From assembly GCA_025363275.1 (NCBI GenBank), contig JANYEE010000260.1, forward strand, positions 1 to 64,000: a DNA stretch of 64,000 nt. Direction: 5' to 3'. Shown piece after piece: positions 1 to 64,000 of this stretch. Both the position numbers and the translations under genes were made by a program. This DNA is from Burkholderiales bacterium. Its GTDB lineage: Bacteria; Pseudomonadota; Gammaproteobacteria; Burkholderiales; Burkholderiaceae_C. Below the pieces are notes generated by a model. That model worked only from the letters and a program-made list of their open reading frames with translations. It ran no database searches and had not been told where the DNA came from. The first letter of the stretch is position 1; each line of letters starts with the position of its first letter.

Positions 1-1
1 G

Positions 2-1216
2 CGTTGGGTACGTAGGATCGGAGTGGCTGTGTTGCTGTGCAGCACATCAGCCTGGGGGGGCGAGAATCTGGTGATCGGGTTCATGGTGTCCAGCGGCAAT
101 CAGCGCACGTTCTGGGATACAGAAGTAATCCAGAAATTCAAGGAGGCCAACCCGGACGTGCAAGTCACCCAGCTCGTGCGCGGGCAAGAGGCTTACAAAG
201 CTGGTTTCGTGAAGATGCTGCAAAGTGATGCGGTTGACGTGGCCTTCTGGTTCGCTGGTGAGCGGCTCTCCCAAGTGGTGGATAGTCAACTGCTTCGCCC
301 GTTGGATGATCCCGATGTCAAATCCGCCGTGGTCCGCAACTTTGTGGAATCGACGGTGGCGGCCACCAGCATCCGATCCAAAATCTACGCCTTGCCCTTG
401 TCGTATTACGGCTGGGGTTTCTACTACCGCAAGTCGCTGTTTTTGCAGTTGGGCTTGCAAGCGCCAGCAACCTGGGCTGATTTTCTAGACTTGGGGCGCA
501 AGCTCAAGGCGGCTGGCATTGCGCCCACAGCCGTTGGGGCGGCAGAGGGGTGGCCTGCCGCAGCCTGGTTTGACTATTTGAACTTGCGGATGAATGGGCT
601 GGATTTTCACCGCAAGTTATTAGCCGGTGAAGTGCGTTTTTCTGATCCCAGAGTGCGCGAAGTTATGGCGCAGTGGAAGCGCCTGCAAGACCTGGGTTTT
701 TTTATGCGCGATACGCTGGATAAAACCTGGGATGCACCGCTGCCCTACCTGTACCGCAATTTAGTAGGCATGGTGCTGATGGGTGGTTTCGCCTCGGCCA
801 AGTTCCCACCCCAACTGGCGGACGATATAGGCTTTTTCCCTTTTCCCGCCATCGCCCATGTGCCGCAGTACGAAGACGCACCCTTGGACGTGCTGGTGCT
901 TCCCAAAACCGGCAAGAACACCAACGCAGCCCACCGGTTCCTGGTGTTTTTGGCCAGCAGTGGCGCACTCAATAGCTACAACATGCGGGCCAATCAATTG
1001 TCTCCACTGAAGAGTTTTCAGGCGTCTGCCCACAACGTAGGCGAGGTCGCTGCGCTGCAGTCGGCTAAGGCCATCGCCTTTTACTTTGACCGTGACGCCA
1101 AGCCACAATTGGTGGAGCCCGCGTTCGCCGCCTTCAAGCGGTTCATGACGCCTCCTTTTGATGTGGATCAGGCAATCTCTGCACTGGATCGGGCGGGTAG
1201 CCATGGAGCCCACTGA
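2..1216 (+). CDS. ABC transporter extracellular (sugar-type) solute-binding protein, 5' end truncated by window start
   Basis: ORF stays open in frame to the window edge; residues before the listed start (RWVRRIGVAVLLCSTSAWG) continue a signal peptide; solute-binding family 1-like sequence (NLVIGFMVSSGNQRTFWDTEVIQKFKEANPDVQV). Confidence 0.8.
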   Translation, partial: RWVRRIGVAVLLCSTSAWGGENLVIGFMVSSGNQRTFWDTEVIQKFKEANPDVQVTQLVRGQEAYKAGFVKMLQSDAVDVAFWFAGERLSQVVDSQLLRPLDDPDVKSAVVRNFVESTVAATSIRSKIYALPLSYYGWGFYYRKSLFLQLGLQAPATWADFLDLGRKLKAAGIAPTAVGAAEGWPAAAWFDYLNLRMNGLDFHRKLLAGEVRFSDPRVREVMAQWKRLQDLGFFMRDTLDKTWDAPLPYLYRNLVGMVLMGGFASAKFPPQLADDIGFFPFPAIAHVPQYEDAPLDVLVLPKTGKNTNAAHRFLVFLASSGALNSYNMRANQLSPLKSFQASAHNVGEVAALQSAKAIAFYFDRDAKPQLVEPAFAAFKRFMTPPFDVDQAISALDRAGSHGAH

Positions 1217-1262
1217 AGGCTCTCCCAAGCTCCTAAGAAGTGACTTTGGCAGCTTTTTTGAG

Positions 1263-1320
1263 GTAATTCACCGTGTAGCCCACGTATTTCCTGCCTGTGT
1301 AGCTATAAAAGTTATAGCAA
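1263..1320 (-). repeat. Dispersed element A, copy 1 (intergenic)
   Basis: Minus strand TTGCTATAACTTTTATAGCTACACAGGCAGGAAATACGTGGGCTACACGGTGAA. Confidence 0.75.
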
Positions 1321-1449
1321 TTTATAGCGCGAACGCAGTTTGTAGCTCGACTGCCAAGTGGATGCACTGCGGTGCTTGAAGGTTAGGGTTAATTGACTGT
1401 GGCACGGTAACCGCGGTACGTCGCGGGGCTGGAATTCGTTGGTGAAGCC

Positions 1450-1992
1450 CTAAGTTATGCCCGCGCACACCGCAGCTAGCGCTGATGCGCAGCGTAATTC
1501 TCCTGAACCTGCCACGTGGTGGATGAGCCCGCCTATGTCTTGCAATTCTTTCACTATTTTTGTATGAATTGGTAGCTGAACGTGAGCGCCATCGCGCTGC
1601 AAGCCATCGGCAATCCAAGGTAGATCAGGTTCCAAAAGCAGCGTCATGGCGTACCGCGCGTGCAGTTCCCGCGCGCGCGGGTACAAAGATGTGTCGCCAA
1701 ACACAAACTCGCTGTACACCGCGGTGAGTAATGGCGCTGTGTCACAAAAAACGTAGCGCTGACGGTGGCGAGTGGCCTCTTCTAGTGACGCCATCTCATC
1801 ACGCGCTTGTTGTTCGAGTATGTCGATCTGCTCGTGCTGCGCGGGCGTGCGCCCCAGCGCATCGCAAAAGAGTCGCAAACGTTCGGGCACCCATCGGCTA
1901 GATAATTCTTCTGCCAGGCGCTGGGCCAGTGTGGTCTTGCCCGTGCACTCCGCGCCTATCAGGCAGATCAGTTGCGGTTCAGTCTGCGGCAT
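1450..1992 (-). CDS. NadR-like P-loop nucleoside/vitamin kinase (AAA family ATPase)
   Basis: Walker A GAECTGKTT; overlaps the end of the PnuC-type gene; downstream of TPP riboswitch. Confidence 0.75.
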   Translation of the reverse strand: MPQTEPQLICLIGAECTGKTTLAQRLAEELSSRWVPERLRLFCDALGRTPAQHEQIDILEQQARDEMASLEEATRHRQRYVFCDTAPLLTAVYSEFVFGDTSLYPRARELHARYAMTLLLEPDLPWIADGLQRDGAHVQLPIHTKIVKELQDIGGLIHHVAGSGELRCASALAAVCAGIT

Positions 1993-2608
1993 GAACTAGC
2001 GCGGGTAGGCGTACGGTCATACGGCGGTTCCATCCCATCCAGCCCCAAATGGCCAGGCCCCAGAAGATGGCATACAGCACGACGGTCAGCGTCAGACCCT
2101 TAAAGGCAAACAGCGCAATGCTGGCCGTGTTGACGATCAGCCACACAGGCCAGTTAGCAATAAACTTGCGCGCCAGTAGGTAAGTACCCACGATACTGCC
2201 GGCGGTTACAAAGCCGTCCGCCCACACCGCGTCCGAGTCGGTGATGCTACGCAGTAAAACTGCACAGACCGCCCACAGCATGCCCCATGCGAGAGCGGTA
2301 ACGCCAACACCACGGCGTGATAGCTGACGGATTGCCAAGCGTGCTTCGCTGTTGTCGCCATGGCCCTTGAGCCATTGTGTCCACCCCCACACGGCCGTCA
2401 CTGCGAAGAACACATTGACCCCAGCCTCGCCGTACAGCTTGCTGGCGAAAAAAAGCCAAGCGTAGAGTCCACTGGCGATAACCGTGAGTGGCCACCCCCA
2501 GTGGATTTCAAGCACATTGCAGGCGATATTGGCCAGCGCCAGCACAAAGGCCAGCACCTCTAGCCAAGTCACCGGGGTACCCAGAAGTGTGAACGCGGTG
2601 TCCAACAT
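1979..2608 (-). CDS. PnuC-family vitamin transporter (PnuT-type, thiamine predicted)
   Basis: PnuC-like membrane protein (NIACNVLEIHWGWPLTVIASGLYAWLFF); in the TPP-riboswitch operon. Confidence 0.85.
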   Translation of the reverse strand: MLDTAFTLLGTPVTWLEVLAFVLALANIACNVLEIHWGWPLTVIASGLYAWLFFASKLYGEAGVNVFFAVTAVWGWTQWLKGHGDNSEARLAIRQLSRRGVGVTALAWGMLWAVCAVLLRSITDSDAVWADGFVTAGSIVGTYLLARKFIANWPVWLIVNTASIALFAFKGLTLTVVLYAIFWGLAIWGWMGWNRRMTVRLPALVHAAD

Positions 2609-2620
2609 ACCAAGCGCTTC

Positions 2621-4795
2621 TTAAAAGTCCAGCGCTACGCTGGCTCGCACCGTGCGCGGGGTGGACGGGAACAGGTACACACCACCCCAGGATTGGGTCG
2701 GTGCCTCGCGCCAGTAGGTGCGGTCGGTTGCGTTCTCGACGCCGAGTTGCCAGCGTACGGCCTTGCCACTGACGCGGTGGGCGTACGCCACACCCGCATC
2801 CAGTTGCACTGCCGAGGGCAGTGTGGTGCTGCCATCCGCATTGGCAGTTTTGCCTTCTTCATAGCCCAGTAAGCCATGCACTGAGAGTCCTGGCAGAGCC
2901 GCGAGCTTGTAATCCGCAAACACCGAGGCCTTGCGCTTGGGCACATTGGTGATGCGTTGCCCGACCAGTGCCGGGTCGAGTGCCTGCACAAACTTGGCAT
3001 CCAGCACGCTGAGCGTGGATTGCACCGAGAGCTGCGGCGTTAAGCGACCTTGCAGCGCCAACTCCAGCCCCTGGTGGCGGGCTTTTTTGGCGCCCACGAT
3101 GCGGGTGGGCAAACCAGAGGCCGAGAGCTGGTCATCCGCGTAAGGTTTTTCAATGGAAAACAGTGCGGCCGACAGGCTGACGCGGGGTTCGATTAGCCAT
3201 TTCCAGCCTAATTCAACCTGCTTGCTTTTCAGCGCGGGCAGGGTCTCGCCATAGTTCACAAACTGAGTAGGCCGGTTGGGTACCGATTCCAGTTCCACGC
3301 CCTGGCCCCACGACGCGTACACGTTGTGCGCAGCGCTCAATTGCCAACTGGCTGCCACCCAGGGGGTGGTGATGGTTTGGTCAAACGCCACAGCGCGTGA
3401 GCCGTCGCTGCGCGCGCTGCTGCGCGACAACGCGGTGGTACGCAAACCCGCCAGGGTTTGCACATTCGTCGTCACGTCGGTTATCAGGGTCACAAATCCG
3501 TCGACTGAACGCTGGCGGCTGTTGGTGTTTTTGTCGGTCAGCGTGGGGTCTGCGGGCAGCGACACCGGTGCGTAAATGTTAGTGCTTCCTACATAGTTGT
3601 AGGCTTGCAGGGCAGGCAAGTCATCGCGGTTGCCCCGGCCACTCACGCCCAACGTGATCTGGTGGCCCAGGCCTAGCCAGTTCAATGCGCGGCTGGCCCG
3701 AGCATCCCAGCCCCAAGCGGTGCGCTCTTCGCCTTCGCTACGGAAATCGTAGACATCCACATCACCATTCGCGCACAGACCGGGATACACGTAGGTAGCG
3801 GCATTGCTGCAACCATCGGGGAAGGCAATACGGTCATGGACCAGCGTGCGCTGCATTGCCAATGACGCTTGTGCATTCCAGACACCGCCCAGCTGCGTTT
3901 TCACACCCACCTGAAACACCGTGTTGGTGGCTTCAAAGGGCAAGGACCAGCTCTGGTCATTAAGGTTCAAACGCGGATTGATGGTCGGTGGCAGGGTCTC
4001 ACCCACGCCATCGCCACTGGTGTCCAGCAAACCCAGGCCGGGCACTGACGGTTGGCGCTTGTGGTGGTATTCCACGTCTACCGTCACGCTGGTTTGTGCG
4101 CTGAGGGGTTGCAGCAATGCCAGGCTGGCAAATTCACGGCTGCCGCTGGCCCGGTTGAAATGCGACTGCAGATTCTCGGCGGCCAGGTTCAAGCGCACAC
4201 CGGTGCTACCCCAGCGGCTATTGCTATCGAGTTGCAGCTTGGTACCACCGTTGTTGTCAGTACCCAACTGCACGGTGTTGAACGCGTCGGCCACTGGCAC
4301 TTTGGTCACGTAGTTCACCAGGCCGCCGGGCGAGGACACGCCCGATTGCATACCGGCTACGCCTTTGAGTACTTCAATGCGCTCTTTGTTTTCGAGCGCG
4401 AGCGGGGTGTAGTTGGAAATGGCCACGCCGTTGCGGCGGTAGTTGCTGGTCGGGTCTAGCAAAAAGCCGCGCACGCTCATGTTTTCCACATAACCCGTGG
4501 TGTTGTAGCTGTCTGCCAGCGAGGCATCGAGTTTGATCGCCTGGGAGAGCATGGATGTGCCGGTGGCCGACAGAATGTCGGAGCCTAGTACCGAAATACT
4601 CTGCGGCGCTTTAAACCACGAGAGCCCGAGCCCACCGACGTCACCGGCCTGGGCATCGAGCACAGGTGCCGCTCTGCCTGTGACTGTTACATCGGTAAGT
4701 GCAGTGTTGTTTTGTTGGGCCTGGACCGCAGTGGCCAGGCAAATAGCCAGCGCGGTTGCGCCAGCGACGGGAGTCAGTTTGAAATGGAGCGCCAT
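2621..4795 (-). CDS. TonB-dependent outer-membrane receptor
   Basis: Signal peptide MALHFKLTPVAGATALAICLATAVQAQ, plug domain and C-terminal VRASVALDF; listed ORF start at 4945 runs into the riboswitch, so start moved to ATG 4795. Confidence 0.88.
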   Translation of the reverse strand: MALHFKLTPVAGATALAICLATAVQAQQNNTALTDVTVTGRAAPVLDAQAGDVGGLGLSWFKAPQSISVLGSDILSATGTSMLSQAIKLDASLADSYNTTGYVENMSVRGFLLDPTSNYRRNGVAISNYTPLALENKERIEVLKGVAGMQSGVSSPGGLVNYVTKVPVADAFNTVQLGTDNNGGTKLQLDSNSRWGSTGVRLNLAAENLQSHFNRASGSREFASLALLQPLSAQTSVTVDVEYHHKRQPSVPGLGLLDTSGDGVGETLPPTINPRLNLNDQSWSLPFEATNTVFQVGVKTQLGGVWNAQASLAMQRTLVHDRIAFPDGCSNAATYVYPGLCANGDVDVYDFRSEGEERTAWGWDARASRALNWLGLGHQITLGVSGRGNRDDLPALQAYNYVGSTNIYAPVSLPADPTLTDKNTNSRQRSVDGFVTLITDVTTNVQTLAGLRTTALSRSSARSDGSRAVAFDQTITTPWVAASWQLSAAHNVYASWGQGVELESVPNRPTQFVNYGETLPALKSKQVELGWKWLIEPRVSLSAALFSIEKPYADDQLSASGLPTRIVGAKKARHQGLELALQGRLTPQLSVQSTLSVLDAKFVQALDPALVGQRITNVPKRKASVFADYKLAALPGLSVHGLLGYEEGKTANADGSTTLPSAVQLDAGVAYAHRVSGKAVRWQLGVENATDRTYWREAPTQSWGGVYLFPSTPRTVRASVALDF

Positions 4796-4871
4796 CGAAT
4801 TTCCTGTGTCGACGGCAGGGGAGTGCAGCAATGCCAAATAAGCCCGTAAAGGCCTTGGCATTTTTATCACG

Positions 4872-4948
4872 CTTCCCTGCGCAAGTATTACCTTGATCAA
4901 GTTCCAGGGTGTTATCTCAGCCGGCCGTCTTGCGACAGCCAGCACCCC
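4872..4948 (-). promoter_or_regulatory. TPP riboswitch (THI element)
   Basis: Minus strand reads GGGGTGCTGG...GGCTGAGATAACACCCTGGAACTTGATCAAGGTAATACTTGCGCAGGGAAG, matching the conserved THI-box core (CUGAGA...ACCC...GAACCUGAUC...GUAGGGAA). Confidence 0.93.
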
Positions 4949-5054
4949 TAGCGTTTACGAGCCGGTATCAGCCGTCTCGAGCAGGAATTGTAGGGGCTAA
5001 CCCAAGGGTCGACAGATATGATGCTTTTTTAAGCCCATTCAACAGGTGCACACC

Positions 5055-5705
5055 ATGTACAACCCATCCCATTTTGCAGAGAGCCGGCCCGACGTCCTGG
5101 GCGCACTGATGGCTGCACACCCCCTGGCTACGCTGGTCACGCTGTCGCAGGGGCAACTGGTTGCGAATTACGTCCCGCTGCTGCTACGCCGCGATGAAAC
5201 ACCATTTGGAACACTGATTGGCCATGTGGCCCGCGCAAACCCTGTCTGGAGTGCTATAGATTTAGGAGTGGATGCCTTGGCGTGCTTTCAGGGGCCCCAG
5301 CGGTACATCAGTCCGTCGCTGTATGCCAGCAAGGCCGAGCACGGCAAGGTAGTGCCTACGTGGAACTATGTGGTGGTGCAGGCCAGCGGGCCTTTGACGG
5401 TGCATGACGATGCTGACTGGATTCACGCACAGGTGTCCGCGCTCACGCAGCATCTGGAGTCGGACCGCGAGAAGCCCTGGGCAGTAGACGATGCGCCGCG
5501 CGCGTATACCGACACCATGATCCGGGCGCTGGTGGGTATTTCAATCCCGGTGGTCACCATCGCCGGCAAATGGAAAGTGAGTCAGAACCAGCCCCCAGCG
5601 AATAGGGATAGTGTGGCTCAGCAGCTGGGGCAGTCTTCTTTGGATGCGGACCAGGTTATGGCAGATTTGGTTCGGGGCACAGCGGGTGGCGCACGAAAGT
5701 CGTAG
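5055..5705 (+). CDS. FMN-binding negative transcriptional regulator, PaiB family
   Basis: MYNPSHFAE..., FQGPQRYISPSLY, VPTWNYVVVQ motifs. Confidence 0.88.
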   Translation: MYNPSHFAESRPDVLGALMAAHPLATLVTLSQGQLVANYVPLLLRRDETPFGTLIGHVARANPVWSAIDLGVDALACFQGPQRYISPSLYASKAEHGKVVPTWNYVVVQASGPLTVHDDADWIHAQVSALTQHLESDREKPWAVDDAPRAYTDTMIRALVGISIPVVTIAGKWKVSQNQPPANRDSVAQQLGQSSLDADQVMADLVRGTAGGARKS

Positions 5706-5720
5706 TTCCTGATAACTGAC

Positions 5721-6746
5721 TCAGGCCGGCGTTTGGATACGTCCGTCGGCATGGCGCGCAAACCGACCTTTATCCCGCGGATGTGTGGGGTCGCTGGGGC
5801 CCCAGGGCCAGCCACCGAACTGGGTGCGGCGGTAGTCGTCAATCGTCTGCTGGATTTCTGCTGTGGTGTTCATCACAAACGGACCGTACTGCGCCACGGG
5901 CTCTGCAATCGGGCGGCCCTGCAGAACCAGCAGTTCAGCGGTAGTGACGCCATTCACTAATTCGACGGATTCATCGGCACGCACTTCAATGGCATGGTTG
6001 GGCTCGACTACTCTGCCGTTGAGGGTGAGGCTGGTGCCCGCAAAAAAGTACAGCTGGCGGCGCGTGCTCGCATGGGCTGCAGGCGACAGCGTCCACTGCG
6101 CGTGGGGTGCTATTTTGAGGGTGCAGATTCCCAAATCACTGTCCGGCTCGCTAGCCCAGGAGTCGGGTGGTGGCGTGAGGCTGGGCGTGTGGTCCCATGT
6201 GCCGGTAATGCACACCTGCTCGGTCGTGCGGCCTGCCGCGTCGAGCCGTGTAAACCGGGGTATGTTCTCATTCCACAGCATCGTGAAGTGCGGCTCGGCC
6301 ATTTTGTTTTTGGCTGGCAGGTTCAACCAGATTTGAAATAACTCAGTGGGGTTGGGCGCATCGGCCTTGACTAGCGGAAACATCTCGCAGTGCACGATGC
6401 CTCTGCCAGCCGTGAGCCACTGCACATCGCCACCGCCAAACCGTGCGATGGCTCCCAAGGAGTCTGAATGGTCAATCAGGCCTTTGCGGACGATGGTGAC
6501 CGTCTCAAAGCCGCGGTGCGGGTGGGCCGGGAAGCCGGGCACCTTTTCTCCGTGGTACATGTTCCAGCCGTCCTTGCCAGCAAAGTCCTGACCCAGATTA
6601 CGCCCGGTCAGCGCAGCATCAGGTCCCATCTGTCCATTGCCGCGGGGGTAGGCATCGTTGTGGTGAACACAAAACAGAAACGGGTCGATAGTAGGCCAGG
6701 GGGTATTTCCCAAGGCTTGCAGGTTGAGGATGGTGGACATAGACAT
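5721..6746 (-). CDS. Pirin family protein
   Basis: FPAHPHRGFETVTIVRKGLIDHSDSLG and RGIVHCEMFP motifs. Confidence 0.9.
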   Translation of the reverse strand: MSMSTILNLQALGNTPWPTIDPFLFCVHHNDAYPRGNGQMGPDAALTGRNLGQDFAGKDGWNMYHGEKVPGFPAHPHRGFETVTIVRKGLIDHSDSLGAIARFGGGDVQWLTAGRGIVHCEMFPLVKADAPNPTELFQIWLNLPAKNKMAEPHFTMLWNENIPRFTRLDAAGRTTEQVCITGTWDHTPSLTPPPDSWASEPDSDLGICTLKIAPHAQWTLSPAAHASTRRQLYFFAGTSLTLNGRVVEPNHAIEVRADESVELVNGVTTAELLVLQGRPIAEPVAQYGPFVMNTTAEIQQTIDDYRRTQFGGWPWGPSDPTHPRDKGRFARHADGRIQTPA

Positions 6747-6841
6747 GAAGGTATTTCAAATAAAGCGACCCCAGATTGTCACCCTCTGGGCTGATTTTTG
6801 CCCACCATGCCAGTCTAGCCCTCTGTGCGCACTAAGATAGC

Positions 6842-8029
6842 TTGATGCTGAGATTTGTAGTTTTTCGTGGTGTGCTGGTGGTCGCCTTGGGTCTGGGGAT
6901 GTTCGCGGTGGGTGCGTGGCAACGCCAGGGCCTGGAGCATCAACAGCGGGGACAAATGGCGCAAGCGGTGTGGCCAGCGCCCGTTGGTCTGCAGCCGGGT
7001 GGCTGGACGCTGGAGGCCCGCGGCAGTATTCCCATGCCCGCTGGCACTCTAGCAGCCCATGCCAGCAATCTGCTGGCCATGCCGCCTGGCGATCCGGCTG
7101 CGCTGACCGCTTTTTGGTTTGCTGGCGACCGGGAGAGCGCTCCGAATGTGCAAATCGCCGCATCGCAGTGGAGCCGGACCCGCCAGCAGTGGACGCCTGC
7201 CCGTTTTGTGGTGAACCGCCATGTCGCAGGCTTGGAATTGGGGCACGGCCTGCGACGCTTGGGCAACCCGGTTGCATGGTTGGATGGTGACGGGCGCATG
7301 CATTTATTTGTGGTTGCTACGGGCTGGGGCGGATGGGCTGCCTCGCGTGTCTTGCAGTTGCGGCAAACCAGTGTCAGTGCTGATCTGCAGGATTTGCGGT
7401 TTGAGCCCGTACGCGTTCTGCCGCTGTCGTGGCTTTGGAATATCAGCTACTTGGTGCGCAATCCGCCTTTAACGCTAGCGGACGGCGGCATGGTCCTGCC
7501 GGTTCACTTTGAACTGGGTACGAAGCACGCCAGTGCCTTGCACTTTGACGCCCAAGGTGAGTATGTGGGCTTGGTGCGACTATCCATGCTCCATGATCGG
7601 CTGCAGCCCACCCTGGTGATGCAGTCGCCTACGGATTGGTGGGCTTTTATGCGGGTGCAGCGCGAACAGGGAAAAATTGCAGTGGCGCGTACCCTCGATG
7701 CCGGGCGCAGTTGGACGGATCAACCTGATTTGCCCCTGGACAATCCAGATGCAGCGGTGGCGGGTACGGGGCTGGCGCCCAACCGCATGGTCTTGGCCTA
7801 CAACCCGTCTACCCAAGGGAGAGCAGCACTTTATTTGGGTGAATCAGGTAATGGTCAAAATTGGTCGGTAGCTGCAGCCCTAGACAAGGGAATCGAACCC
7901 GATGAATATTCTTATCCCGCGATGGCCTGGAGCAGTGGCAAGCTTTGGGTAACCTACACCGCAGACCGAACCCACATCCAGTGGCAACGGTTTACGCCGT
8001 CTGCAACCAGCAGCCGGGTGGTTCCATGA
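6842..8029 (+). CDS. Sialidase/BNR-repeat-like exported protein
   Basis: N-terminal membrane anchor; LDAGRSWTDQPDLPL and GQNWSV Asp-box-like repeats. Confidence 0.7.
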   Translation: MMLRFVVFRGVLVVALGLGMFAVGAWQRQGLEHQQRGQMAQAVWPAPVGLQPGGWTLEARGSIPMPAGTLAAHASNLLAMPPGDPAALTAFWFAGDRESAPNVQIAASQWSRTRQQWTPARFVVNRHVAGLELGHGLRRLGNPVAWLDGDGRMHLFVVATGWGGWAASRVLQLRQTSVSADLQDLRFEPVRVLPLSWLWNISYLVRNPPLTLADGGMVLPVHFELGTKHASALHFDAQGEYVGLVRLSMLHDRLQPTLVMQSPTDWWAFMRVQREQGKIAVARTLDAGRSWTDQPDLPLDNPDAAVAGTGLAPNRMVLAYNPSTQGRAALYLGESGNGQNWSVAAALDKGIEPDEYSYPAMAWSSGKLWVTYTADRTHIQWQRFTPSATSSRVVP

Positions 8030-8694
8030 TGGATTGGCTGTTATCTACGCAGAACGACGCAGCACGCTTGCCTGCATTGCTCTGGCAGCAAGGGTGGCTG
8101 CGTGCAGGGTGGGCCGTGGTGTTGGCATGGTGTGCGGTGGGGCTGGCGGGTCGGTTCACTCCGAGTCGTACCGTCAAAATAGTGCTTGCTGCTTGTGCTG
8201 CAGTGTGGGTGGGATGGCCCGGTCCTTGGGGCGCCGCCTATTGGCTGGGTTTGGCCTTTCAGGCGCCCAGTGTCACCACCGTTTTGTTGTGCGCGCTGTG
8301 GTTGCTGCGTAGGCTTTCAGGGTCTGTTGATTCGCGCCCGGAGTCTAGGGTTTGGTCTGGATCTGCGATTGTGTTGGCGGTGTACGGCGTGGCCTCTGGT
8401 TGGGTGCTCTTGATGGATACCCTGGGCGTATTCCCTGTTTCACTGTTCAATATGGGCTTTGGTGCAGCGGCACCAGCCATAGTAATCACTGCTGCGCTGC
8501 TTATCTGGGGTGTTCAAAAAGCAGTGTATTCCGTGCAAGAAGTCTGTGCGCTGGCGCTCGGTGTTTTTCTGTTCATGGCTTTTCGATTGCCGACAGGTAA
8601 TGTATTTGACGCCATTCTTGATCCTGCTTTGTGGATAGCTCTGCACATTGCTTTATTGTGGCAATGGTCATTGCGTGTCCAGACCAAGTCGTAG
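8026..8694 (+). CDS. Multi-spanning membrane protein of unknown function, coupled to the sialidase-like gene
   Basis: ATG overlaps the upstream TGA; strongly hydrophobic sequence. Confidence 0.7.
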   Translation: MMDWLLSTQNDAARLPALLWQQGWLRAGWAVVLAWCAVGLAGRFTPSRTVKIVLAACAAVWVGWPGPWGAAYWLGLAFQAPSVTTVLLCALWLLRRLSGSVDSRPESRVWSGSAIVLAVYGVASGWVLLMDTLGVFPVSLFNMGFGAAAPAIVITAALLIWGVQKAVYSVQEVCALALGVFLFMAFRLPTGNVFDAILDPALWIALHIALLWQWSLRVQTKS

Positions 8695-8700
8695 ACGAAA

Positions 8701-8734
8701 AAAAACCTGCGCGGTTTGCACCACACAGGTTTTT
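8701..8734. terminator. Bidirectional Rho-independent terminator between convergent genes
   Basis: AAAAACCTG ... CAGGTTTTT perfect 9-bp stem with A/T flanks. Confidence 0.75.
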
Positions 8735-8772
8735 GTTCGAAATCCGCAGGCGCAAGGCCTGCCGAAGTCAAA

Positions 8773-9792
8773 TTAGAACGTGTAGATCACGCCGACAGCA
8801 AAAGCGTTACGTGTCTCAGTACCCATGCCATTGGCCTTACCCAGCTTATCGGCGCTGCCGATGTCGAGGTAACCATAAGTGCCCTTGAAGATTTCCTTAT
8901 TCACGAAGAACTCGGTAGCCATGCTTCCGTTGTCAGCGTTGTTCTGGGACATTTGCAGACCTACATTAAAGCCAGCAACTGGAGCGGAGATACCGAAGCT
9001 GGGACCATAGGCATAGCCAGAATTTGGCTTACCACCATTGGGGGCTGTTGTGCTGCTAACGTAGCCAGCATAAGAATAACCCAAAGCAATCTTGGCAAAA
9101 CCCATGTCGTAGCTTCCGATGATGAGTCCACGGTCGTCATTTTTTTCGGTTGTCTGACTTTGAGCAGCCACCGATACCGACATGGGCCCAGCGACGTATG
9201 TCAATGCAGCACCGACGGTGTCTTTTGCACCGGGGGTATTGCCCTTAGGCTGCAAGCTCACCTGCAGCTTGAAGTCGGCAACGACTGGAGAGATGTACTG
9301 CAAAGAACGGCTCTGACGACCGACGCCCAGAATGCCGGTTCCAGCATTGCCCCAAGCGCTGGCGGCATTAGCTGCGCCATTGGCGTCGTAACCAATCACG
9401 GTTTGGAAAATCACGTCGTCTTGGCGACCCAGACGCACTTCACCGAATGAACCAGAGAAACCAGCCCATGCTTGGCGTCCGAAGAAACCATCACCATTCG
9501 CGTCGTTCGCGATTGAGCCATTGCTCTTGATACCAGAGCTTTCCAATCGGAAGTTTGCCTTGATACCAGGCGCAACATTTGTGCTGCCCTTCAGGCCGAA
9601 CTTGGATGTGGAGTTACCTTGGTTACCGCCAGCACCGCCGTTATCGCCGCCGGAGAAAAAGTCTTCTTTCTGTCCAGGGAATGCAATTTCGTTTTTGCCA
9701 TAGCTCATGTCAATCAGGCCGTAAAGGGTGACTTCAGCTTGGGCTGCACCAGCCAGACCGAGGAGAGCTGCAACTGCGAGAACTTTTTTCAT
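8773..9792 (-). CDS. Gram-negative porin (Burkholderiales type)
   Basis: MKKVLAVAALLGLAGAAQAEVTLYGLIDMSY ... GVIYTF. Confidence 0.93.
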   Translation of the reverse strand: MKKVLAVAALLGLAGAAQAEVTLYGLIDMSYGKNEIAFPGQKEDFFSGGDNGGAGGNQGNSTSKFGLKGSTNVAPGIKANFRLESSGIKSNGSIANDANGDGFFGRQAWAGFSGSFGEVRLGRQDDVIFQTVIGYDANGAANAASAWGNAGTGILGVGRQSRSLQYISPVVADFKLQVSLQPKGNTPGAKDTVGAALTYVAGPMSVSVAAQSQTTEKNDDRGLIIGSYDMGFAKIALGYSYAGYVSSTTAPNGGKPNSGYAYGPSFGISAPVAGFNVGLQMSQNNADNGSMATEFFVNKEIFKGTYGYLDIGSADKLGKANGMGTETRNAFAVGVIYTF

Positions 9793-9936
9793 AGGTTACT
9801 TTCTAAGGTTAGGGTTAACACTGACGCGAATTGTATAGAGTCCGATTACTTTTTCACGTAAACGTCACGTAAAAGTGGCATAAGTGCAACGGTTTGGCCC
9901 ACCAATCCGTTGCTATCTTGCTGAATTTGCACCGAG

Positions 9937-11742
9937 TTAGTGCCTGTTAGTGCCGATCAACCATTCCTTGCGGAAAAGCCACAGATTAGGATACCAGAGG
10001 TTATCGAGGCTGATCTCACCCGATTTGTGGCGGCTCTTGACGTGCCATCTCCACCCCAGCAGTTCGCAGCCAGGAATACAACTGGGCGTCGCTTCAGCCG
10101 ACTCATCCTGGAGCCAGACCACCGCGTCAAACTCGCTCAGCAGAAAGTTAAGCCGCTCTTGGGGCGGCATCTCAGGATGAAACGCCCCCGTGTTGCGGCC
10201 CTCCGCGTCATAGGGCGTGATTCGCGCGCCGGGGAGCACCAAGTGAAAACGCTCGAACTGCCCCGTAAATCCGTTGGGCACTGCAATGCGCAGGTGTTGC
10301 ATGCGCAATTGAAGTTCAGGGCTGTAACTTGCTTCTGGCTGGCTCAGGGGCTGCACCATGGCGCTAAAGGTTCCGTAAACAGCCAAAACAGCTCCCAAAG
10401 CGGCCGCTTTTCCATTTTTAATGCCAAAACCGGCTATGGCCCAGGTAAAACCTGCCCCAGCAGCTATCAAAATGATAGTAACTTGGATGGGGCTCGCAAT
10501 GCCTAAGCTACCCATGACCCAGCCAATGCGCCCCAGAATGACAAGCGCCGGTAGACAAATGGCTAGCGTTATCCAAAACCAGGATTTGCCGATGCGGTCC
10601 CAGGTCCAAGCCAGGGCCATCGCCAAGGCCGGCATCGCCGGTATGACGTAGCGTGCGGACCGCTGGCTTGGCAATGTGAAAACAATCAACCAGACCACTA
10701 ACCAGACCAGAATGATTCTGTGGGTGTTGGGCATCGCGAGGTAGGTGCTGCGTTTGAATGCTGCAGGGGCGACGGCCCAAACAAGGCCCAGCACGATGAA
10801 GAAAAGCAATCCCGCATTCTCTGGATAGGCGAACAATTGGGTCCACATTGGGTAGGCGCCAAATAGGGCGGCGTGCCAATAGCCTTGGCCACCTGACATT
10901 TTGCCGGCGTTCTCCGCCACGATGAACTCTTGCCACACTGCGACGGGGTCGGGGTCCAGCACGAACCAAAGGGAGAAAATGCCCAGACCGATGACGGTGC
11001 TACAACCCACGCCGACTGTCGCACGCAGCGTGTGGGTCCAGCGCCATTGTGGTTCGCTGGCCAGAATGGCGACCCACAATGTAGCCGCCGCCGGGGCAAT
11101 TAGCGCAAATGATTTGTAGGCTGCACCCAGACCAAATGCCAGACCGATCAACGTGTAGTGGAGCCAGTTAAAGATGGCAGGCTGGGCGGTGGGAATAACG
11201 GGTGCGGAGATACGCTTCCATAGCAGCCACCACATGGGCAGTGCCAACCAGAAGGTTTCCGGTGCAGAGGTGAGGTAAACGCGGCCATACCGAAATGTTG
11301 AAAAAAACAGCAGGTAAAAAACGGTGGCCAGGCAGGCCTCCCGTAAGCGGCCACTGATCTTGAAGGTGAAGAACGCTAGCAAGCCGGTTGTGGCAAAGGT
11401 GTAAAAAATACTGGGCAGGCGCAAGATCCACAAACTCCAGGCCTGTCCCCATTGGCCTACGACCATGGCTTGCCAGAACAGCAAAGGGGGTTTGGTGTTG
11501 CGCGTATCAATGATCTCGGACTGGAGGGGCAGCCAGTGGCCGGACTCGGCGGTCATGCGGGCGATATGGATGTAGACCATCTCGTCGCCATTGGTGGGCG
11601 CGTAAAAGCTGTCAAGCCCGTAGAGGTAGAGCAGGGCAGACAGGACCACCAAGATGAGCCACCCAGCGGACTGGCGCAGTGAAGAAGCGGACGCCGTCAT
11701 GGATGGGGGCGGAGAAGCGCTCAGCGGCGCTTGAATGTCCAT
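9937..11742 (-). CDS. Glycosyltransferase family 39 / ArnT-like membrane protein; contains an in-frame copy of the dispersed repeat
   Basis: NGDEMVYIHIARMTAESGHWLPL motif, multiple TM segments. Confidence 0.85.
   Translation of the reverse strand: MDIQAPLSASPPPSMTASASSLRQSAGWLILVVLSALLYLYGLDSFYAPTNGDEMVYIHIARMTAESGHWLPLQSEIIDTRNTKPPLLFWQAMVVGQWGQAWSLWILRLPSIFYTFATTGLLAFFTFKISGRLREACLATVFYLLFFSTFRYGRVYLTSAPETFWLALPMWWLLWKRISAPVIPTAQPAIFNWLHYTLIGLAFGLGAAYKSFALIAPAAATLWVAILASEPQWRWTHTLRATVGVGCSTVIGLGIFSLWFVLDPDPVAVWQEFIVAENAGKMSGGQGYWHAALFGAYPMWTQLFAYPENAGLLFFIVLGLVWAVAPAAFKRSTYLAMPNTHRIILVWLVVWLIVFTLPSQRSARYVIPAMPALAMALAWTWDRIGKSWFWITLAICLPALVILGRIGWVMGSLGIASPIQVTIILIAAGAGFTWAIAGFGIKNGKAAALGAVLAVYGTFSAMVQPLSQPEASYSPELQLRMQHLRIAVPNGFTGQFERFHLVLPGARITPYDAEGRNTGAFHPEMPPQERLNFLLSEFDAVVWLQDESAEATPSCIPGCELLGWRWHVKSRHKSGEISLDNLWYPNLWLFRKEWLIGTNRH
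10424..10481 (-). repeat. Dispersed element A, copy 2 (inside the GT39 CDS)
   Basis: Minus strand TTACTATCATTTTGATAGCTGCTGGGGCAGGTTTTACCTGGGCCATAGCCGGTTTTGG; TTTACCTGGGCCATAG identical to copy 9. Confidence 0.8.
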
Positions 11743-12221
11743 TTGTCGTTGGCCAAAAAGTTGCTGACGCTGGCGATCACGATGGCCACGATATTGGCCA
11801 AACGATAGTCCATGCTGCCCGACAACAGCAGCGTCAGACCATATTGCAAAGCACTGCCGAAACCGGATGCTGTAGCGTACTGGCCAAATTCCTGGAGCAA
11901 ATGCGGGGAACTGCTAACTTTGTGTGCTCCAGCATTGGCGTGCGCTTTGACTCGGTCGGACCAGGTCCACAAACGGTTCCAGGTGAAGTTGTTGACTGTG
12001 GCTACGGCAATGGCCAATGCGAGTGAAAAGTAAGGCTTTTTGTCGGCCGACTCAATGGCGTAAAAAATATATTCGTGCCCCAAGTGCAACATCGCCAGAT
12101 TGACCACGGTGCCACTGGCGCCCACGATGCCGAACTTGATGTAGCGGAATTGCTCGATCCAACGCAAAAGCGCCAGCACGCGATGTGCAGCGCTCTGCTG
12201 CCCCGATGGCATGTCGGTCAT
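11721..12221 (-). CDS. GtrA family protein
   Basis: FGIVGASGTVVNLAMLHL ... FTWNRLWTW ... NFLANDKWTF. Confidence 0.9.
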   Translation of the reverse strand: MTDMPSGQQSAAHRVLALLRWIEQFRYIKFGIVGASGTVVNLAMLHLGHEYIFYAIESADKKPYFSLALAIAVATVNNFTWNRLWTWSDRVKAHANAGAHKVSSSPHLLQEFGQYATASGFGSALQYGLTLLLSGSMDYRLANIVAIVIASVSNFLANDKWTFKRR

Positions 12222-13465
12222 GGCAAGGTGGGCTCAAGTGCCCTTGTGTGGCCAAGAAACTGCAGCGCATCGGCTAGCACGGGGTCTGGCGCAATGCGTT
12301 TGAGGCACTGGTTGTCGCCATCGCAAAAAGTCAGGCGGTGGTTGTAGGCAGACAAGCAGGGCGAGCAGGCAATACCGCTTTCCAGCACTTTGGTGCGTGT
12401 CCCAAGCGGACCATACAGCCTGCCGGTCTCGGGACCAAAAAACACCAGGGTCTGAATCGGTGTGACCGTGGCAAAGTGGCCTGGCCCACCATCATTGGTG
12501 ATGAGCAAATCGGAAGCATGGAACAGCATCAGCAATTCCCGGATGCTGCGGGTGTAGCCGGTCAGGTCAATACAGGCATCGCTGCGAATTTGGGCCATTA
12601 GGTCCTTGGCCAGATGGGCATCGTCTTTCAGGCCAATCAAGCCCACTGCAAACCCGGCTGCGCACAGGCCCTGGGCTACGCGCGCATAGTGGTCTGCAGG
12701 CCAGGCCCGCTCGGGCAGAATGCCGCCGCCTGCGTACACCAAGACCAGTTTGCGGTTGGCGGTGACCGGGTGGTCGGTCTGAACCTGGGTACGGTAGGCC
12801 AGGAGCTCTGCCGCACTGAATTTCACGGACAGTTCCGTATCTACGGGCAGATTTCGAATGGCAGCTGCCTTATTGCGCGGGGCGTTTCCCTCGGATTGCA
12901 GGGCATCGACCAACGATAAAAACTGCTTACTGATGTGCTGGTAGGGGTTGTAGGGAATGGCGTGATTGATAAAACTTCCGCGGTACAAGCCTTCTTGGGT
13001 GTGCGGCGTGAAGCCGACGCGCACGGGCGCGCCGGTACTGAAAGACAGCAATGCGCTGACACGTGAGAAAAGCTCGCAATCAATGACGGCATCCAAGCCC
13101 AACTTGCGCATCGCCAAGCTTACTTTCAGGATATCGCGAATCAGTGACCCCCCCGAGCGGTCATCCAAGGTGTGCATGTTCTCTGGCTGCGTGAGCGACA
13201 GCAGTCGTGAGACTTCCTGGTTCTTTTTAAGTTGCAGAACGTGAATGGCAGCACCAGGGTATTTGCGGCGCAACTCGGCAAACATCGGACCCGCCAAAAC
13301 GATACTGCCCATTTCGGAGAGCAGGATCACCAGAATATTTTTGGGTGTTTTTCCGATTTGCGGCGGCGCGCCAATCACACTGGTAAATCGCACCCATGCA
13401 GACACACCACTGCACAGCAGCTGGCCAAACCAGCGGTCAATGAAGCGTTGTGTCTGCAGTTTCAT
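12218..13465 (-). CDS. Glycosyltransferase family 9 (heptosyltransferase-like)
   Basis: ILVILLSEMGSIVLAGPMFAELRRKYP ... LLITNDGGPGHFATVTPIQTLVFFGPE. Confidence 0.85.
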   Translation of the reverse strand: MKLQTQRFIDRWFGQLLCSGVSAWVRFTSVIGAPPQIGKTPKNILVILLSEMGSIVLAGPMFAELRRKYPGAAIHVLQLKKNQEVSRLLSLTQPENMHTLDDRSGGSLIRDILKVSLAMRKLGLDAVIDCELFSRVSALLSFSTGAPVRVGFTPHTQEGLYRGSFINHAIPYNPYQHISKQFLSLVDALQSEGNAPRNKAAAIRNLPVDTELSVKFSAAELLAYRTQVQTDHPVTANRKLVLVYAGGGILPERAWPADHYARVAQGLCAAGFAVGLIGLKDDAHLAKDLMAQIRSDACIDLTGYTRSIRELLMLFHASDLLITNDGGPGHFATVTPIQTLVFFGPETGRLYGPLGTRTKVLESGIACSPCLSAYNHRLTFCDGDNQCLKRIAPDPVLADALQFLGHTRALEPTLP

Positions 13466-13471
13466 AGACGA

Positions 13472-14653
13472 TTACTTTAGGCCTGCCGCTGCGCGCAATA
13501 CTGGAGCTTTGTCGGTGCGCTCCCATGTGAATTCAGGCTCCTCGCGCCCGAAGTGGCCATAGGCGGCCGTCTTTTCATAAATAGGGCGCAGCAAATCCAA
13601 CATCTGGATGATGCCCTTGGGCCGCAGATCAAAGTGTGCGTTGACCAATGCTGCAATCTTGTCGTCAGAAATCACACCTGTGCCTTCGGTGTATACGGTC
13701 ACATTCATGGGCTTTGCCACGCCAATCGCATAGGCCACTTGAATTTGACACTGTTTGGCCAAACCTGCGGCGACGATGTTTTTGGCCACGTAGCGGGCTG
13801 CATAGGCAGCAGAGCGGTCCACTTTTGTGGGATCTTTGCCCGAGAAAGCACCACCACCGTGGGGACAGGCGCCACCGTAGGTATCCACAATGATTTTTCG
13901 TCCGGTCAGGCCGCAATCGCCTTGCGGGCCCCCAACCACAAAGCGGCCTGTGGGGTTCACCAGGTAGCGCGTGTCTTTCAGCCACTCAGCTGGCAGCACC
14001 GGCTTGATGATTTCTTCAATTACCGCGTCGATGAATTCCTGCTTCATCGTTGCGCCGTTGCTCATCTCCGGGCTGTGCTGGCTGGAGAGCACCACGGTGT
14101 CGATGCTGTGCGGCTTGCCATCCACATAGCGCATCGTGACTTGACTCTTGGCGTCCGGGCGCAAGAAGGGCAGGCGGCCGTCTTTGCGCAATTGGGCTTG
14201 GCGTTCGACTAAACGGTGGGCGTAATAGATAGGCGCGGGCATCAGCTCAGGCGTTTCATCGCAGGCGTAGCCAAACATCAGGCCTTGGTCACCAGCGCCC
14301 GTGTTCAGGTGGTCGTCGCTGGCATGGTCTACGCCCTGGGCAATGTCGTTGGATTGCTTGTCGTAGGCTACCAGGACCGCACAACCCTTGTAGTCGATGC
14401 CATATTCGGTGTTGTCGTAGCCAATGCGTTTAATAGTGTCGCGTGCCACCTGGATGTAATCCACATGGGCGTTGGTGGTGATTTCACCCGCCAATACGAC
14501 CAAACCGGTGTTGCACAAGGTTTCTGCTGCTACGCGTGACTTGGGGTCTTGCTTAAAGATCGCATCCAAAATCGCGTCCGAGATTTGGTCTGCCACCTTA
14601 TCGGGGTGGCCTTCGGACACTGACTCGGAAGTAAAGAGAAAATCGTTCGCCAT
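13472..14653 (-). CDS. metK: S-adenosylmethionine synthase
   Basis: [54 protein letters not shown]. Confidence 0.98.
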
Positions 14654-14834
14654 AGTAGGTTGCTCCAATAAACATCAAGTCGCGTTGCTTGGGCTTGTGG
14701 ACCGTCGGCGAACGCTTTAGCAGATTCGTCAAAATTGACAGGGCACAATGACGACCTATATCAAGATCTTCTTTATGCGGGTCGCCCTGCAAGTAGTTCT
14801 GTAACTCAGCGACGAGAAGAATTTTAGCCCAGAC

Positions 14835-15683
14835 ATGCGCCTGCTTTTTAAAGTGTTGTCTTTCCTGCCGCTGGTGGTTTTGCACGGCTTGGGCTGGGCG
14901 TTGGGCTGGGGGGCCTTTCTACTGTCAGCCACGTACCGCGGTCGGTTGATTGCCAATGCGCGGCAGGCAGGCGTAGTCCGCGCCAGTTGGATGAAATCAG
15001 TGGGTGCTGCGGGTCAATTGGTGGCCGAACTGCCGCGCTTGTGGGTAGGGGCAACTGTGCCAGTGGAGTGGAGCGGTGAGGCCTACATTGAAGATGCGCT
15101 GCGTTTGGGTAAAGGAATCTTGTTTTTGACGCCGCATCTTGGCTGCTTTGAAGTGACGGCGCAGGCCTACGCTAGCAAATTTGGCCAACATGGTCGCCCC
15201 ATTACTGTGTTGTTTCGCCCACCCCGTCAATCGTGGTTGCGTTCGTTGGTCGCACTAAGCCGTGAGCGCCCAGGTTTGAAAGCTGCTCCCACCACTTTAG
15301 CGGGTGTGAAACAAATGGTGCGGGCCTTGAAGGTGGGTGAGTGCGTGGGCTTGTTGCCCGACCAAGTGCCGCCTGATGGGCAGGGTGAGTGGATCCCCTT
15401 CTTCGGTAAAGATGCCTACACGATGACCTTGTCGGTACGACTTGCAGTCCAAACCGGGGCAACTGTGCTTTTCGCTTGGGGCGAGCGCCTGTCATGGGGG
15501 CGGGGGTACCGAGTTCACGTGCAGACATTTCCGCAGGACTGGGGCGTGAGTACACCAGAGGCGCTCGCGCGAATGAATCGGGTGATGGAGTCCATGATCT
15601 TGCACGCTTCGCAGCAATATTTGTGGGGCTACGCGCGCTACAAAAAGCCGCGTACTGCCATCTCAGTGCAAGAGACTTTATAA
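14835..15683 (+). CDS. Lysophospholipid/lipid A lauroyl acyltransferase
   Basis: LpxL/HtrB family; FLTPHLGCFEVTAQAYA, GLLPDQVPPDGQG. Confidence 0.9.
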   Translation: MRLLFKVLSFLPLVVLHGLGWALGWGAFLLSATYRGRLIANARQAGVVRASWMKSVGAAGQLVAELPRLWVGATVPVEWSGEAYIEDALRLGKGILFLTPHLGCFEVTAQAYASKFGQHGRPITVLFRPPRQSWLRSLVALSRERPGLKAAPTTLAGVKQMVRALKVGECVGLLPDQVPPDGQGEWIPFFGKDAYTMTLSVRLAVQTGATVLFAWGERLSWGRGYRVHVQTFPQDWGVSTPEALARMNRVMESMILHASQQYLWGYARYKKPRTAISVQETL

Positions 15684-15687
15684 GCCT

Positions 15688-16554
15688 ATGCTGACCCGTC
15701 TGGTTTTGAGGTGCTTGGAGTTATTGGGGCGCCTGCCTTTGCCCTGGATACGCGCGCTCGGCGTGGCTCTGGGGTGGTTTTTGTATGCCGTGGTAGCGTC
15801 GCGCCGCAAAGTAGTTTGGATCAACCTGCGCCTGTGTTTCCCTCACTGGACGGATGAGCAATTGCGCCGGTGTGCGACCCAGACTTTTGTGCATTTCGCT
15901 CAAACTTGGCTCGACCGTGGGTGGCTGTGGCACGCCTGCGCGTCTGTGACCCAGGCGCGCATTCGCCTGGTGGGAGCGCTGCATACTCTGGAAGGGCAGG
16001 AGTCAGTTGTCCTGTTTGCTCCGCATTTTGTAGCGCTTGACGCTGGCTGGACGGGGCTTACGCAACAAATTGGCAGAAAATTCATGACGATCTATACCGA
16101 CCAGGCTAACAAAGACTCAGACGCCTGGATCTTTGAAGGGCGCAGTCGCTTTGGCACGCCTGGTTTGTTTGGTCGCGCGCAGGGAGTCAAACCTATCATC
16201 GCTGGCCTGAAGCGCGGAGAGCCTCTGTATTTGTTGCCGGACATGAACTTTGGCCCCCACGAGTCAGTGTGGGTGCCCTTCTACGGCGTGCCAGCAGCTA
16301 CGGTGCCTTCTTTGTCGCGCTTTGCACGCCTAACTCGCTCCAAGGTGGTGCCTGTGATTTCACGTATTACTTCGAAGGGCTATGACGTAGAGGTTTTGGA
16401 AGCCTGGGGGGACTTCCCGACGGACGATCTGCACGCCGACACCGCACTTATGAATCAGCGCCTGCAGGGCTATATTGATGCCATGCCCGACCAGTACTAC
16501 TGGGTGCACAAGCGCTTCAAAGATCAACCGCCCGGCCTAACTCCACCGTATTGA
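15688..16554 (+). CDS. Lipid A biosynthesis acyltransferase (second tandem paralogue)
   Basis: LpxL/HtrB family; FAPHFVALDAGWT, LLPDMNFG, YYWVHKRFK. Confidence 0.9.
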   Translation: MLTRLVLRCLELLGRLPLPWIRALGVALGWFLYAVVASRRKVVWINLRLCFPHWTDEQLRRCATQTFVHFAQTWLDRGWLWHACASVTQARIRLVGALHTLEGQESVVLFAPHFVALDAGWTGLTQQIGRKFMTIYTDQANKDSDAWIFEGRSRFGTPGLFGRAQGVKPIIAGLKRGEPLYLLPDMNFGPHESVWVPFYGVPAATVPSLSRFARLTRSKVVPVISRITSKGYDVEVLEAWGDFPTDDLHADTALMNQRLQGYIDAMPDQYYWVHKRFKDQPPGLTPPY

Positions 16555-16585
16555 AGCTCCCCATGCGCCAGCTATTTCAGTAAGG

Positions 16586-17302
16586 TCAGGACGCTGTTGC
16601 TTCTAACGCGTTACCCTTGGGGTGCGCCCATTTCCAAAGCAACTGTGCTACTTCCTCGATACCTTTGCGTTTGGTGGCCGAGAACAGCATGACCTCACCG
16701 CCACCCGCTTGTAGTTTGGTGATCGACAAAATTTTGGCAGCCTCAGCGCGAGTAAGTTTGTCGGATTTTGTCAAAATAATCAGGAACTTCAGACCCTCCT
16801 GAACGCGCGGGCGGATGATATCGAGCAGGATTTCGTCGAGTTCCGTGAGTCCATGGCGGGGATCGCACATCAAAACGATGCCCATCAAATTCTCCCGAGT
16901 CACCAGATAGTTAGCCATGACTTGCTGCCATCGGATCTTGTCGGCTTTCGGTACAGCGGCATAGCCATATCCGGGTAAATCTGTCAAAACTGCATCGGTG
17001 ATGCCCTGCTTTCCCAGACTAAATAAATTGATGTGCTGGGTGCGGCCGGGCTTTTTGGAAGCAAATGCCAATTGCTTCTGCTGGGTCAGAGTATTGATGC
17101 AGGTTGATTTACCCGCGTTCGAGCGACCTACGAAGGCAATCTCCGGTACATCCAAAGCCGGCAAAAAATGCAATTGGGGGGCAGTGGTTAAAAATTTCGC
17201 GGTATGCAGCCATCCCAAAGCCACTACCGCAGGGGACTTGGCGGCCTCTGAAGGGGCGGTATTTGCACCAGGCAAAACGGGTGGGTTTGTATTGGTAGTC
17301 AT
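16586..17302 (-). CDS. engB: Ribosome biogenesis GTPase YihA/YsxC
   Basis: EIAFVGRSNAGKSTCINTLTQQKQLAFASKKPGRTQHINLF, TKSDKL. Confidence 0.95.
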   Translation of the reverse strand: MTTNTNPPVLPGANTAPSEAAKSPAVVALGWLHTAKFLTTAPQLHFLPALDVPEIAFVGRSNAGKSTCINTLTQQKQLAFASKKPGRTQHINLFSLGKQGITDAVLTDLPGYGYAAVPKADKIRWQQVMANYLVTRENLMGIVLMCDPRHGLTELDEILLDIIRPRVQEGLKFLIILTKSDKLTRAEAAKILSITKLQAGGGEVMLFSATKRKGIEEVAQLLWKWAHPKGNALEATAS

Positions 17303-17372
17303 GTGTTTAAGTAGGAAACCCGGAGTCGCATTGTAGAATGGTGCTGTTTTGCTCAACAGACACAACACTCCT

Positions 17373-18020
17373 ATGAAGTTGATTGCCCAATTGCTCTGCG
17401 CCGCTGTTTTGGTTGCGCCCATAGTCTCCGCTAACGCCAACACGGCCAAGCCGGAGGCGCCTGCTGAAGTGAAGGTGTTTAAGCCTGATCTGGCCAAAGG
17501 CGAAGCCTCTTATGGCGCGGTTTGTGCCGCCTGTCATGGTGCCGATGGCAACTCCGGTACCCCGGCATACCCAAAGCTCGCGCAACAGCATCCTGAGTAT
17601 TTGGTTAAGCAACTGCAGGAGTTCAAGTCAGATAAGCGCGGTAACGCAGTCATGAAAGGCTTCGCATCTGCCTTGTCTGACGATGATATGAAGAACATCG
17701 CCTTCTGGGTCACGACTAAAAAGGCAAAACCCGGTTTTGCCAAGGAAAAAGAGTTAGTGAGTTTGGGAGAAAGAATTTATCGCGGTGGAATTGCGGACCG
17801 CCAGGTGCCCGCTTGCGCTGGTTGTCATAGCCCCAATGGCGCGGGCATTCCATCGCAATACCCCCGACTTTCAGGACAGCATGCTGAGTACGCTTCTGCT
17901 CAGCTGACTGCGTTCAGAGACGGCGTACGCAAGAACAGCTTACCGATGAACCAGGTAGCCGCCAAGTTGAATGACCGCGAAATAAAGGCCGTGTCGGATT
18001 ACATAGCGGGACTTCGCTGA
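17373..18020 (+). CDS. Dihaem cytochrome c4
   Basis: Signal peptide; two CxxCH motifs (CAACHGADG, CAGCHSPNG). Confidence 0.93.
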   Translation: MKLIAQLLCAAVLVAPIVSANANTAKPEAPAEVKVFKPDLAKGEASYGAVCAACHGADGNSGTPAYPKLAQQHPEYLVKQLQEFKSDKRGNAVMKGFASALSDDDMKNIAFWVTTKKAKPGFAKEKELVSLGERIYRGGIADRQVPACAGCHSPNGAGIPSQYPRLSGQHAEYASAQLTAFRDGVRKNSLPMNQVAAKLNDREIKAVSDYIAGLR

Positions 18021-18077
18021 TTCTTTTGTGGTGCAACTGGTTTCCGACGGAACCAAGTTGCACTTTGCACTCCTAAC

Positions 18078-18115
18078 AAGGCGGTGCCATCAGTGGATGG
18101 GCTGCCTTTTTTTTT
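18078..18115 (+). terminator. Rho-independent terminator after cytochrome c4
   Basis: AAGGCGGT...GCTGCCTT stem (with GU pairs) followed by a T run; preceded by a second hairpin GTGCAACTGG...CCAAGTTGCAC. Confidence 0.7.
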
Positions 18116-18136
18116 GACTCTCCCATTCTTTTCTTC

Positions 18137-20275
18137 ATGACGGTTTCAACTGACGGTATCGAGGTGGCACGTGGCTCCAAGATGTGGCGTGCATCTGTAG
18201 AGCTGTTGTCGTCCATGCGCTTTTCCATATCCTTGTTGACGGTAATTTGTGTAGCGTCGGTTATTGGGACGGTGCTGAAGCAGCACGAGCCAGTCAACAA
18301 CTACGTCAATCAGTTTGGCCCTTTTTGGGCGGGTTTTTTTGTAACGCTGAGCTTGCCAAACGTCTACAGCGCATGGTGGTTTTTACTGATACTAGGCTTT
18401 TTGGTAACGAGTACTTCACTCTGCATTGCCCGTAACGCTCCCAAAATATGGGTGGACTTAAGGTCTTACAAAGAGAACCTGGCAGAGCGGAGTTTGCAGG
18501 CCTTTGGGCACCGAGCGCACGGAGTTTTGTCGCTGAGTCCAGAAGCGGAGGCACAACGAATTGGTGGTTTGCTCGCCGGCGCTGGTTGGAAAGTAAAGTT
18601 ACAAAGACGTGAGCGCTCTGCTGGCACCGGCTGGATGGTTGCCGCCAAAGCGGGTGCCGCCAATAAAGTCGGTTACCTAGCCGCGCATAGCGCAATCGTC
18701 CTCGTGTGCTTAGGCGGTTTGTTGGATGGAGATTTGATCGTCCGCGCGCAGATGCTATTCAATGGCAAGCAAGCCTACAACGGTGGTGGAGCAATCGCAG
18801 ATGTGGACTTAAAGCACCGACTGAGTGAGCGCAATCCTACATTCCGCGGAAATTTGCTAGTTGCGGAAGGTACACAATCTAGTACTGCTGTGGTGAGCCA
18901 ATCGGACGGAATCCTACTGCAAGAGCTACCTTTTGCAGTTGAACTAAAAAAATTCATTGTGGAGTATTACTCCACCGGTATGCCGAAACTGTTTGCTAGC
19001 GATATTGTCATTCACGACAAAGAGACTGGGGAAAAAGTTCCTGTACGGGTAGAAGTAAACCACCCTGCTAGCTATCGCGGGATTGAGATTTATCAGTCAA
19101 GTTTTGACGATGGCGGTTCTAGCGTACGTTTACGTGCTTTGCCTATGCGTGGAAACGTTGCTCCTTTTGACTTAGCAGGCACCATAGGTGCAAGCACCCC
19201 ACTGACGCAAGATCAATTCGAAAAAGCTGATGCACTGACGGTGGAGTTCACCGGACTGCGAGTCATCAATGTCGAAAATTTCGCAACAACGGGCGCCAAT
19301 GGGGGTGTCGACGTGAGGGCAGTGAACTTGCAACGGTCGTTTGACGCTGCGATGGGTGCAGCCAACAAGACTAAATCCAACAAAGATTTGCGGAATGTTG
19401 GTCCCAGCATTAGCTACAAATTGCGCGACGCAGCAGGCCAAGCCAAGGAATTTAATAACTATATGGTGCCTATTGAGATGGGCGAGGGCGTTCCAGTTTT
19501 TTTGTTGGGCGTGCGTGAAAATCCAGGGCAGGCTTTTCGCTACTTGCGGATACCCGCGGGAGCAGACGGCTCGATGGACGAGTTTTTCCGTTTACGCAAT
19601 GCTCTGGGCGATCCGGCCATGCGTGAGCTTGCAGTCAAGCGCTATGCGGGTAAGGCAGTAGATCCATCGCGCCGTGAGTTGTCGCAGCAATTAGCGGCTT
19701 CAGCCGCCCGCGCACTGGCACTGTTTGCGGGTGTTCAGACAGACGGTGCTGGTCCGAATGGACTTGGCGGGCTTCAAGCAGTTGCCGACTTTATCGATTC
19801 CAACGTACCCACTGCGGAGCGCAACAAGGCGGGTGATGTGCTGATCCGAATTCTGAATGGAGTCCTGTTTGAGTTGGCGCAAGCGAGCAGAGAGAAGGCG
19901 AAGCTACCGCCGCTAGGCTCGGATGAAACCTCTCAGGCGTTTATGACGCAGGCAGTTCTGGCGCTGAGCGAAGCACCTCTTTATCCAGCGCCATTTGTAT
20001 TGCAGTTGACAGACTTCAATCAAGTGCAGGCGAGTGTTTTCCAGGTAGCCCGAGCTCCCGGCAAGCTGGTGGTTTACTTGGGATGTGCGCTACTTATTTT
20101 GGGGGTATTTGCCATGCTTTACGTGCGCGAGCGGCGATTGTGGATATGGTTAGTTCCGAGTTCAGGGTCTGATGGTTCGGAGGCCACGATGGCTTTATCT
20201 ACTAACCGCAAAACTATGGACGGTGATCAAGAGTTTGTGCGGCTGAAAAACAGCCTATTGGGACTGAAGGAGTAA
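18137..20275 (+). CDS. resB: Cytochrome c biogenesis protein ResB
   Basis: LLSSMRFSISLLTVICVASVIGTVLKQHEP ... YRGIEIYQSSFDDGG. Confidence 0.95.
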   Translation: MTVSTDGIEVARGSKMWRASVELLSSMRFSISLLTVICVASVIGTVLKQHEPVNNYVNQFGPFWAGFFVTLSLPNVYSAWWFLLILGFLVTSTSLCIARNAPKIWVDLRSYKENLAERSLQAFGHRAHGVLSLSPEAEAQRIGGLLAGAGWKVKLQRRERSAGTGWMVAAKAGAANKVGYLAAHSAIVLVCLGGLLDGDLIVRAQMLFNGKQAYNGGGAIADVDLKHRLSERNPTFRGNLLVAEGTQSSTAVVSQSDGILLQELPFAVELKKFIVEYYSTGMPKLFASDIVIHDKETGEKVPVRVEVNHPASYRGIEIYQSSFDDGGSSVRLRALPMRGNVAPFDLAGTIGASTPLTQDQFEKADALTVEFTGLRVINVENFATTGANGGVDVRAVNLQRSFDAAMGAANKTKSNKDLRNVGPSISYKLRDAAGQAKEFNNYMVPIEMGEGVPVFLLGVRENPGQAFRYLRIPAGADGSMDEFFRLRNALGDPAMRELAVKRYAGKAVDPSRRELSQQLAASAARALALFAGVQTDGAGPNGLGGLQAVADFIDSNVPTAERNKAGDVLIRILNGVLFELAQASREKAKLPPLGSDETSQAFMTQAVLALSEAPLYPAPFVLQLTDFNQVQASVFQVARAPGKLVVYLGCALLILGVFAMLYVRERRLWIWLVPSSGSDGSEATMALSTNRKTMDGDQEFVRLKNSLLGLKE

Positions 20276-20279
20276 GGAG

Positions 20280-21623
20280 ATGAATGCATTGGCGGATAAA
20301 GCTTCGGCTGTAGATGGAACGATGATTCTTCATGAAGGTTACTTTGCCAAGCGCAATCGATTGGATTGGGCTTTTGCCGTGTTGGTGTTGGCGGGGGTGA
20401 TGTGCGCTCTGGGCTTGTACGGTGGCTCCATGGACGTATACGAAAAAGGCATTCTCCTAGTGGCAATGCCCAGTGCAGTAGCTCTGGGCTGGTTTTGGAG
20501 ACCGCTTCGCACACTGATGGTGGTCGTCGCGGGTTTGTCGATGTTGGCAGTCTGGTCCTATCAGGGAAATTTGGATCGAGCAGAAACCGTTTTTTGGCTC
20601 AAGTACTTTTTCTCCAGTCAATCCGCCATCATGTGGATGAGCTTGCTTTTTTTCATGTCCACTGCCTTTTATTGGGTAGCCGTATTTGCAAAGGGGAGAG
20701 GTGATGTCATAGAGTTCATTGCATCCCGCTTAGCGTGGACTGCAGTCACCATGGCCCTTGTGGGGACCATGGTGCGATGGTATGAAAGCTACCTTCTAGG
20801 CGCGGATATTGGACATATCCCAGTCAGCAATTTATATGAGGTGTTCGTCCTATTTTGTTGGCTGACCGCCGCTTTTTACCTCTACTTTGAAGCCCTATAC
20901 AAAACGCGTGCTCTGGGTGCATTTGTGATGTTGGTGGTAAGCGCCGCAGTGGGCTTTTTGCTTTGGTACACCCTGGTGCGGGACGCGCAAGAAATTCAAC
21001 CCTTGGTACCGGCGCTGAAAAGCTGGTGGATGAAGCTTCACGTACCTGCAAATTTTATTGGCTACGGCACGTTTGCTTTGGCTGCGATGGTGGCGTTTGC
21101 TTACTTGATTAAACAAAATTCCTCAGAGTCTCGCTGGTACAAGTTGGCGCCGTTATGGCTTCTGGGGATTGTGCTGTGTTTTGAGCCTATTGTTTTTCGC
21201 AAGTCCGCGTCGCAGGGTATGAGTGACTATTGGGCGGTGTACTTTGGAGTGTCAGCGTTCATCGTTGCCGGGATATTGTTGGGCCGACAAAAAATTGCTG
21301 CGAGGCTGCCATCTTTCGAAGTGTTGGACGATGTGATGTACAAGTCGATTGCCGTGGGCTTCGCATTTTTTACCATCGCAACGGTGCTCGGTGCTCTTTG
21401 GGCAGCGGAGGCTTGGGGAGGCTACTGGAGTTGGGACCCCAAGGAGACTTGGGCGTTGATTGTCTGGCTTAACTACGCTGCTTGGTTGCACATGCGGTTA
21501 ATGAAAGGTCTCCGGGGAACGGTAGCTGCTTGGTGGGCCCTGGGAGGCCTTGCGGTTACGACGTTCGCTTTTATCGGCGTCAATATGTTCCTGAGCGGAT
21601 TACATAGCTATGGAACGTTGTAA
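20280..21623 (+). CDS. Cytochrome c biogenesis protein CcsA/CcsB
   Basis: WGGYWSWDPKETWALIVWLNYAAWLHMRL haem-handling motif. Confidence 0.94.
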   Translation: MNALADKASAVDGTMILHEGYFAKRNRLDWAFAVLVLAGVMCALGLYGGSMDVYEKGILLVAMPSAVALGWFWRPLRTLMVVVAGLSMLAVWSYQGNLDRAETVFWLKYFFSSQSAIMWMSLLFFMSTAFYWVAVFAKGRGDVIEFIASRLAWTAVTMALVGTMVRWYESYLLGADIGHIPVSNLYEVFVLFCWLTAAFYLYFEALYKTRALGAFVMLVVSAAVGFLLWYTLVRDAQEIQPLVPALKSWWMKLHVPANFIGYGTFALAAMVAFAYLIKQNSSESRWYKLAPLWLLGIVLCFEPIVFRKSASQGMSDYWAVYFGVSAFIVAGILLGRQKIAARLPSFEVLDDVMYKSIAVGFAFFTIATVLGALWAAEAWGGYWSWDPKETWALIVWLNYAAWLHMRLMKGLRGTVAAWWALGGLAVTTFAFIGVNMFLSGLHSYGTL

Positions 21624-21678
21624 CTCATTTGTAAGAAACGGCCGCGTCGGCTGACCAAGTATCAACCTAGGAGACTTT

Positions 21679-22686
21679 ATGTTGATTAAATCGAATTTGG
21701 ATGGCTTTAGCCACTCTGTTCCCAGCGAAATTACTGATAAATCGGTTTACGAGGGGCGTAGGGATCTGCTTAAGCACATGGCAACTGGCATAGCAGGCGC
21801 GGGACTTGCTGCGTGGGCGTCGCGCAGTGCGATGGCACAAGGGGCCGCGTGGGGCACACGGCCCGGCAAATCCACTGCGCTTAGTGGCACGGTCTCCAAA
21901 GTGGACGGTGCTAACGCTGTCGACAAAGTCACGCCTTACAAAGACGCTAGTAGCTACAACAACTATTACGAGTTTGGCACGGATAAGAGTGATCCCGCAG
22001 CGAACGCTCACACCTTGAAAACAACGCCCTGGACTGTTGAAATTGAGGGGCTGGTGAAGAAACCTGGAAAGTTGAATTTGGAAGAGTTGCTGAAACTTAG
22101 CCCCATGGAAGAGAGGATTTACCGTCTTCGCTGCGTGGAGGGTTGGTCTATGGTGATTCCGTGGATGGGATACACCTTGGCCGACGTAATACGAAAGGTG
22201 GAGCCTCTTGGTAGCGCTAAATTTGTTGAATTCGTAACTTTGGCTGACCCCAAAACCATGCCTTTTGTCGGATCTCGAGTTTTAGATTGGCCGTATGTCG
22301 AAGGCTTGCGGATGGATGAAGCCATGCACCCCTTAACCCTACTTACCTTCGGCATGTATGGAGAAGTGTTGCCTAATCAAAGTGGAGCTCCCGTTCGGTT
22401 AGTAGTGCCATGGAAATACGGTTTCAAGAGCGGTAAGAGTATTGTAAAAATTAGATTCACAGATAAACAACCTGGCACTGCGTGGAACAAGGCTGCGGCA
22501 AATGAGTATGGGTTTTATTCCAACGTGAATCCCAATGTAGACCACCCTCGCTGGAGTCAGGCTACAGAGCGTCGGATTGGCGAAGACGGTTTATTTGCCA
22601 AAAAGCGCAAGACATCTATCTTCAATGGTTACGAAGCTCAAGTTGGGCAACTTTACGCTGGCATGGATTTGAAGAAGTTTTATTAG
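21679..22686 (+). CDS. msrP: Protein-methionine-sulfoxide reductase catalytic subunit MsrP
   Basis: YedY-type; [17 protein letters not shown], twin-arginine-like N-terminus followed by msrQ. Confidence 0.95.
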
Positions 22687-22690
22687 TTTT

Positions 22691-23305
22691 ATGCTGGCTA
22701 CGCGTTTGAATGCGGCCCTTCGGCATTCGTTGGGCAAACCTGTTTGGTTTGTATTGGCGTTATCCCCACTGGTATGGCTGGTTTACGCAGCAATTTTGGA
22801 TAAGCTGGGCGCAAATCCAGCAGAGGCACTCATCCGAGCCACCGGCGACTGGACACTGAGAATGCTTTGTATCGTGTTGGCTATTACCCCATTACGAGTT
22901 AGCGGGAGGCTGCAAAATATTGCCGGTTATCGCCGTATGGCAGGCTTGTTTGTCTATCTTTATGTGATGTTGCATTTGCTGTCTTACGCTTGGTTTGACA
23001 TGGGTCTCGACGTTGCAGATATCGGGAACGACATAGTTAAGCGACCTTTCATACTGGTTGGATTTTCGGCCTTTCTTTTACTCACACCCCTGGCGCTTAC
23101 ATCCTTTAACCGAGCCATTCGCTTCTTAGGTGCCAAACGTTGGCAACAATTGCACAAATTGGTTTACTGTGTCGCCGTACTAGCGGTTTTACATTTTTTC
23201 TGGATGCGAGCGGGCAAGAATAATTTTGCCGAAGTTGCCGTTTATGCCGTTGTGTTGGCGTGCCTGTTAATGTGGCGGGTGTTGCGCCGCCACAGAGCGC
23301 GTTGA
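22691..23305 (+). CDS. msrQ: MsrQ haem-binding membrane subunit
   Basis: YedZ-type six-TM protein; LRMLCIVLAITPLR, GLFVYLYVMLHLLSY. Confidence 0.93.
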   Translation: MLATRLNAALRHSLGKPVWFVLALSPLVWLVYAAILDKLGANPAEALIRATGDWTLRMLCIVLAITPLRVSGRLQNIAGYRRMAGLFVYLYVMLHLLSYAWFDMGLDVADIGNDIVKRPFILVGFSAFLLLTPLALTSFNRAIRFLGAKRWQQLHKLVYCVAVLAVLHFFWMRAGKNNFAEVAVYAVVLACLLMWRVLRRHRAR

Positions 23306-23509
23306 GTACTTGCTACCTAGGTTCCGGCTTCGACCTGTACCCCAAATAATTGGAGGGAACCAGCTATAGCTGGTAAGTGCATGTGAAGTCGTTATAGCTG
23401 AGCTCTTTGTGGGTAAATATAGGCTTCCAGTTTGACCGCAAGATGTTAGCAAACACGGTACCAAACAGATCACTGCGGTGAAGCGGCGGAATTTTCTAAC
23501 GAATAACAT
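23267..23509 (-). CDS. LptM-like small lipoprotein with aberrant C-terminus
   Basis: Lipobox [15 protein letters not shown]; divergent from cyaY; C-terminus runs antisense into msrQ. Confidence 0.55.
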
Positions 23510-23521
23510 TTTGAAATTGTA

Positions 23522-23851
23522 ATGACTGATCTTGAATTCATGGACAAGGCCGAGGCCGTTCTAAATGCCATAGAGGTTTGCTGTGATCGCATTAACGACG
23601 AAACTGATGCCGATCTTGACAATCAGCGTACTGGCGGAATGGTGACGCTTACATTCCACAATCGCACACAGATCATTATCAATTTGCAGAAACCGCTGCG
23701 TGAGATATGGATGGCTGCAAAGTCTGGAGGCTACCACTATCGCTGGGTCAATGGAAGTTGGCAGGACACAAAAGAACAAGGAGAGCTTTTTTCTGCTCTT
23801 ACAGTCAGCGCTAGCGCCCAAGCAGGCTTGGCGCTAGAGTTCACTGCATGA
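23522..23851 (+). CDS. cyaY: Frataxin-like iron donor CyaY
   Basis: [18 protein letters not shown] ... [28 protein letters not shown]. Confidence 0.95.
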
Positions 23852-26224
23852 TTAATTTTTAAACATATCTAGTATCTTGCGCTTTTCTTCAGGCGCAGTT
23901 ACTGGCTCGTTGTTAGCCTCGCCTCTGTCCTCCAAGCCCAGACCAGAAACGCCCGCGCCTTTGCCGAACTCGTCGTAGTACCACTCACTTCCGATATGAA
24001 CAATGCCCTCGGGCGCAATGAGCTCTTGTATCGCAACATTTTTCAGAGCAGTTTCCATAAAACTAATCCATACTGGCAAGCTCAACCCGCCCCCAGTTTC
24101 ACGATCGCCAAGTTTCCGTGGTGTGTCATAGCCGATCCAAGTAACTGCGGTTAGTGTAGGGTGGAATCCCGCGAACCACGCATCCATCGAATCATTCGTT
24201 GTCCCCGTTTTTCCATAAATATCAGGGCGTTTAAGCGTCGCTTGAGCCCTCGCTGCAGTACCTGACCGAGTTACCTCTTGCAGCAAACTGGTCATCAAAA
24301 ATGCATTTCGGGGTTCAATAGCTCGCTCGGCTTGCTCTAACTTCGGTTTAGGAGAGTTAACTAAAACCTTGCCACGCTGCTCAGTTACCTTTGAAACAAG
24401 CCAAGGATTAACCCTGTATCCGCCATTTGCAAAAACTGAATAGCCAGTTGCCATTTGCATGGGCGTTACCGACCCCGCCCCGAGTGCCATAGTTAGGTAA
24501 GCAGGATGTTTTTCCGCGTCAAAACCAAAACGTGTTATCCATTCTTGCGCATACAGTGGTCCGATAGAGCGAAGGATTTGGATAGAAATCATATTTTTGG
24601 ATTTTGCAAGCCCTCTGCGCAGTGTCATTGGGCCCTCAAAGGTTCCGTCGTAGTTCTTTGGTTCCCAGGGCTGCCCGCCTGTCACACCTGCGTCGAAAAA
24701 CAAAGGCGCATCGTTGATGACCGTGGCGGGCGTAAATCCCTTTTCTAGTGCTGCAGAGTAGATGAAGGGCTTGAAGCTCGAACCCGGCTGACGCCAAGCT
24801 TGTATTACGTGGTTGAATTTATTTTTTCCAAAATCAAACCCTCCTACCAATGCAACTATTGATCCGTCCCTTGGATCGATAGCAACAAATGCACCCTCCA
24901 CTTCTGGGAGTTGCGTAATTTCCCAGGAACCTTTTATTGTCTTGGATACGCGAATAATAGCGCCGCGGCGAATTTTGATATTAGGAGGTGCTTTTTCGGA
25001 AAGACCGGACTGAGCGGGCTTGAGTCCGTCGCCAGTGATTTCTATGAGCTCCCCGTTTTGTCGGGTTGCCTTGATATGCTTTGTATCAACGTCAAGGACT
25101 ACTGCAGAGGCGACATCACCGTTATCCGGGTGTTCGTCTAACGCTTCTATGACCGCGTCCTCAAGTTCTAGTGGGTTGGACGGAAGTACGATGAATTTTT
25201 CTGGCCCACGATAGACCTGTCGACGTTCAAAATCCATGATCCCTTTGCGGAGCGCTTTGTAAGCAGCATCCTGATCTAAAGATCGTAAAGTTGTTTGTAC
25301 GTCAAGACCTCGTGTATACGTCTCATCGCCGTACTGGCTGTACATCAACTGACGCACCATTTCGGTGACGTATTCGGCATGCACTTGGTTGTAGGCAGGC
25401 CCAGTCTTTATCTTGAGCTCGAATGCCTTGGCTTCCTCTGCTTCCTTGTCCGATATATAGCCGTTCTCCAGCATCCGATCGATGATGTGCCGCTGGCGAA
25501 TTCGCGCGCGCTTAGGGTTACTGATTGGATTGTAGGCAGATGGCGCCTTAGGCAATCCGGCGAGCATGGCAGCTTCCGCGATGTTGATGTCTTTCAAGGG
25601 CTTGCCAAAATAGGCCTCAGATGCCGCTGCAAATCCATAGGCTCTATTACCAAGAAATATCTGGTTCATATAGATTTCCAAAATTTGGTCCTTGCTCAGC
25701 AGGTGTTCCAATTTGAAGGTGAGTAAGATTTCGTAGATTTTCCGCGTGAAGGTCTTCTCAGAGCTCAGATACACATTGCGTGCAACTTGCATCGTAATGG
25801 TGGAGGCTCCCTGGCTTTTCATCTTTCCAATATTGGCCAAGCCCGCGCGTGCCACTCCGAGGTAATCCACTCCACCGTGCTGGTAAAAGCGCGAATCTTC
25901 GATCGCGAGAACCGCATTGGTCATGATCTTCGGAATTTCGCCGATCGGCGTTAGGTTGCGTCTTTCTTCCCCGAACTCTCCTAGAAGATCCCCCTCAGCA
26001 GAGAAAATTCGTAACGGAAGTTTGGGACGATAGTCGGACAGATCTGAAATATCTGGCAAATTAGGGAACGCGACAGCCAGTGCTAGCCCGATTACCATTA
26101 GCACCGTCAAAACACTAGCGGTAACAAGGCCCGCAATAGCAAGCGTCAGCCTCGCCAACCAATGCAAATCCGCAAAACGGAGATCGTTCAGTTTGGAAGT
26201 TTTGTCGGGTGGACTGTTGACCAT
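23852..26224 (-). CDS. Penicillin-binding protein 1A
   Basis: Transglycosylase EDSRFYQHGGVDYLGVARA; transpeptidase QPGSSFKPFIYSAAL, YGKTGTTND. Confidence 0.96.
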   Translation of the reverse strand: MVNSPPDKTSKLNDLRFADLHWLARLTLAIAGLVTASVLTVLMVIGLALAVAFPNLPDISDLSDYRPKLPLRIFSAEGDLLGEFGEERRNLTPIGEIPKIMTNAVLAIEDSRFYQHGGVDYLGVARAGLANIGKMKSQGASTITMQVARNVYLSSEKTFTRKIYEILLTFKLEHLLSKDQILEIYMNQIFLGNRAYGFAAASEAYFGKPLKDINIAEAAMLAGLPKAPSAYNPISNPKRARIRQRHIIDRMLENGYISDKEAEEAKAFELKIKTGPAYNQVHAEYVTEMVRQLMYSQYGDETYTRGLDVQTTLRSLDQDAAYKALRKGIMDFERRQVYRGPEKFIVLPSNPLELEDAVIEALDEHPDNGDVASAVVLDVDTKHIKATRQNGELIEITGDGLKPAQSGLSEKAPPNIKIRRGAIIRVSKTIKGSWEITQLPEVEGAFVAIDPRDGSIVALVGGFDFGKNKFNHVIQAWRQPGSSFKPFIYSAALEKGFTPATVINDAPLFFDAGVTGGQPWEPKNYDGTFEGPMTLRRGLAKSKNMISIQILRSIGPLYAQEWITRFGFDAEKHPAYLTMALGAGSVTPMQMATGYSVFANGGYRVNPWLVSKVTEQRGKVLVNSPKPKLEQAERAIEPRNAFLMTSLLQEVTRSGTAARAQATLKRPDIYGKTGTTNDSMDAWFAGFHPTLTAVTWIGYDTPRKLGDRETGGGLSLPVWISFMETALKNVAIQELIAPEGIVHIGSEWYYDEFGKGAGVSGLGLEDRGEANNEPVTAPEEKRKILDMFKN

Positions 26225-26493
26225 ATAGATGTTTTTGTTGGCAACCCGATATTATAAAAATTTAAGCCGCTGGAGATTGCACAGCCGTGCGACGCCATTG
26301 TGAGGGCATACCGAGTACACCGGGCGGGGACTTAGCGCACGTCTCGACAATCGAATGCGAGCGTCTGCTTTTGGCAACGCTCGAAATTGTCAAAAAATGA
26401 AAAAACCTTTGCGGGACAACATGCTTACTGATAGCATTCAAGTGATTTCTTAAGTCTGACTGGTCCGTTGCCAGTCTGTTTCAGGGGACAGTT

Positions 26494-27573
26494 TTGATCG
26501 CATTGGGGTCTTTATTCAGTGGGCAGCCCGCACCTATGCTTGGGCTTGACATCAGTTCTTCCAGCGTAAAGCTGGTTGAATTGGGCCGTGATAAAGCCGG
26601 AAATCTTGTGTTGGAGCGGTGTGCAATCGAACCGCTAGAGCGCGGCTGGATTTCAGACGGCAACATCGAGAAATTTGACGAAGTCGCCGAGGCAGTACGT
26701 CGCCTGGTCAAAAAGAGCGGTTCAAAAACCAAAAATGTGGCTATGGCGTTGCCACCTTCGGCAGTCATTACCAAAAAAATTATCCTGCCAGGTGGTATGA
26801 ATGATCAAGAGCTTGAGCAGCAGGTAGAGGCTGAAGCTAACCAGTACATTCCGTTTCCTTTGGACGAAGTGAGTCTGGATTTCTGTGTCATTGGTCCAAG
26901 CGTTACGTCCGCCGGAGATGTCGAAGTACTAATTGCAGCTTCGCGCCGTGAGAAAGTCCAGGACATACAAGGTTTGGCAGAGGCGGCAGGCTTGAAGCCG
27001 GTAGTCGTAGACGTAGAGTCTTATGCCTCCAGATTGGCAGCTGGGCGACTTATAGAAAACCTACCGAACAAGGGCGCAGGCTTAATTGTGGCTCTTTTTG
27101 AGGTGGGCGCGCTCACCACCAGTATGCAAGTGCTCCGTGACGACGAGGTTTTGTACGACCGAGATCAAGCTTTTGGCGGAGCTCAGTTGACTCAATTGAT
27201 AGTCCGGCAGTACGGCTTCTCCCAGGAAGAAGCCGAAAGTAAGAAAAGAAGCGGTGAATTGCCCGAAGATTACGATACGGCAGTTCTGAAGCCATTTATC
27301 GAAACAATGGTCCAGGAATTGGGGCGTGCACTCCAGTTCTTCTTTACCAGCACTCCACACAACAAAGTTGATCACGTCATGTTGGCTGGAGGTTCCGCTG
27401 CGCTGCCGGGTCTAACTGCTGCGGTGACGCAGCACACGACGTTTCCTTGTACTTTGCTAAATCCATTTGACGGTATGGAAATTGGAAGCGGAGTTCGCTT
27501 GAAAAGAATGACGCGGGAAGCGCCGTCATATCTTACGTCTTGTGGACTAGCCTTGCGGAGGTTTTCGCAGTGA
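26494..27573 (+). CDS. pilM: Type IV pilus assembly protein PilM
   Basis: GLDISSSSVKLVELG; heads the pilMNOPQ cluster. Confidence 0.96.
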   Translation: MIALGSLFSGQPAPMLGLDISSSSVKLVELGRDKAGNLVLERCAIEPLERGWISDGNIEKFDEVAEAVRRLVKKSGSKTKNVAMALPPSAVITKKIILPGGMNDQELEQQVEAEANQYIPFPLDEVSLDFCVIGPSVTSAGDVEVLIAASRREKVQDIQGLAEAAGLKPVVVDVESYASRLAAGRLIENLPNKGAGLIVALFEVGALTTSMQVLRDDEVLYDRDQAFGGAQLTQLIVRQYGFSQEEAESKKRSGELPEDYDTAVLKPFIETMVQELGRALQFFFTSTPHNKVDHVMLAGGSAALPGLTAAVTQHTTFPCTLLNPFDGMEIGSGVRLKRMTREAPSYLTSCGLALRRFSQ

Positions 27574-28226
27574 TATTGATTAATCTACTTCCCCATCGGG
27601 AAGCAGCCCGAAAGCTGCGTAAGGAAATATTCAATATATCGTGGGGTGCCTCGGCATTACTCGGTGGCATCATCGCAGGTGTAGTTTTCTTATGGTATCA
27701 AGCCTCAATTTCTGCTCAGCAAGACAATAACGCTCTCTTAGATACAGAAATAAAAAAGCTTGAAGCACAAATTAAAGATATTGTTGGTTTGGAATCTGAA
27801 ATCGCAGCTCTAAGGGCGCGACAGCAAGCCGTCGAAGATTTGCAGTCAGATCGAAATTTGCCCGTTCATTTGCTTACAGAGATCGTTAACCAGTTACCAG
27901 ATGGCGTGTATATTTCCAAGCTTATTCAGCAAGATCAAATCGTCACGCTGAATGGAACTGCCCAATCTAACGAGCGTGTCGCAGAGTTGTTCCGCAACCT
28001 CGCTTCCAACACCCCTTGGTTTACAAAGCCAGAGTTGGTAGAGATCGTGTCAGGAACTGTAGCTCTGTCTCCAAAAGATCAGAAACGTGTTTCAAATTTT
28101 GTAATAAAAGTCCGCCTAGTGCGCGCAAGTGAGGCGGAAAAAGTAATTGCTAAAGAGCTCGGTGCCTCAGCTCCTGCTTTGGCCAGTTCGGGGCTAAGCG
28201 CAAATTCTCCGGCGGCTGGCAAATAA
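27570..28226 (+). CDS. pilN: Type IV pilus assembly protein PilN
   Basis: INLLPHREAARKLRK; GTG start overlaps the pilM stop. Confidence 0.94.
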   Translation: MILINLLPHREAARKLRKEIFNISWGASALLGGIIAGVVFLWYQASISAQQDNNALLDTEIKKLEAQIKDIVGLESEIAALRARQQAVEDLQSDRNLPVHLLTEIVNQLPDGVYISKLIQQDQIVTLNGTAQSNERVAELFRNLASNTPWFTKPELVEIVSGTVALSPKDQKRVSNFVIKVRLVRASEAEKVIAKELGASAPALASSGLSANSPAAGK

Positions 28227-28244
28227 ATTCGGATTGCTACGCAC

Positions 28245-28916
28245 ATGTCAAAAAATAAGCTTCCAAAAGTAGATGTTGCTGAATTGCAGAGAAAAATAGT
28301 TGCGCAATTTAGTGATCTGGATCCAAAAAACCCGTTCATGTGGCCATCGGTGCCACGTTATTCTTTATTTATTGTTACGACCGTCGGAGTCGTCGTCGCT
28401 TTATGGTTCTTTTGGCTTAGTAGTTCGCAAGACGTTCTTGTTCAAGAGCAAGAAAAAGAAGTGAAACTTCGGGAAGACTACAAAGTCAAGCTTTCTAAGG
28501 CAGTGAATCTCGATGTGTTGAAGAAGCAGAGAGAGCAAGTCCAACAATACGTCACGCAATTGGAAAAACAACTTCCTAGCAAAGCAGAGATGGATGCCCT
28601 TTTGTCTGACATCAACCAAGCTGGCCTGGGAAGGAGCTTGCAATTTGATTTGTTTCGGCCTGGGCAAATCGCAGTAAAACAATATTATGCCGAACTGCCA
28701 ATCGCTATTAAGGTAACCGGTCGCTATCACGACATTGGCTCCTTTGCTTCTGATATAGCTAACCTTTCACGGATTGTGACTCTAAATAATCTGAGTATTT
28801 TGCCCAGGCAAGACAATACGTTGGCACTAGATACAACGGCAAAAACATTCCGTTATTTGGATTCTGATGAACAGGCCGCGCAAAACAAGTCGCCTCCACC
28901 AGGGGCAAAAAAATGA
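28245..28916 (+). CDS. pilO: Type IV pilus assembly protein PilO
   Basis: Coiled coil followed by PIAIKVTGRYHDIGSFASDIANLSRIVTL. Confidence 0.94.
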   Translation: MSKNKLPKVDVAELQRKIVAQFSDLDPKNPFMWPSVPRYSLFIVTTVGVVVALWFFWLSSSQDVLVQEQEKEVKLREDYKVKLSKAVNLDVLKKQREQVQQYVTQLEKQLPSKAEMDALLSDINQAGLGRSLQFDLFRPGQIAVKQYYAELPIAIKVTGRYHDIGSFASDIANLSRIVTLNNLSILPRQDNTLALDTTAKTFRYLDSDEQAAQNKSPPPGAKK

Positions 28917-29455
28917 AAGTTTTTATAGGCATAGTCATATTAATTGCACATTTCGTGCTGAGCGGTTGTAGTGGATCTAGTCAAGACGATCTGCGACAGT
29001 GGATCGTTGACGAGAGAAACCAGACTCGTCCGAAAGTTAACCCAATTCCTGCTCCGAAACAATTTAAGCCAGAAGCTTATGCAAATGGCGGTGAGGTGGA
29101 GCCATTTAGTAACCAAAAATTGACGCAAGCTTTAAAGCGAGATTCAGCGCAGGTTGCCTCGAATGCCGGTTTGGTGGCGCCTGAACTGGTTCGCCGCAAG
29201 GAGCCACTGGAAGCCTTTCCAATAGATGCGATGGCGCTAGTGGGCAGCGTAGTGAAAGCAGGTCAACCGATCGGACTCGTCAAGGTTGATGGGCTGTTGT
29301 ACCAAGTCAGGATAGGTAACTATCTTGGGCAAAACTACGGTCGGGTTGTAAAAATTAGTGAAACTGAGGTCGTTCTGCGAGAGATCACACAAGACGCGGT
29401 GGGTGAGTGGATCGAGCGGATGATGACTTTGCAGCTGCAAGAGAGGGCTAAATGA
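28913..29455 (+). CDS. pilP: Type IV pilus lipoprotein PilP
   Basis: Lipobox; QPIGLVKVDGLLYQVRIGNYLGQNYGRVVKI. Confidence 0.94.
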   Translation: MKVFIGIVILIAHFVLSGCSGSSQDDLRQWIVDERNQTRPKVNPIPAPKQFKPEAYANGGEVEPFSNQKLTQALKRDSAQVASNAGLVAPELVRRKEPLEAFPIDAMALVGSVVKAGQPIGLVKVDGLLYQVRIGNYLGQNYGRVVKISETEVVLREITQDAVGEWIERMMTLQLQERAK

Positions 29456-31584
29456 AAAATTTGAATTACATGGGTGTTACAAATATGCTTAACCGGGTAT
29501 TCATCTCCATTGCCCTTGGCGTATTGCCAATTTGTGTTTTTGCACAAAATGCTATCGAGGCAGTTACTGGCTCAGTTCAGGGCGGCGCCGAGGTTGTGAG
29601 AATTGACTTGTCCAGGGCGCTCCCTGCTTTACCTACGAGTTTTGCGATTCAGTCTCCTGCTCGCATTGCGTTAGATTTCCCCGGTGTTTCGAACACAATG
29701 GGTCGAAGTAGCATCGATGTGAACCAGGGCAACCTGAAGTCCATTAGTGTGGTTCAGGCGGCAGACAGGACTAGGGTCGTACTGAATCTCAAACAGCCGG
29801 CGTCTTATCGGACAGAGATTCAAGGTAAATCCCTGATGGTTTTTCTGGATCAAGTTACTACTGCGGTGGCAAGTGTAGCGCCACCAGCAGTGTTTGCTGA
29901 GAACCGGAGTCGAGATTCCGCACCACTCAAAGACTTGGACTTTCGCCGGTCTACCGACGGCTCAGGGCGTGTCGTAGTCACGCTACCCAATAACCAAGTC
30001 GGCGTAGACATACGCCAACAGGGTCAAACTCTAATCGTCGAGTTTATGAAGTCAACGTTGCCCGAAGGACTGCGACGTAGACTTGACGTAGCTGACTTTG
30101 GTACACCGATCAAAACGGTAACCACTAGCCAATCGGGCGACCGTGTACGTATGGTGATTGAGCCAAGTGGCCTTTGGGAGCACAGTGCTTACCAAAGCGA
30201 CGAGCAATTTGTTGTTGAGGTTAAAGAGATCAAAGTAGACCCACGAAAGCTGACTCAGGGAGCGGGCTACAACGGACAAAAGTTGTCCTTAAATTTCCAA
30301 AACATAGAGGTCCGGTCGCTGCTTCAGGTGATTGCCGACTTTACTAATTTCAATATTGTCACTTCGGATTCTGTTGTGGGGTCAGTGACTTTGCGGTTGC
30401 AAGATGTACCTTGGGATCAGGCTTTGGATATTATTTTGCAGGCAAAAGGGCTGGGTCTGCGAAAGTCTGGGAATGTACTTTGGGTAGCACCAAAGGACGA
30501 AATTGCTGCGAAAGAGAAGCTGGATCTGGAATCTGTGGCTACCGTGCAGGGATTAGAAGCCGTCAGAACACAGTCTTTCCAAATAAATTATGCAAAAGCA
30601 TCGGAGATTGCAGGGCAGTTAACAGCCGGCGGCAGCGGTGCTGGATCCGGCGCGAGAATCTTAAGTGCTCGCGGTAGCGTGATCTCGGAGCCTCGCACGA
30701 ATCAGTTGTTCGTAACAGATATTCCAAGCAAATTGGAGCAAGTGCAGCAACTGATCGTGAAGCTGGATATCGCCGTGCGTCAAGTGTTGATAGAGGCGCG
30801 TATCGTAGAGGCTAGTGATACTTTCGGTAAATCGCTTGGAGTCAAACTTGGCGGTACTGATCTTCGGGCCCAGAAAGGTGGTGATGGCGGTTACCAGTTG
30901 AATGGTAATGATAGGGTGGCATTTGGAACGAGCTACGGCAATGCGATTGCCTCGAGCGGCGCCGGGGGTGCAGTTGACACTTCTGGTTCGTTTGTGAATC
31001 TGCCTGCTGTCGGACAGGGCGCGTACAACCCTGCGACCTTTGCGCTGTCTATCTTTAATGCTGGCGCTAACCGATTTTTGAACTTGGAAATCTCGGCGTT
31101 AGAGGCAGATGGCAAAGGTAAAGTCGTGTCGAGTCCGCGCGTTGTGACCGCGGATCAAGTAAAAGCACTCATTGAGCAAGGCACGGAGCTGCCGTATCAA
31201 GTAGCCTCGGCTAGTGGTGCTACATCTATCGCTTTTCGAAAGGCGAATTTAAAGCTGGAAGTTACTCCGCAAATTACCCCTGAGGGCAATATTATTTTGG
31301 ACCTCGACGTGACGAAAGATTCAGTCGGGCAATCGACAGCCGCAGGCTTTGCAATCAATACAAAACATGTGAAAACTCAAGTATTGGTCGAAAACGGTGG
31401 AACGGTTGTTATAGGAGGTATTTTCGAGGAAACGACCAGTGATAATGAAACGAAGGTGCCTTTCTTAGGGGACTTGCCCGGCATAGGCAATCTTTTCAAA
31501 AGCAAAGGAAGAGTTTCCAATAAACAGGAAATGCTGATATTCATTACTCCCAAAATGATCGCCGATCGTTTGGGCGCCCGTTAG
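29452..31584 (+). CDS. pilQ: Type IV pilus secretin PilQ
   Basis: AMIN domain plus secretin; VRQVLIEARIVEAS, VVIGGIFEE. Confidence 0.96.
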   Translation: MKNLNYMGVTNMLNRVFISIALGVLPICVFAQNAIEAVTGSVQGGAEVVRIDLSRALPALPTSFAIQSPARIALDFPGVSNTMGRSSIDVNQGNLKSISVVQAADRTRVVLNLKQPASYRTEIQGKSLMVFLDQVTTAVASVAPPAVFAENRSRDSAPLKDLDFRRSTDGSGRVVVTLPNNQVGVDIRQQGQTLIVEFMKSTLPEGLRRRLDVADFGTPIKTVTTSQSGDRVRMVIEPSGLWEHSAYQSDEQFVVEVKEIKVDPRKLTQGAGYNGQKLSLNFQNIEVRSLLQVIADFTNFNIVTSDSVVGSVTLRLQDVPWDQALDIILQAKGLGLRKSGNVLWVAPKDEIAAKEKLDLESVATVQGLEAVRTQSFQINYAKASEIAGQLTAGGSGAGSGARILSARGSVISEPRTNQLFVTDIPSKLEQVQQLIVKLDIAVRQVLIEARIVEASDTFGKSLGVKLGGTDLRAQKGGDGGYQLNGNDRVAFGTSYGNAIASSGAGGAVDTSGSFVNLPAVGQGAYNPATFALSIFNAGANRFLNLEISALEADGKGKVVSSPRVVTADQVKALIEQGTELPYQVASASGATSIAFRKANLKLEVTPQITPEGNIILDLDVTKDSVGQSTAAGFAINTKHVKTQVLVENGGTVVIGGIFEETTSDNETKVPFLGDLPGIGNLFKSKGRVSNKQEMLIFITPKMIADRLGAR

Positions 31585-31615
31585 TCAGTTCGACTAGACA
31601 ACCACGAGTAAGACT

Positions 31616-34033
31616 ATGCGTCCTCTTCAAACATCAATTTCAATTTGCCTGATGGCATTACTCTCTGCTTGTGGCGGTGGTGGCGGAAATGCCAGCGCGC
31701 CAAATGGAACAACAGACGGAACCACTGGTAAGACGATTGCCACCCGCGTCTCAGTTGTCTTACAAAATGCATCGGGTGTTGCCGTCCAATCTGTTCCCGC
31801 GTCTGGCGGAGGACAGCTAGTTGCTACCTTGGTTGACTCAAATGGAGTAGCACTGGGTAGCCAAACACTCAAAATATCTGAAACGTCATCAAGTTTTTTA
31901 TCTTTTCCAAACGGCTCTACTGTTACCACTGACGGCCGGGGTGTTGCTAGGGTCCAAGTTAACCGCAAATCTAGATTTGCGTTTGGAAACGGTGCAGTTA
32001 CTCTTCAATTCGACGCGCCGACTTGCTCCACTTCTGCTGGCAACAACTGCTATGGTTCCAGTTTAGTAACAACTGATTTTCGTAGTAGCCCCCCAGCTTT
32101 GACTCTCAGTTTGTTAGACGCGGGTGTTCCTACCGACACCGTTTCTACTGCGGGCGTAACCGTCAAAGCAACTTTACTTTTTGAGGATGGGACTGCGGTT
32201 GGCAAGCAAACCATTGATTTTGCTGGAGATCTACTCAAGATCAATTTCGCTGATGGTGCCAATTCAGCACTTACAGATATCAATGGAACTGCGACTAATA
32301 AGATAGCCAAAGCTAATGCATCGGCAAGTGGTGCCAGTCGTCTTAACGCTTCTGCAACGATCACAGGTACGGATAGCAATAACGTTCTGAGCACTACAGT
32401 CGTCACAGCAACGCCGTTAGACTTCAGTTTGGGGAAAGCTACCGGCGCAGCAGCGCTGACTCTGTCAAATTTGGATGTCGGAATTTCTAGTCTGCCTGCT
32501 TACGGTACTAGATCGATCACAGTGCAGGCTAACCTGGGAGGTGTCGTATCCCCTACACCAGTGAATGTTACTTTCTCTAGTAACTGCGGGCAAATATCGC
32601 CAAAAACGATTGCTTCCAATGCTGCAGGTATTGCCACTGTAAGTTTCTCCGCTACCGATGTGGTCGGCACTGCCCCTAGTACGCTCGGTTGCAGTGGAAA
32701 ATCAGTGGAGATTTCGGCAAGCGCTGTTGGGGCGGATGTAGTACGAAAATCCTTGTCAGTGCTGGCGACTCCGGAAGGTAGCTTCGGTTTGGCTTTTATA
32801 GTACCTGCGGATGCTACGAAGTCGCGGATTTATCTTGCAAATGCCGGTGGTCCCACGCAGACAACTATCCAGTTTCTGTTGACCAACGCGCAGGGAGAGG
32901 CTGTTCCATCGCGTGACATAAGGCTCACATTGAAGTCAACGAATACTGGAATTCCTAAGGCCACTTTTGGTTCTGCGGGAAACGTTGATCCGTTTGTATT
33001 GACAACAGATTCGACAGGAAAAGTTTCTCTAGCTGTGTACTCAGGAACTGTTCCAACAAGCGTGATGATTAACGCTGCATTAGTCTCAAATACATCCATT
33101 CAGACGGACTCGGCTGTCGTTGCTATAGCATCCGGTCGTCCCAGTCAGTCGAGTCTTAGTTTATCTCTAGGCAAATTTGCTATTCGTGGCTACGACTTTG
33201 ATGGCGAGGAAACCACCGTTACATTGTCGATGGCGGATCGACAGGGAAATCCCGTGCCAGACGGAACTGCGATTAATTTCGTAACTGAGGGCGGATTGAT
33301 GGTTCCAGCAACCTGTGTAACTGGGGCGGTGCCAGGCGATTCTAGGTGCAGCGTTAAGATTCGTAGCCAGGGAGTCCGACCTGCTGATGGGCGAGTTTCC
33401 ATCCTTGCTTATGCATCCGGAGAAGAGGATTTTGTTGATACAAACTTCAACAACGTCTACGATTGCGGTGAACCATTTACAGATTTGGGTACTGCTTTCC
33501 GGGCTAATTCTGCAACGAATAGCGGCGTGCCTGCCGGCGGCGCTTATGTTAGCGGAGCGTTTGTAGTACCGCGGAGCGCATCAGTGTCGGCCTGCGCGAC
33601 CGGAACAACACCTAGCCCAACAGCTGGTGATGGGGTTTGGGGCTCAGCGGATGTCAGACAACAAACAGTCATTGTTTTCTCTACCGACGATGTAAAAGCA
33701 TCAGGTGCGTCGTGGGTGAGTGGGCCATCAACCCAATGGACCGGTAATGTCACTACGCAGTTGTCGGTTACTGTGTCTGATCTCAACAACAACAGTGTCC
33801 CAACCGGCTCCACAATCGCAGCCTCTGCGATTGACGCCACACCGAAGACACCGACGGATGGTGCAGCATTTGGTACCTGTACGTTGGTCGGGGTGTCAAA
33901 CGATTCTGTTCCAAACAGTCTGGGGCCCTTGCAACTTGACGTTTCCTTGAAAGATTGCGTGTCCGGTGACCAAGTGAAGCTCACAGTGACGACGCCATAC
34001 CTGACTAAATCTTTTGTGTTCACAGCTCCCTGA
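31616..34033 (+). CDS. Large Ig-like (Big-1/invasin-type) repeat lipoprotein
   Basis: Lipobox LLSACGGGGG; repeated Ig-like modules (ATLVDSNGVALGSQTLKIS, TLSMADRQGNPVPDGTAINFVTEGG). Confidence 0.75.
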   Translation: MRPLQTSISICLMALLSACGGGGGNASAPNGTTDGTTGKTIATRVSVVLQNASGVAVQSVPASGGGQLVATLVDSNGVALGSQTLKISETSSSFLSFPNGSTVTTDGRGVARVQVNRKSRFAFGNGAVTLQFDAPTCSTSAGNNCYGSSLVTTDFRSSPPALTLSLLDAGVPTDTVSTAGVTVKATLLFEDGTAVGKQTIDFAGDLLKINFADGANSALTDINGTATNKIAKANASASGASRLNASATITGTDSNNVLSTTVVTATPLDFSLGKATGAAALTLSNLDVGISSLPAYGTRSITVQANLGGVVSPTPVNVTFSSNCGQISPKTIASNAAGIATVSFSATDVVGTAPSTLGCSGKSVEISASAVGADVVRKSLSVLATPEGSFGLAFIVPADATKSRIYLANAGGPTQTTIQFLLTNAQGEAVPSRDIRLTLKSTNTGIPKATFGSAGNVDPFVLTTDSTGKVSLAVYSGTVPTSVMINAALVSNTSIQTDSAVVAIASGRPSQSSLSLSLGKFAIRGYDFDGEETTVTLSMADRQGNPVPDGTAINFVTEGGLMVPATCVTGAVPGDSRCSVKIRSQGVRPADGRVSILAYASGEEDFVDTNFNNVYDCGEPFTDLGTAFRANSATNSGVPAGGAYVSGAFVVPRSASVSACATGTTPSPTAGDGVWGSADVRQQTVIVFSTDDVKASGASWVSGPSTQWTGNVTTQLSVTVSDLNNNSVPTGSTIAASAIDATPKTPTDGAAFGTCTLVGVSNDSVPNSLGPLQLDVSLKDCVSGDQVKLTVTTPYLTKSFVFTAP

Positions 34034-34052
34034 CCAATTTACCTGAGTTATT

Positions 34053-34577
34053 TTGATTGGTCTAATCGGCCTCCCGGGTTCTGGCAAATCCACTGTCGGT
34101 CGTCAATTGGCTCGTCGGCTTCAACTCCCCTTTTATGACTCCGACCGAGTCATAGAAGAGCGGTTGGGGTGCTCTATCAGAGACTTCTTCGCCCTTGAGG
34201 GCGAAGAGCGTTTTCGGGACGTAGAGACGTCCGTTATAGACGAGCTCACTCAGATTCCAAATGCTGTGCTCTCTACTGGGGGCGGGGCGGTACTTCAATC
34301 CATGAACCGGAGTAATTTGCGTTCACGCGGGCATGTGATTTATTTGAAATCTGCGCCGGAGGAATTAGCCCGTAGGCTCAAACACGATATCCATCGCCCC
34401 TTGCTACAAGTCGATGATCCATTGAAGCGAATGCGTGACTTGTTTGCTGTGCGTGATCCGCTCTACCGCGAGACAGCGCACTTCATCATCGAAACTGGGC
34501 GACCGTCGGTTGCCACACTGGTCAATATGATTGTGATGCAATTGGAGTTGGCAGGCGTTGTTACGGCCCAGCCTTAG
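34053..34577 (+). CDS. aroK: Shikimate kinase
   Basis: [33 protein letters not shown] start. Confidence 0.95.
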
Positions 34578-34606
34578 CCCAAGCGCATCCCATAAACTCC
34601 GGGGTT

Positions 34607-35716
34607 ATGCAATCCACTTTTCCCCCACAACGCGTCGATATTGACCTCGGTGACCGCAGCTATCCGATATGGGTGGGTACGGCACTGATCGACAACCCAG
34701 AAATATTGGCAGGTATCCCGAAGGGCAGCGCTGCCATGGTGGTTACCAATGCGACTGTGCAACCACTCTACGCACAAGAGCTATTGCACTGCCTGCGTGG
34801 ACTTTACCGCCAAGTGCATTTGGTAACGCTGCCCGATGGTGAAGAGTTCAAGACTTGGCAAACTCTCAATCTCATTTTTGACGCGCTACTAACAAAGCAG
34901 TGCGATCGCAAAACGGTGCTGTTTGCCCTGGGTGGTGGGGTTGTGGGTGATATGACTGGGTTCGCAGCAGCCAGCTACATGCGCGGTGTGCCCTTTGTGC
35001 AGGTTCCAACCACGCTGCTGTCGCAAGTAGATTCTTCCGTTGGAGGTAAGACCGGTATTAATCATCCCCTGGGCAAAAATATGGTTGGCGCTTTCTACCA
35101 GCCCCATCTGGTGCTGTGCGACTTGAAGACGCTGAGCACTTTACCGTCCCGTGAACTAAGCGCTGGTCTGGCTGAAGTCATCAAATATGGGCCGATTGCT
35201 GATCTTGCATTCCTGGGTTGGATCGAGGCCAATATCGATGCTTTGATAAAACGTGACGTCACTACATTGACCCACGCGGTGAAGCGGAGTTGTGAAATCA
35301 AAGCCTGGGTTGTGAGTCAGGACGAACGGGAGTCAGGCGTACGGGCCATTCTCAATTTCGGTCACACCTTTGGCCACGCGATTGAAGCCGGTATGGGCTA
35401 CGGCAACTGGCTGCATGGCGAAGCGGTGGGCTGCGGCATGGTGATGGCTGCACGTTTGTCTTTAGCTCTGGGCATGATGGACGCGGCTTATCTAGAGCGT
35501 CTTACCCGTCTGATCGCCAAGGCGGGTTTGCCTGTCATCGCTCCGATTCTGGACAAAGACGACAACGCAGGCCGCTATCTGGAATTAATGCGGGTTGACA
35601 AAAAAGCCGAGGCTGGCGAAATCCGTTTTGTCGTGATCGATGGCAAAGGCAATGCGACCCTTCAAACGGCGCCGGATGCGCTAGTGCGCCAAGTCATCGC
35701 TGAGAGTTGTGTTTGA
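34607..35716 (+). CDS. aroB: 3-dehydroquinate synthase
   Basis: [47 protein letters not shown]. Confidence 0.97.
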
Positions 35717-35717
35717 T

Positions 35718-35775
35718 TTGCTATCAATTAAATAGCTGATTACGCAATTTCTACCTGGGCCACAGCCCCTTTTGA
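35718..35775 (+). repeat. Dispersed element A, copy 3 (aroB-dgt intergenic)
   Basis: TTGCTATCAATTAAATAGCTGATTACGCAATTTCTACCTGGGCCACAGCCCCTTTTGA. Confidence 0.85.
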
Positions 35776-36950
35776 TGCCTATGTTGCTTGCTCCTTATGC
35801 CTGTACCACCGACCAGTCGCGCGGCCGCCGAATCCCCGAACCCGATGCACCTACCCGCACGCCTTACCAGCGCGATCGAGATCGCATCGTGCATTCCACC
35901 GCGTTTCGCAGGCTGGTGTACAAGACCCAAGTTTTTCTCAACCACGAAGGCGACCTGTTTCGTACGCGGCTGACGCATTCCCTGGAAGTGGCCCAACTCG
36001 GCCGTTCCATCGCGCGCTCTTTGCGTCTGGATGAAGATTTGGTGGAAGCTATCGCCCTGGCACATGACCTGGGGCACACTCCGTTCGGCCATGCCGGACA
36101 AGACGCTCTCAACGATTGCATGCAGGCGTTTGGTGGCTTTGAGCACAACCTACAAAGTCTGCGCGTGGTGGACCAACTCGAAGAGCGCTACCCCCACTAC
36201 GACGGTCTCAATCTTACGTTTGAGACCCGCGAAGGTATCTTGAAGCACTGCTCAGAAACCCATGCGCGAGAGCTGGAGGTGCAAGAACCAGGAGGGGTAG
36301 GGCGCCGCTTCCTGGACCACGCACGGCCCAGCCTGGAAGCGCAACTCTGCAATCTGGCGGATGAGATCGCCTATAACGCCCACGATGTTGACGACGGCCT
36401 ACGGTCTGGCCTGATTACTTGGGAGCAACTGCAGGCGGTTCCCTTGTTCTCGCGTTTTCTGAACATCGCTGTGGCTGAGTTTCCCGAGTTGGCTCGACCG
36501 CAAAACCAGCGACGCTGGATATACGATGTCATCCGCCGCATGCTGAGCGCACAGGTATACGACGTGATCGAAACTAGCAGCGCGGCCATCGTGGTCGCAA
36601 CTCCACAGTGTGTGGATGACGTACGCCGCACCGCGCCGCTGATTCGTTTCAGTGACAGCATGCGCCATGACTCATCGGTTTTGAAACGTTTTTTATTCCA
36701 AAACCTGTACCGCCACCCTCAGGTCATACAGACTACCGGACAGGCCAAGCAGGTGATTGCCGACCTCTTCAAAGCCTACATGGGTGTACCGTCTGAATTG
36801 CCTGCAGCTTTCACCGCGCGCACCTTCAATGGCCTCACGGTCGATACTACCAAGCTTGCGCGTGTGGTGGCCGACTACATTGCCGGCATGACTGATCGCT
36901 TCGCGTCCCGCGAGCACGAGCGGCTCACGGGCCAGCGATTGCTGGCTTAG
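35775..36950 (+). CDS. dGTP triphosphohydrolase-like (HD domain)
   Basis: RDRIVHSTAFRRLVYKTQVF, ALAHDLGHTPFGHAG. Confidence 0.93.
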   Translation: MPMLLAPYACTTDQSRGRRIPEPDAPTRTPYQRDRDRIVHSTAFRRLVYKTQVFLNHEGDLFRTRLTHSLEVAQLGRSIARSLRLDEDLVEAIALAHDLGHTPFGHAGQDALNDCMQAFGGFEHNLQSLRVVDQLEERYPHYDGLNLTFETREGILKHCSETHARELEVQEPGGVGRRFLDHARPSLEAQLCNLADEIAYNAHDVDDGLRSGLITWEQLQAVPLFSRFLNIAVAEFPELARPQNQRRWIYDVIRRMLSAQVYDVIETSSAAIVVATPQCVDDVRRTAPLIRFSDSMRHDSSVLKRFLFQNLYRHPQVIQTTGQAKQVIADLFKAYMGVPSELPAAFTARTFNGLTVDTTKLARVVADYIAGMTDRFASREHERLTGQRLLA

Positions 36951-37004
36951 TGGCACTTGAGATCGATAAAATCAGGCCATCAAAAACTGACGTGCCCTAC
37001 TACC

Positions 37005-37664
37005 GTGAGCTTCCTCAATCAACTCAAATTACAAGCCCATGCGTTGCAAACCCAAAAGGTGCACAACGCGGACGAGATCGTTGTCAATGCCCAGGCTACT
37101 GAGCTGGCCTGCAAGACCGTGTGGCATTACCTCAATGAGCTATGCAAGCACCTCAACGTGCTGGCCCCTGCCGCGCCCGAATTTGCGCTGGACAAGAACG
37201 CTGTTTGGCCTCCGATGAAGCTGGTGGACTTCCGGCTGGATGCGCGCAAAAAAATGCTGCGTGACCAGGAGGTGGTCGATACAATTTCTGTCGGCTGGCA
37301 CATCTTGCCTTTGCACGGAGAGCCCCGCTTGGCCACGGTCGACGTGGACTTTGTGCCAGAGCTGGAGCGGGTGATGAAAAACCTGTCGGTCGGTGGCGTG
37401 AAGTTTGAGCGCAAGGACGTGGTGCAGCCAGACAAAAAGCCCAAACGCCTTATCCGCTTTGAATGCATGACCCAGGCTCGCGGTTTTGTGACCATCACCG
37501 CGGACCACGACAACGCCCAGCTTAACTTCCGCCTAGCCAATACCTCAGGCTTTGGAGTCAAGAATGTGACCTGGCCCGCAGAGCGGATGCAATCCGAGTT
37601 CTTGGATGAATTGGCCAAACTCATCGTGGCCCAACCCAACCGCTTTGTTGTCGAACCCGCGTGA
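37005..37664 (+). CDS. Conserved hypothetical protein
   Basis: Open frame MSFLNQLKLQAHALQTQ..., overlapping the DUF1415 gene by 4 nt. Confidence 0.7.
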   Translation: MSFLNQLKLQAHALQTQKVHNADEIVVNAQATELACKTVWHYLNELCKHLNVLAPAAPEFALDKNAVWPPMKLVDFRLDARKKMLRDQEVVDTISVGWHILPLHGEPRLATVDVDFVPELERVMKNLSVGGVKFERKDVVQPDKKPKRLIRFECMTQARGFVTITADHDNAQLNFRLANTSGFGVKNVTWPAERMQSEFLDELAKLIVAQPNRFVVEPA

Positions 37665-38254
37665 TGGATGACGCTGCGGTTGTTACGTTCACGGTCCAAT
37701 GGCTGGAGCGGGCGGTCATCGGTTTGAACCTATGCCCCTTCGCCAAAGGCGTGCATGTCAAGGGCCAGATCCATTACGTGGTCACCACCGCCAGCACCCA
37801 TGCCGATCTGCTTGAATCTCTCAAAAATGAGCTCAATGGGCTGCAGGCCCAGGAATCTATTGCCCGGGACACTACACTTTTAATAGCGCCCGTGGCGTTC
37901 CCGGATTTTCTGGACTTTCATGATTTCCTGCCTGACTGCGATCGGCTGCTGCGCCGCATGAAGCTTAATGGCGTTTTTCAGATTGCCAGCTTCCATCCGC
38001 AGTTCCAGTTTGCCGATACGGCGCCTGAGGACATCGCCAATTACACCAACCGCGCTCCGTTTCCCATCCTGCACCTTCTGCGTGAAGAAAGCATTGACCG
38101 GGCTGTAGAGGCTTTTCCCGAGCCCGATGCTATTTTCGAGAAGAATATGCAAACGCTGCGAGACCTGGGTATCGACGGCTGGAACGCACTGGGCGTGCAA
38201 GCCCCAACGGGCGTGGGTGACATGCTCCCGCATGGCGAGAAGAAGGTTCTATGA
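37661..38254 (+). CDS. DUF1415 family protein; contains an in-frame copy of the dispersed repeat
   Basis: WLERAVIGLNLCPFAKGV ... IASFHPQFQFADTAPEDIANYTNRAPFPILHLLREESI. Confidence 0.88.
   Translation: MMDDAAVVTFTVQWLERAVIGLNLCPFAKGVHVKGQIHYVVTTASTHADLLESLKNELNGLQAQESIARDTTLLIAPVAFPDFLDFHDFLPDCDRLLRRMKLNGVFQIASFHPQFQFADTAPEDIANYTNRAPFPILHLLREESIDRAVEAFPEPDAIFEKNMQTLRDLGIDGWNALGVQAPTGVGDMLPHGEKKVL
37832..37889 (-). repeat. Dispersed element A, copy 4 (inside the DUF1415 CDS)
   Basis: Minus strand GCGCTATTAAAAGTGTAGTGTCCCGGGCAATAGATTCCTGGGCCTGCAGCCC; conserved blocks in exact register. Confidence 0.6.
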
Positions 38255-39159
38255 AATCACCGACGGGCAAAGCGCCCAAACCTGGCCTACAAGTATCGCC
38301 CTTAGCCGATGAAATCCGCCCTGGCCAATCGCTGGAGCTGCTCAAAGAGCTGCACATCCTCACCCGCGAAGGCAAGCTCAACCAGGACTCCCGGCGCAAA
38401 CTTAAGCAGGTCTACCATCTGGTGCAATTCATAGAAAAGCTGCTCAATGAGTTGCCCGCGCCAGCCAGCGGCACATTGACTTTGGCCGACCACGGCGCCG
38501 GTAAGTCCTATCTCGGTTTCATCCTTTACGATTTGTATTTCAAAGCGTTACAGCACAGCCATATCTACGGCGTGGAAACGCGCGCCGAGCTCGTCACCAA
38601 ATCGCGCGAACTGGCCAAGCACCTGGGCTTCGAGCGCATGTCGTTCTTGAACCTGAGCGTCGCCGATTCAGCCGACTCCAAGGCCATGCCTGCGCAGGTG
38701 GATGTGATCACCGCATTGCACGCCTGTGACACGGCCACCGACGACGCCATTGCCTTTGGCTTGCAAAAAGGTGCTCAGGCTATGGTGTTAGTGCCCTGCT
38801 GCCAGGCCGAAATTGCCCGTAGCCTCAACGCCAACAAGGCTCTGTCTTTGGGCCGCACACCGCTGGCCGAACTGTGGCGTCATCCGTTGCATACCCGTGA
38901 GGTGGGTAGCCAGCTCACCAACGTATTGCGCTGCCTGTACCTGGAGGCCTGGGGCTACCACGTGACGGTAACTGAGCTGGTGGGCTGGGAGCACAGCATG
39001 AAAAACGAGCTGATTCTGGCCCGCCACACTGGCCGCCAGTCCAGTCAACCCAAGCGGGCCGCGGCCCAGCGCTTGCGGGCTTTGTTACAAGAATTTGGCT
39101 TGTCGGAGCTGCTTAACACGCGCTTTACCTTGCCACATGACAACGAAACCTTAGACTGA
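38251..39159 (+). CDS. SAM-dependent methyltransferase-like protein
   Basis: LADHGAGKSYLGFILYD, VDVITALHACDTATDDAI. Confidence 0.8.
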   Translation: MKSPTGKAPKPGLQVSPLADEIRPGQSLELLKELHILTREGKLNQDSRRKLKQVYHLVQFIEKLLNELPAPASGTLTLADHGAGKSYLGFILYDLYFKALQHSHIYGVETRAELVTKSRELAKHLGFERMSFLNLSVADSADSKAMPAQVDVITALHACDTATDDAIAFGLQKGAQAMVLVPCCQAEIARSLNANKALSLGRTPLAELWRHPLHTREVGSQLTNVLRCLYLEAWGYHVTVTELVGWEHSMKNELILARHTGRQSSQPKRAAAQRLRALLQEFGLSELLNTRFTLPHDNETLD

Positions 39160-39209
39160 TACGTTTAAGAGGCAGGGGTTAGCATGCCCACAAATTTATG
39201 GAGTTAGCA

Positions 39210-39692
39210 ATGCAACGATTTTTGAGTTTGACTCTGTCTGCGGCTTTGGTTGCCACATTGGCCGCCTGCGCCAGCAGCAACCCCGACGTGATTTCACGCA
39301 GCGACGCACAGCGCATGTCTCTGGTCCAGGACGGTACGGTGCTCACGGTTCGCCCTGTCGTCGTTGACGGCAGCCAGTCCGGCGTGGGTGCAGCTGTTGG
39401 CGGCGTAGTGGGCGCCATTGGCGGCTATGGTGGCAGCGGTGTGAACCGAGAAGCACAAGTGCTAGGCGTCCTTGCGGGTGTAGCCGGTGCCGCGGCGGGC
39501 AACGCCATTGAGCGCATGAGTACCAAGGAAGATGCGCTGGAAATTTTGGTGCAACTTAAATCCGGTGATCGCCGCGCGATTGTTCAAGCCAAGGGCACTG
39601 AAAACTTCAATCCAGGTGACCCCGTCATCATCGTGACTACCGGTGGCAAGGTGCGTGTTTCCAAAGCGCCTCCTATCATCCGGGCGCAATAA
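39210..39692 (+). CDS. SlyB-like glycine-zipper outer-membrane lipoprotein
   Basis: Lipobox LAACASSN; Gly-zipper GVGAAVGGVVGAIGGYGG. Confidence 0.85.
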   Translation: MQRFLSLTLSAALVATLAACASSNPDVISRSDAQRMSLVQDGTVLTVRPVVVDGSQSGVGAAVGGVVGAIGGYGGSGVNREAQVLGVLAGVAGAAAGNAIERMSTKEDALEILVQLKSGDRRAIVQAKGTENFNPGDPVIIVTTGGKVRVSKAPPIIRAQ

Positions 39693-39708
39693 CTAGCTCC
39701 CAGCGTCT

Positions 39709-39739
39709 AAAAGCCGGTACCGCGAGGCTCCGGCTTTTC
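39709..39739 (+). terminator. Rho-independent terminator
   Basis: AAAAGCCGG ... CCGGCTTTT stem. Confidence 0.7.
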
Positions 39740-39757
39740 TACTGCCCTTAAGGGGTA

Positions 39758-40638
39758 GTAATGGGGGTCGGTAATGGGGGTCGGATTCCAATTAAGATGT
39801 GACTTTATTATGTTTTGGCACGCCCATGGCCCGACAACCCCGCCTCTCCCTGGCCGGTTACCCACATCACATCATCCAGCGCGGCAACAACCGGCAGGTG
39901 ATTTTTATGGACGTGGCTGATCGCCAGTTTTTTTTGGATCTGCTGGAAGCGCATTCCAGGCAATTCGGTGTTGCCATCCATAGTTACGTGCTTATGGATA
40001 ACCATGTGCATTTGCTGGCAACGCCGGGCACGGCTGAGGCGCTGCCGGGCATGATGCAAGCGGTGGGGCGTCGTTACGTGCGTTACTTCAACGATCGCCA
40101 CGGCCGAACGGGCACGCTCTGGGACGGACGCTACAAATCCACGCTGGTGCAGTCCGAGTCCTATTTACTAACGTGTATGGCCTACCTGGATTTGAACCCG
40201 GTACGCGCTGGCCTGGTTGCACAGCCGTCCGATTACGCATGGTCCAGTCATGGCCATTACACCGGCCAGCGCACCGACAAGCTCATCACACCACATCCTT
40301 TGGCTTGGGAGCTAGGCAATACTCCGTTTGCCCGCGAGGCCGCCTACGCCAGCTTGGTGCAGGGTGGCTTGGTGCGCAGCGAGCAGACTGCCATTACCGA
40401 CTCGGCACTGTACGGCTGGGCTTTGGGTGATCCAGAGTTTGTCGCAAATCTGCAAAAGAAAACGCCACGCCGCTTGGTCAAGGGACAGGCAGGGCGACCC
40501 AAAAGTACCCTGAAAATTAGAGAATAGTATCCCTGGCCCTTGTATTTATTACCTTCGGTGCTATGTATTTTGATGTGTCCCTAAATAAAATTATTGATGA
40601 ATTGATCTTATGTAATAGGGATTTGACCCCAATTAAAG
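39758..40638 (+). mobile_element. RAYT locus with tandem 13-mer and imperfect inverted-repeat flanks
   Basis: GTAATGGGGGTCG x2 in tandem at 39758-39783; left TAATGGGGGTCGGATTCC versus inverse of right flank TTAATTGGGGTCAAATCCCT. Confidence 0.6.
39826..40527 (+). CDS. REP-associated tyrosine transposase (TnpA_REP / Y1 family)
   Basis: MARQPRLSLAGYPHHIIQRGNNRQ, VLMDNHVHLLATP, GTLWDGRYKSTLVQSESYLLTCMAYLDLNPVRAGLV. Confidence 0.93.
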   Translation: MARQPRLSLAGYPHHIIQRGNNRQVIFMDVADRQFFLDLLEAHSRQFGVAIHSYVLMDNHVHLLATPGTAEALPGMMQAVGRRYVRYFNDRHGRTGTLWDGRYKSTLVQSESYLLTCMAYLDLNPVRAGLVAQPSDYAWSSHGHYTGQRTDKLITPHPLAWELGNTPFAREAAYASLVQGGLVRSEQTAITDSALYGWALGDPEFVANLQKKTPRRLVKGQAGRPKSTLKIRE

Positions 40639-40701
40639 TAATTGGCAAGCTTGTTGCATTGCAGTATTCTCTCGTTCCAATGCAATTTTCAGGAGAGCGC
40701 C

Positions 40702-43700
40702 ATGACTACGGCAGCCGAAATCAAACACCTCGTCGACCACGGTTTGTATTCCAACTCCCATGAGCACGACGCCTGCGGCGTGGGCTTTGTGGCCCATATC
40801 CGAGGTGAGAAGAGCCACTCGATTGTCAAAAATGCGTTGAAGATCTTGGAGAACCTGGACCACCGGGGTGCAGTGGGTGCGGACAAGCTGATGGGCGATG
40901 GTGCCGGCATCCTGATCCAACTACCCGACGCGTTGTACCGCGAAGAAATGGCCCGGGCTGGAACGGCCCCTGACGGCTCCGTGGGCGTGACATTGCCGCC
41001 CCCCGGCGAATACGGCGTTGGCATGATCTTCTTGCCCAAAGAGCACGCGTCCCGCCTGGCCTGCGAGCAGGAGATGGAGCGTGCCATCAAGGCTGAAGGG
41101 CAGGTGCTGCTGGGCTGGCGCGATGTGCCGGTCAATCGCGACATGCCTATGTCGCCCACCGTGCGCGAAAAAGAACCCATTCAGCGCCAAGTGTTCATCG
41201 GCCGGGGTCAGGATGTGATCGTGCAGGACGCTCTGGAGCGTAAGCTCTACGTCATCCGCAAGACTGCCAGTGCGGCGATTCAGAACCTGCAACTCAAGCA
41301 CAGCAAGGAATACTACGTTCCCAGCATGTCCAGCCGCACCATGGTCTACAAGGGCCTGCTGTTAGCCAATCAAGTGGGCGTGTACTTCAAGGATCTGGAG
41401 GACGAGCGTTGTGTGTCAGCCTTGGGCCTGGTACACCAGCGCTTCTCGACCAACACTTTCCCCGAGTGGCCGCTGGCCCACCCCTACCGCTACGTGGCGC
41501 ACAACGGTGAGATCAACACCGTCAAAGGTAACTACAACTGGATGAAGGCGCGCGAAGGCGTGATGTCCTCGCCCGTTCTGGCGGCGGACTTGCAAAAGCT
41601 GTACCCCATTAGCTTCGCAGGCCAGTCCGACACCGCTACGTTTGACAACTGTCTGGAACTGCTGACCATGGCGGGCTACCCGCTGAGCCAGGCCGTGATG
41701 ATGATGATCCCCGAGCCTTGGGAGCAGCACACCACGATGGATTCGCGCCGCAAAGCTTTTTATGAATACCACGCCGCGATGATGGAACCCTGGGACGGCC
41801 CGGCCTCCATCGTGTTCACCGATGGTCGTCAGATCGGTGCCACGCTGGACCGCAATGGACTGCGCCCCTCCCGCTACTGCATCACCGATGACGACCTGGT
41901 CATCATGGGCTCGGAATCCGGCGTATTGCCCGTACCTGAGAACAGAATAGTGCGTAAATGGCGCTTGCAGCCGGGCAAGATGTTCCTGATTGATCTGGAA
42001 CAAGGCCGCATGATTGACGATGAGGAGCTTAAAGCCAACCTCGCCAACAGCAAGCCCTACAAGCAGTGGATCGAGAACCTGCGCATCAAACTCGATGATG
42101 TGACATTCTCCGACCGCCGTAAAGACGTGACGTTTGCTGCGGTGGTGGAAGGCGTAGAACCCAAGCGTATGACCGACAAAGTCAACCTGCTAGACCGCCA
42201 GCAGGCCTTTGGTTTCACACAAGAGGACTTGAAATTCCTGATCGCACCCATGGCGACCGCGGGCGAAGAAGCCATCGGCTCCATGGGCAACGACAGCCCG
42301 CTGGCTGTGCTCTCAGACAAAAACAAACCGCTGTACAACTACTTCAAGCAGTTGTTTGCCCAGGTGACCAATCCGCCGATCGACCCTATTCGCGAAGCCA
42401 TCGTGATGTCGCTGGTGTCGTTTATCGGCCCCAAGCCCAATTTGCTCGACATTAACCAAGTCAACCCGCCGATGCGCCTGGAGGTGAGCCAGCCGGTGCT
42501 GAACTTTGCAGACATGGCCAAGCTGCGTAACATTGAGCAGCACACCCAGGGTAAGTTCCGCAGTTACACGTTGGACATCACCTACCCATTCGATTGGGGA
42601 CACGAGGGGGTAGAAGCCAAGCTAGCATCGCTGTGTGCGGAAGCTGTAGACGCGATCAAGGGGGGTAAAAATATCCTGATCATCAGCGACCGCGGCTTGA
42701 ACGCAACGCAGGTAGCCATTCCGGCATTGCTGGCCTTGAGTGCCATTCACCAACATCTTGTGGCTGAGGGCTTACGCACCACTGCAGGCTTGGTGGTGGA
42801 AACCGGTACTGCCCGTGAAGTACACCATTTTGCAGTGCTGGCAGGTTATGGTGCTGAAGCCGTGCACCCCTATCTGGCGCTGGAAACGCTGGCCCATATT
42901 CACAAGGACTTGCCGGGTGATCTGAGCGCCGATAAGGCCATCTACAACTATGTGAAAGCCGTGGGCAAGGGCCTGTCCAAGATCATGTCCAAGATGGGCG
43001 TGAGCACCTACATGAGCTACTGCGGTGCCCAGTTGTTTGAGGCGATCGGCTTGTCCACCGAGACCGTCAACAAATACTTTACCGGCACGCCCAGCCGTGT
43101 CGAAGGCATCGGCGTTTTCGAGATTGCGGAGGAAGCTATTCGCATGCACAAGGGCGCTTTCAGCGCCGACCCGGTGCTGGCCAACGCGCTGGAAACTGGC
43201 GGTGAATACGCCTGGCGCGTGCGTGGCGAAGACCATATGTGGACGCCCGATGCAATCGCCAAGTTGCAGCACTCTACCCGTGCCAATAACTGGAACACCT
43301 ATAAGGAATACGCGCAGATCATTAACGATCAAAGCAAGCGTCATTTGACTTTACGCGGTCTGTTCGAGTTCAAAATTGACCCAGCCAAGGCCATACCTGT
43401 GGACGAAGTGGAGAGCGCCAAAGAGATCGTCAAACGCTTCGCCACCGGCGCCATGTCGCTGGGCTCCATCAGCACCGAAGCCCATGCTACGCTGGCTGTT
43501 GCCATGAACCGCATAGGCGGTAAAAGCAACACCGGTGAGGGCGGCGAGGACCCCGCACGTTATCGCCAAGAGCTCAAGGGCATCCCGATCAAGCAGGGTC
43601 AGACCATGGCCGACATCATTGGCCATGATGTGGTGGAAGTGGATATTCCATTGCTGCCGACCGACTCACTACGCTCCAAAATCAAGCAGGTCGCGTCCGG

Positions 43701-45516
43701 CCGTTTTGGTGTTACTGCTGAGTACCTGTCCAGCGCCGATCAGATCCAGATCAAAATGGCCCAGGGCGCCAAGCCGGGTGAGGGTGGTCAGCTCCCCGGT
43801 GGCAAGGTGTCCGAGTACATCGGTCGTTTGCGCCACTCTGTGCAGGGCGTTGGCCTGATTTCGCCTCCGCCACACCACGACATTTATTCGATCGAAGATT
43901 TGGCGCAGCTGATTCACGATCTGAAGAACGTCGCACCGCACTCCGGTATCAGCGTCAAGCTGGTAGCCGAAATTGGTGTGGGCACAATTGCTGCCGGCGT
44001 TGCCAAGTGCAAGGCCGATCATGTGGTGATTGCCGGCCACGATGGTGGTACGGGCGCTTCACCCTGGTCGTCTATCAAGCATTGCGGCAGCCCGTGGGAA
44101 ATCGGCTTGGCAGAAACACAGCAGACCCTGGTGCTGAACCGTCTACGCAGCCGCATCCGTGTGCAGGCAGATGGTCAGATGAAAACTGGCCGCGACGTTG
44201 CGATTGGTGCTCTGCTGGGCGCCGATGAATTCGGCTTCGCTACCGCACCGCTGGTGGTGGAGGGCTGCATCATGATGCGCAAGTGCCATCTGAACACCTG
44301 TCCGGTGGGTGTGGCTACGCAAGACCCACAGCTGCGCAAAAAATTCTCTGGCAAGCCGGAGCATGTCGTAAATTACTTCTTCTTCATCGCCGAAGAGGTA
44401 CGCCAAATCATGGCCCAACTCGGTATCCGTAAGTTCGACGATCTGATTGGCCGCTCTGATTTACTGGACACCCGCAAGGGCATTGAGCATTGGAAGGCAC
44501 AGGGACTGGATTTCGGTCGTCTGTTTGCCCAGCCCCAAGTGCCAGCCGATGTGCCACGTTTTCAGACGCTGGAGCAGGACCACGGCCTGGAAAAAGCGCT
44601 GGACAATGTGTTGATCGCCAAGAGCCGCGCGGCTATCGACAAGGGCGAAAAAGTCCAGTTTATGGAAGCTGCCCGCAACGTCAATCGGTCCGTAGGAGCC
44701 ATGCTCTCTGGCGCGGTTACCAAAGTGCACCCTGAGGGCTTGCCGGACAATACCATCCACATTCAGTTGGAGGGTACCGGTGGGCAATCGTTTGGCGCCT
44801 TCTTGTGCAAGGGAATCACGTTGTATTTGATTGGCGATGCCAACGACTACACCGGCAAAGGTTTGTCGGGCGGCCGTGTGGTGGTGCGCCCGAGCATTGA
44901 TTTCCGCGGAGCAGCGATCAACAACACCATCGTCGGCAACACCGTGATGTACGGTGCCACTGCGGGGGAGGCCTTTTTCAGCGGCGTGGGTGGTGAGCGC
45001 TTTGCAGTACGTTTATCGGGCGCCACTGCAGTGATCGAGGGTACTGGTGACCACGGTTGCGAATACATGACGGGCGGTACGGTCGCTGTGTTGGGTAAAA
45101 CGGGTCGTAACTTCGCAGCCGGTATGAGTGGCGGCATTGCCTATGTCTATGACGAAGACGGCCAGTTCGCCACGCGCTGCAACACCGCCATGGTCTCGAT
45201 GGAAAAAGTACTGACTACCCAGGAGCAGGAAGCACAAATCGACAAGGCCTTGTGGCACCGGGGTCAAAGCGACGAAGCCCAACTGCGCAAGTTGCTGGAA
45301 GAGCACAACCGCTGGACTGGCAGCAAGCGTGCCCGTGACCTGCTGGACCATTGGGATACCGCCCGCGCCAAATTCGTCAAGGTCTTCCCACTAGAGTACA
45401 AACGTGCTTTGGGTGAGATTCATGCACGTAAAGTGGCTGTGGCCCAGGTAGAACCTGTCCGGGTAGCTCCTAAAAAGATAGCGTCCGAGAAAAAAGACGG
45501 CGTACCCGCCAAGTAG
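40702..45516 (+). CDS. gltB: Glutamate synthase large subunit; C-terminal tail carries a repeat copy
   Basis: [16 protein letters not shown]; full-length GltB; ATG 40702 preceded by AGGAGAG. Confidence 0.97.
45427..45484 (-). repeat. Dispersed element A, copy 5 (inside the gltB 3' end)
   Basis: Minus strand ACGCTATCTTTTTAGGAGCTACCCGGACAGGTTCTACCTGGGCCACAGCC; 19-nt identity to copy 3 (TTCTACCTGGGCCACAGCC). Confidence 0.8.
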
Positions 45517-45585
45517 GTCCACCGCCAGCAGTCACTTCAAAGTTTGAAGGCCGACCCGGCGGTTGGCCCCGCAAAAGGATAAAAA

Positions 45586-47052
45586 ATGGGAAAAATCACG
45601 GGATTCATGGAAATCGAGCGCATCGAAGAGGGCTACAAGCCCGTACCTGAGCGCTTGAAGAACTACAAAGAGTTTGTGGTGGGCTTGGACGATGCCCAGG
45701 CCAACAAGCAGGCAGCGCGCTGCATGGATTGCGGTACGCCGTTTTGCAACAACGGCTGCCCGGTAAATAACATCATTCCAGACTTCAATGATCTGGTGTA
45801 TTCGAACAACTGGAAGGCGGCGATCGATACGCTGCACAGCACCAACAACTTCCCCGAATTCACTGGCCGCATCTGCCCCGCACCCTGCGAAGCAGCCTGT
45901 ACGCTCAATGTGAACGACGAGGCTGTGGGCATCAAATCCATTGAGCACGCCATCATCGACCGCGCCTGGCATGAGGGTTGGGTCAAGCCCCAGCCCTCGC
46001 TGGTCAAGACCGGTAAAAAAGTGGCTGTAGTCGGCTCCGGCCCAGCCGGTATGGCCGCAGCCCAGCAACTGGCGCGTGTGGGCCATGACGTGACGTTGTT
46101 CGAGAAGAATGACCGCATCGGCGGCTTGCTGCGCTATGGCATTCCCGACTTCAAGATGGAGAAGACCCACATCGACCGCCGTGCCGAACAGCTGGTAGCC
46201 GAAGGCGTGACGATTCGCACCAGTGTGCTGATTGGCGAGATGCCCAAAGACTCCAAGGTCACCAACTGGGCCAAAGAAACCATCAGTGCCGCGCAGTTGC
46301 AAAAGGACTTCGACGCCGTGTTGCTGACGGGTGGATCTGAGCAGTCGCGCGACTTGCCCGTACCGGGTCGTGATCTGGACGGCATTCATTTCGCCATGGA
46401 ATTCCTGCCCCAGCAGAACAAGGTAAATGCGGGTGACAAACTCAAAGGCCAGTTGCGCGCTGACGGTAAGCACGTCATCGTCATCGGCGGTGGCGACACC
46501 GGTTCCGATTGCGTAGGCACCAGCAATCGCCACGGTGCGGTCAGCGTTACCCAGTTTGAGGTAATGCCAGAGCCCCCAGTGGAAGAAAACCGCCCGATGA
46601 CCTGGCCTTACTGGCCCTTGAAGCTGCGCACCAGCTCCAGCCACGAAGAAGGCTGCGAGCGTGTGTTCTCGATTTCCACCAAGGAATTCATAGGCGAAAA
46701 AGGGAAGGTCTCTGGCTTGAAGACCGTGCAGGTCGAGTTCAAAGACGGAAAACTGGTCGATGTGCCTGGTTCTGAGCAGGTGCTCAAGGCCGATCTAGTG
46801 CTGCTGGCCATGGGCTTTGTGAACCCGGTGGCAACCGTGCTGGAGGCTTTTGGTGTCGATAAAGACGCTCGTGGCAACGCCAAGGCCAACACCGACTTCA
46901 CGGGAGGCTACGCTACCAACGTACCCAAGGTTTTTGCCGCTGGCGACATACGCCGTGGACAAAGCCTGGTGGTCTGGGCGATTCGGGAAGGGCGCCAGGC
47001 AGCCCGATCAGTGGATGAGTACCTAATGGGGGACAGTCAGTTGCCGCGCTAG
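45586..47052 (+). CDS. gltD: Glutamate synthase small subunit
   Basis: [27 protein letters not shown]; follows gltB. Confidence 0.97.
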
Positions 47053-47119
47053 GCGGAACCTAGGGTTTTCCAGAATCCCTTATGATTGGCAGGCCGGGCA
47101 CCCTCCGGCTTTCCTATTT

Positions 47120-47962
47120 ATGGCGCCAAACACCAACTCATCTCTCGTAGAGCTACGCAACCTGACCTTTGGGTACGGCGAACGCATTATTTTGAATGAC
47201 GTATCGCTCTCGGTGCCGCGCGGCAAGGTAACGGCCTTGATGGGCGCATCCGGTGGCGGCAAGACCACGCTGTTGCGCCTTATTGGCGGCCAAAACCGGG
47301 CCCAATCGGGCCAGTTATTGTTTGACGGCCAGGACATAGCGGCCTTGGACCAAACCCAGTTGTACGCAGCCCGTCGGCGCATGGGTATGTTGTTTCAATT
47401 TGGTGCACTTTTTGCGGACTTGAATGTTTTTGATAACGTGGCTTTCCCGCTGCGTGAGCACACCAGCCTGCCCGAGCTTCTCATTAATGATATCGTCTTG
47501 ATGAAGCTCAATGCCGTTGGCCTGCGTGGCGCGCGGGACCTGATGCCCAGCGAGGTGTCTGGTGGCATGGCCCGGCGTATTGCGCTGGCACGGGCCATTG
47601 CGCTCGACCCCGAGCTGATCATGTACGACGAGCCTTTCTCTGGCCTTGATCCCATATCTTTGGGCACATCGGCCCACTTGATTCGCCAGCTCAATGACAC
47701 CATGGGTCTGACCAGTATTTTCATTTCACATGAGCTGGAGCAGACCTTTGCCATCGCAGACCACGTCATCATCCTGGCTAACGGGCGTATCGCCACCGAG
47801 GGTACCCCCGATGAAGTACGCAAAAGCACCGACCCATTGGTTTACCAGTACGTTAATGCGCTTGCGGATGGCCCAGTCAGATTTCACTACCCAGGAGCAC
47901 CCGTAGCCGAAGATTTTGGCCTGGCCCCTGGCGCCGCCACCCTCCAAGGAGTTGCCGCATGA
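47120..47962 (+). CDS. mlaF: Phospholipid ABC transporter ATP-binding protein MlaF
   Basis: Walker A GASGGGKTT, SGGMARRIALARA; gene order mlaFEDACB. Confidence 0.92.
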   Translation: MAPNTNSSLVELRNLTFGYGERIILNDVSLSVPRGKVTALMGASGGGKTTLLRLIGGQNRAQSGQLLFDGQDIAALDQTQLYAARRRMGMLFQFGALFADLNVFDNVAFPLREHTSLPELLINDIVLMKLNAVGLRGARDLMPSEVSGGMARRIALARAIALDPELIMYDEPFSGLDPISLGTSAHLIRQLNDTMGLTSIFISHELEQTFAIADHVIILANGRIATEGTPDEVRKSTDPLVYQYVNALADGPVRFHYPGAPVAEDFGLAPGAATLQGVAA

Positions 47963-48741
47963 GCTGGTACCGTCCCGCAGACGTAGGTTTTGCGACCCGC
48001 ACTCTATTGGCAGATTGGGGCTACGGCGCCCGTTTGTTTTTACGCTTGTTAGGCTCTTTCGGATCCAGCCTGCGCCGCTTTGGCTTGGTGCGTGACCAAA
48101 TCCATTTCCTCGGCAATTACTCCTTGTCCATCATTGCGGTGTCGGGTTTGTTCGTTGGTTTCGTGTTTGGTCTGCAGGGCTACTACACCCTGCAACGCTA
48201 CGGTTCGTCTGAGGCGTTGGGCCTGCTGGTGACTTTGAGTATGGTGCGCGAGCTCGGACCCGTCGTGACTGCCTTGTTGTTTGCGGGCCGCGCGGGCACG
48301 TCATTGACTGCTGAGATTGGCCTGATGAAAGCCGGCGAGCAAATCAGCGTCATGGAAATGATGGCCGTCGATCCGATTCAGCGCGTACTGGCGCCTCGCT
48401 TCTGGGGTGGCGTGGTCGCCATGCCGTTATTGGCTGCTGTATTCAGCGCTATGGGCGTGATTGGAGGATGGGCGGTCGGTGTGGTGATGATTGGGGTCGA
48501 CGCGGGTTCCTTTTGGAGTCAAATCCAGGGGGGGGTTGATGTCTGGAAAGACGTTGGTAATGGTGTCGCCAAGAGCGTGATTTTTGGGCTGGCGGTCACT
48601 TTTGTGGCCTTGCTGCAAGGCTACAAGGCGCAACCCACGCCCGAAGGCGTTGCCAGCGCGACCACCCGTACGGTGGTGGTGGCTTCATTGACCGTGTTGG
48701 GTCTGGACTTCATCATGACTGCCATGATGTTTACTATTTAA
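47959..48741 (+). CDS. mlaE: Phospholipid ABC transporter permease MlaE
   Basis: LGLLVTLSMVRELGPVVTALLFAGRAGTSLTAEIGLMKAGEQI. Confidence 0.95.
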   Translation: MSWYRPADVGFATRTLLADWGYGARLFLRLLGSFGSSLRRFGLVRDQIHFLGNYSLSIIAVSGLFVGFVFGLQGYYTLQRYGSSEALGLLVTLSMVRELGPVVTALLFAGRAGTSLTAEIGLMKAGEQISVMEMMAVDPIQRVLAPRFWGGVVAMPLLAAVFSAMGVIGGWAVGVVMIGVDAGSFWSQIQGGVDVWKDVGNGVAKSVIFGLAVTFVALLQGYKAQPTPEGVASATTRTVVVASLTVLGLDFIMTAMMFTI

Positions 48742-48751
48742 GGAGAGTGTG

Positions 48752-49234
48752 GTGCAACGCTCAAAAAATGATGTGTGGGTCGGCTTGTTTGTTTTACTGG
48801 GTGGCGCTGCCATCTTGTTTCTGGCGCTGCAGGCCGCCAACCTGTTATCGCTGAACTTCCAGCAGGCGTACAGCGTCAGCGCCAAGTTTGACAATATTGG
48901 TGGTCTGAAAGCAAAAGCTGCCGTGCGCAGTGGTGGTGTGTTGGTGGGCAGGGTGTCTTCCATCACCTTTGACGATAAGACATTCCAGGCCAAAGTCAGC
49001 TTGTCTCTGGAAAGCCGCTATGCGTTTCCCAAAGATAGTTCATTGAAAATTTTGACCAGCGGGCTGCTTGGCGAGCAATATATTGGCATTGAAGCCGGTG
49101 CCGATTCAGCTAATCTGGCGGCGGGCGATGTGGTTTCGTCCACGCAGTCGGCGGTAGTGCTGGAGAACCTGATCAGCCAGTTTTTGTACAGCCAGGCGGC
49201 AGATGCCAGTGCCTCCGACAAGGGTAAAAAATGA
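48752..49234 (+). CDS. mlaD: MlaD MCE-domain protein
   Basis: VWVGLFVLLGGAAILFLALQAAN ... FDNIGGLKAKAAVRSGGVLVGRV. Confidence 0.94.
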   Translation: MQRSKNDVWVGLFVLLGGAAILFLALQAANLLSLNFQQAYSVSAKFDNIGGLKAKAAVRSGGVLVGRVSSITFDDKTFQAKVSLSLESRYAFPKDSSLKILTSGLLGEQYIGIEAGADSANLAAGDVVSSTQSAVVLENLISQFLYSQAADASASDKGKK

Positions 49235-49944
49235 GTGTTTTGACGCGCGTATGTTTAGTGGCGGTCATGGTGCTGCTGCAGGCGTGCGCCACGGTTGCCA
49301 ACCCAGATCGTCGCGATCCTCTAGAGTCCGTCAATCGCAGCATTTATGGGTTCAACGACGGTCTCGACACGGCCTTGGTCAAACCAGTCGCAACGGTTTA
49401 CCGCGATGTGACACCAGACTGGTTCCGTGCTGGAGTGGGCAATTTTTTCAATAATATTGAAGATGTCTGGTCCACGGTGAACAATGTGCTGCAGGGCCGC
49501 GGTGAATACGCTATCGACAGTGCCAAGCGCGTTGCCGTGAACACCACCGTGGGTTTGTTGGGGACTTTTGATATTGCCAGCAAAATCGACATTGATAAAC
49601 ACCCCGCCAACTTCGGCTTGACTTTGGGGCGTTGGGGCGTAGGACCTGGTCCTTATGTGGTGTTGCCTTTGATTGGCCCCACCACTTTGCGCGGCATTGT
49701 CGGCATGCCAGTCGACCGTCAGGGCAACTTGATAACCTATGTCGACGACGAGGGAACGCGGACCGGTGCAACGGCCTTGAATTTGATTAACTTGCGCGCA
49801 ACTTATCTGCAGGCGGGTGACGTAGTGGATGGTGCTGCGCTGGATAAATACAGCTTCATCCGTGATGCCTACCTGCAGCGCGAACGTAACAAGGTGTTCG
49901 ACGGGAACCCTCCCGAGGAAGATGAAGCGCCGCCCCCAAAGTGA
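49231..49944 (+). CDS. mlaA: MlaA/VacJ lipoprotein
   Basis: NPDRRDPLESVNRSIYGFNDGLD; lipobox LLQACAT. Confidence 0.95.
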   Translation: MSVLTRVCLVAVMVLLQACATVANPDRRDPLESVNRSIYGFNDGLDTALVKPVATVYRDVTPDWFRAGVGNFFNNIEDVWSTVNNVLQGRGEYAIDSAKRVAVNTTVGLLGTFDIASKIDIDKHPANFGLTLGRWGVGPGPYVVLPLIGPTTLRGIVGMPVDRQGNLITYVDDEGTRTGATALNLINLRATYLQAGDVVDGAALDKYSFIRDAYLQRERNKVFDGNPPEEDEAPPPK

Positions 49945-50020
49945 ATGTAGCCCAGGTGTCAGCGTCTGCTTAAGCTGATACGTTATGGGGGTGGTTTGAA
50001 TGAAACATAAAGAGGTAACT

Positions 50021-50659
50021 ATGAAACGAAGTTTTCTGCGCCAATGTCTGGCAATGTTGGTCGTTGCCAGTAGCGTGGTGGGCATGCAATTTGCGCACGC
50101 TGAGGACGAAGCGCCTGATGCGCTGATCAAGCGCCTGTCGGTGGATGTGCTCGATACCATCAAGGCTGACAAATCCATTCGCAATGGCGATTTGGCTAAA
50201 GTCATCACGCTGGTGGATACCCGCGTAATGCCTCATGTGGATTTTCAGCGTATGACCGCTTCGGCCGTAGGTCCAGCTTGGCGCCAGGCGACTCCTGAGC
50301 AGCAAAAACGCTTGCAAGAGGAATTTAAGATCTTGCTGGTTCGCAGCTACGCAGGTGCTTTGGGTCAAGTCTCTGACCAGAGTATTGCCATCAAGCCTAT
50401 GCGCTCTGCACCGGAAGACAAAGAGGTGATGGTTCGTACTGAGATCAAGGGCAAAGGCGACGCTATTCAACTAGATTACCGCCTGGAAAAAACTCCAGGC
50501 CAAGGCGCGGGTTGGAAGATTTACAACATCAACGTCTTGGGTGTCTGGTTGGTGGAAACTTACAAGACCCAGTTCGCACAAGAAATCAACTCCAAGGGAC
50601 TTGATGGCTTGATCAGCGCTTTGACCGAGCGCAACAAGACCAACGCCAAAAAGGCCTGA
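50021..50659 (+). CDS. mlaC: MlaC periplasmic phospholipid-binding protein
   Basis: Signal peptide; VDTRVMPHVDFQRMTASAVGPAWRQATPEQQKRL. Confidence 0.94.
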   Translation: MKRSFLRQCLAMLVVASSVVGMQFAHAEDEAPDALIKRLSVDVLDTIKADKSIRNGDLAKVITLVDTRVMPHVDFQRMTASAVGPAWRQATPEQQKRLQEEFKILLVRSYAGALGQVSDQSIAIKPMRSAPEDKEVMVRTEIKGKGDAIQLDYRLEKTPGQGAGWKIYNINVLGVWLVETYKTQFAQEINSKGLDGLISALTERNKTNAKKA

Positions 50660-50660
50660 G

Positions 50661-50927
50661 ATGTTGAGCTTGCCGGCAGAGTTGACCCATGTTCAGGCCA
50701 ACGCGTGCCTTGCACAGTTGGCTGCCGGGGTTAAGGCTGAAGGCGCCGTGGTGGCGCTCAATGCGGAACCCCTGCAGCGCTTTGATTCGTCTGCGTTGGC
50801 CGTGCTGCTGGAGTTTCAGCGCAGGTGTGCCAGCGTGGGCAAAACGGTATCGGTGCAGGGCTTGCCTCGGCAGCTGTTGGCGCTTGCCACTTTGTACGGT
50901 ATTGAAGGCCTAATCCACAGCGCCTGA
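50661..50927 (+). CDS. mlaB: MlaB STAS-domain protein
   Basis: FDSSALAVLLEFQRR STAS motif; mla position. Confidence 0.85.
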   Translation: MLSLPAELTHVQANACLAQLAAGVKAEGAVVALNAEPLQRFDSSALAVLLEFQRRCASVGKTVSVQGLPRQLLALATLYGIEGLIHSA

Positions 50928-50960
50928 CAGCCTGCAAGCTCGACCCACTGTGGCCGCATA

Positions 50961-50988
50961 AAATAGCGGTATTCCATGACCGCTATTT
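50961..50988 (+). promoter_or_regulatory. Perfect 10-bp inverted repeat placing the ABC gene start codon in the loop
   Basis: AAATAGCGGT-attccATG-ACCGCTATTT. Confidence 0.5.
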
Positions 50989-51926
50989 CTTTTAAATCAG
51001 TTTCTAAAGCCTACGCTTCAAACAAGGGCCCCAAGGGCTCAAGCTTTTTGGCGCTTGATGGCGTCAGTCTGGATATTGAAGAAGGCGAATTTTTCGGCTT
51101 GCTGGGGCCCAACGGCGCTGGCAAAACCACCATGATCAGCATTCTGGCGGGCCTGACGCGCCCCACCGGGGGCGCTGTCAGCGTGTTGGGCAGTGATGTG
51201 CAGCGCGACTTTGCCGATGCTCGCCGCAAACTCGGCGTGGTGCCTCAAGAGCTGGTCTTTGATCCTTTCTTTAACGTGCGTGAAATGCTGCGTATCCAGT
51301 CCGGCTACTTCGGTGTCAAAAACAATGACGCTTGGATTGATGAGCTGCTGGATAGTCTGGGCTTAACCGATAAGGCCGATGCCAATATGCGCCAGCTCTC
51401 CGGCGGTATGAAGCGCCGCGTGCTCGTGGCACAAGCTCTGGTGCATAAGCCGCCGGTCATCGTGCTGGACGAGCCTACTGCTGGTGTTGACGTAGAGCTC
51501 CGCCAAACACTGTGGGCCTTCATCGCCAAGCTCAACAAGCAAGGTCACACCGTTTTGCTGACCACCCACTACCTGGAAGAAGCTGAAGCGTTATGCGGCC
51601 GCATTGCGATGCTTAAGACGGGCCGTATCGTAGCGTTAGACAAAACCAGCGAACTGCTGAAAGCAGCCAGCAGCAATGTGCTGCGCTTCAAGATTGATGG
51701 CGAACTGCCTGCCGCTTTGGCGCAGGGCGCGCGCGTCACCGGGCGCGTAGTGCAGTTCCCAGCGCATGACGCGCTTGAAGTGGAGAAATACCTGGCGGCT
51801 GTGCGCGAGGCCGGCTTATTGGCGCAAGACATCGAAATCCGTAAAGCTGACCTTGAGGATGTGTTCCTGGACGTGATGACGCAGCACAAAGATTCCGTGC
51901 ATAGCGTGGGAGGAGCATCGAAATGA
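50976..51926 (+). CDS. ABC-2 type exporter ATP-binding protein
   Basis: GLLGPNGAGKTTMISILAGLTRPTGG, LSGGMKRRVLVAQAL. Confidence 0.93.
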   Translation: MTAISFKSVSKAYASNKGPKGSSFLALDGVSLDIEEGEFFGLLGPNGAGKTTMISILAGLTRPTGGAVSVLGSDVQRDFADARRKLGVVPQELVFDPFFNVREMLRIQSGYFGVKNNDAWIDELLDSLGLTDKADANMRQLSGGMKRRVLVAQALVHKPPVIVLDEPTAGVDVELRQTLWAFIAKLNKQGHTVLLTTHYLEEAEALCGRIAMLKTGRIVALDKTSELLKAASSNVLRFKIDGELPAALAQGARVTGRVVQFPAHDALEVEKYLAAVREAGLLAQDIEIRKADLEDVFLDVMTQHKDSVHSVGGASK

Positions 51927-52678
51927 ACGGATGGCAGACGCTTTTATACAAAGAAATCTGGCGCTTCTGGAAAGTCGCGTTTCAGACGATTGCCGGCCCC
52001 GTGCTGACGGCGATGCTCTACTTGCTGATCTTCGGTCACGCACTGGAGTCGCATGTGAAGGTGTACGACACGGTGAGCTACACCGCGTTCCTGGTACCAG
52101 GGTTGGCGATGATGAGCCTGCTGCAAAATTCTTTCGCCAACAGCTCGTCCTCTCTGATCATGAGTAAGGTGATGGGCAATCTGGTGTTCCTGTTGCTGAC
52201 GCCGCTGTCGTATCTTCACTGGTTTGTGGCTTACGTGGGCGCGTCGGTGGTGCGCGGCCTGGTTGTCGGTTTTGGCGTGTTTGTGGTGTCGGCACCTTTC
52301 ACCGGTATGAGCTTTGTGGCTCCCGTCTGGATCGTGGTGTTTGCGGTCATGGGGGCGGCCCTGATGGGCATACTGGGTCTGATCGCTGGCCTGTGGGCCG
52401 AGAAGTTTGATCAGTTGGCCGCCTTCCAGAATTTCGTCGTGATGCCGATGACCTTCCTGAGTGGCGTGTTCTATTCCATCCATTCCTTGCCAGTGTTTTG
52501 GCAGGGCGTCAGCCACTTCAATCCCTTCTTTTACATGATCGATGGATTCCGTTTCGGCTTCTTTGGTGTCAGCGATGTCTCGCCCTGGTTGAGCCTCAGC
52601 GTAGTGGGCGCCACACTGGCTGTGGTCAGTGGTATCGCGCTGCACCTCCTACGCATCGGTTACAAAATCCGCAGCTAA
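51923..52678 (+). CDS. ABC-2 type exporter permease
   Basis: LVPGLAMMSLLQNSFANSSSSLIMSKVMG; overlaps the ATPase gene. Confidence 0.92.
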   Translation: MNGWQTLLYKEIWRFWKVAFQTIAGPVLTAMLYLLIFGHALESHVKVYDTVSYTAFLVPGLAMMSLLQNSFANSSSSLIMSKVMGNLVFLLLTPLSYLHWFVAYVGASVVRGLVVGFGVFVVSAPFTGMSFVAPVWIVVFAVMGAALMGILGLIAGLWAEKFDQLAAFQNFVVMPMTFLSGVFYSIHSLPVFWQGVSHFNPFFYMIDGFRFGFFGVSDVSPWLSLSVVGATLAVVSGIALHLLRIGYKIRS

Positions 52679-52696
52679 TTTTTTGAATTGACCGAC

Positions 52697-52939
52697 ATGA
52701 CTGCAGAACAGCTCCAAGCCCTCATCACCGCTGGTTTGCCTTGCCAGCATTGCGATCTGGAGGGTGATGGCCGCCACTGGTACGCCACTATCGTGTCCTC
52801 TGCGTTCGAAGGTAAACGCCTGATTCAGCGCCACCAGCAGGTCTACGCCACGCTGGGTAGCCGTATGCACACCGATGAAGTACACGCGCTGTCGATGAAG
52901 ACTTTTACACCGACCGAGTGGGCCGCCAAAGCGACCTAA
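52697..52939 (+). CDS. BolA family protein
   Basis: DGRHWYATIVSSAFEGKRLIQRHQQVYATLG ... IHALSMKTFTP-type C-terminus. Confidence 0.88.
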   Translation: MTAEQLQALITAGLPCQHCDLEGDGRHWYATIVSSAFEGKRLIQRHQQVYATLGSRMHTDEVHALSMKTFTPTEWAAKAT

Positions 52940-52975
52940 TTCACGGAACCAAAATACCCAGATTCCAGGACAACT

Positions 52976-54241
52976 ATGGACAAACTACTCATTCGCGGCG
53001 GTCGCACCCTCAAGGGTGAAGTGCTGATTTCCGGTGCCAAAAACGCAGCCCTGCCCGAACTGTGCGCTACGCTGCTAAGCGCCGAGCCCGTCACGCTGCG
53101 CAATGTGCCACGTCTGCAAGATGTGTCTACCATGCTCAAGCTCATTCGCAATATGGGCGTGCAGGTAGACCAGCAGGCCGATGGCACCGTGTTGGTCAAC
53201 GCTGGCACTTTGAACAACCCCGAAGCGCCGTATGAGCTGGTGAAAACCATGCGCGCGTCGGTGTTGGCGCTAGGCCCTTTGCTGGCGCGCTTTGGTCATG
53301 CCAAGGTGTCCTTGCCCGGTGGCTGCGCGATTGGCTCGCGCCCGGTGGACCAGCACTTGAAAGGCCTGGCGGCGATGGGTGCGGACATCGTGGTGGAACA
53401 CGGCTACATGGTTGCCAAGCTGGCTACGGGACTGAAGCGCCTGAAGGGCGCACGCATTACCACCGACATGGTGACCGTGACTGGCACCGAGAACTTCTTG
53501 ATGGCCGCAGCGCTGGCCGATGGCGAAACCATTCTGGAAAACGCCGCCCAAGAGCCCGAGATCCCTGACTTGGCCGAGATGCTGATCAAAATGGGTGCCA
53601 AGATCGAGGGGCACGGCTCTAGCCGCATTCGCATTCAGGGCGTGGAAGCCCTGTATGGCGCCAACCACCAGGTGGTGGCCGACCGTATTGAAGCCGGTAC
53701 TTTCTTGTGCGCGGTGGCCGCTACGGGCGGTGATGTGGTGCTCAAGCACGGCCGCGCAGACCATCTCGACGCGGTCATTGAAAAGCTGAGTGAAGCGGGT
53801 GCGACGGTAACAGCGGTGGAGGGCGGAATTCGTGTGCAATCCAGTGGCCGCCTCAAAGCCCAGAGCTTTCGCACCACCGAATACCCTGGCTTCCCCACCG
53901 ACATGCAGGCCCAGTTTATGGCGCTCAACTGCATCTCGCACGGGCACAGCAAGGTCACGGAGACGATTTTTGAGAACCGTTTCATGCACGTGAATGAGCT
54001 AGTGCGTCTGGGTGCCAACATCCAGATCGACGGTAAGATTTCTGTCATCGAAGGTGTCGAGCGCCTGTCGGGTGCCACCGTGATGGCGACCGATCTGCGC
54101 GCCTCTGCGAGCCTGGTGATTGCAGGCCTGGTGGCTGAGGGAGAAACCGTGGTCGATCGCATTTACCACCTCGACCGTGGCTACGACCAGATGGAAGCCA
54201 AGCTGCGCGGCATCGGTGCGGACATCGAGCGAATCAAATGA
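52976..54241 (+). CDS. murA: UDP-N-acetylglucosamine 1-carboxyvinyltransferase
   Basis: [34 protein letters not shown]. Confidence 0.97.
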
Positions 54242-54245
54242 CGGC

Positions 54246-54316
54246 CCCCACGCTTGCTACTCCGTGTACGGCGCTACCCCCCGAGGAGGCCCTCACCCCT
54301 TGGGGCGGCCCTGCGG
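54246..54316 (+). repeat. GC-rich repeat family B, copy 1
   Basis: CCCCCACGCTTGCTACTCCGTGTACGGCGCTACCCCCCGAGGAGG...CCCCTTGGGGCGGCCCTGCGGC; partial second copy at the vapB/vapC junction. Confidence 0.5.
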
Positions 54317-54326
54317 CGTTCACGCC

Positions 54327-54986
54327 ATGAATGTTGAGACCATGATCACGCTCGCACTCTCCAAAGGCCGCATTTTTGAAGAAACCCTGCCGCTGTTGAA
54401 AGCGGCGGGCATTGAGGTGTTGGACGACCCGGAAAAGTCCCGCAAGCTGATTCTGGACACCAACTTGCCCGGCGTGCGAGTGCTGGTGGTGCGCGCGACC
54501 GATGTACCGACCTACGTGCAATACGGGGGTGCTGATCTGGGCATTACGGGCAAAGACACGCTGCTGGAGCACGGTAGCCAGGGCCTATACCAGCCGCTGG
54601 ATTTGCAAATCGCCAAGTGCCGCATCAGTGTGGCCGCGCGTGCAGACTTTGACTACGCTTCGGCTGTGAAGCAGGGCTCGCGCCTGAAGGTGGCCACCAA
54701 GTATGTGGCCATTGCCCGCGACTTCTTCGCCTCCAAAGGCGTGCACGTGGATCTGATCAAACTCTACGGCAGTATGGAACTGGCACCGTTGGTCGGCATG
54801 GCGGACGCCATCGTTGATCTGGTGTCTACCGGCAACACGCTCAAGGCTAACAATCTGATTGAGGTGGAGCAGATTATGGAAATCAGCTCGCGCCTGGTGG
54901 TGAACCAGGCCGCGCTCAAACTCAAACGCGAACCCTTACGCCGAATCATTGATGCTTTTGCGCAGGCTACTGCCGCGCAGACTTAA
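54327..54986 (+). CDS. hisG: ATP phosphoribosyltransferase (short form)
   Basis: [25 protein letters not shown]; start moved downstream of the repeat. Confidence 0.95.
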
Positions 54987-54994
54987 AGTTTTAA

Positions 54995-55052
54995 TTGCTA
55001 TGAAATTAGTAGCTGCTCCCGCACATCTATCAACGGCTAGCAGCCAATTTGA
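54995..55052 (+). repeat. Dispersed element A, copy 6 (overlaps the hisD start)
   Basis: TTGCTATGAAATTAGTAGCTGCTCCCGCACATCTATCAACGGCTAGCAGCCAATTTGA. Confidence 0.7.
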
Positions 55053-56316
55053 GGCTGAATTCAAAGCCCGCCTGCATTGGGCTGCCGACACCGATGCGTC
55101 CATTGAGACCAGCGTGGCGGCTATTTTGCAAGACGTGCAAGGGCGCGGCGATACAGCGGTGCTGGAGTACACCGCCCGCTGGGACCATGTGCAGGCCGCC
55201 ACGGTGGCCGAGCTGGAGCTGACCCAGGCCGAACTCAAAGCCGCGTTTGACAGCATTCCCGCACAGCAGCGCATCGCCCTGGAAGCCGCGGCCAAACGTG
55301 TGCGCACCTACCACGAAGCGCAGAAAAAAGCCTCGGGCGAGAGCTGGAGTTACCGCGATGAAGACGGCACATTGCTGGGCCAGAAGGTTACGCCGCTAGA
55401 CCGCGTCGGCATTTATGTGCCTGGTGGCAAGGCCGCCTATCCGTCGTCGGTGTTGATGAACGCCATACCCGCCCATGTGGCCGGCGTGGGTGAAATCATC
55501 ATGGTCGTGCCAACTCCCAGGGGTGAAAAGAACGCCCTGGTGTTGGCTGCCGCTTATGTGGCTGGCGTCACCCGCGCCTTCACCATTGGTGGTGCGCAGG
55601 CGGTGGCCGCGTTGGCCTATGGCACAGAGAGCATCCCTGCCGTGCACAAGATCACTGGCCCCGGCAATGCCTATGTGGCTGCTGCCAAGCGCCGCGTGTT
55701 CGGCACCGTGGGCATCGACATGATTGCCGGCCCAAGTGAGATTTTGGTGTTGGCCGACGGCACTACGCCGCCCGACTGGGTGGCCATGGACTTGTTCAGC
55801 CAAGCGGAACACGACGAACTGGCGCAGAGCATTCTGCTGTGCCCCGACGCCGCCTATATCGCCCAAGTGCAAGAGAGTATCAACCGCCTGCTGCCCGACA
55901 TGCCCCGCGCCGAGATCATTGCCAAAAGCCTGACCGACCGTGGCGCACTGATATTGACCCGCAGTATGCAAGAGGCCTGTGAGATCAGTAACCGCATTGC
56001 GCCGGAGCATTTGGAGGTGTCCAGTCAAGATCCGCATAAGTGGGAGCCCCTGCTCAAACACGCGGGCGCCATCTTCTTGGGTGCGTTCACCAGCGAATCT
56101 TTAGGCGACTACTGCGCTGGCCCCAACCACGTGCTGCCCACCAGCGGCACGGCCCGCTTTAGCAGCCCGCTGGGTGTGTATGACTTCCAAAAGCGCAGTA
56201 GCCTGATTGAGGTGAGCGAGCAGGGCGCGCAGACGCTGGGCCAGATTGCCAGCGTGTTGGCCCATGGCGAAGGCCTGCAGGCCCACGCCAGAGCGGCCGA
56301 GATGCGACTCAAGTAA
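55000..56316 (+). CDS. hisD: Histidinol dehydrogenase; start codon lies inside a dispersed repeat copy
   Basis: [25 protein letters not shown]; likely start ATG 55000 ([15 protein letters not shown]). Confidence 0.95.
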
Positions 56317-56393
56317 TCGCGTGGGTTAATCCCGCAGGACCAGCGCCGTTTGGCAAACGGCGTAAGAATGCAGGCGTTCACGAGACCAATGCC

Positions 56394-56780
56394 ATGCCCC
56401 AAATACACCGCCCCCTTTTTACTTTGAACGTGCTGCGCACTGCTGCGGCTACCGTAGCGCTTGGCCTGGCTTGCGGCGCCGCGTCGGCCATGACCCTGCG
56501 TCAAATGCGCGCGCTGGAAAAGTCGGACAAAAAGCAAGGCGAGAACTACATCAACTACTACTTGGTTGGCGCGATGGAGGGCGCACTCGAAGCGCACACC
56601 CAGGCCGTTCGCAACGGCGCCAAACCCAGCATCTGCCTGAATGGTCGCCGTTTGGAGCCGCACATGGCGCGCAGCCTGTTTGACACGGAACTCCAACGCA
56701 ATGAGGGCGTCTACGAAGCGGACATGTCGGTGCAACTGGTGTTGACCAATGCCTTGGTCGCGGTGTACGCCTGCCCATGA
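56394..56780 (+). CDS. Small exported protein of unknown function
   Basis: Hydrophobic N-terminus, MTLRQMRALEKSDKKQGENYINYYLVGAMEGA...CLNGR. Confidence 0.65.
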   Translation: MPQIHRPLFTLNVLRTAAATVALGLACGAASAMTLRQMRALEKSDKKQGENYINYYLVGAMEGALEAHTQAVRNGAKPSICLNGRRLEPHMARSLFDTELQRNEGVYEADMSVQLVLTNALVAVYACP

Positions 56781-56796
56781 GCGCAACGAAGTGTTG

Positions 56797-56854
56797 GTGC
56801 TATAAAAATAATAGCAACACAGGTAATAAATTCAAGGGCCTCAGCCCGATTTGA
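56797..56854 (+). repeat. Dispersed element A, copy 7 (intergenic)
   Basis: GTGCTATAAAAATAATAGCAACACAGGTAATAAATTCAAGGGCCTCAGCCCGATTTGA. Confidence 0.85.
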
Positions 56855-57005
56855 CTTCAGAAATATCCAAAATCGCTGAAAAATACCCCCAGAGCCTGCC
56901 GCTCAGCCCCGTCGGCAGGTTCTGATACGCGCGCGCAGCGCAGGGCGCGTGGATATTGGGGACAATCCTGCATAGCCGTCCTTTCACCTCCCAAGAGTCA
57001 GTCCC

Positions 57006-58205
57006 TTGCTCCAACTTGCCCCTTACAAAGCCCTGTTTTCTGACCGTGAACTCAAGCGCATCGTTTTATCCTCCATCCTGCCGCGCCTCCCCGCAGGTAT
57101 CAATGGGCTCTCGCTGACCCTGTTGGTGCAGTCGTTGTATGGCTCGTTTGCGGTCGGTGGCACGGTGAGTGCGGCCTATCTCATGGCGTTAGGGGTTGCA
57201 TCACCCTTGCTCGGGCGCTTTGTGGACCAGCGCGGGCCACGCGCGGCCATGCTACCGTTTGGTATCGCCCACGCGCTCGCGCTGGCCTTGCTGGTGGCCG
57301 CTGCACTGTTGCGGGTATCGCCATCCTGGCTGATGGTGTTTGCGCTCTTGGCGGGGATGACGTTTCCCCCGGTATCCATGACGGTACGTGCCATGTGGCG
57401 CAAGTCCAAGTTGCCTGACCACACCAAGCAGTTGGGCTTCGCCTTGGAGGGCGTGATCATGGAATCCATCTTTGTGTGTGGCCCTTTGATCGTTAGCTTT
57501 TTCTTGCTATTCAACGCACCGGCCGTGGCTTTGCTATTTTCAGCCTGCGCCACGTTGGTGGGTATCGTGTTTTTTTCGCGCTCGGGTGCCCTGGAGCGCT
57601 GGGGCGACGTCGAACCCGCACAGCGCCATTGGTTGGGGCCACTCAGACTCCTGGGCGTGCGCCGGGCTTTGCTTGTCTCCATGCTGCTGGGCGCCAGTTT
57701 TGGGTTGCAAGAAATTGGCATGATGGCCGTGACTAAAGCGGCCGACAAGCAGGCTGCCGTGGGCTGGTTGTTTGCGGCGTATTCGGTACCGTCGGCTCTT
57801 GCCGGCTTGTTGTACGGCACGCGCCAGTTTGCCTGGCCTCTGAACCGCCAGATGGCGCTGGGGCATGTGTGGATCGCCGCTTTAAGTCTGCTGCTCACCC
57901 AGGTGTCGTCACTCTGGGTGTTCGCCCTGGGTTGCGCCGTGTGCGGCATGGCCGTTGGGCCGGCGATTACTGCAAGCCAAATGCAGCTGGGTAAGTTGAC
58001 AACGGCCGAGTACACCACCGAAGCCTTCACCTGGAGCATGACGCTGTTCATGGTGGCATTGGGCGCCGCATTTGCCTGTGGCGGCTGGCTTGTGGACACC
58101 TACGGTGTGGGTGCACCCATGTTCTGCGCCGCATGCACCGCGAGCCTGGGCGCGCTGATGTGCTTGCGCGTCCCGGAGATCTTTGCGCCCCAGACGGCCG
58201 CCTAG
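57006..58205 (+). CDS. MFS transporter
   Basis: About 12 hydrophobic segments; LPRLPAGINGLSLTLLVQSLYGSFAVGGTVSAAYLMALGVASPLLGRFVDQRGPR. Confidence 0.88.
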   Translation: MLQLAPYKALFSDRELKRIVLSSILPRLPAGINGLSLTLLVQSLYGSFAVGGTVSAAYLMALGVASPLLGRFVDQRGPRAAMLPFGIAHALALALLVAAALLRVSPSWLMVFALLAGMTFPPVSMTVRAMWRKSKLPDHTKQLGFALEGVIMESIFVCGPLIVSFFLLFNAPAVALLFSACATLVGIVFFSRSGALERWGDVEPAQRHWLGPLRLLGVRRALLVSMLLGASFGLQEIGMMAVTKAADKQAAVGWLFAAYSVPSALAGLLYGTRQFAWPLNRQMALGHVWIAALSLLLTQVSSLWVFALGCAVCGMAVGPAITASQMQLGKLTTAEYTTEAFTWSMTLFMVALGAAFACGGWLVDTYGVGAPMFCAACTASLGALMCLRVPEIFAPQTAA

Positions 58206-58234
58206 CGGCTAGGACTCAAAGCTACCCCGGGAAA

Positions 58235-58267
58235 TTACACGAATTTCGTGTAACACGAAATTCGTGT
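58235..58267. promoter_or_regulatory. Nested palindromic operator upstream of the vapBC-like module
   Basis: TTACACGAATTTCGTGTAACACGAAATTCGTGT: three overlapping palindromes (58235-58253, 58245-58259, 58253-58267) 12 nt upstream of the antitoxin ATG. Confidence 0.75.
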
Positions 58268-58279
58268 AAACTACAAACC

Positions 58280-58501
58280 ATGAAAAACGTCACTATCACC
58301 GTAGAAGACGCCACCCTGGAGTGGGTGCGCATCGAAGCGGCCAGACGCAACACCAGCGTGTCGCGCCTGGTGGGTGAGATGCTGACCGACAAAATGCAGT
58401 TTGACGATACCTATGCCCGAGCCCAGCGCGATTGGGTGGCGGATACCTCGTCGTTCAGTTCGGGAGGCAAGGCCTACCCGACACGTGGGGGCAGCGAATG
58501 A
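58280..58501 (+). CDS. RHH-type antitoxin (VapB-like)
   Basis: MKNVTITVEDATLEWVRIEAARRNTSVSRLVGEML ribbon-helix-helix signature; followed by PIN gene. Confidence 0.8.
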   Translation: MKNVTITVEDATLEWVRIEAARRNTSVSRLVGEMLTDKMQFDDTYARAQRDWVADTSSFSSGGKAYPTRGGSE

Positions 58502-58527
58502 CGCGCAGCGAAGAGCGTGGGGGCCAA
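58464..58527 (-). repeat. GC-rich repeat family B, partial copy 2
   Basis: Minus strand GGCCCCCACGCTCTTCGCTGCGCGTCATTCGCTGCCCCCACG; shares CCCCCACGCT...CGCT.CCCCC in register with copy 1. Confidence 0.4.
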
Positions 58528-58534
58528 GGCGACC

Positions 58535-58999
58535 ATGGCTAGCGCTTTGCCCGAGGCGGGTGCCATCGTCTTCGTTGACACCAGCGTTTTGCTGGCGGCC
58601 GACGACGCGCATGACGCCACCCAACAAACCCTCGTGCGTGCCTGGATGCAGGCGCTATGGCAGCACCGCGCCGGACGCGTTAGCACGCAGGTCCTCAACG
58701 CCTACTACGTCGGCGCGACCCGCCACTTCTGTTTGCCCCAGGGCGATGCGCGCGCCAAGCTGCGCCGCATGCAGCTGTGGCAGCCCTGGCAAATTGACCA
58801 CCAGACGGTGGAGACCGCCTGGGGTGTCGAAGCCCGCTTTGGACTGCCGTATTGGGATGCGCTGATCGTCGCCTCCGCCGCCCAAAGCGGGGCCAGCCAT
58901 GTGCTATCGCTGGATTTGCAGCACCAACAGCAAATCGACGGCATCACTATCCTCAACCCCTTGCTGGCCACCCCGGGCGACCTAGGCCTTACCCCATGA
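58535..58999 (+). CDS. PIN-domain toxin (VapC-like)
   Basis: VFVDTSVLLAADDAHDATQQTL ... WDALIVASAAQSGASHVLSLDLQHQQQIDGI. Confidence 0.85.
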   Translation: MASALPEAGAIVFVDTSVLLAADDAHDATQQTLVRAWMQALWQHRAGRVSTQVLNAYYVGATRHFCLPQGDARAKLRRMQLWQPWQIDHQTVETAWGVEARFGLPYWDALIVASAAQSGASHVLSLDLQHQQQIDGITILNPLLATPGDLGLTP

Positions 59000-60147
59000 C
59001 TTCCACTCCCGATACCGACCCCAACGTCACCAGCCTGATCGCCCGCCGCATCCGCCAGGACGTGCAGTCCATGCACGCCTACGCGATTCAAGACAGCGTG
59101 GGAATGGTCAAGCTGGACGCGATGGAAAACCCGCACCGCCTGCCGCCCGAGCTGCAGGCCGAGTTGGGTGCGCGACTGGGTACCCTGGCGTTGAACCGCT
59201 ATCCGGACGGCCGGGTGAATGATCTGCGCCGCGCACTGGCCGCCCACGCCGCCATGCCCGCGGGCTTTGACATCATGCTGGGCAATGGCTCGGATGAACT
59301 GATTTCGCTTTTGGCCATGGCTTGCGACGTGCCCACCGTTCCCGGCCAAGCCAAACCCGCCGTGCTGGCCCCGGTGCCGGGTTTTGTGATGTACGCGATG
59401 AGCGCCGCGCTGCAGGGGCTGGACTTTATTGGCGTGCCCCTGACGCCTAGCTTTGCACTAGACGTGCCCGCCATGGTGCAACGCATTGCGGACCAAAAGC
59501 CCGCCATCGTTTACCTGGCTTACCCTAACAACCCCACCGCCAATTTATGGGATGCGGGCGACATGGCCGAAGTGATTACAGCTGCACGCTCGGCTGGCAG
59601 CATTGTGGCCATTGACGAGGCTTACCAACCGTTTTCCAGCCGCACCTATCTGGATGTGATCCGCTCCGCTCCGGCCGAGAACAGCCATGTGCTGCTGATG
59701 CGCACCATGAGCAAGTTTGGCCTGGCTGGTGTGCGCATCGGCTACATGATGGGTCCCGCCGCGCTGGTGCAGCAGGTCGACAAATTGCGCCCACCCTACA
59801 ACATTAGTGTGTTGAATTACGAATGCGCGCTGTTTGCGCTGGCCCACCAGGACGTGTTTGCCGCCCAGGCCGCCGACATCCGCGCCCAGCGCGCGCGCCT
59901 GCTGGCCACGTTGGGCGCGACGCCGGGGCTCACCGTGTTTGAGAGCGATGCCAACATGATTCTGGTGCGCATCGACGGTGAGGCCCCTGACCGCGCCCAA
60001 AAAGTCTTCGATGGCATGAAAGCCCGTGGTGTTCTGGTCAAGAACGTTTCTAAAATGCACCCACTGTTGGCGCATTGTTTGCGTTTGACCGTAGGCACGG
60101 CCTCTGAAAACGACCACATGATTGTTGCCCTGCAAAATTCACTATGA
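58996..60147 (+). CDS. hisC: Histidinol-phosphate aminotransferase
   Basis: [34 protein letters not shown] overlaps vapC TGA. Confidence 0.95.
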
Positions 60148-60788
60148 CTACCAATTACCCTTTGACCGAGGTCCCCGATCCTCACAGCGCGGCCAACACT
60201 GACCGTGTGGCTGAGGTGTCCCGCAACACCGCGGAAACCAAGATCCGCGTGCGCGTCAATCTGGACGGTACGGGCCAGGCGCGCCTGTCCACCGGCATTG
60301 GTTTTTTTGACCACATGCTCGACCAGATCGCGCGCCACGGCCTGATTGACCTGGACATTGAAGCCGAAGGCGACCTGCACATTGACGGCCACCACACCGT
60401 GGAAGACGTGGGCATCACCCTGGGCCAGGCCTTTCACAAAGCGGTGGGCGACAAAAAGGGCATCCGCCGTTATGGCCACGCCTATGTGCCGCTGGATGAA
60501 GCGCTGTCCCGCGTGGTGATCGATTTTTCGGGCCGCCCTGGCTTGGTGATGGACGTGCCCTTCAAGAGCGGCATGATTGGCGCGTTTGACACGCAGCTGA
60601 CCCACGAATTCTTCCAGGGCTTTGTGAACCACGCCTTTGTGACGCTGCACATCGACAACCTCAAGGGCGAAAACGCCCACCACCAGGCCGAGACCGTGTT
60701 CAAGGCCTTCGCGCGTGCGCTGCGCTTTGCGCTGGAGCGCGACCCGCGTGCGCTGGGTACGATTCCGTCGACCAAGGGGAGTTTGTAG
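60144..60788 (+). CDS. hisB: Imidazoleglycerol-phosphate dehydratase
   Basis: [43 protein letters not shown]. Confidence 0.97.
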
Positions 60789-60827
60789 TTGTGAGCCTTC
60801 CCAACGCCATGTTCACCAGTTTTGAAT

Positions 60828-60885
60828 CCAAATCGGCCTGGGGCCCTTGTAAATCCTGCCTGAGTAGCTATCAAATTAATAGCGA
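60828..60885 (-). repeat. Dispersed element A, copy 8 (hisB-hisH intergenic)
   Basis: Minus strand TCGCTATTAATTTGATAGCTACTCAGGCAGGATTTACAAGGGCCCCAGGCCGATTTGG. Confidence 0.85.
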
Positions 60886-60897
60886 CTGTCTGCCATC

Positions 60898-61554
60898 ATG
60901 AAAAAAGTAGCAGTCGTCGACTACGGTATGGGTAACCTGCGTTCGGTCACCCAGGCTGTGGTGCATGCCGCTGCAGGGTCGGATGTTGAGGTGGTCTGGG
61001 CCCGCACCCCGCAAGAGGTGATGGATGCCGAACGCGTGGTGCTGCCTGGCCAGGGCGGCATGCGCGATTGCATGCGCGAGCTGGTTGATTCCGACATGTT
61101 CGACGCCGTGATGCACGCCGCCGCGCACAAACCGCTGATGGGCGTGTGCGTAGGCATGCAAATGTTGCTGGACCACTCCGAGGAGCTGGACACCCCGTGC
61201 TTGGGCCTGATTCCTGGCGAAGTGGTCAAGTTTGACCTAGTCGGGCAAATTCAGCCTGACGGCAGCCGTTACAAAGTGCCCCAGATGGGTTGGAACCAGG
61301 TCTGGCAGGACACTACAAACGGTGCGCGCCACCCGGTCTGGGGCGAAGTGCCGGACGGTAGTTACTTCTACTTTGTGCACAGCTACTACACCCGACCGTC
61401 TGATGCGCGCCACAGCGCGGGCGTTACGGACTACGGACAACGCTTTTCCAGCGCAATAGCGCGCGATAATATTTTTGCGACGCAATTTCACCCCGAAAAA
61501 AGCGCCGTGCACGGTTTGGCCCTTTACCGCAACTTTTTGCACTGGAATCCCTGA
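60898..61554 (+). CDS. hisH: Imidazole glycerol phosphate synthase subunit HisH
   Basis: [35 protein letters not shown]. Confidence 0.97.
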
Positions 61555-61643
61555 GTTCCCCTTGCCGCATAAAAACGCCGCACGCCACACCACTTTGGCA
61601 TTCTGATTTCTTCCGCCTTTTTTCCTCCACCCACTGAAGCACC

Positions 61644-62384
61644 ATGCTTTTAATTCCTGCGATCGATCTCAAAGACGGCCACTGCGTACGCCTCAAACAA
61701 GGCGATATGGACCAATCCACCACCTTCGGCGAAGACCCTGCGGTCATGGCCCGGCGTTGGGTGGACCAGGGGGCAAGGCGTCTGCACTTGGTAGATCTGA
61801 ACGGTGCGTTCGCCGGGCACCCCAAAAACGAGGCCGCGATCCGCAAGATCCTGAAGGAAGTGGGTAGCGAGATTGACGTGCAACTGGGCGGCGGCATCCG
61901 TGACCTGGACACCATCGAGCGCTACCTGGACGCCGGCTTGCGTTTTGTGATCATCGGTACGGCTGCTGTCAAGAACCCTGGCTTTTTGCAGGATGCCTGT
62001 ACCGCATTTGGCGGCCACATCATCGTGGGCCTCGACGCACGCGATGGCAAGGTGGCCACCGACGGCTGGAGCAAGCTGACCCGCCACGATGTGATCGACC
62101 TGGGCAAGAAGTTTGAAGACTACGGCGTCGAAGGCATCATCTACACCGACATCGGTCGCGACGGCATGCTCACTGGCATCAACATCGACGCTACCGTCAA
62201 GCTGGCGCAAGCCCTGACCATCCCCGTGATCGCTTCGGGTGGTTTGTCCAATATGGCTGACATCGAAGCCCTGTGCGAGGTGGAAAGCGAAGGCGTGGAA
62301 GGCGTGATCTGCGGACGTGCGATTTACAGCGGTGATCTGGACTTTCAAAAGGCGCAAGAACGCGCAGATGAATTGAATGGCTGA
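61644..62384 (+). CDS. hisA: ProFAR isomerase HisA
   Basis: [35 protein letters not shown]. Confidence 0.97.
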
Positions 62385-62416
62385 GCCTGAGAGGCTTAGA
62401 CGGGTTTCCTCGTTAT

Positions 62417-62440
62417 ACTTGCACCATATTCTGTACAAGT
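62417..62440. promoter_or_regulatory. Imperfect inverted-repeat operator upstream of yefM
   Basis: ACTTGCACcatattctGTACAAGT, overlapping the promoter region. Confidence 0.5.
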
Positions 62441-62455
62441 CAAAAAGAGCCAGAT

Positions 62456-62710
62456 ATGAAAGTCGTCACCTACTCCGAAGCCCGCAGCGCCCTGAAAACG
62501 GTGCTGGACCGCGTGCATGACGACGCCGATGTGACGGTTATCAGTCGCCGCGATGGAGCGGACGCAGTGGTTATGTCTTTGGATCATTACCAAAGCTTGA
62601 TGGAAACCATGCATCTGCTGGGCACTCCGGCGAATGCAGCACATTTGGCTAAATCCATTGCGCAGCACAAAGCGGGCAAGCGCACCCGGCGCGCACTGAT
62701 TCAGGCCTGA
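62456..62710 (+). CDS. Phd/YefM family antitoxin
   Basis: MKVVTYSEARSALKTVLDRVHDDADVTVISRRDGADAVVMSLDHYQSLMETMHLL. Confidence 0.93.
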   Translation: MKVVTYSEARSALKTVLDRVHDDADVTVISRRDGADAVVMSLDHYQSLMETMHLLGTPANAAHLAKSIAQHKAGKRTRRALIQA

Positions 62711-62725
62711 TTGGGCCGCTTCCGC

Positions 62726-62992
62726 GTGGCGCGCAGCATTCGTTTTACTCCTGCGGCGTGGGACGATTACTTGTACTGGCAGGGGCAAGACAAGAAAACA
62801 CTTCGCCGTATCAATACCCTGATCGAAGCAGCGGTGCGCGACCCATTTGCAGGTATCGGCAAACCAGAGCCTCTAATGGGCAACCTGTCGGGCTACTGGT
62901 CACGCCGCATCGATGAAACCCACCGATTGGTCTATTCCGTAGACGATTCTGATCTGGATGTGATTGCGTGTCGGGGACATTACGATGATTAA
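62726..62992 (+). CDS. Txe/YoeB family endoribonuclease toxin
   Basis: [68 protein letters not shown]. Confidence 0.93.
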
Positions 62993-63039
62993 AGCAGTTC
63001 GCCGAATCCCGCTGTCAACACCCCTTCTACAATCGACGC

Positions 63040-63819
63040 ATGCTCGCTAAAAGAATCATTCCTTGCCTGGACGTGACCGGTGGCCGCGTTGTCAAGGGCG
63101 TTAACTTCACCCAGTTGCGAGACGCAGGGGACCCGGTAGAAATTGCTGCGCGCTACAACGAGCAGGGCGCCGACGAACTCACGTTTCTCGACATTACCGC
63201 CACCAGCGATGGGCGCGATTTGATTCTGCACATCATCGAAGCGGTGGCATCGCAAGTCTTCATCCCACTGACCGTGGGCGGAGGCGTGCGTACCGTGGAC
63301 GACGTGCGGCGCCTGTTGAACGCGGGTGCGGATAAAACCAGTTTCAACTCGGCAGCGATTGCGAATCCGCAGGTCATTGAAGACGCTTCACTCAAATACG
63401 GCGCGCAGTGCATCGTGGTGGCCATTGACGCCAAACGCCGATCGGAAGAAGACGCCAAAGTGCGCGGTGCGGGTTGGGATGTTTACAGCCACGGTGGCCG
63501 TAAAAATACCGGCTTGGACGCCGTGGCCTGGGCGACCGAGATGGCTCGGCGCGGCGCCGGTGAGATTTTGCTGACCAGCATGGACCGGGACGGCACCAAG
63601 AGCGGTTTTGATTTGGCCCTGACCCGCGCGGTAGCTGATGCGGTCAGTGTGCCGGTGATTGCCAGTGGCGGCGTGGGCAACCTGGACCATCTGGCCGATG
63701 GCGTGCAGCAGGGCGGGGCGGATGCGGTGCTCGCCGCCAGCATTTTCCATTACGGTGAGTACACCGTGGGCCAGGCCAAGGCGCGCATGGCCGAGCGCGG
63801 AATTCCAGTCAGAATTTGA
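63040..63819 (+). CDS. hisF: Imidazole glycerol phosphate synthase subunit HisF
   Basis: [23 protein letters not shown]. Confidence 0.97.
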
Positions 63820-63829
63820 GTTTTATAAG

Positions 63830-63887
63830 CCTTTTGGGCCTATGGCCCAGGTAAACGCTGCCTTGGCAGCTATTAAATATATAGCAA
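63830..63887 (-). repeat. Dispersed element A, copy 9 (hisF-hisI intergenic)
   Basis: Minus strand TTGCTATATATTTAATAGCTGCCAAGGCAGCGTTTACCTGGGCCATAGGCCCAAAAGG. Confidence 0.85.
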
Positions 63888-63911
63888 ATGCAAACCACAA
63901 CAACCCCACCC

Positions 63912-64000
63912 ATGAGCTGGCTCAAACACATCCGCTGGGATTCCAAAGGCCTGGTGCCCGTCATTGCGCAGGAGCAGGGCAGCAACGACGTACTGATGTT
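63912..64000 (+). CDS. hisI: Phosphoribosyl-AMP cyclohydrolase, truncated by window end
   Basis: [29 protein letters not shown]; follows hisF. Confidence 0.88.

What the first reader, a model, noticed from the sequence alone, without database searches (positions are those of the whole stretch)
10424..10481. Element A copy embedded in frame in a membrane glycosyltransferase
The minus-strand element is read as GTT ACT ATC ATT TTG ATA GCT GCT GGG GCA GGT TTT ACC TGG GCC ATA GCC GGT TTT GGC, encoding VTIILIAAGAGFTWAIAGFG, a plausible transmembrane segment. It shares 16 identical nt with the intergenic copy at 63830. This is the clearest case of a repeat contributing protein sequence, analogous to Rickettsia palindromic elements (RPEs).
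Basis: partly seen in the sequence, partly recalled or inferred. Interest (0 to 1): 0.82.

Follow-up and report, generated by a model that had tools for sequence, protein, structure and literature searches.

The report
Repeat element rewriting a membrane-protein helix
A short DNA repeat present in well over a hundred copies in this freshwater Rhodoferax genome also forms part of several protein-coding genes, including one membrane helix here, and in each related species the copy inside the gene tends to carry that species' own version of the repeat, so the repeat family appears to keep rewriting the proteins it sits in.

Summary
Window 10420-10487 is a true copy of a ~52-68-nt dispersed repeat (49.5 bits, E 3e-14, with a profile that excludes it). 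It encodes residues 421-440, predicted as a transmembrane helix, of an ArnT-like GT-C glycosyltransferase of a Rhodoferax.

It is not an insertion. But about 27 related orthologues carry repeat DNA at the same codons, where the others have normal GC-rich codons. In those genes the segment has the lowest synonymous divergence of 552 windows.

Repeats differ between genomes as 'dialects'. GT copies tend to match their own genome's dialect. So do copies in gltB, an IcmF-like and an EarP-like gene (pooled: observed 283, best of 100,000 permutations 187). Sister genomes G000 and G009 hold different dialects at the same codons of gltB and IcmF. Seventeen genomes have the family; 19 relatives lack it, and their genes show no recognisable element there.

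Best reading: recurrent in-place rewriting by gene conversion or homing; a RAYT transposase beside gltB is a candidate agent, not shown. Rival: selection for a motif read by a co-evolving factor.

The parts
10420..10487 (-). Dispersed-repeat copy inside the glycosyltransferase gene (gene-sense orientation; 52-nt core 10428-10479), encoding VTIILIAAGAGFTWAIAGFG
   Evidence: Model R1, built without GT copies: 46.6 bits, E=1.1e-15; profile HMM 49.5 bits; codon alignments
9937..11742 (-). ArnT-like GT-C glycosyltransferase, 601 aa; element = residues 421-440 = predicted TM helix 418-440
   Evidence: ORF; weak Pfam PMT E=0.0035 below the curated cut-off; AlphaFold pLDDT 85; best PDB fold match ArnT 5ezm, E=4.6e-8
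45423..45490 (-). Repeat copy inside the C-terminal tail of gltB, read in the antisense frame ([19 protein letters not shown])
   Evidence: R1 38.9 bits; orthologous copies in L232-L235 and L244-L247; own-dialect match
40642..45516 (+). gltB, glutamate synthase large subunit (identified from its sequence; ORF start uncertain)
   Evidence: ORF list
39799..40527 (+). REP-associated tyrosine transposase (RAYT/Y1_Tnp) gene, 242 aa; candidate but unproven driver
   Evidence: Pfam Y1_Tnp 42.2 bits, above cut-off; NCBIfam NF047646 73.3 bits, below its cut-off of 80
40525..40580 (-). Degenerate element copy directly 3' of the RAYT stop; counterparts at the same place in family-bearing relatives
   Evidence: Inverted-repeat pair I3, sequence, relatives; below the profile threshold in this genome
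1259..1326 (-). Family copy
   Evidence: R1 58.2 bits
35712..35779 (+). Family copy; orthologous to G009:C85 40012, which is in G009's dialect
   Evidence: R1 72.5 bits; synteny
54989..55056 (+). Family copy near the 5' end of a 470-codon open frame; orthologous to G009:C85 59403; keeps a G009-like dialect
   Evidence: R1 52.3 bits
56791..56858 (+). Family copy
   Evidence: R1 47.7 bits
60824..60891 (-). Family copy
   Evidence: R1 67.0 bits
63826..63893 (-).
   Evidence: R1 68.0 bits

Best explanation
The segment is a coding copy of a REP-like dispersed repeat. Shown: the family occurs at high density in one part of Rhodoferax; its copies lie between genes and, in frame, inside genes; a coding copy sits at the same codons in many species; the genes of family-bearing genomes keep the repeat at nucleotide level; and the copies tend to be in the dialect of their own genome. 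Inferred: copies exchange sequence within a genome, by gene conversion or by homing of the element into an occupied site, so new dialects overwrite old copies in place. Because the element has a fixed length and two stop-free frames, overwriting keeps the reading frame and changes the protein (here the GCG GGG GCT-type codons of relatives against ACC TGG GCC, giving Thr-Trp). A further inference, less sure: a RAYT (Y1/HUH) transposase such as the one beside gltB supplies the single-strand DNA intermediates.
For: Family membership. Same-codon copies in 28 of 81 GT genes, bimodal scores +24..+55 versus -9..-59. GC3 0.24-0.53 in the segment versus 0.67-0.82 in the gene. pS 0.345, lowest of 552 windows, against 241st in element-free genes. 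Genome dialect match: GT P=1e-5, gltB 1.2e-4, IcmF 4e-4, EarP 2e-3; pooled 282.6 versus permutation maximum 187.2. Sister genomes: gltB and IcmF in G009 +21.9 and +18.6 bits for own dialect against -12.2 and -9.5 for the best other; G000 +9.4 and +9.4 against +0.4 and -0.1. Matching runs are blocks of about 20 nt that change amino acids. Orthologous intergenic copies in different dialects. Family and coding copies go together. Element copies beside RAYT genes.
Against: No conversion event was seen between close strains; the permutation tests treat genomes as exchangeable. Own-genome rank is not first in every case (gltB of G003 and G022, IcmF of G022, G007 and G012). RAYT is present and looks intact in genomes without the family. 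Homology of ~50 nt at ~75% identity is short for RecA-type conversion (general knowledge). The genic/intergenic split rests on ORF statistics, not annotation.
Confidence: 0.55

Rival explanations
1. Selection in trans: every copy, coding ones included, is a site read by a genome-encoded DNA- or RNA-binding factor. The factor's specificity drifts and all copies follow by point mutation and selection, as with DNA uptake sequences.
For: Nucleotide-level constraint on the segment; dialects with a universal left half and a variable right half; dialects of uptake sequences in coding DNA are known (PMC3630211).
Against: About a dozen positions would have to change at many loci; changes look block-like and amino-acid-changing; an element this long and divergent is unlike a 9-12-nt uptake signal. 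No factor was identified.
Confidence: 0.3
2. One old RPE-like insertion or replacement in an ancestor, inherited vertically and decaying neutrally in some lineages, with no exchange among copies.
For: Shared position across a clade; decayed copy in sister G009; remnants such as 17 hits in G023.
Against: Does not explain low synonymous divergence or genome-specific dialects at orthologous codons.
Confidence: 0.1
3. Chance: a hydrophobic coding stretch that happens to resemble the repeat.
For: Protein is colinear with repeat-free orthologues; a 16-nt match alone is near expectation.
Against: E=3e-14 with an independent profile; codon usage shift confined to the segment; the same pattern in three other genes.
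Confidence: 0.02
4. Import of whole gene segments from relatives by ordinary homologous recombination carries foreign dialects in.
For: Rhodoferax gene trees have weak nodes; L079 and L087 sit in or beside the element clade without the element.
Against: Imports would mismatch the recipient's dialect; the opposite is seen. The two sister gltB genes share the left half and differ in the right half only.
Confidence: 0.03

Closest known systems
REP elements / REPINs with RAYT transposases (PMC3116915, PMC3686654, PMC8049555)
   Same: High-copy short palindromic repeats, mostly outside genes; species-specific classes; copies beside RAYT genes; loss or switch of classes between relatives ('orthoswitch').
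   Different: No invariant GTAG/CGTC tetranucleotide and no inverted doublets seen; dialect changes at the same occupied sites, including codons, whereas the orthoswitch model has new variants spreading while old copies stay and decay.
Rickettsia palindromic elements (RPE)
   Same: Dispersed palindromic repeats found both between genes and in frame within genes, contributing peptide sequence.
   Different: Here GT and IcmF show no extra segment relative to orthologues; dialect tracking. Sequence relation to RPE was not tested.
Intragenic GTAG/CGTC REPs (PMC3733652)
   Same: REPs inside ORFs encoding amino acids in many unrelated proteins.
   Different: That work did not report in-place dialect change at orthologous codons (passages read); Rhodoferax is not mentioned in its main text.
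Spaced motifs in Comamonadaceae (PMC5217627)
   Same: Polaromonas naphthalenivorans ATAGCT(N)22CAAAAG: 125 copies, 101 intergenic, 18 in genes; R. ferrireducens T118 has the most motif pairs of all genomes scanned. Probably kin of this family (resemblance only).
   Different: Reported as a motif of unknown role; no coding or dialect analysis.
DNA uptake sequence dialects in Neisseriaceae (PMC3630211)
   Same: Genome-specific dialects, some copies in coding DNA.
   Different: DUS are about 9-12 nt and tied to competence; this element is a ~52-nt structured block.

Membership tests
REP/RAYT system | Short palindromic repeat in high copy number, mostly outside genes | tested here: met
   At least 146-150 matches per genome, capped; 138 of 198 sampled copies outside coding-like ORFs
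REP/RAYT system | Conserved GTAG or CGTC tetranucleotide at one end of the palindrome | tested here: not met
   Consensus of 11 genomes shows no invariant GTAG/CGTC on either strand
REP/RAYT system | RAYT gene flanked by the repeat | tested here: inconclusive
   Copies 3' of the gltB-linked RAYT and beside RAYTs on G000:C6 and G015:C65, but the same RAYT occurs in family-free genomes
REP/RAYT system | Inverted doublets (REPINs) | tested here: not met
   Copies in the window are single and at least 1.8 kb apart; not examined genome-wide
Rickettsia palindromic elements | Same repeat both between genes and in frame within genes | tested here: met
Rickettsia palindromic elements | Extra in-frame segment absent from orthologues | tested here: not met
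   GT and IcmF colinear; gltB and EarP tails are longer than in other families, so mixed
Rickettsia palindromic elements | Sequence homology to RPE families | not tested
   No RPE sequences were compared; no Rfam hit to the element at gathering threshold
DNA uptake sequences | 9-12-nt motif recognised by the competence machinery | tested here: not met
   Conserved block is ~52 nt; competence was not tested
ArnT-like GT-C glycosyltransferases (the host protein) | GT-C fold | tested here: met
   Foldseek best hits 5ezm/5f15 ArnT, E=4.6e-8, TM 0.51/0.55; Pfam PMT only weak

The most novel reading that the evidence does not exclude
A dispersed repeat family acts as a molecular drive on proteins: an active copying system repeatedly replaces resident copies, including those in conserved genes, with the current genome dialect, so stretches of unrelated proteins co-evolve with non-coding repeats, and the stretches decay to ordinary codons once the family is lost.
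Probability: 0.45. Interest if true: 0.85.

Novelty: new variant of a known kind. Interest (0 to 1): 0.68.

Why it matters
How REP-like repeats spread and change class is unresolved. Orthologous coding copies in known reading frames give fixed, datable sites at which replacement, decay and selection can be told apart. If in-place rewriting holds, part of the amino-acid sequence of several conserved proteins (a GT-C transmembrane helix, the GltB tail, a linker in an IcmF-like protein, a loop in an EarP-like protein) is set by a repeat family rather than by the protein's own selection, which matters for reading conservation, dN/dS and protein evolution in these bacteria.

Tried and rejected
Simple insertion (19-20 extra residues): rejected, orthologues are colinear. 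Chance similarity: rejected. Structured RNA with covarying stem: a second hairpin (19-25/35-41) pairs 69% of the time, above slid versions (at most 60%), but no more than its column make-up predicts, and it adds no covariation beyond the dialects; not claimed. RAYT presence as sufficient cause: rejected, it is present in family-free genomes. Frame preference of genic copies (48 of 60 in two frames) is not counted as evidence of selection, because the other frames contain stops. Uptake-sequence reading kept only as an analogy. In one search the automatic ORF choice took the wrong ORF for G001, G007, G026 and G018, and those rows were ignored. An earlier dialect test on 8 genomes was superseded.

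Full report
WHAT IS THERE. The minus-strand reading in the finding is exact. The window belongs to a 3.7-Mb Rhodoferax-type genome (same-genus hits are named Rhodoferax or Comamonadaceae). The element is a dispersed repeat: GCTAT N7 ATAGCT followed by about 34 nt. The GCTATN7ATAG core occurs 11 times in the window against 0.19 expected. A profile from other copies, with this one left out, finds it at 49.5 bits, E=3.4e-14, and a covariance model at 46.6 bits. Sampled genomes hold about 100-160 copies per Mb in most stretches, fewer in some.

NOT AN INSERTION. Orthologues from 37 same-genus genomes and 80 named loci are colinear across residues 421-440; the only nearby length change is four codons downstream in L064. 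In 28 of 81 sequences, however, the DNA at those codons scores +24 to +55 bits for the repeat; in 52 it scores -9 to -59; L061, the nearest relative of the query, has a decayed +10. On a gene tree built without the segment, the element-bearing genes fall mostly into one clade (99% SH-aLRT), with element-free rows inside it (L079, L090, L084/L091/L093/L100). Some nodes are weak, so single gain with losses is favoured but not proven.

MAINTAINED AS DNA. In element-bearing genes GC3 falls from 0.67-0.82 to 0.24-0.53 in the segment. Synonymous divergence there is the lowest of 552 windows (pS 0.345, mean 0.563), while non-synonymous divergence is slightly above average; in element-free genes the segment ranks 241st. 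Protein constraint alone would not do this. Recent replacement or selection on the DNA would.

DIALECTS. Right halves differ by genome: G000 CTCAGGCAGNTTTTACCTGGGCC, G009 CTCCCGCACTATCCACGGGC, G007 CTCGCGCATATTCCACGGGCGCT, G015 CTTGCGCACT..ACGGGGGCT. The GT copy of G000 has GGGGCAGGTTTTACCTGGGCC, where its orthologues have TGCGCAGGTTTGGCGGGGGCT. The same test was made at three further coding loci: gltB, an IcmF-like gene and an EarP-like gene (the last two named from sequence, not by a family search). With coding copies removed from the profiles, own-genome matching gives P=1e-5, 1.2e-4, 4e-4 and 2e-3; the pooled statistic is 282.6 against a maximum of 187.2 in 100,000 permutations. The permutation ignores phylogeny, and own rank is not always first. 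Because the coding copies are orthologous, though, a clade-wide dialect still means that coding and dispersed copies changed together. The sister genomes show it most plainly: gltB in G009 favours its own dialect by 34 bits over any other and IcmF by 28, from only 7 sampled copies; in G000 both favour their own by about 9 bits. The gltB copies of the two share the left half GCTATCTTTTTAGGAGCT and differ to its right. Intergenic copies at orthologous places also differ in dialect (window 35720 and G009:C85 40012), and one, 54997, keeps the other dialect.

PRESENCE AND LOSS. Seventeen same-genus genomes have at least 138 model hits (capped), 19 have 0-2, and one has 17. Where both could be examined, the GT element is present only with the family; G009 has the family but a decayed GT copy. 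In named loci, 27 with the GT element hold 46 other copies in 470 kb, and 53 without hold 10 in 808 kb.

GENIC COPIES. Of 198 sampled copies, 60 lie in coding-like ORFs, 48 of them in the two stop-free frames. The frame skew is expected from the stops, so it shows tolerance, not selection.

AGENT. A RAYT-like gene lies at 39799-40527, next to gltB. Family-bearing relatives have an element copy just after its stop, and second RAYTs in G000 and G015 are also flanked. The gltB-linked RAYT is also present in family-free genomes, so it is at most part of the cause. RAYT activity on REPs is established elsewhere (literature cited in PMC8049555 and PMC3686654).

PROTEIN. The host is an ArnT-like GT-C enzyme. 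The segment is predicted helix 418-440, at high confidence, a tolerant place for hydrophobic replacement; function of the helix was not tested.

COMPARISON. REP 'orthoswitch' (PMC3686654) has new classes spreading while old copies remain and decay. Here occupied sites themselves appear to change. REPs inside genes are known (PMC3733652). I found no report, in the open papers searched, of genome-dialect tracking at orthologous codons for REP-like repeats. Dialects in coding DNA are known for uptake sequences (PMC3630211).

VERDICT. Real feature; insertion reading wrong; contribution to protein confirmed; concerted, dialect-level change well supported; mechanism open between conversion or homing and selection in trans.

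Noticed in passing
window 4857-4959 (-): TPP riboswitch, Rfam RF00059, 63.7 bits.
   Followed up: no
window 39799-40620: The RAYT gene is followed by TGATGTGTCCC...TCTGACCCC-type sequence also seen after its homologues in family-free genomes, possibly the long terminal repeats described for some RAYTs.
   Followed up: partly
L332-L340 versus window 39799-40524: RAYT proteins are only 50-73% identical between genomes whose GltB is about 88-97% identical, suggesting fast RAYT change alongside the dialects.
   Followed up: partly
G023 (17 hits), L087, L112, L116, L122, L136, L139: A few copies in genomes or loci whose GT gene lacks the element: remnants or sparse families.
   Followed up: no
L182:10918-14211, L276:10323-13457, L268:12433-14004, L209:15283-16401: Other long proteins with in-frame copies that were not compared with orthologues.
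   Followed up: no
window 54904-56313: 470-codon open frame with an element copy about 32 codons from its start; the true start codon may lie after the element.
   Followed up: no
window 5213-5273 and 37828-37895: Weak, decayed-looking family copies (28-30 bits); the second lies inside the 197-aa ORF 37661-38254.
   Followed up: no
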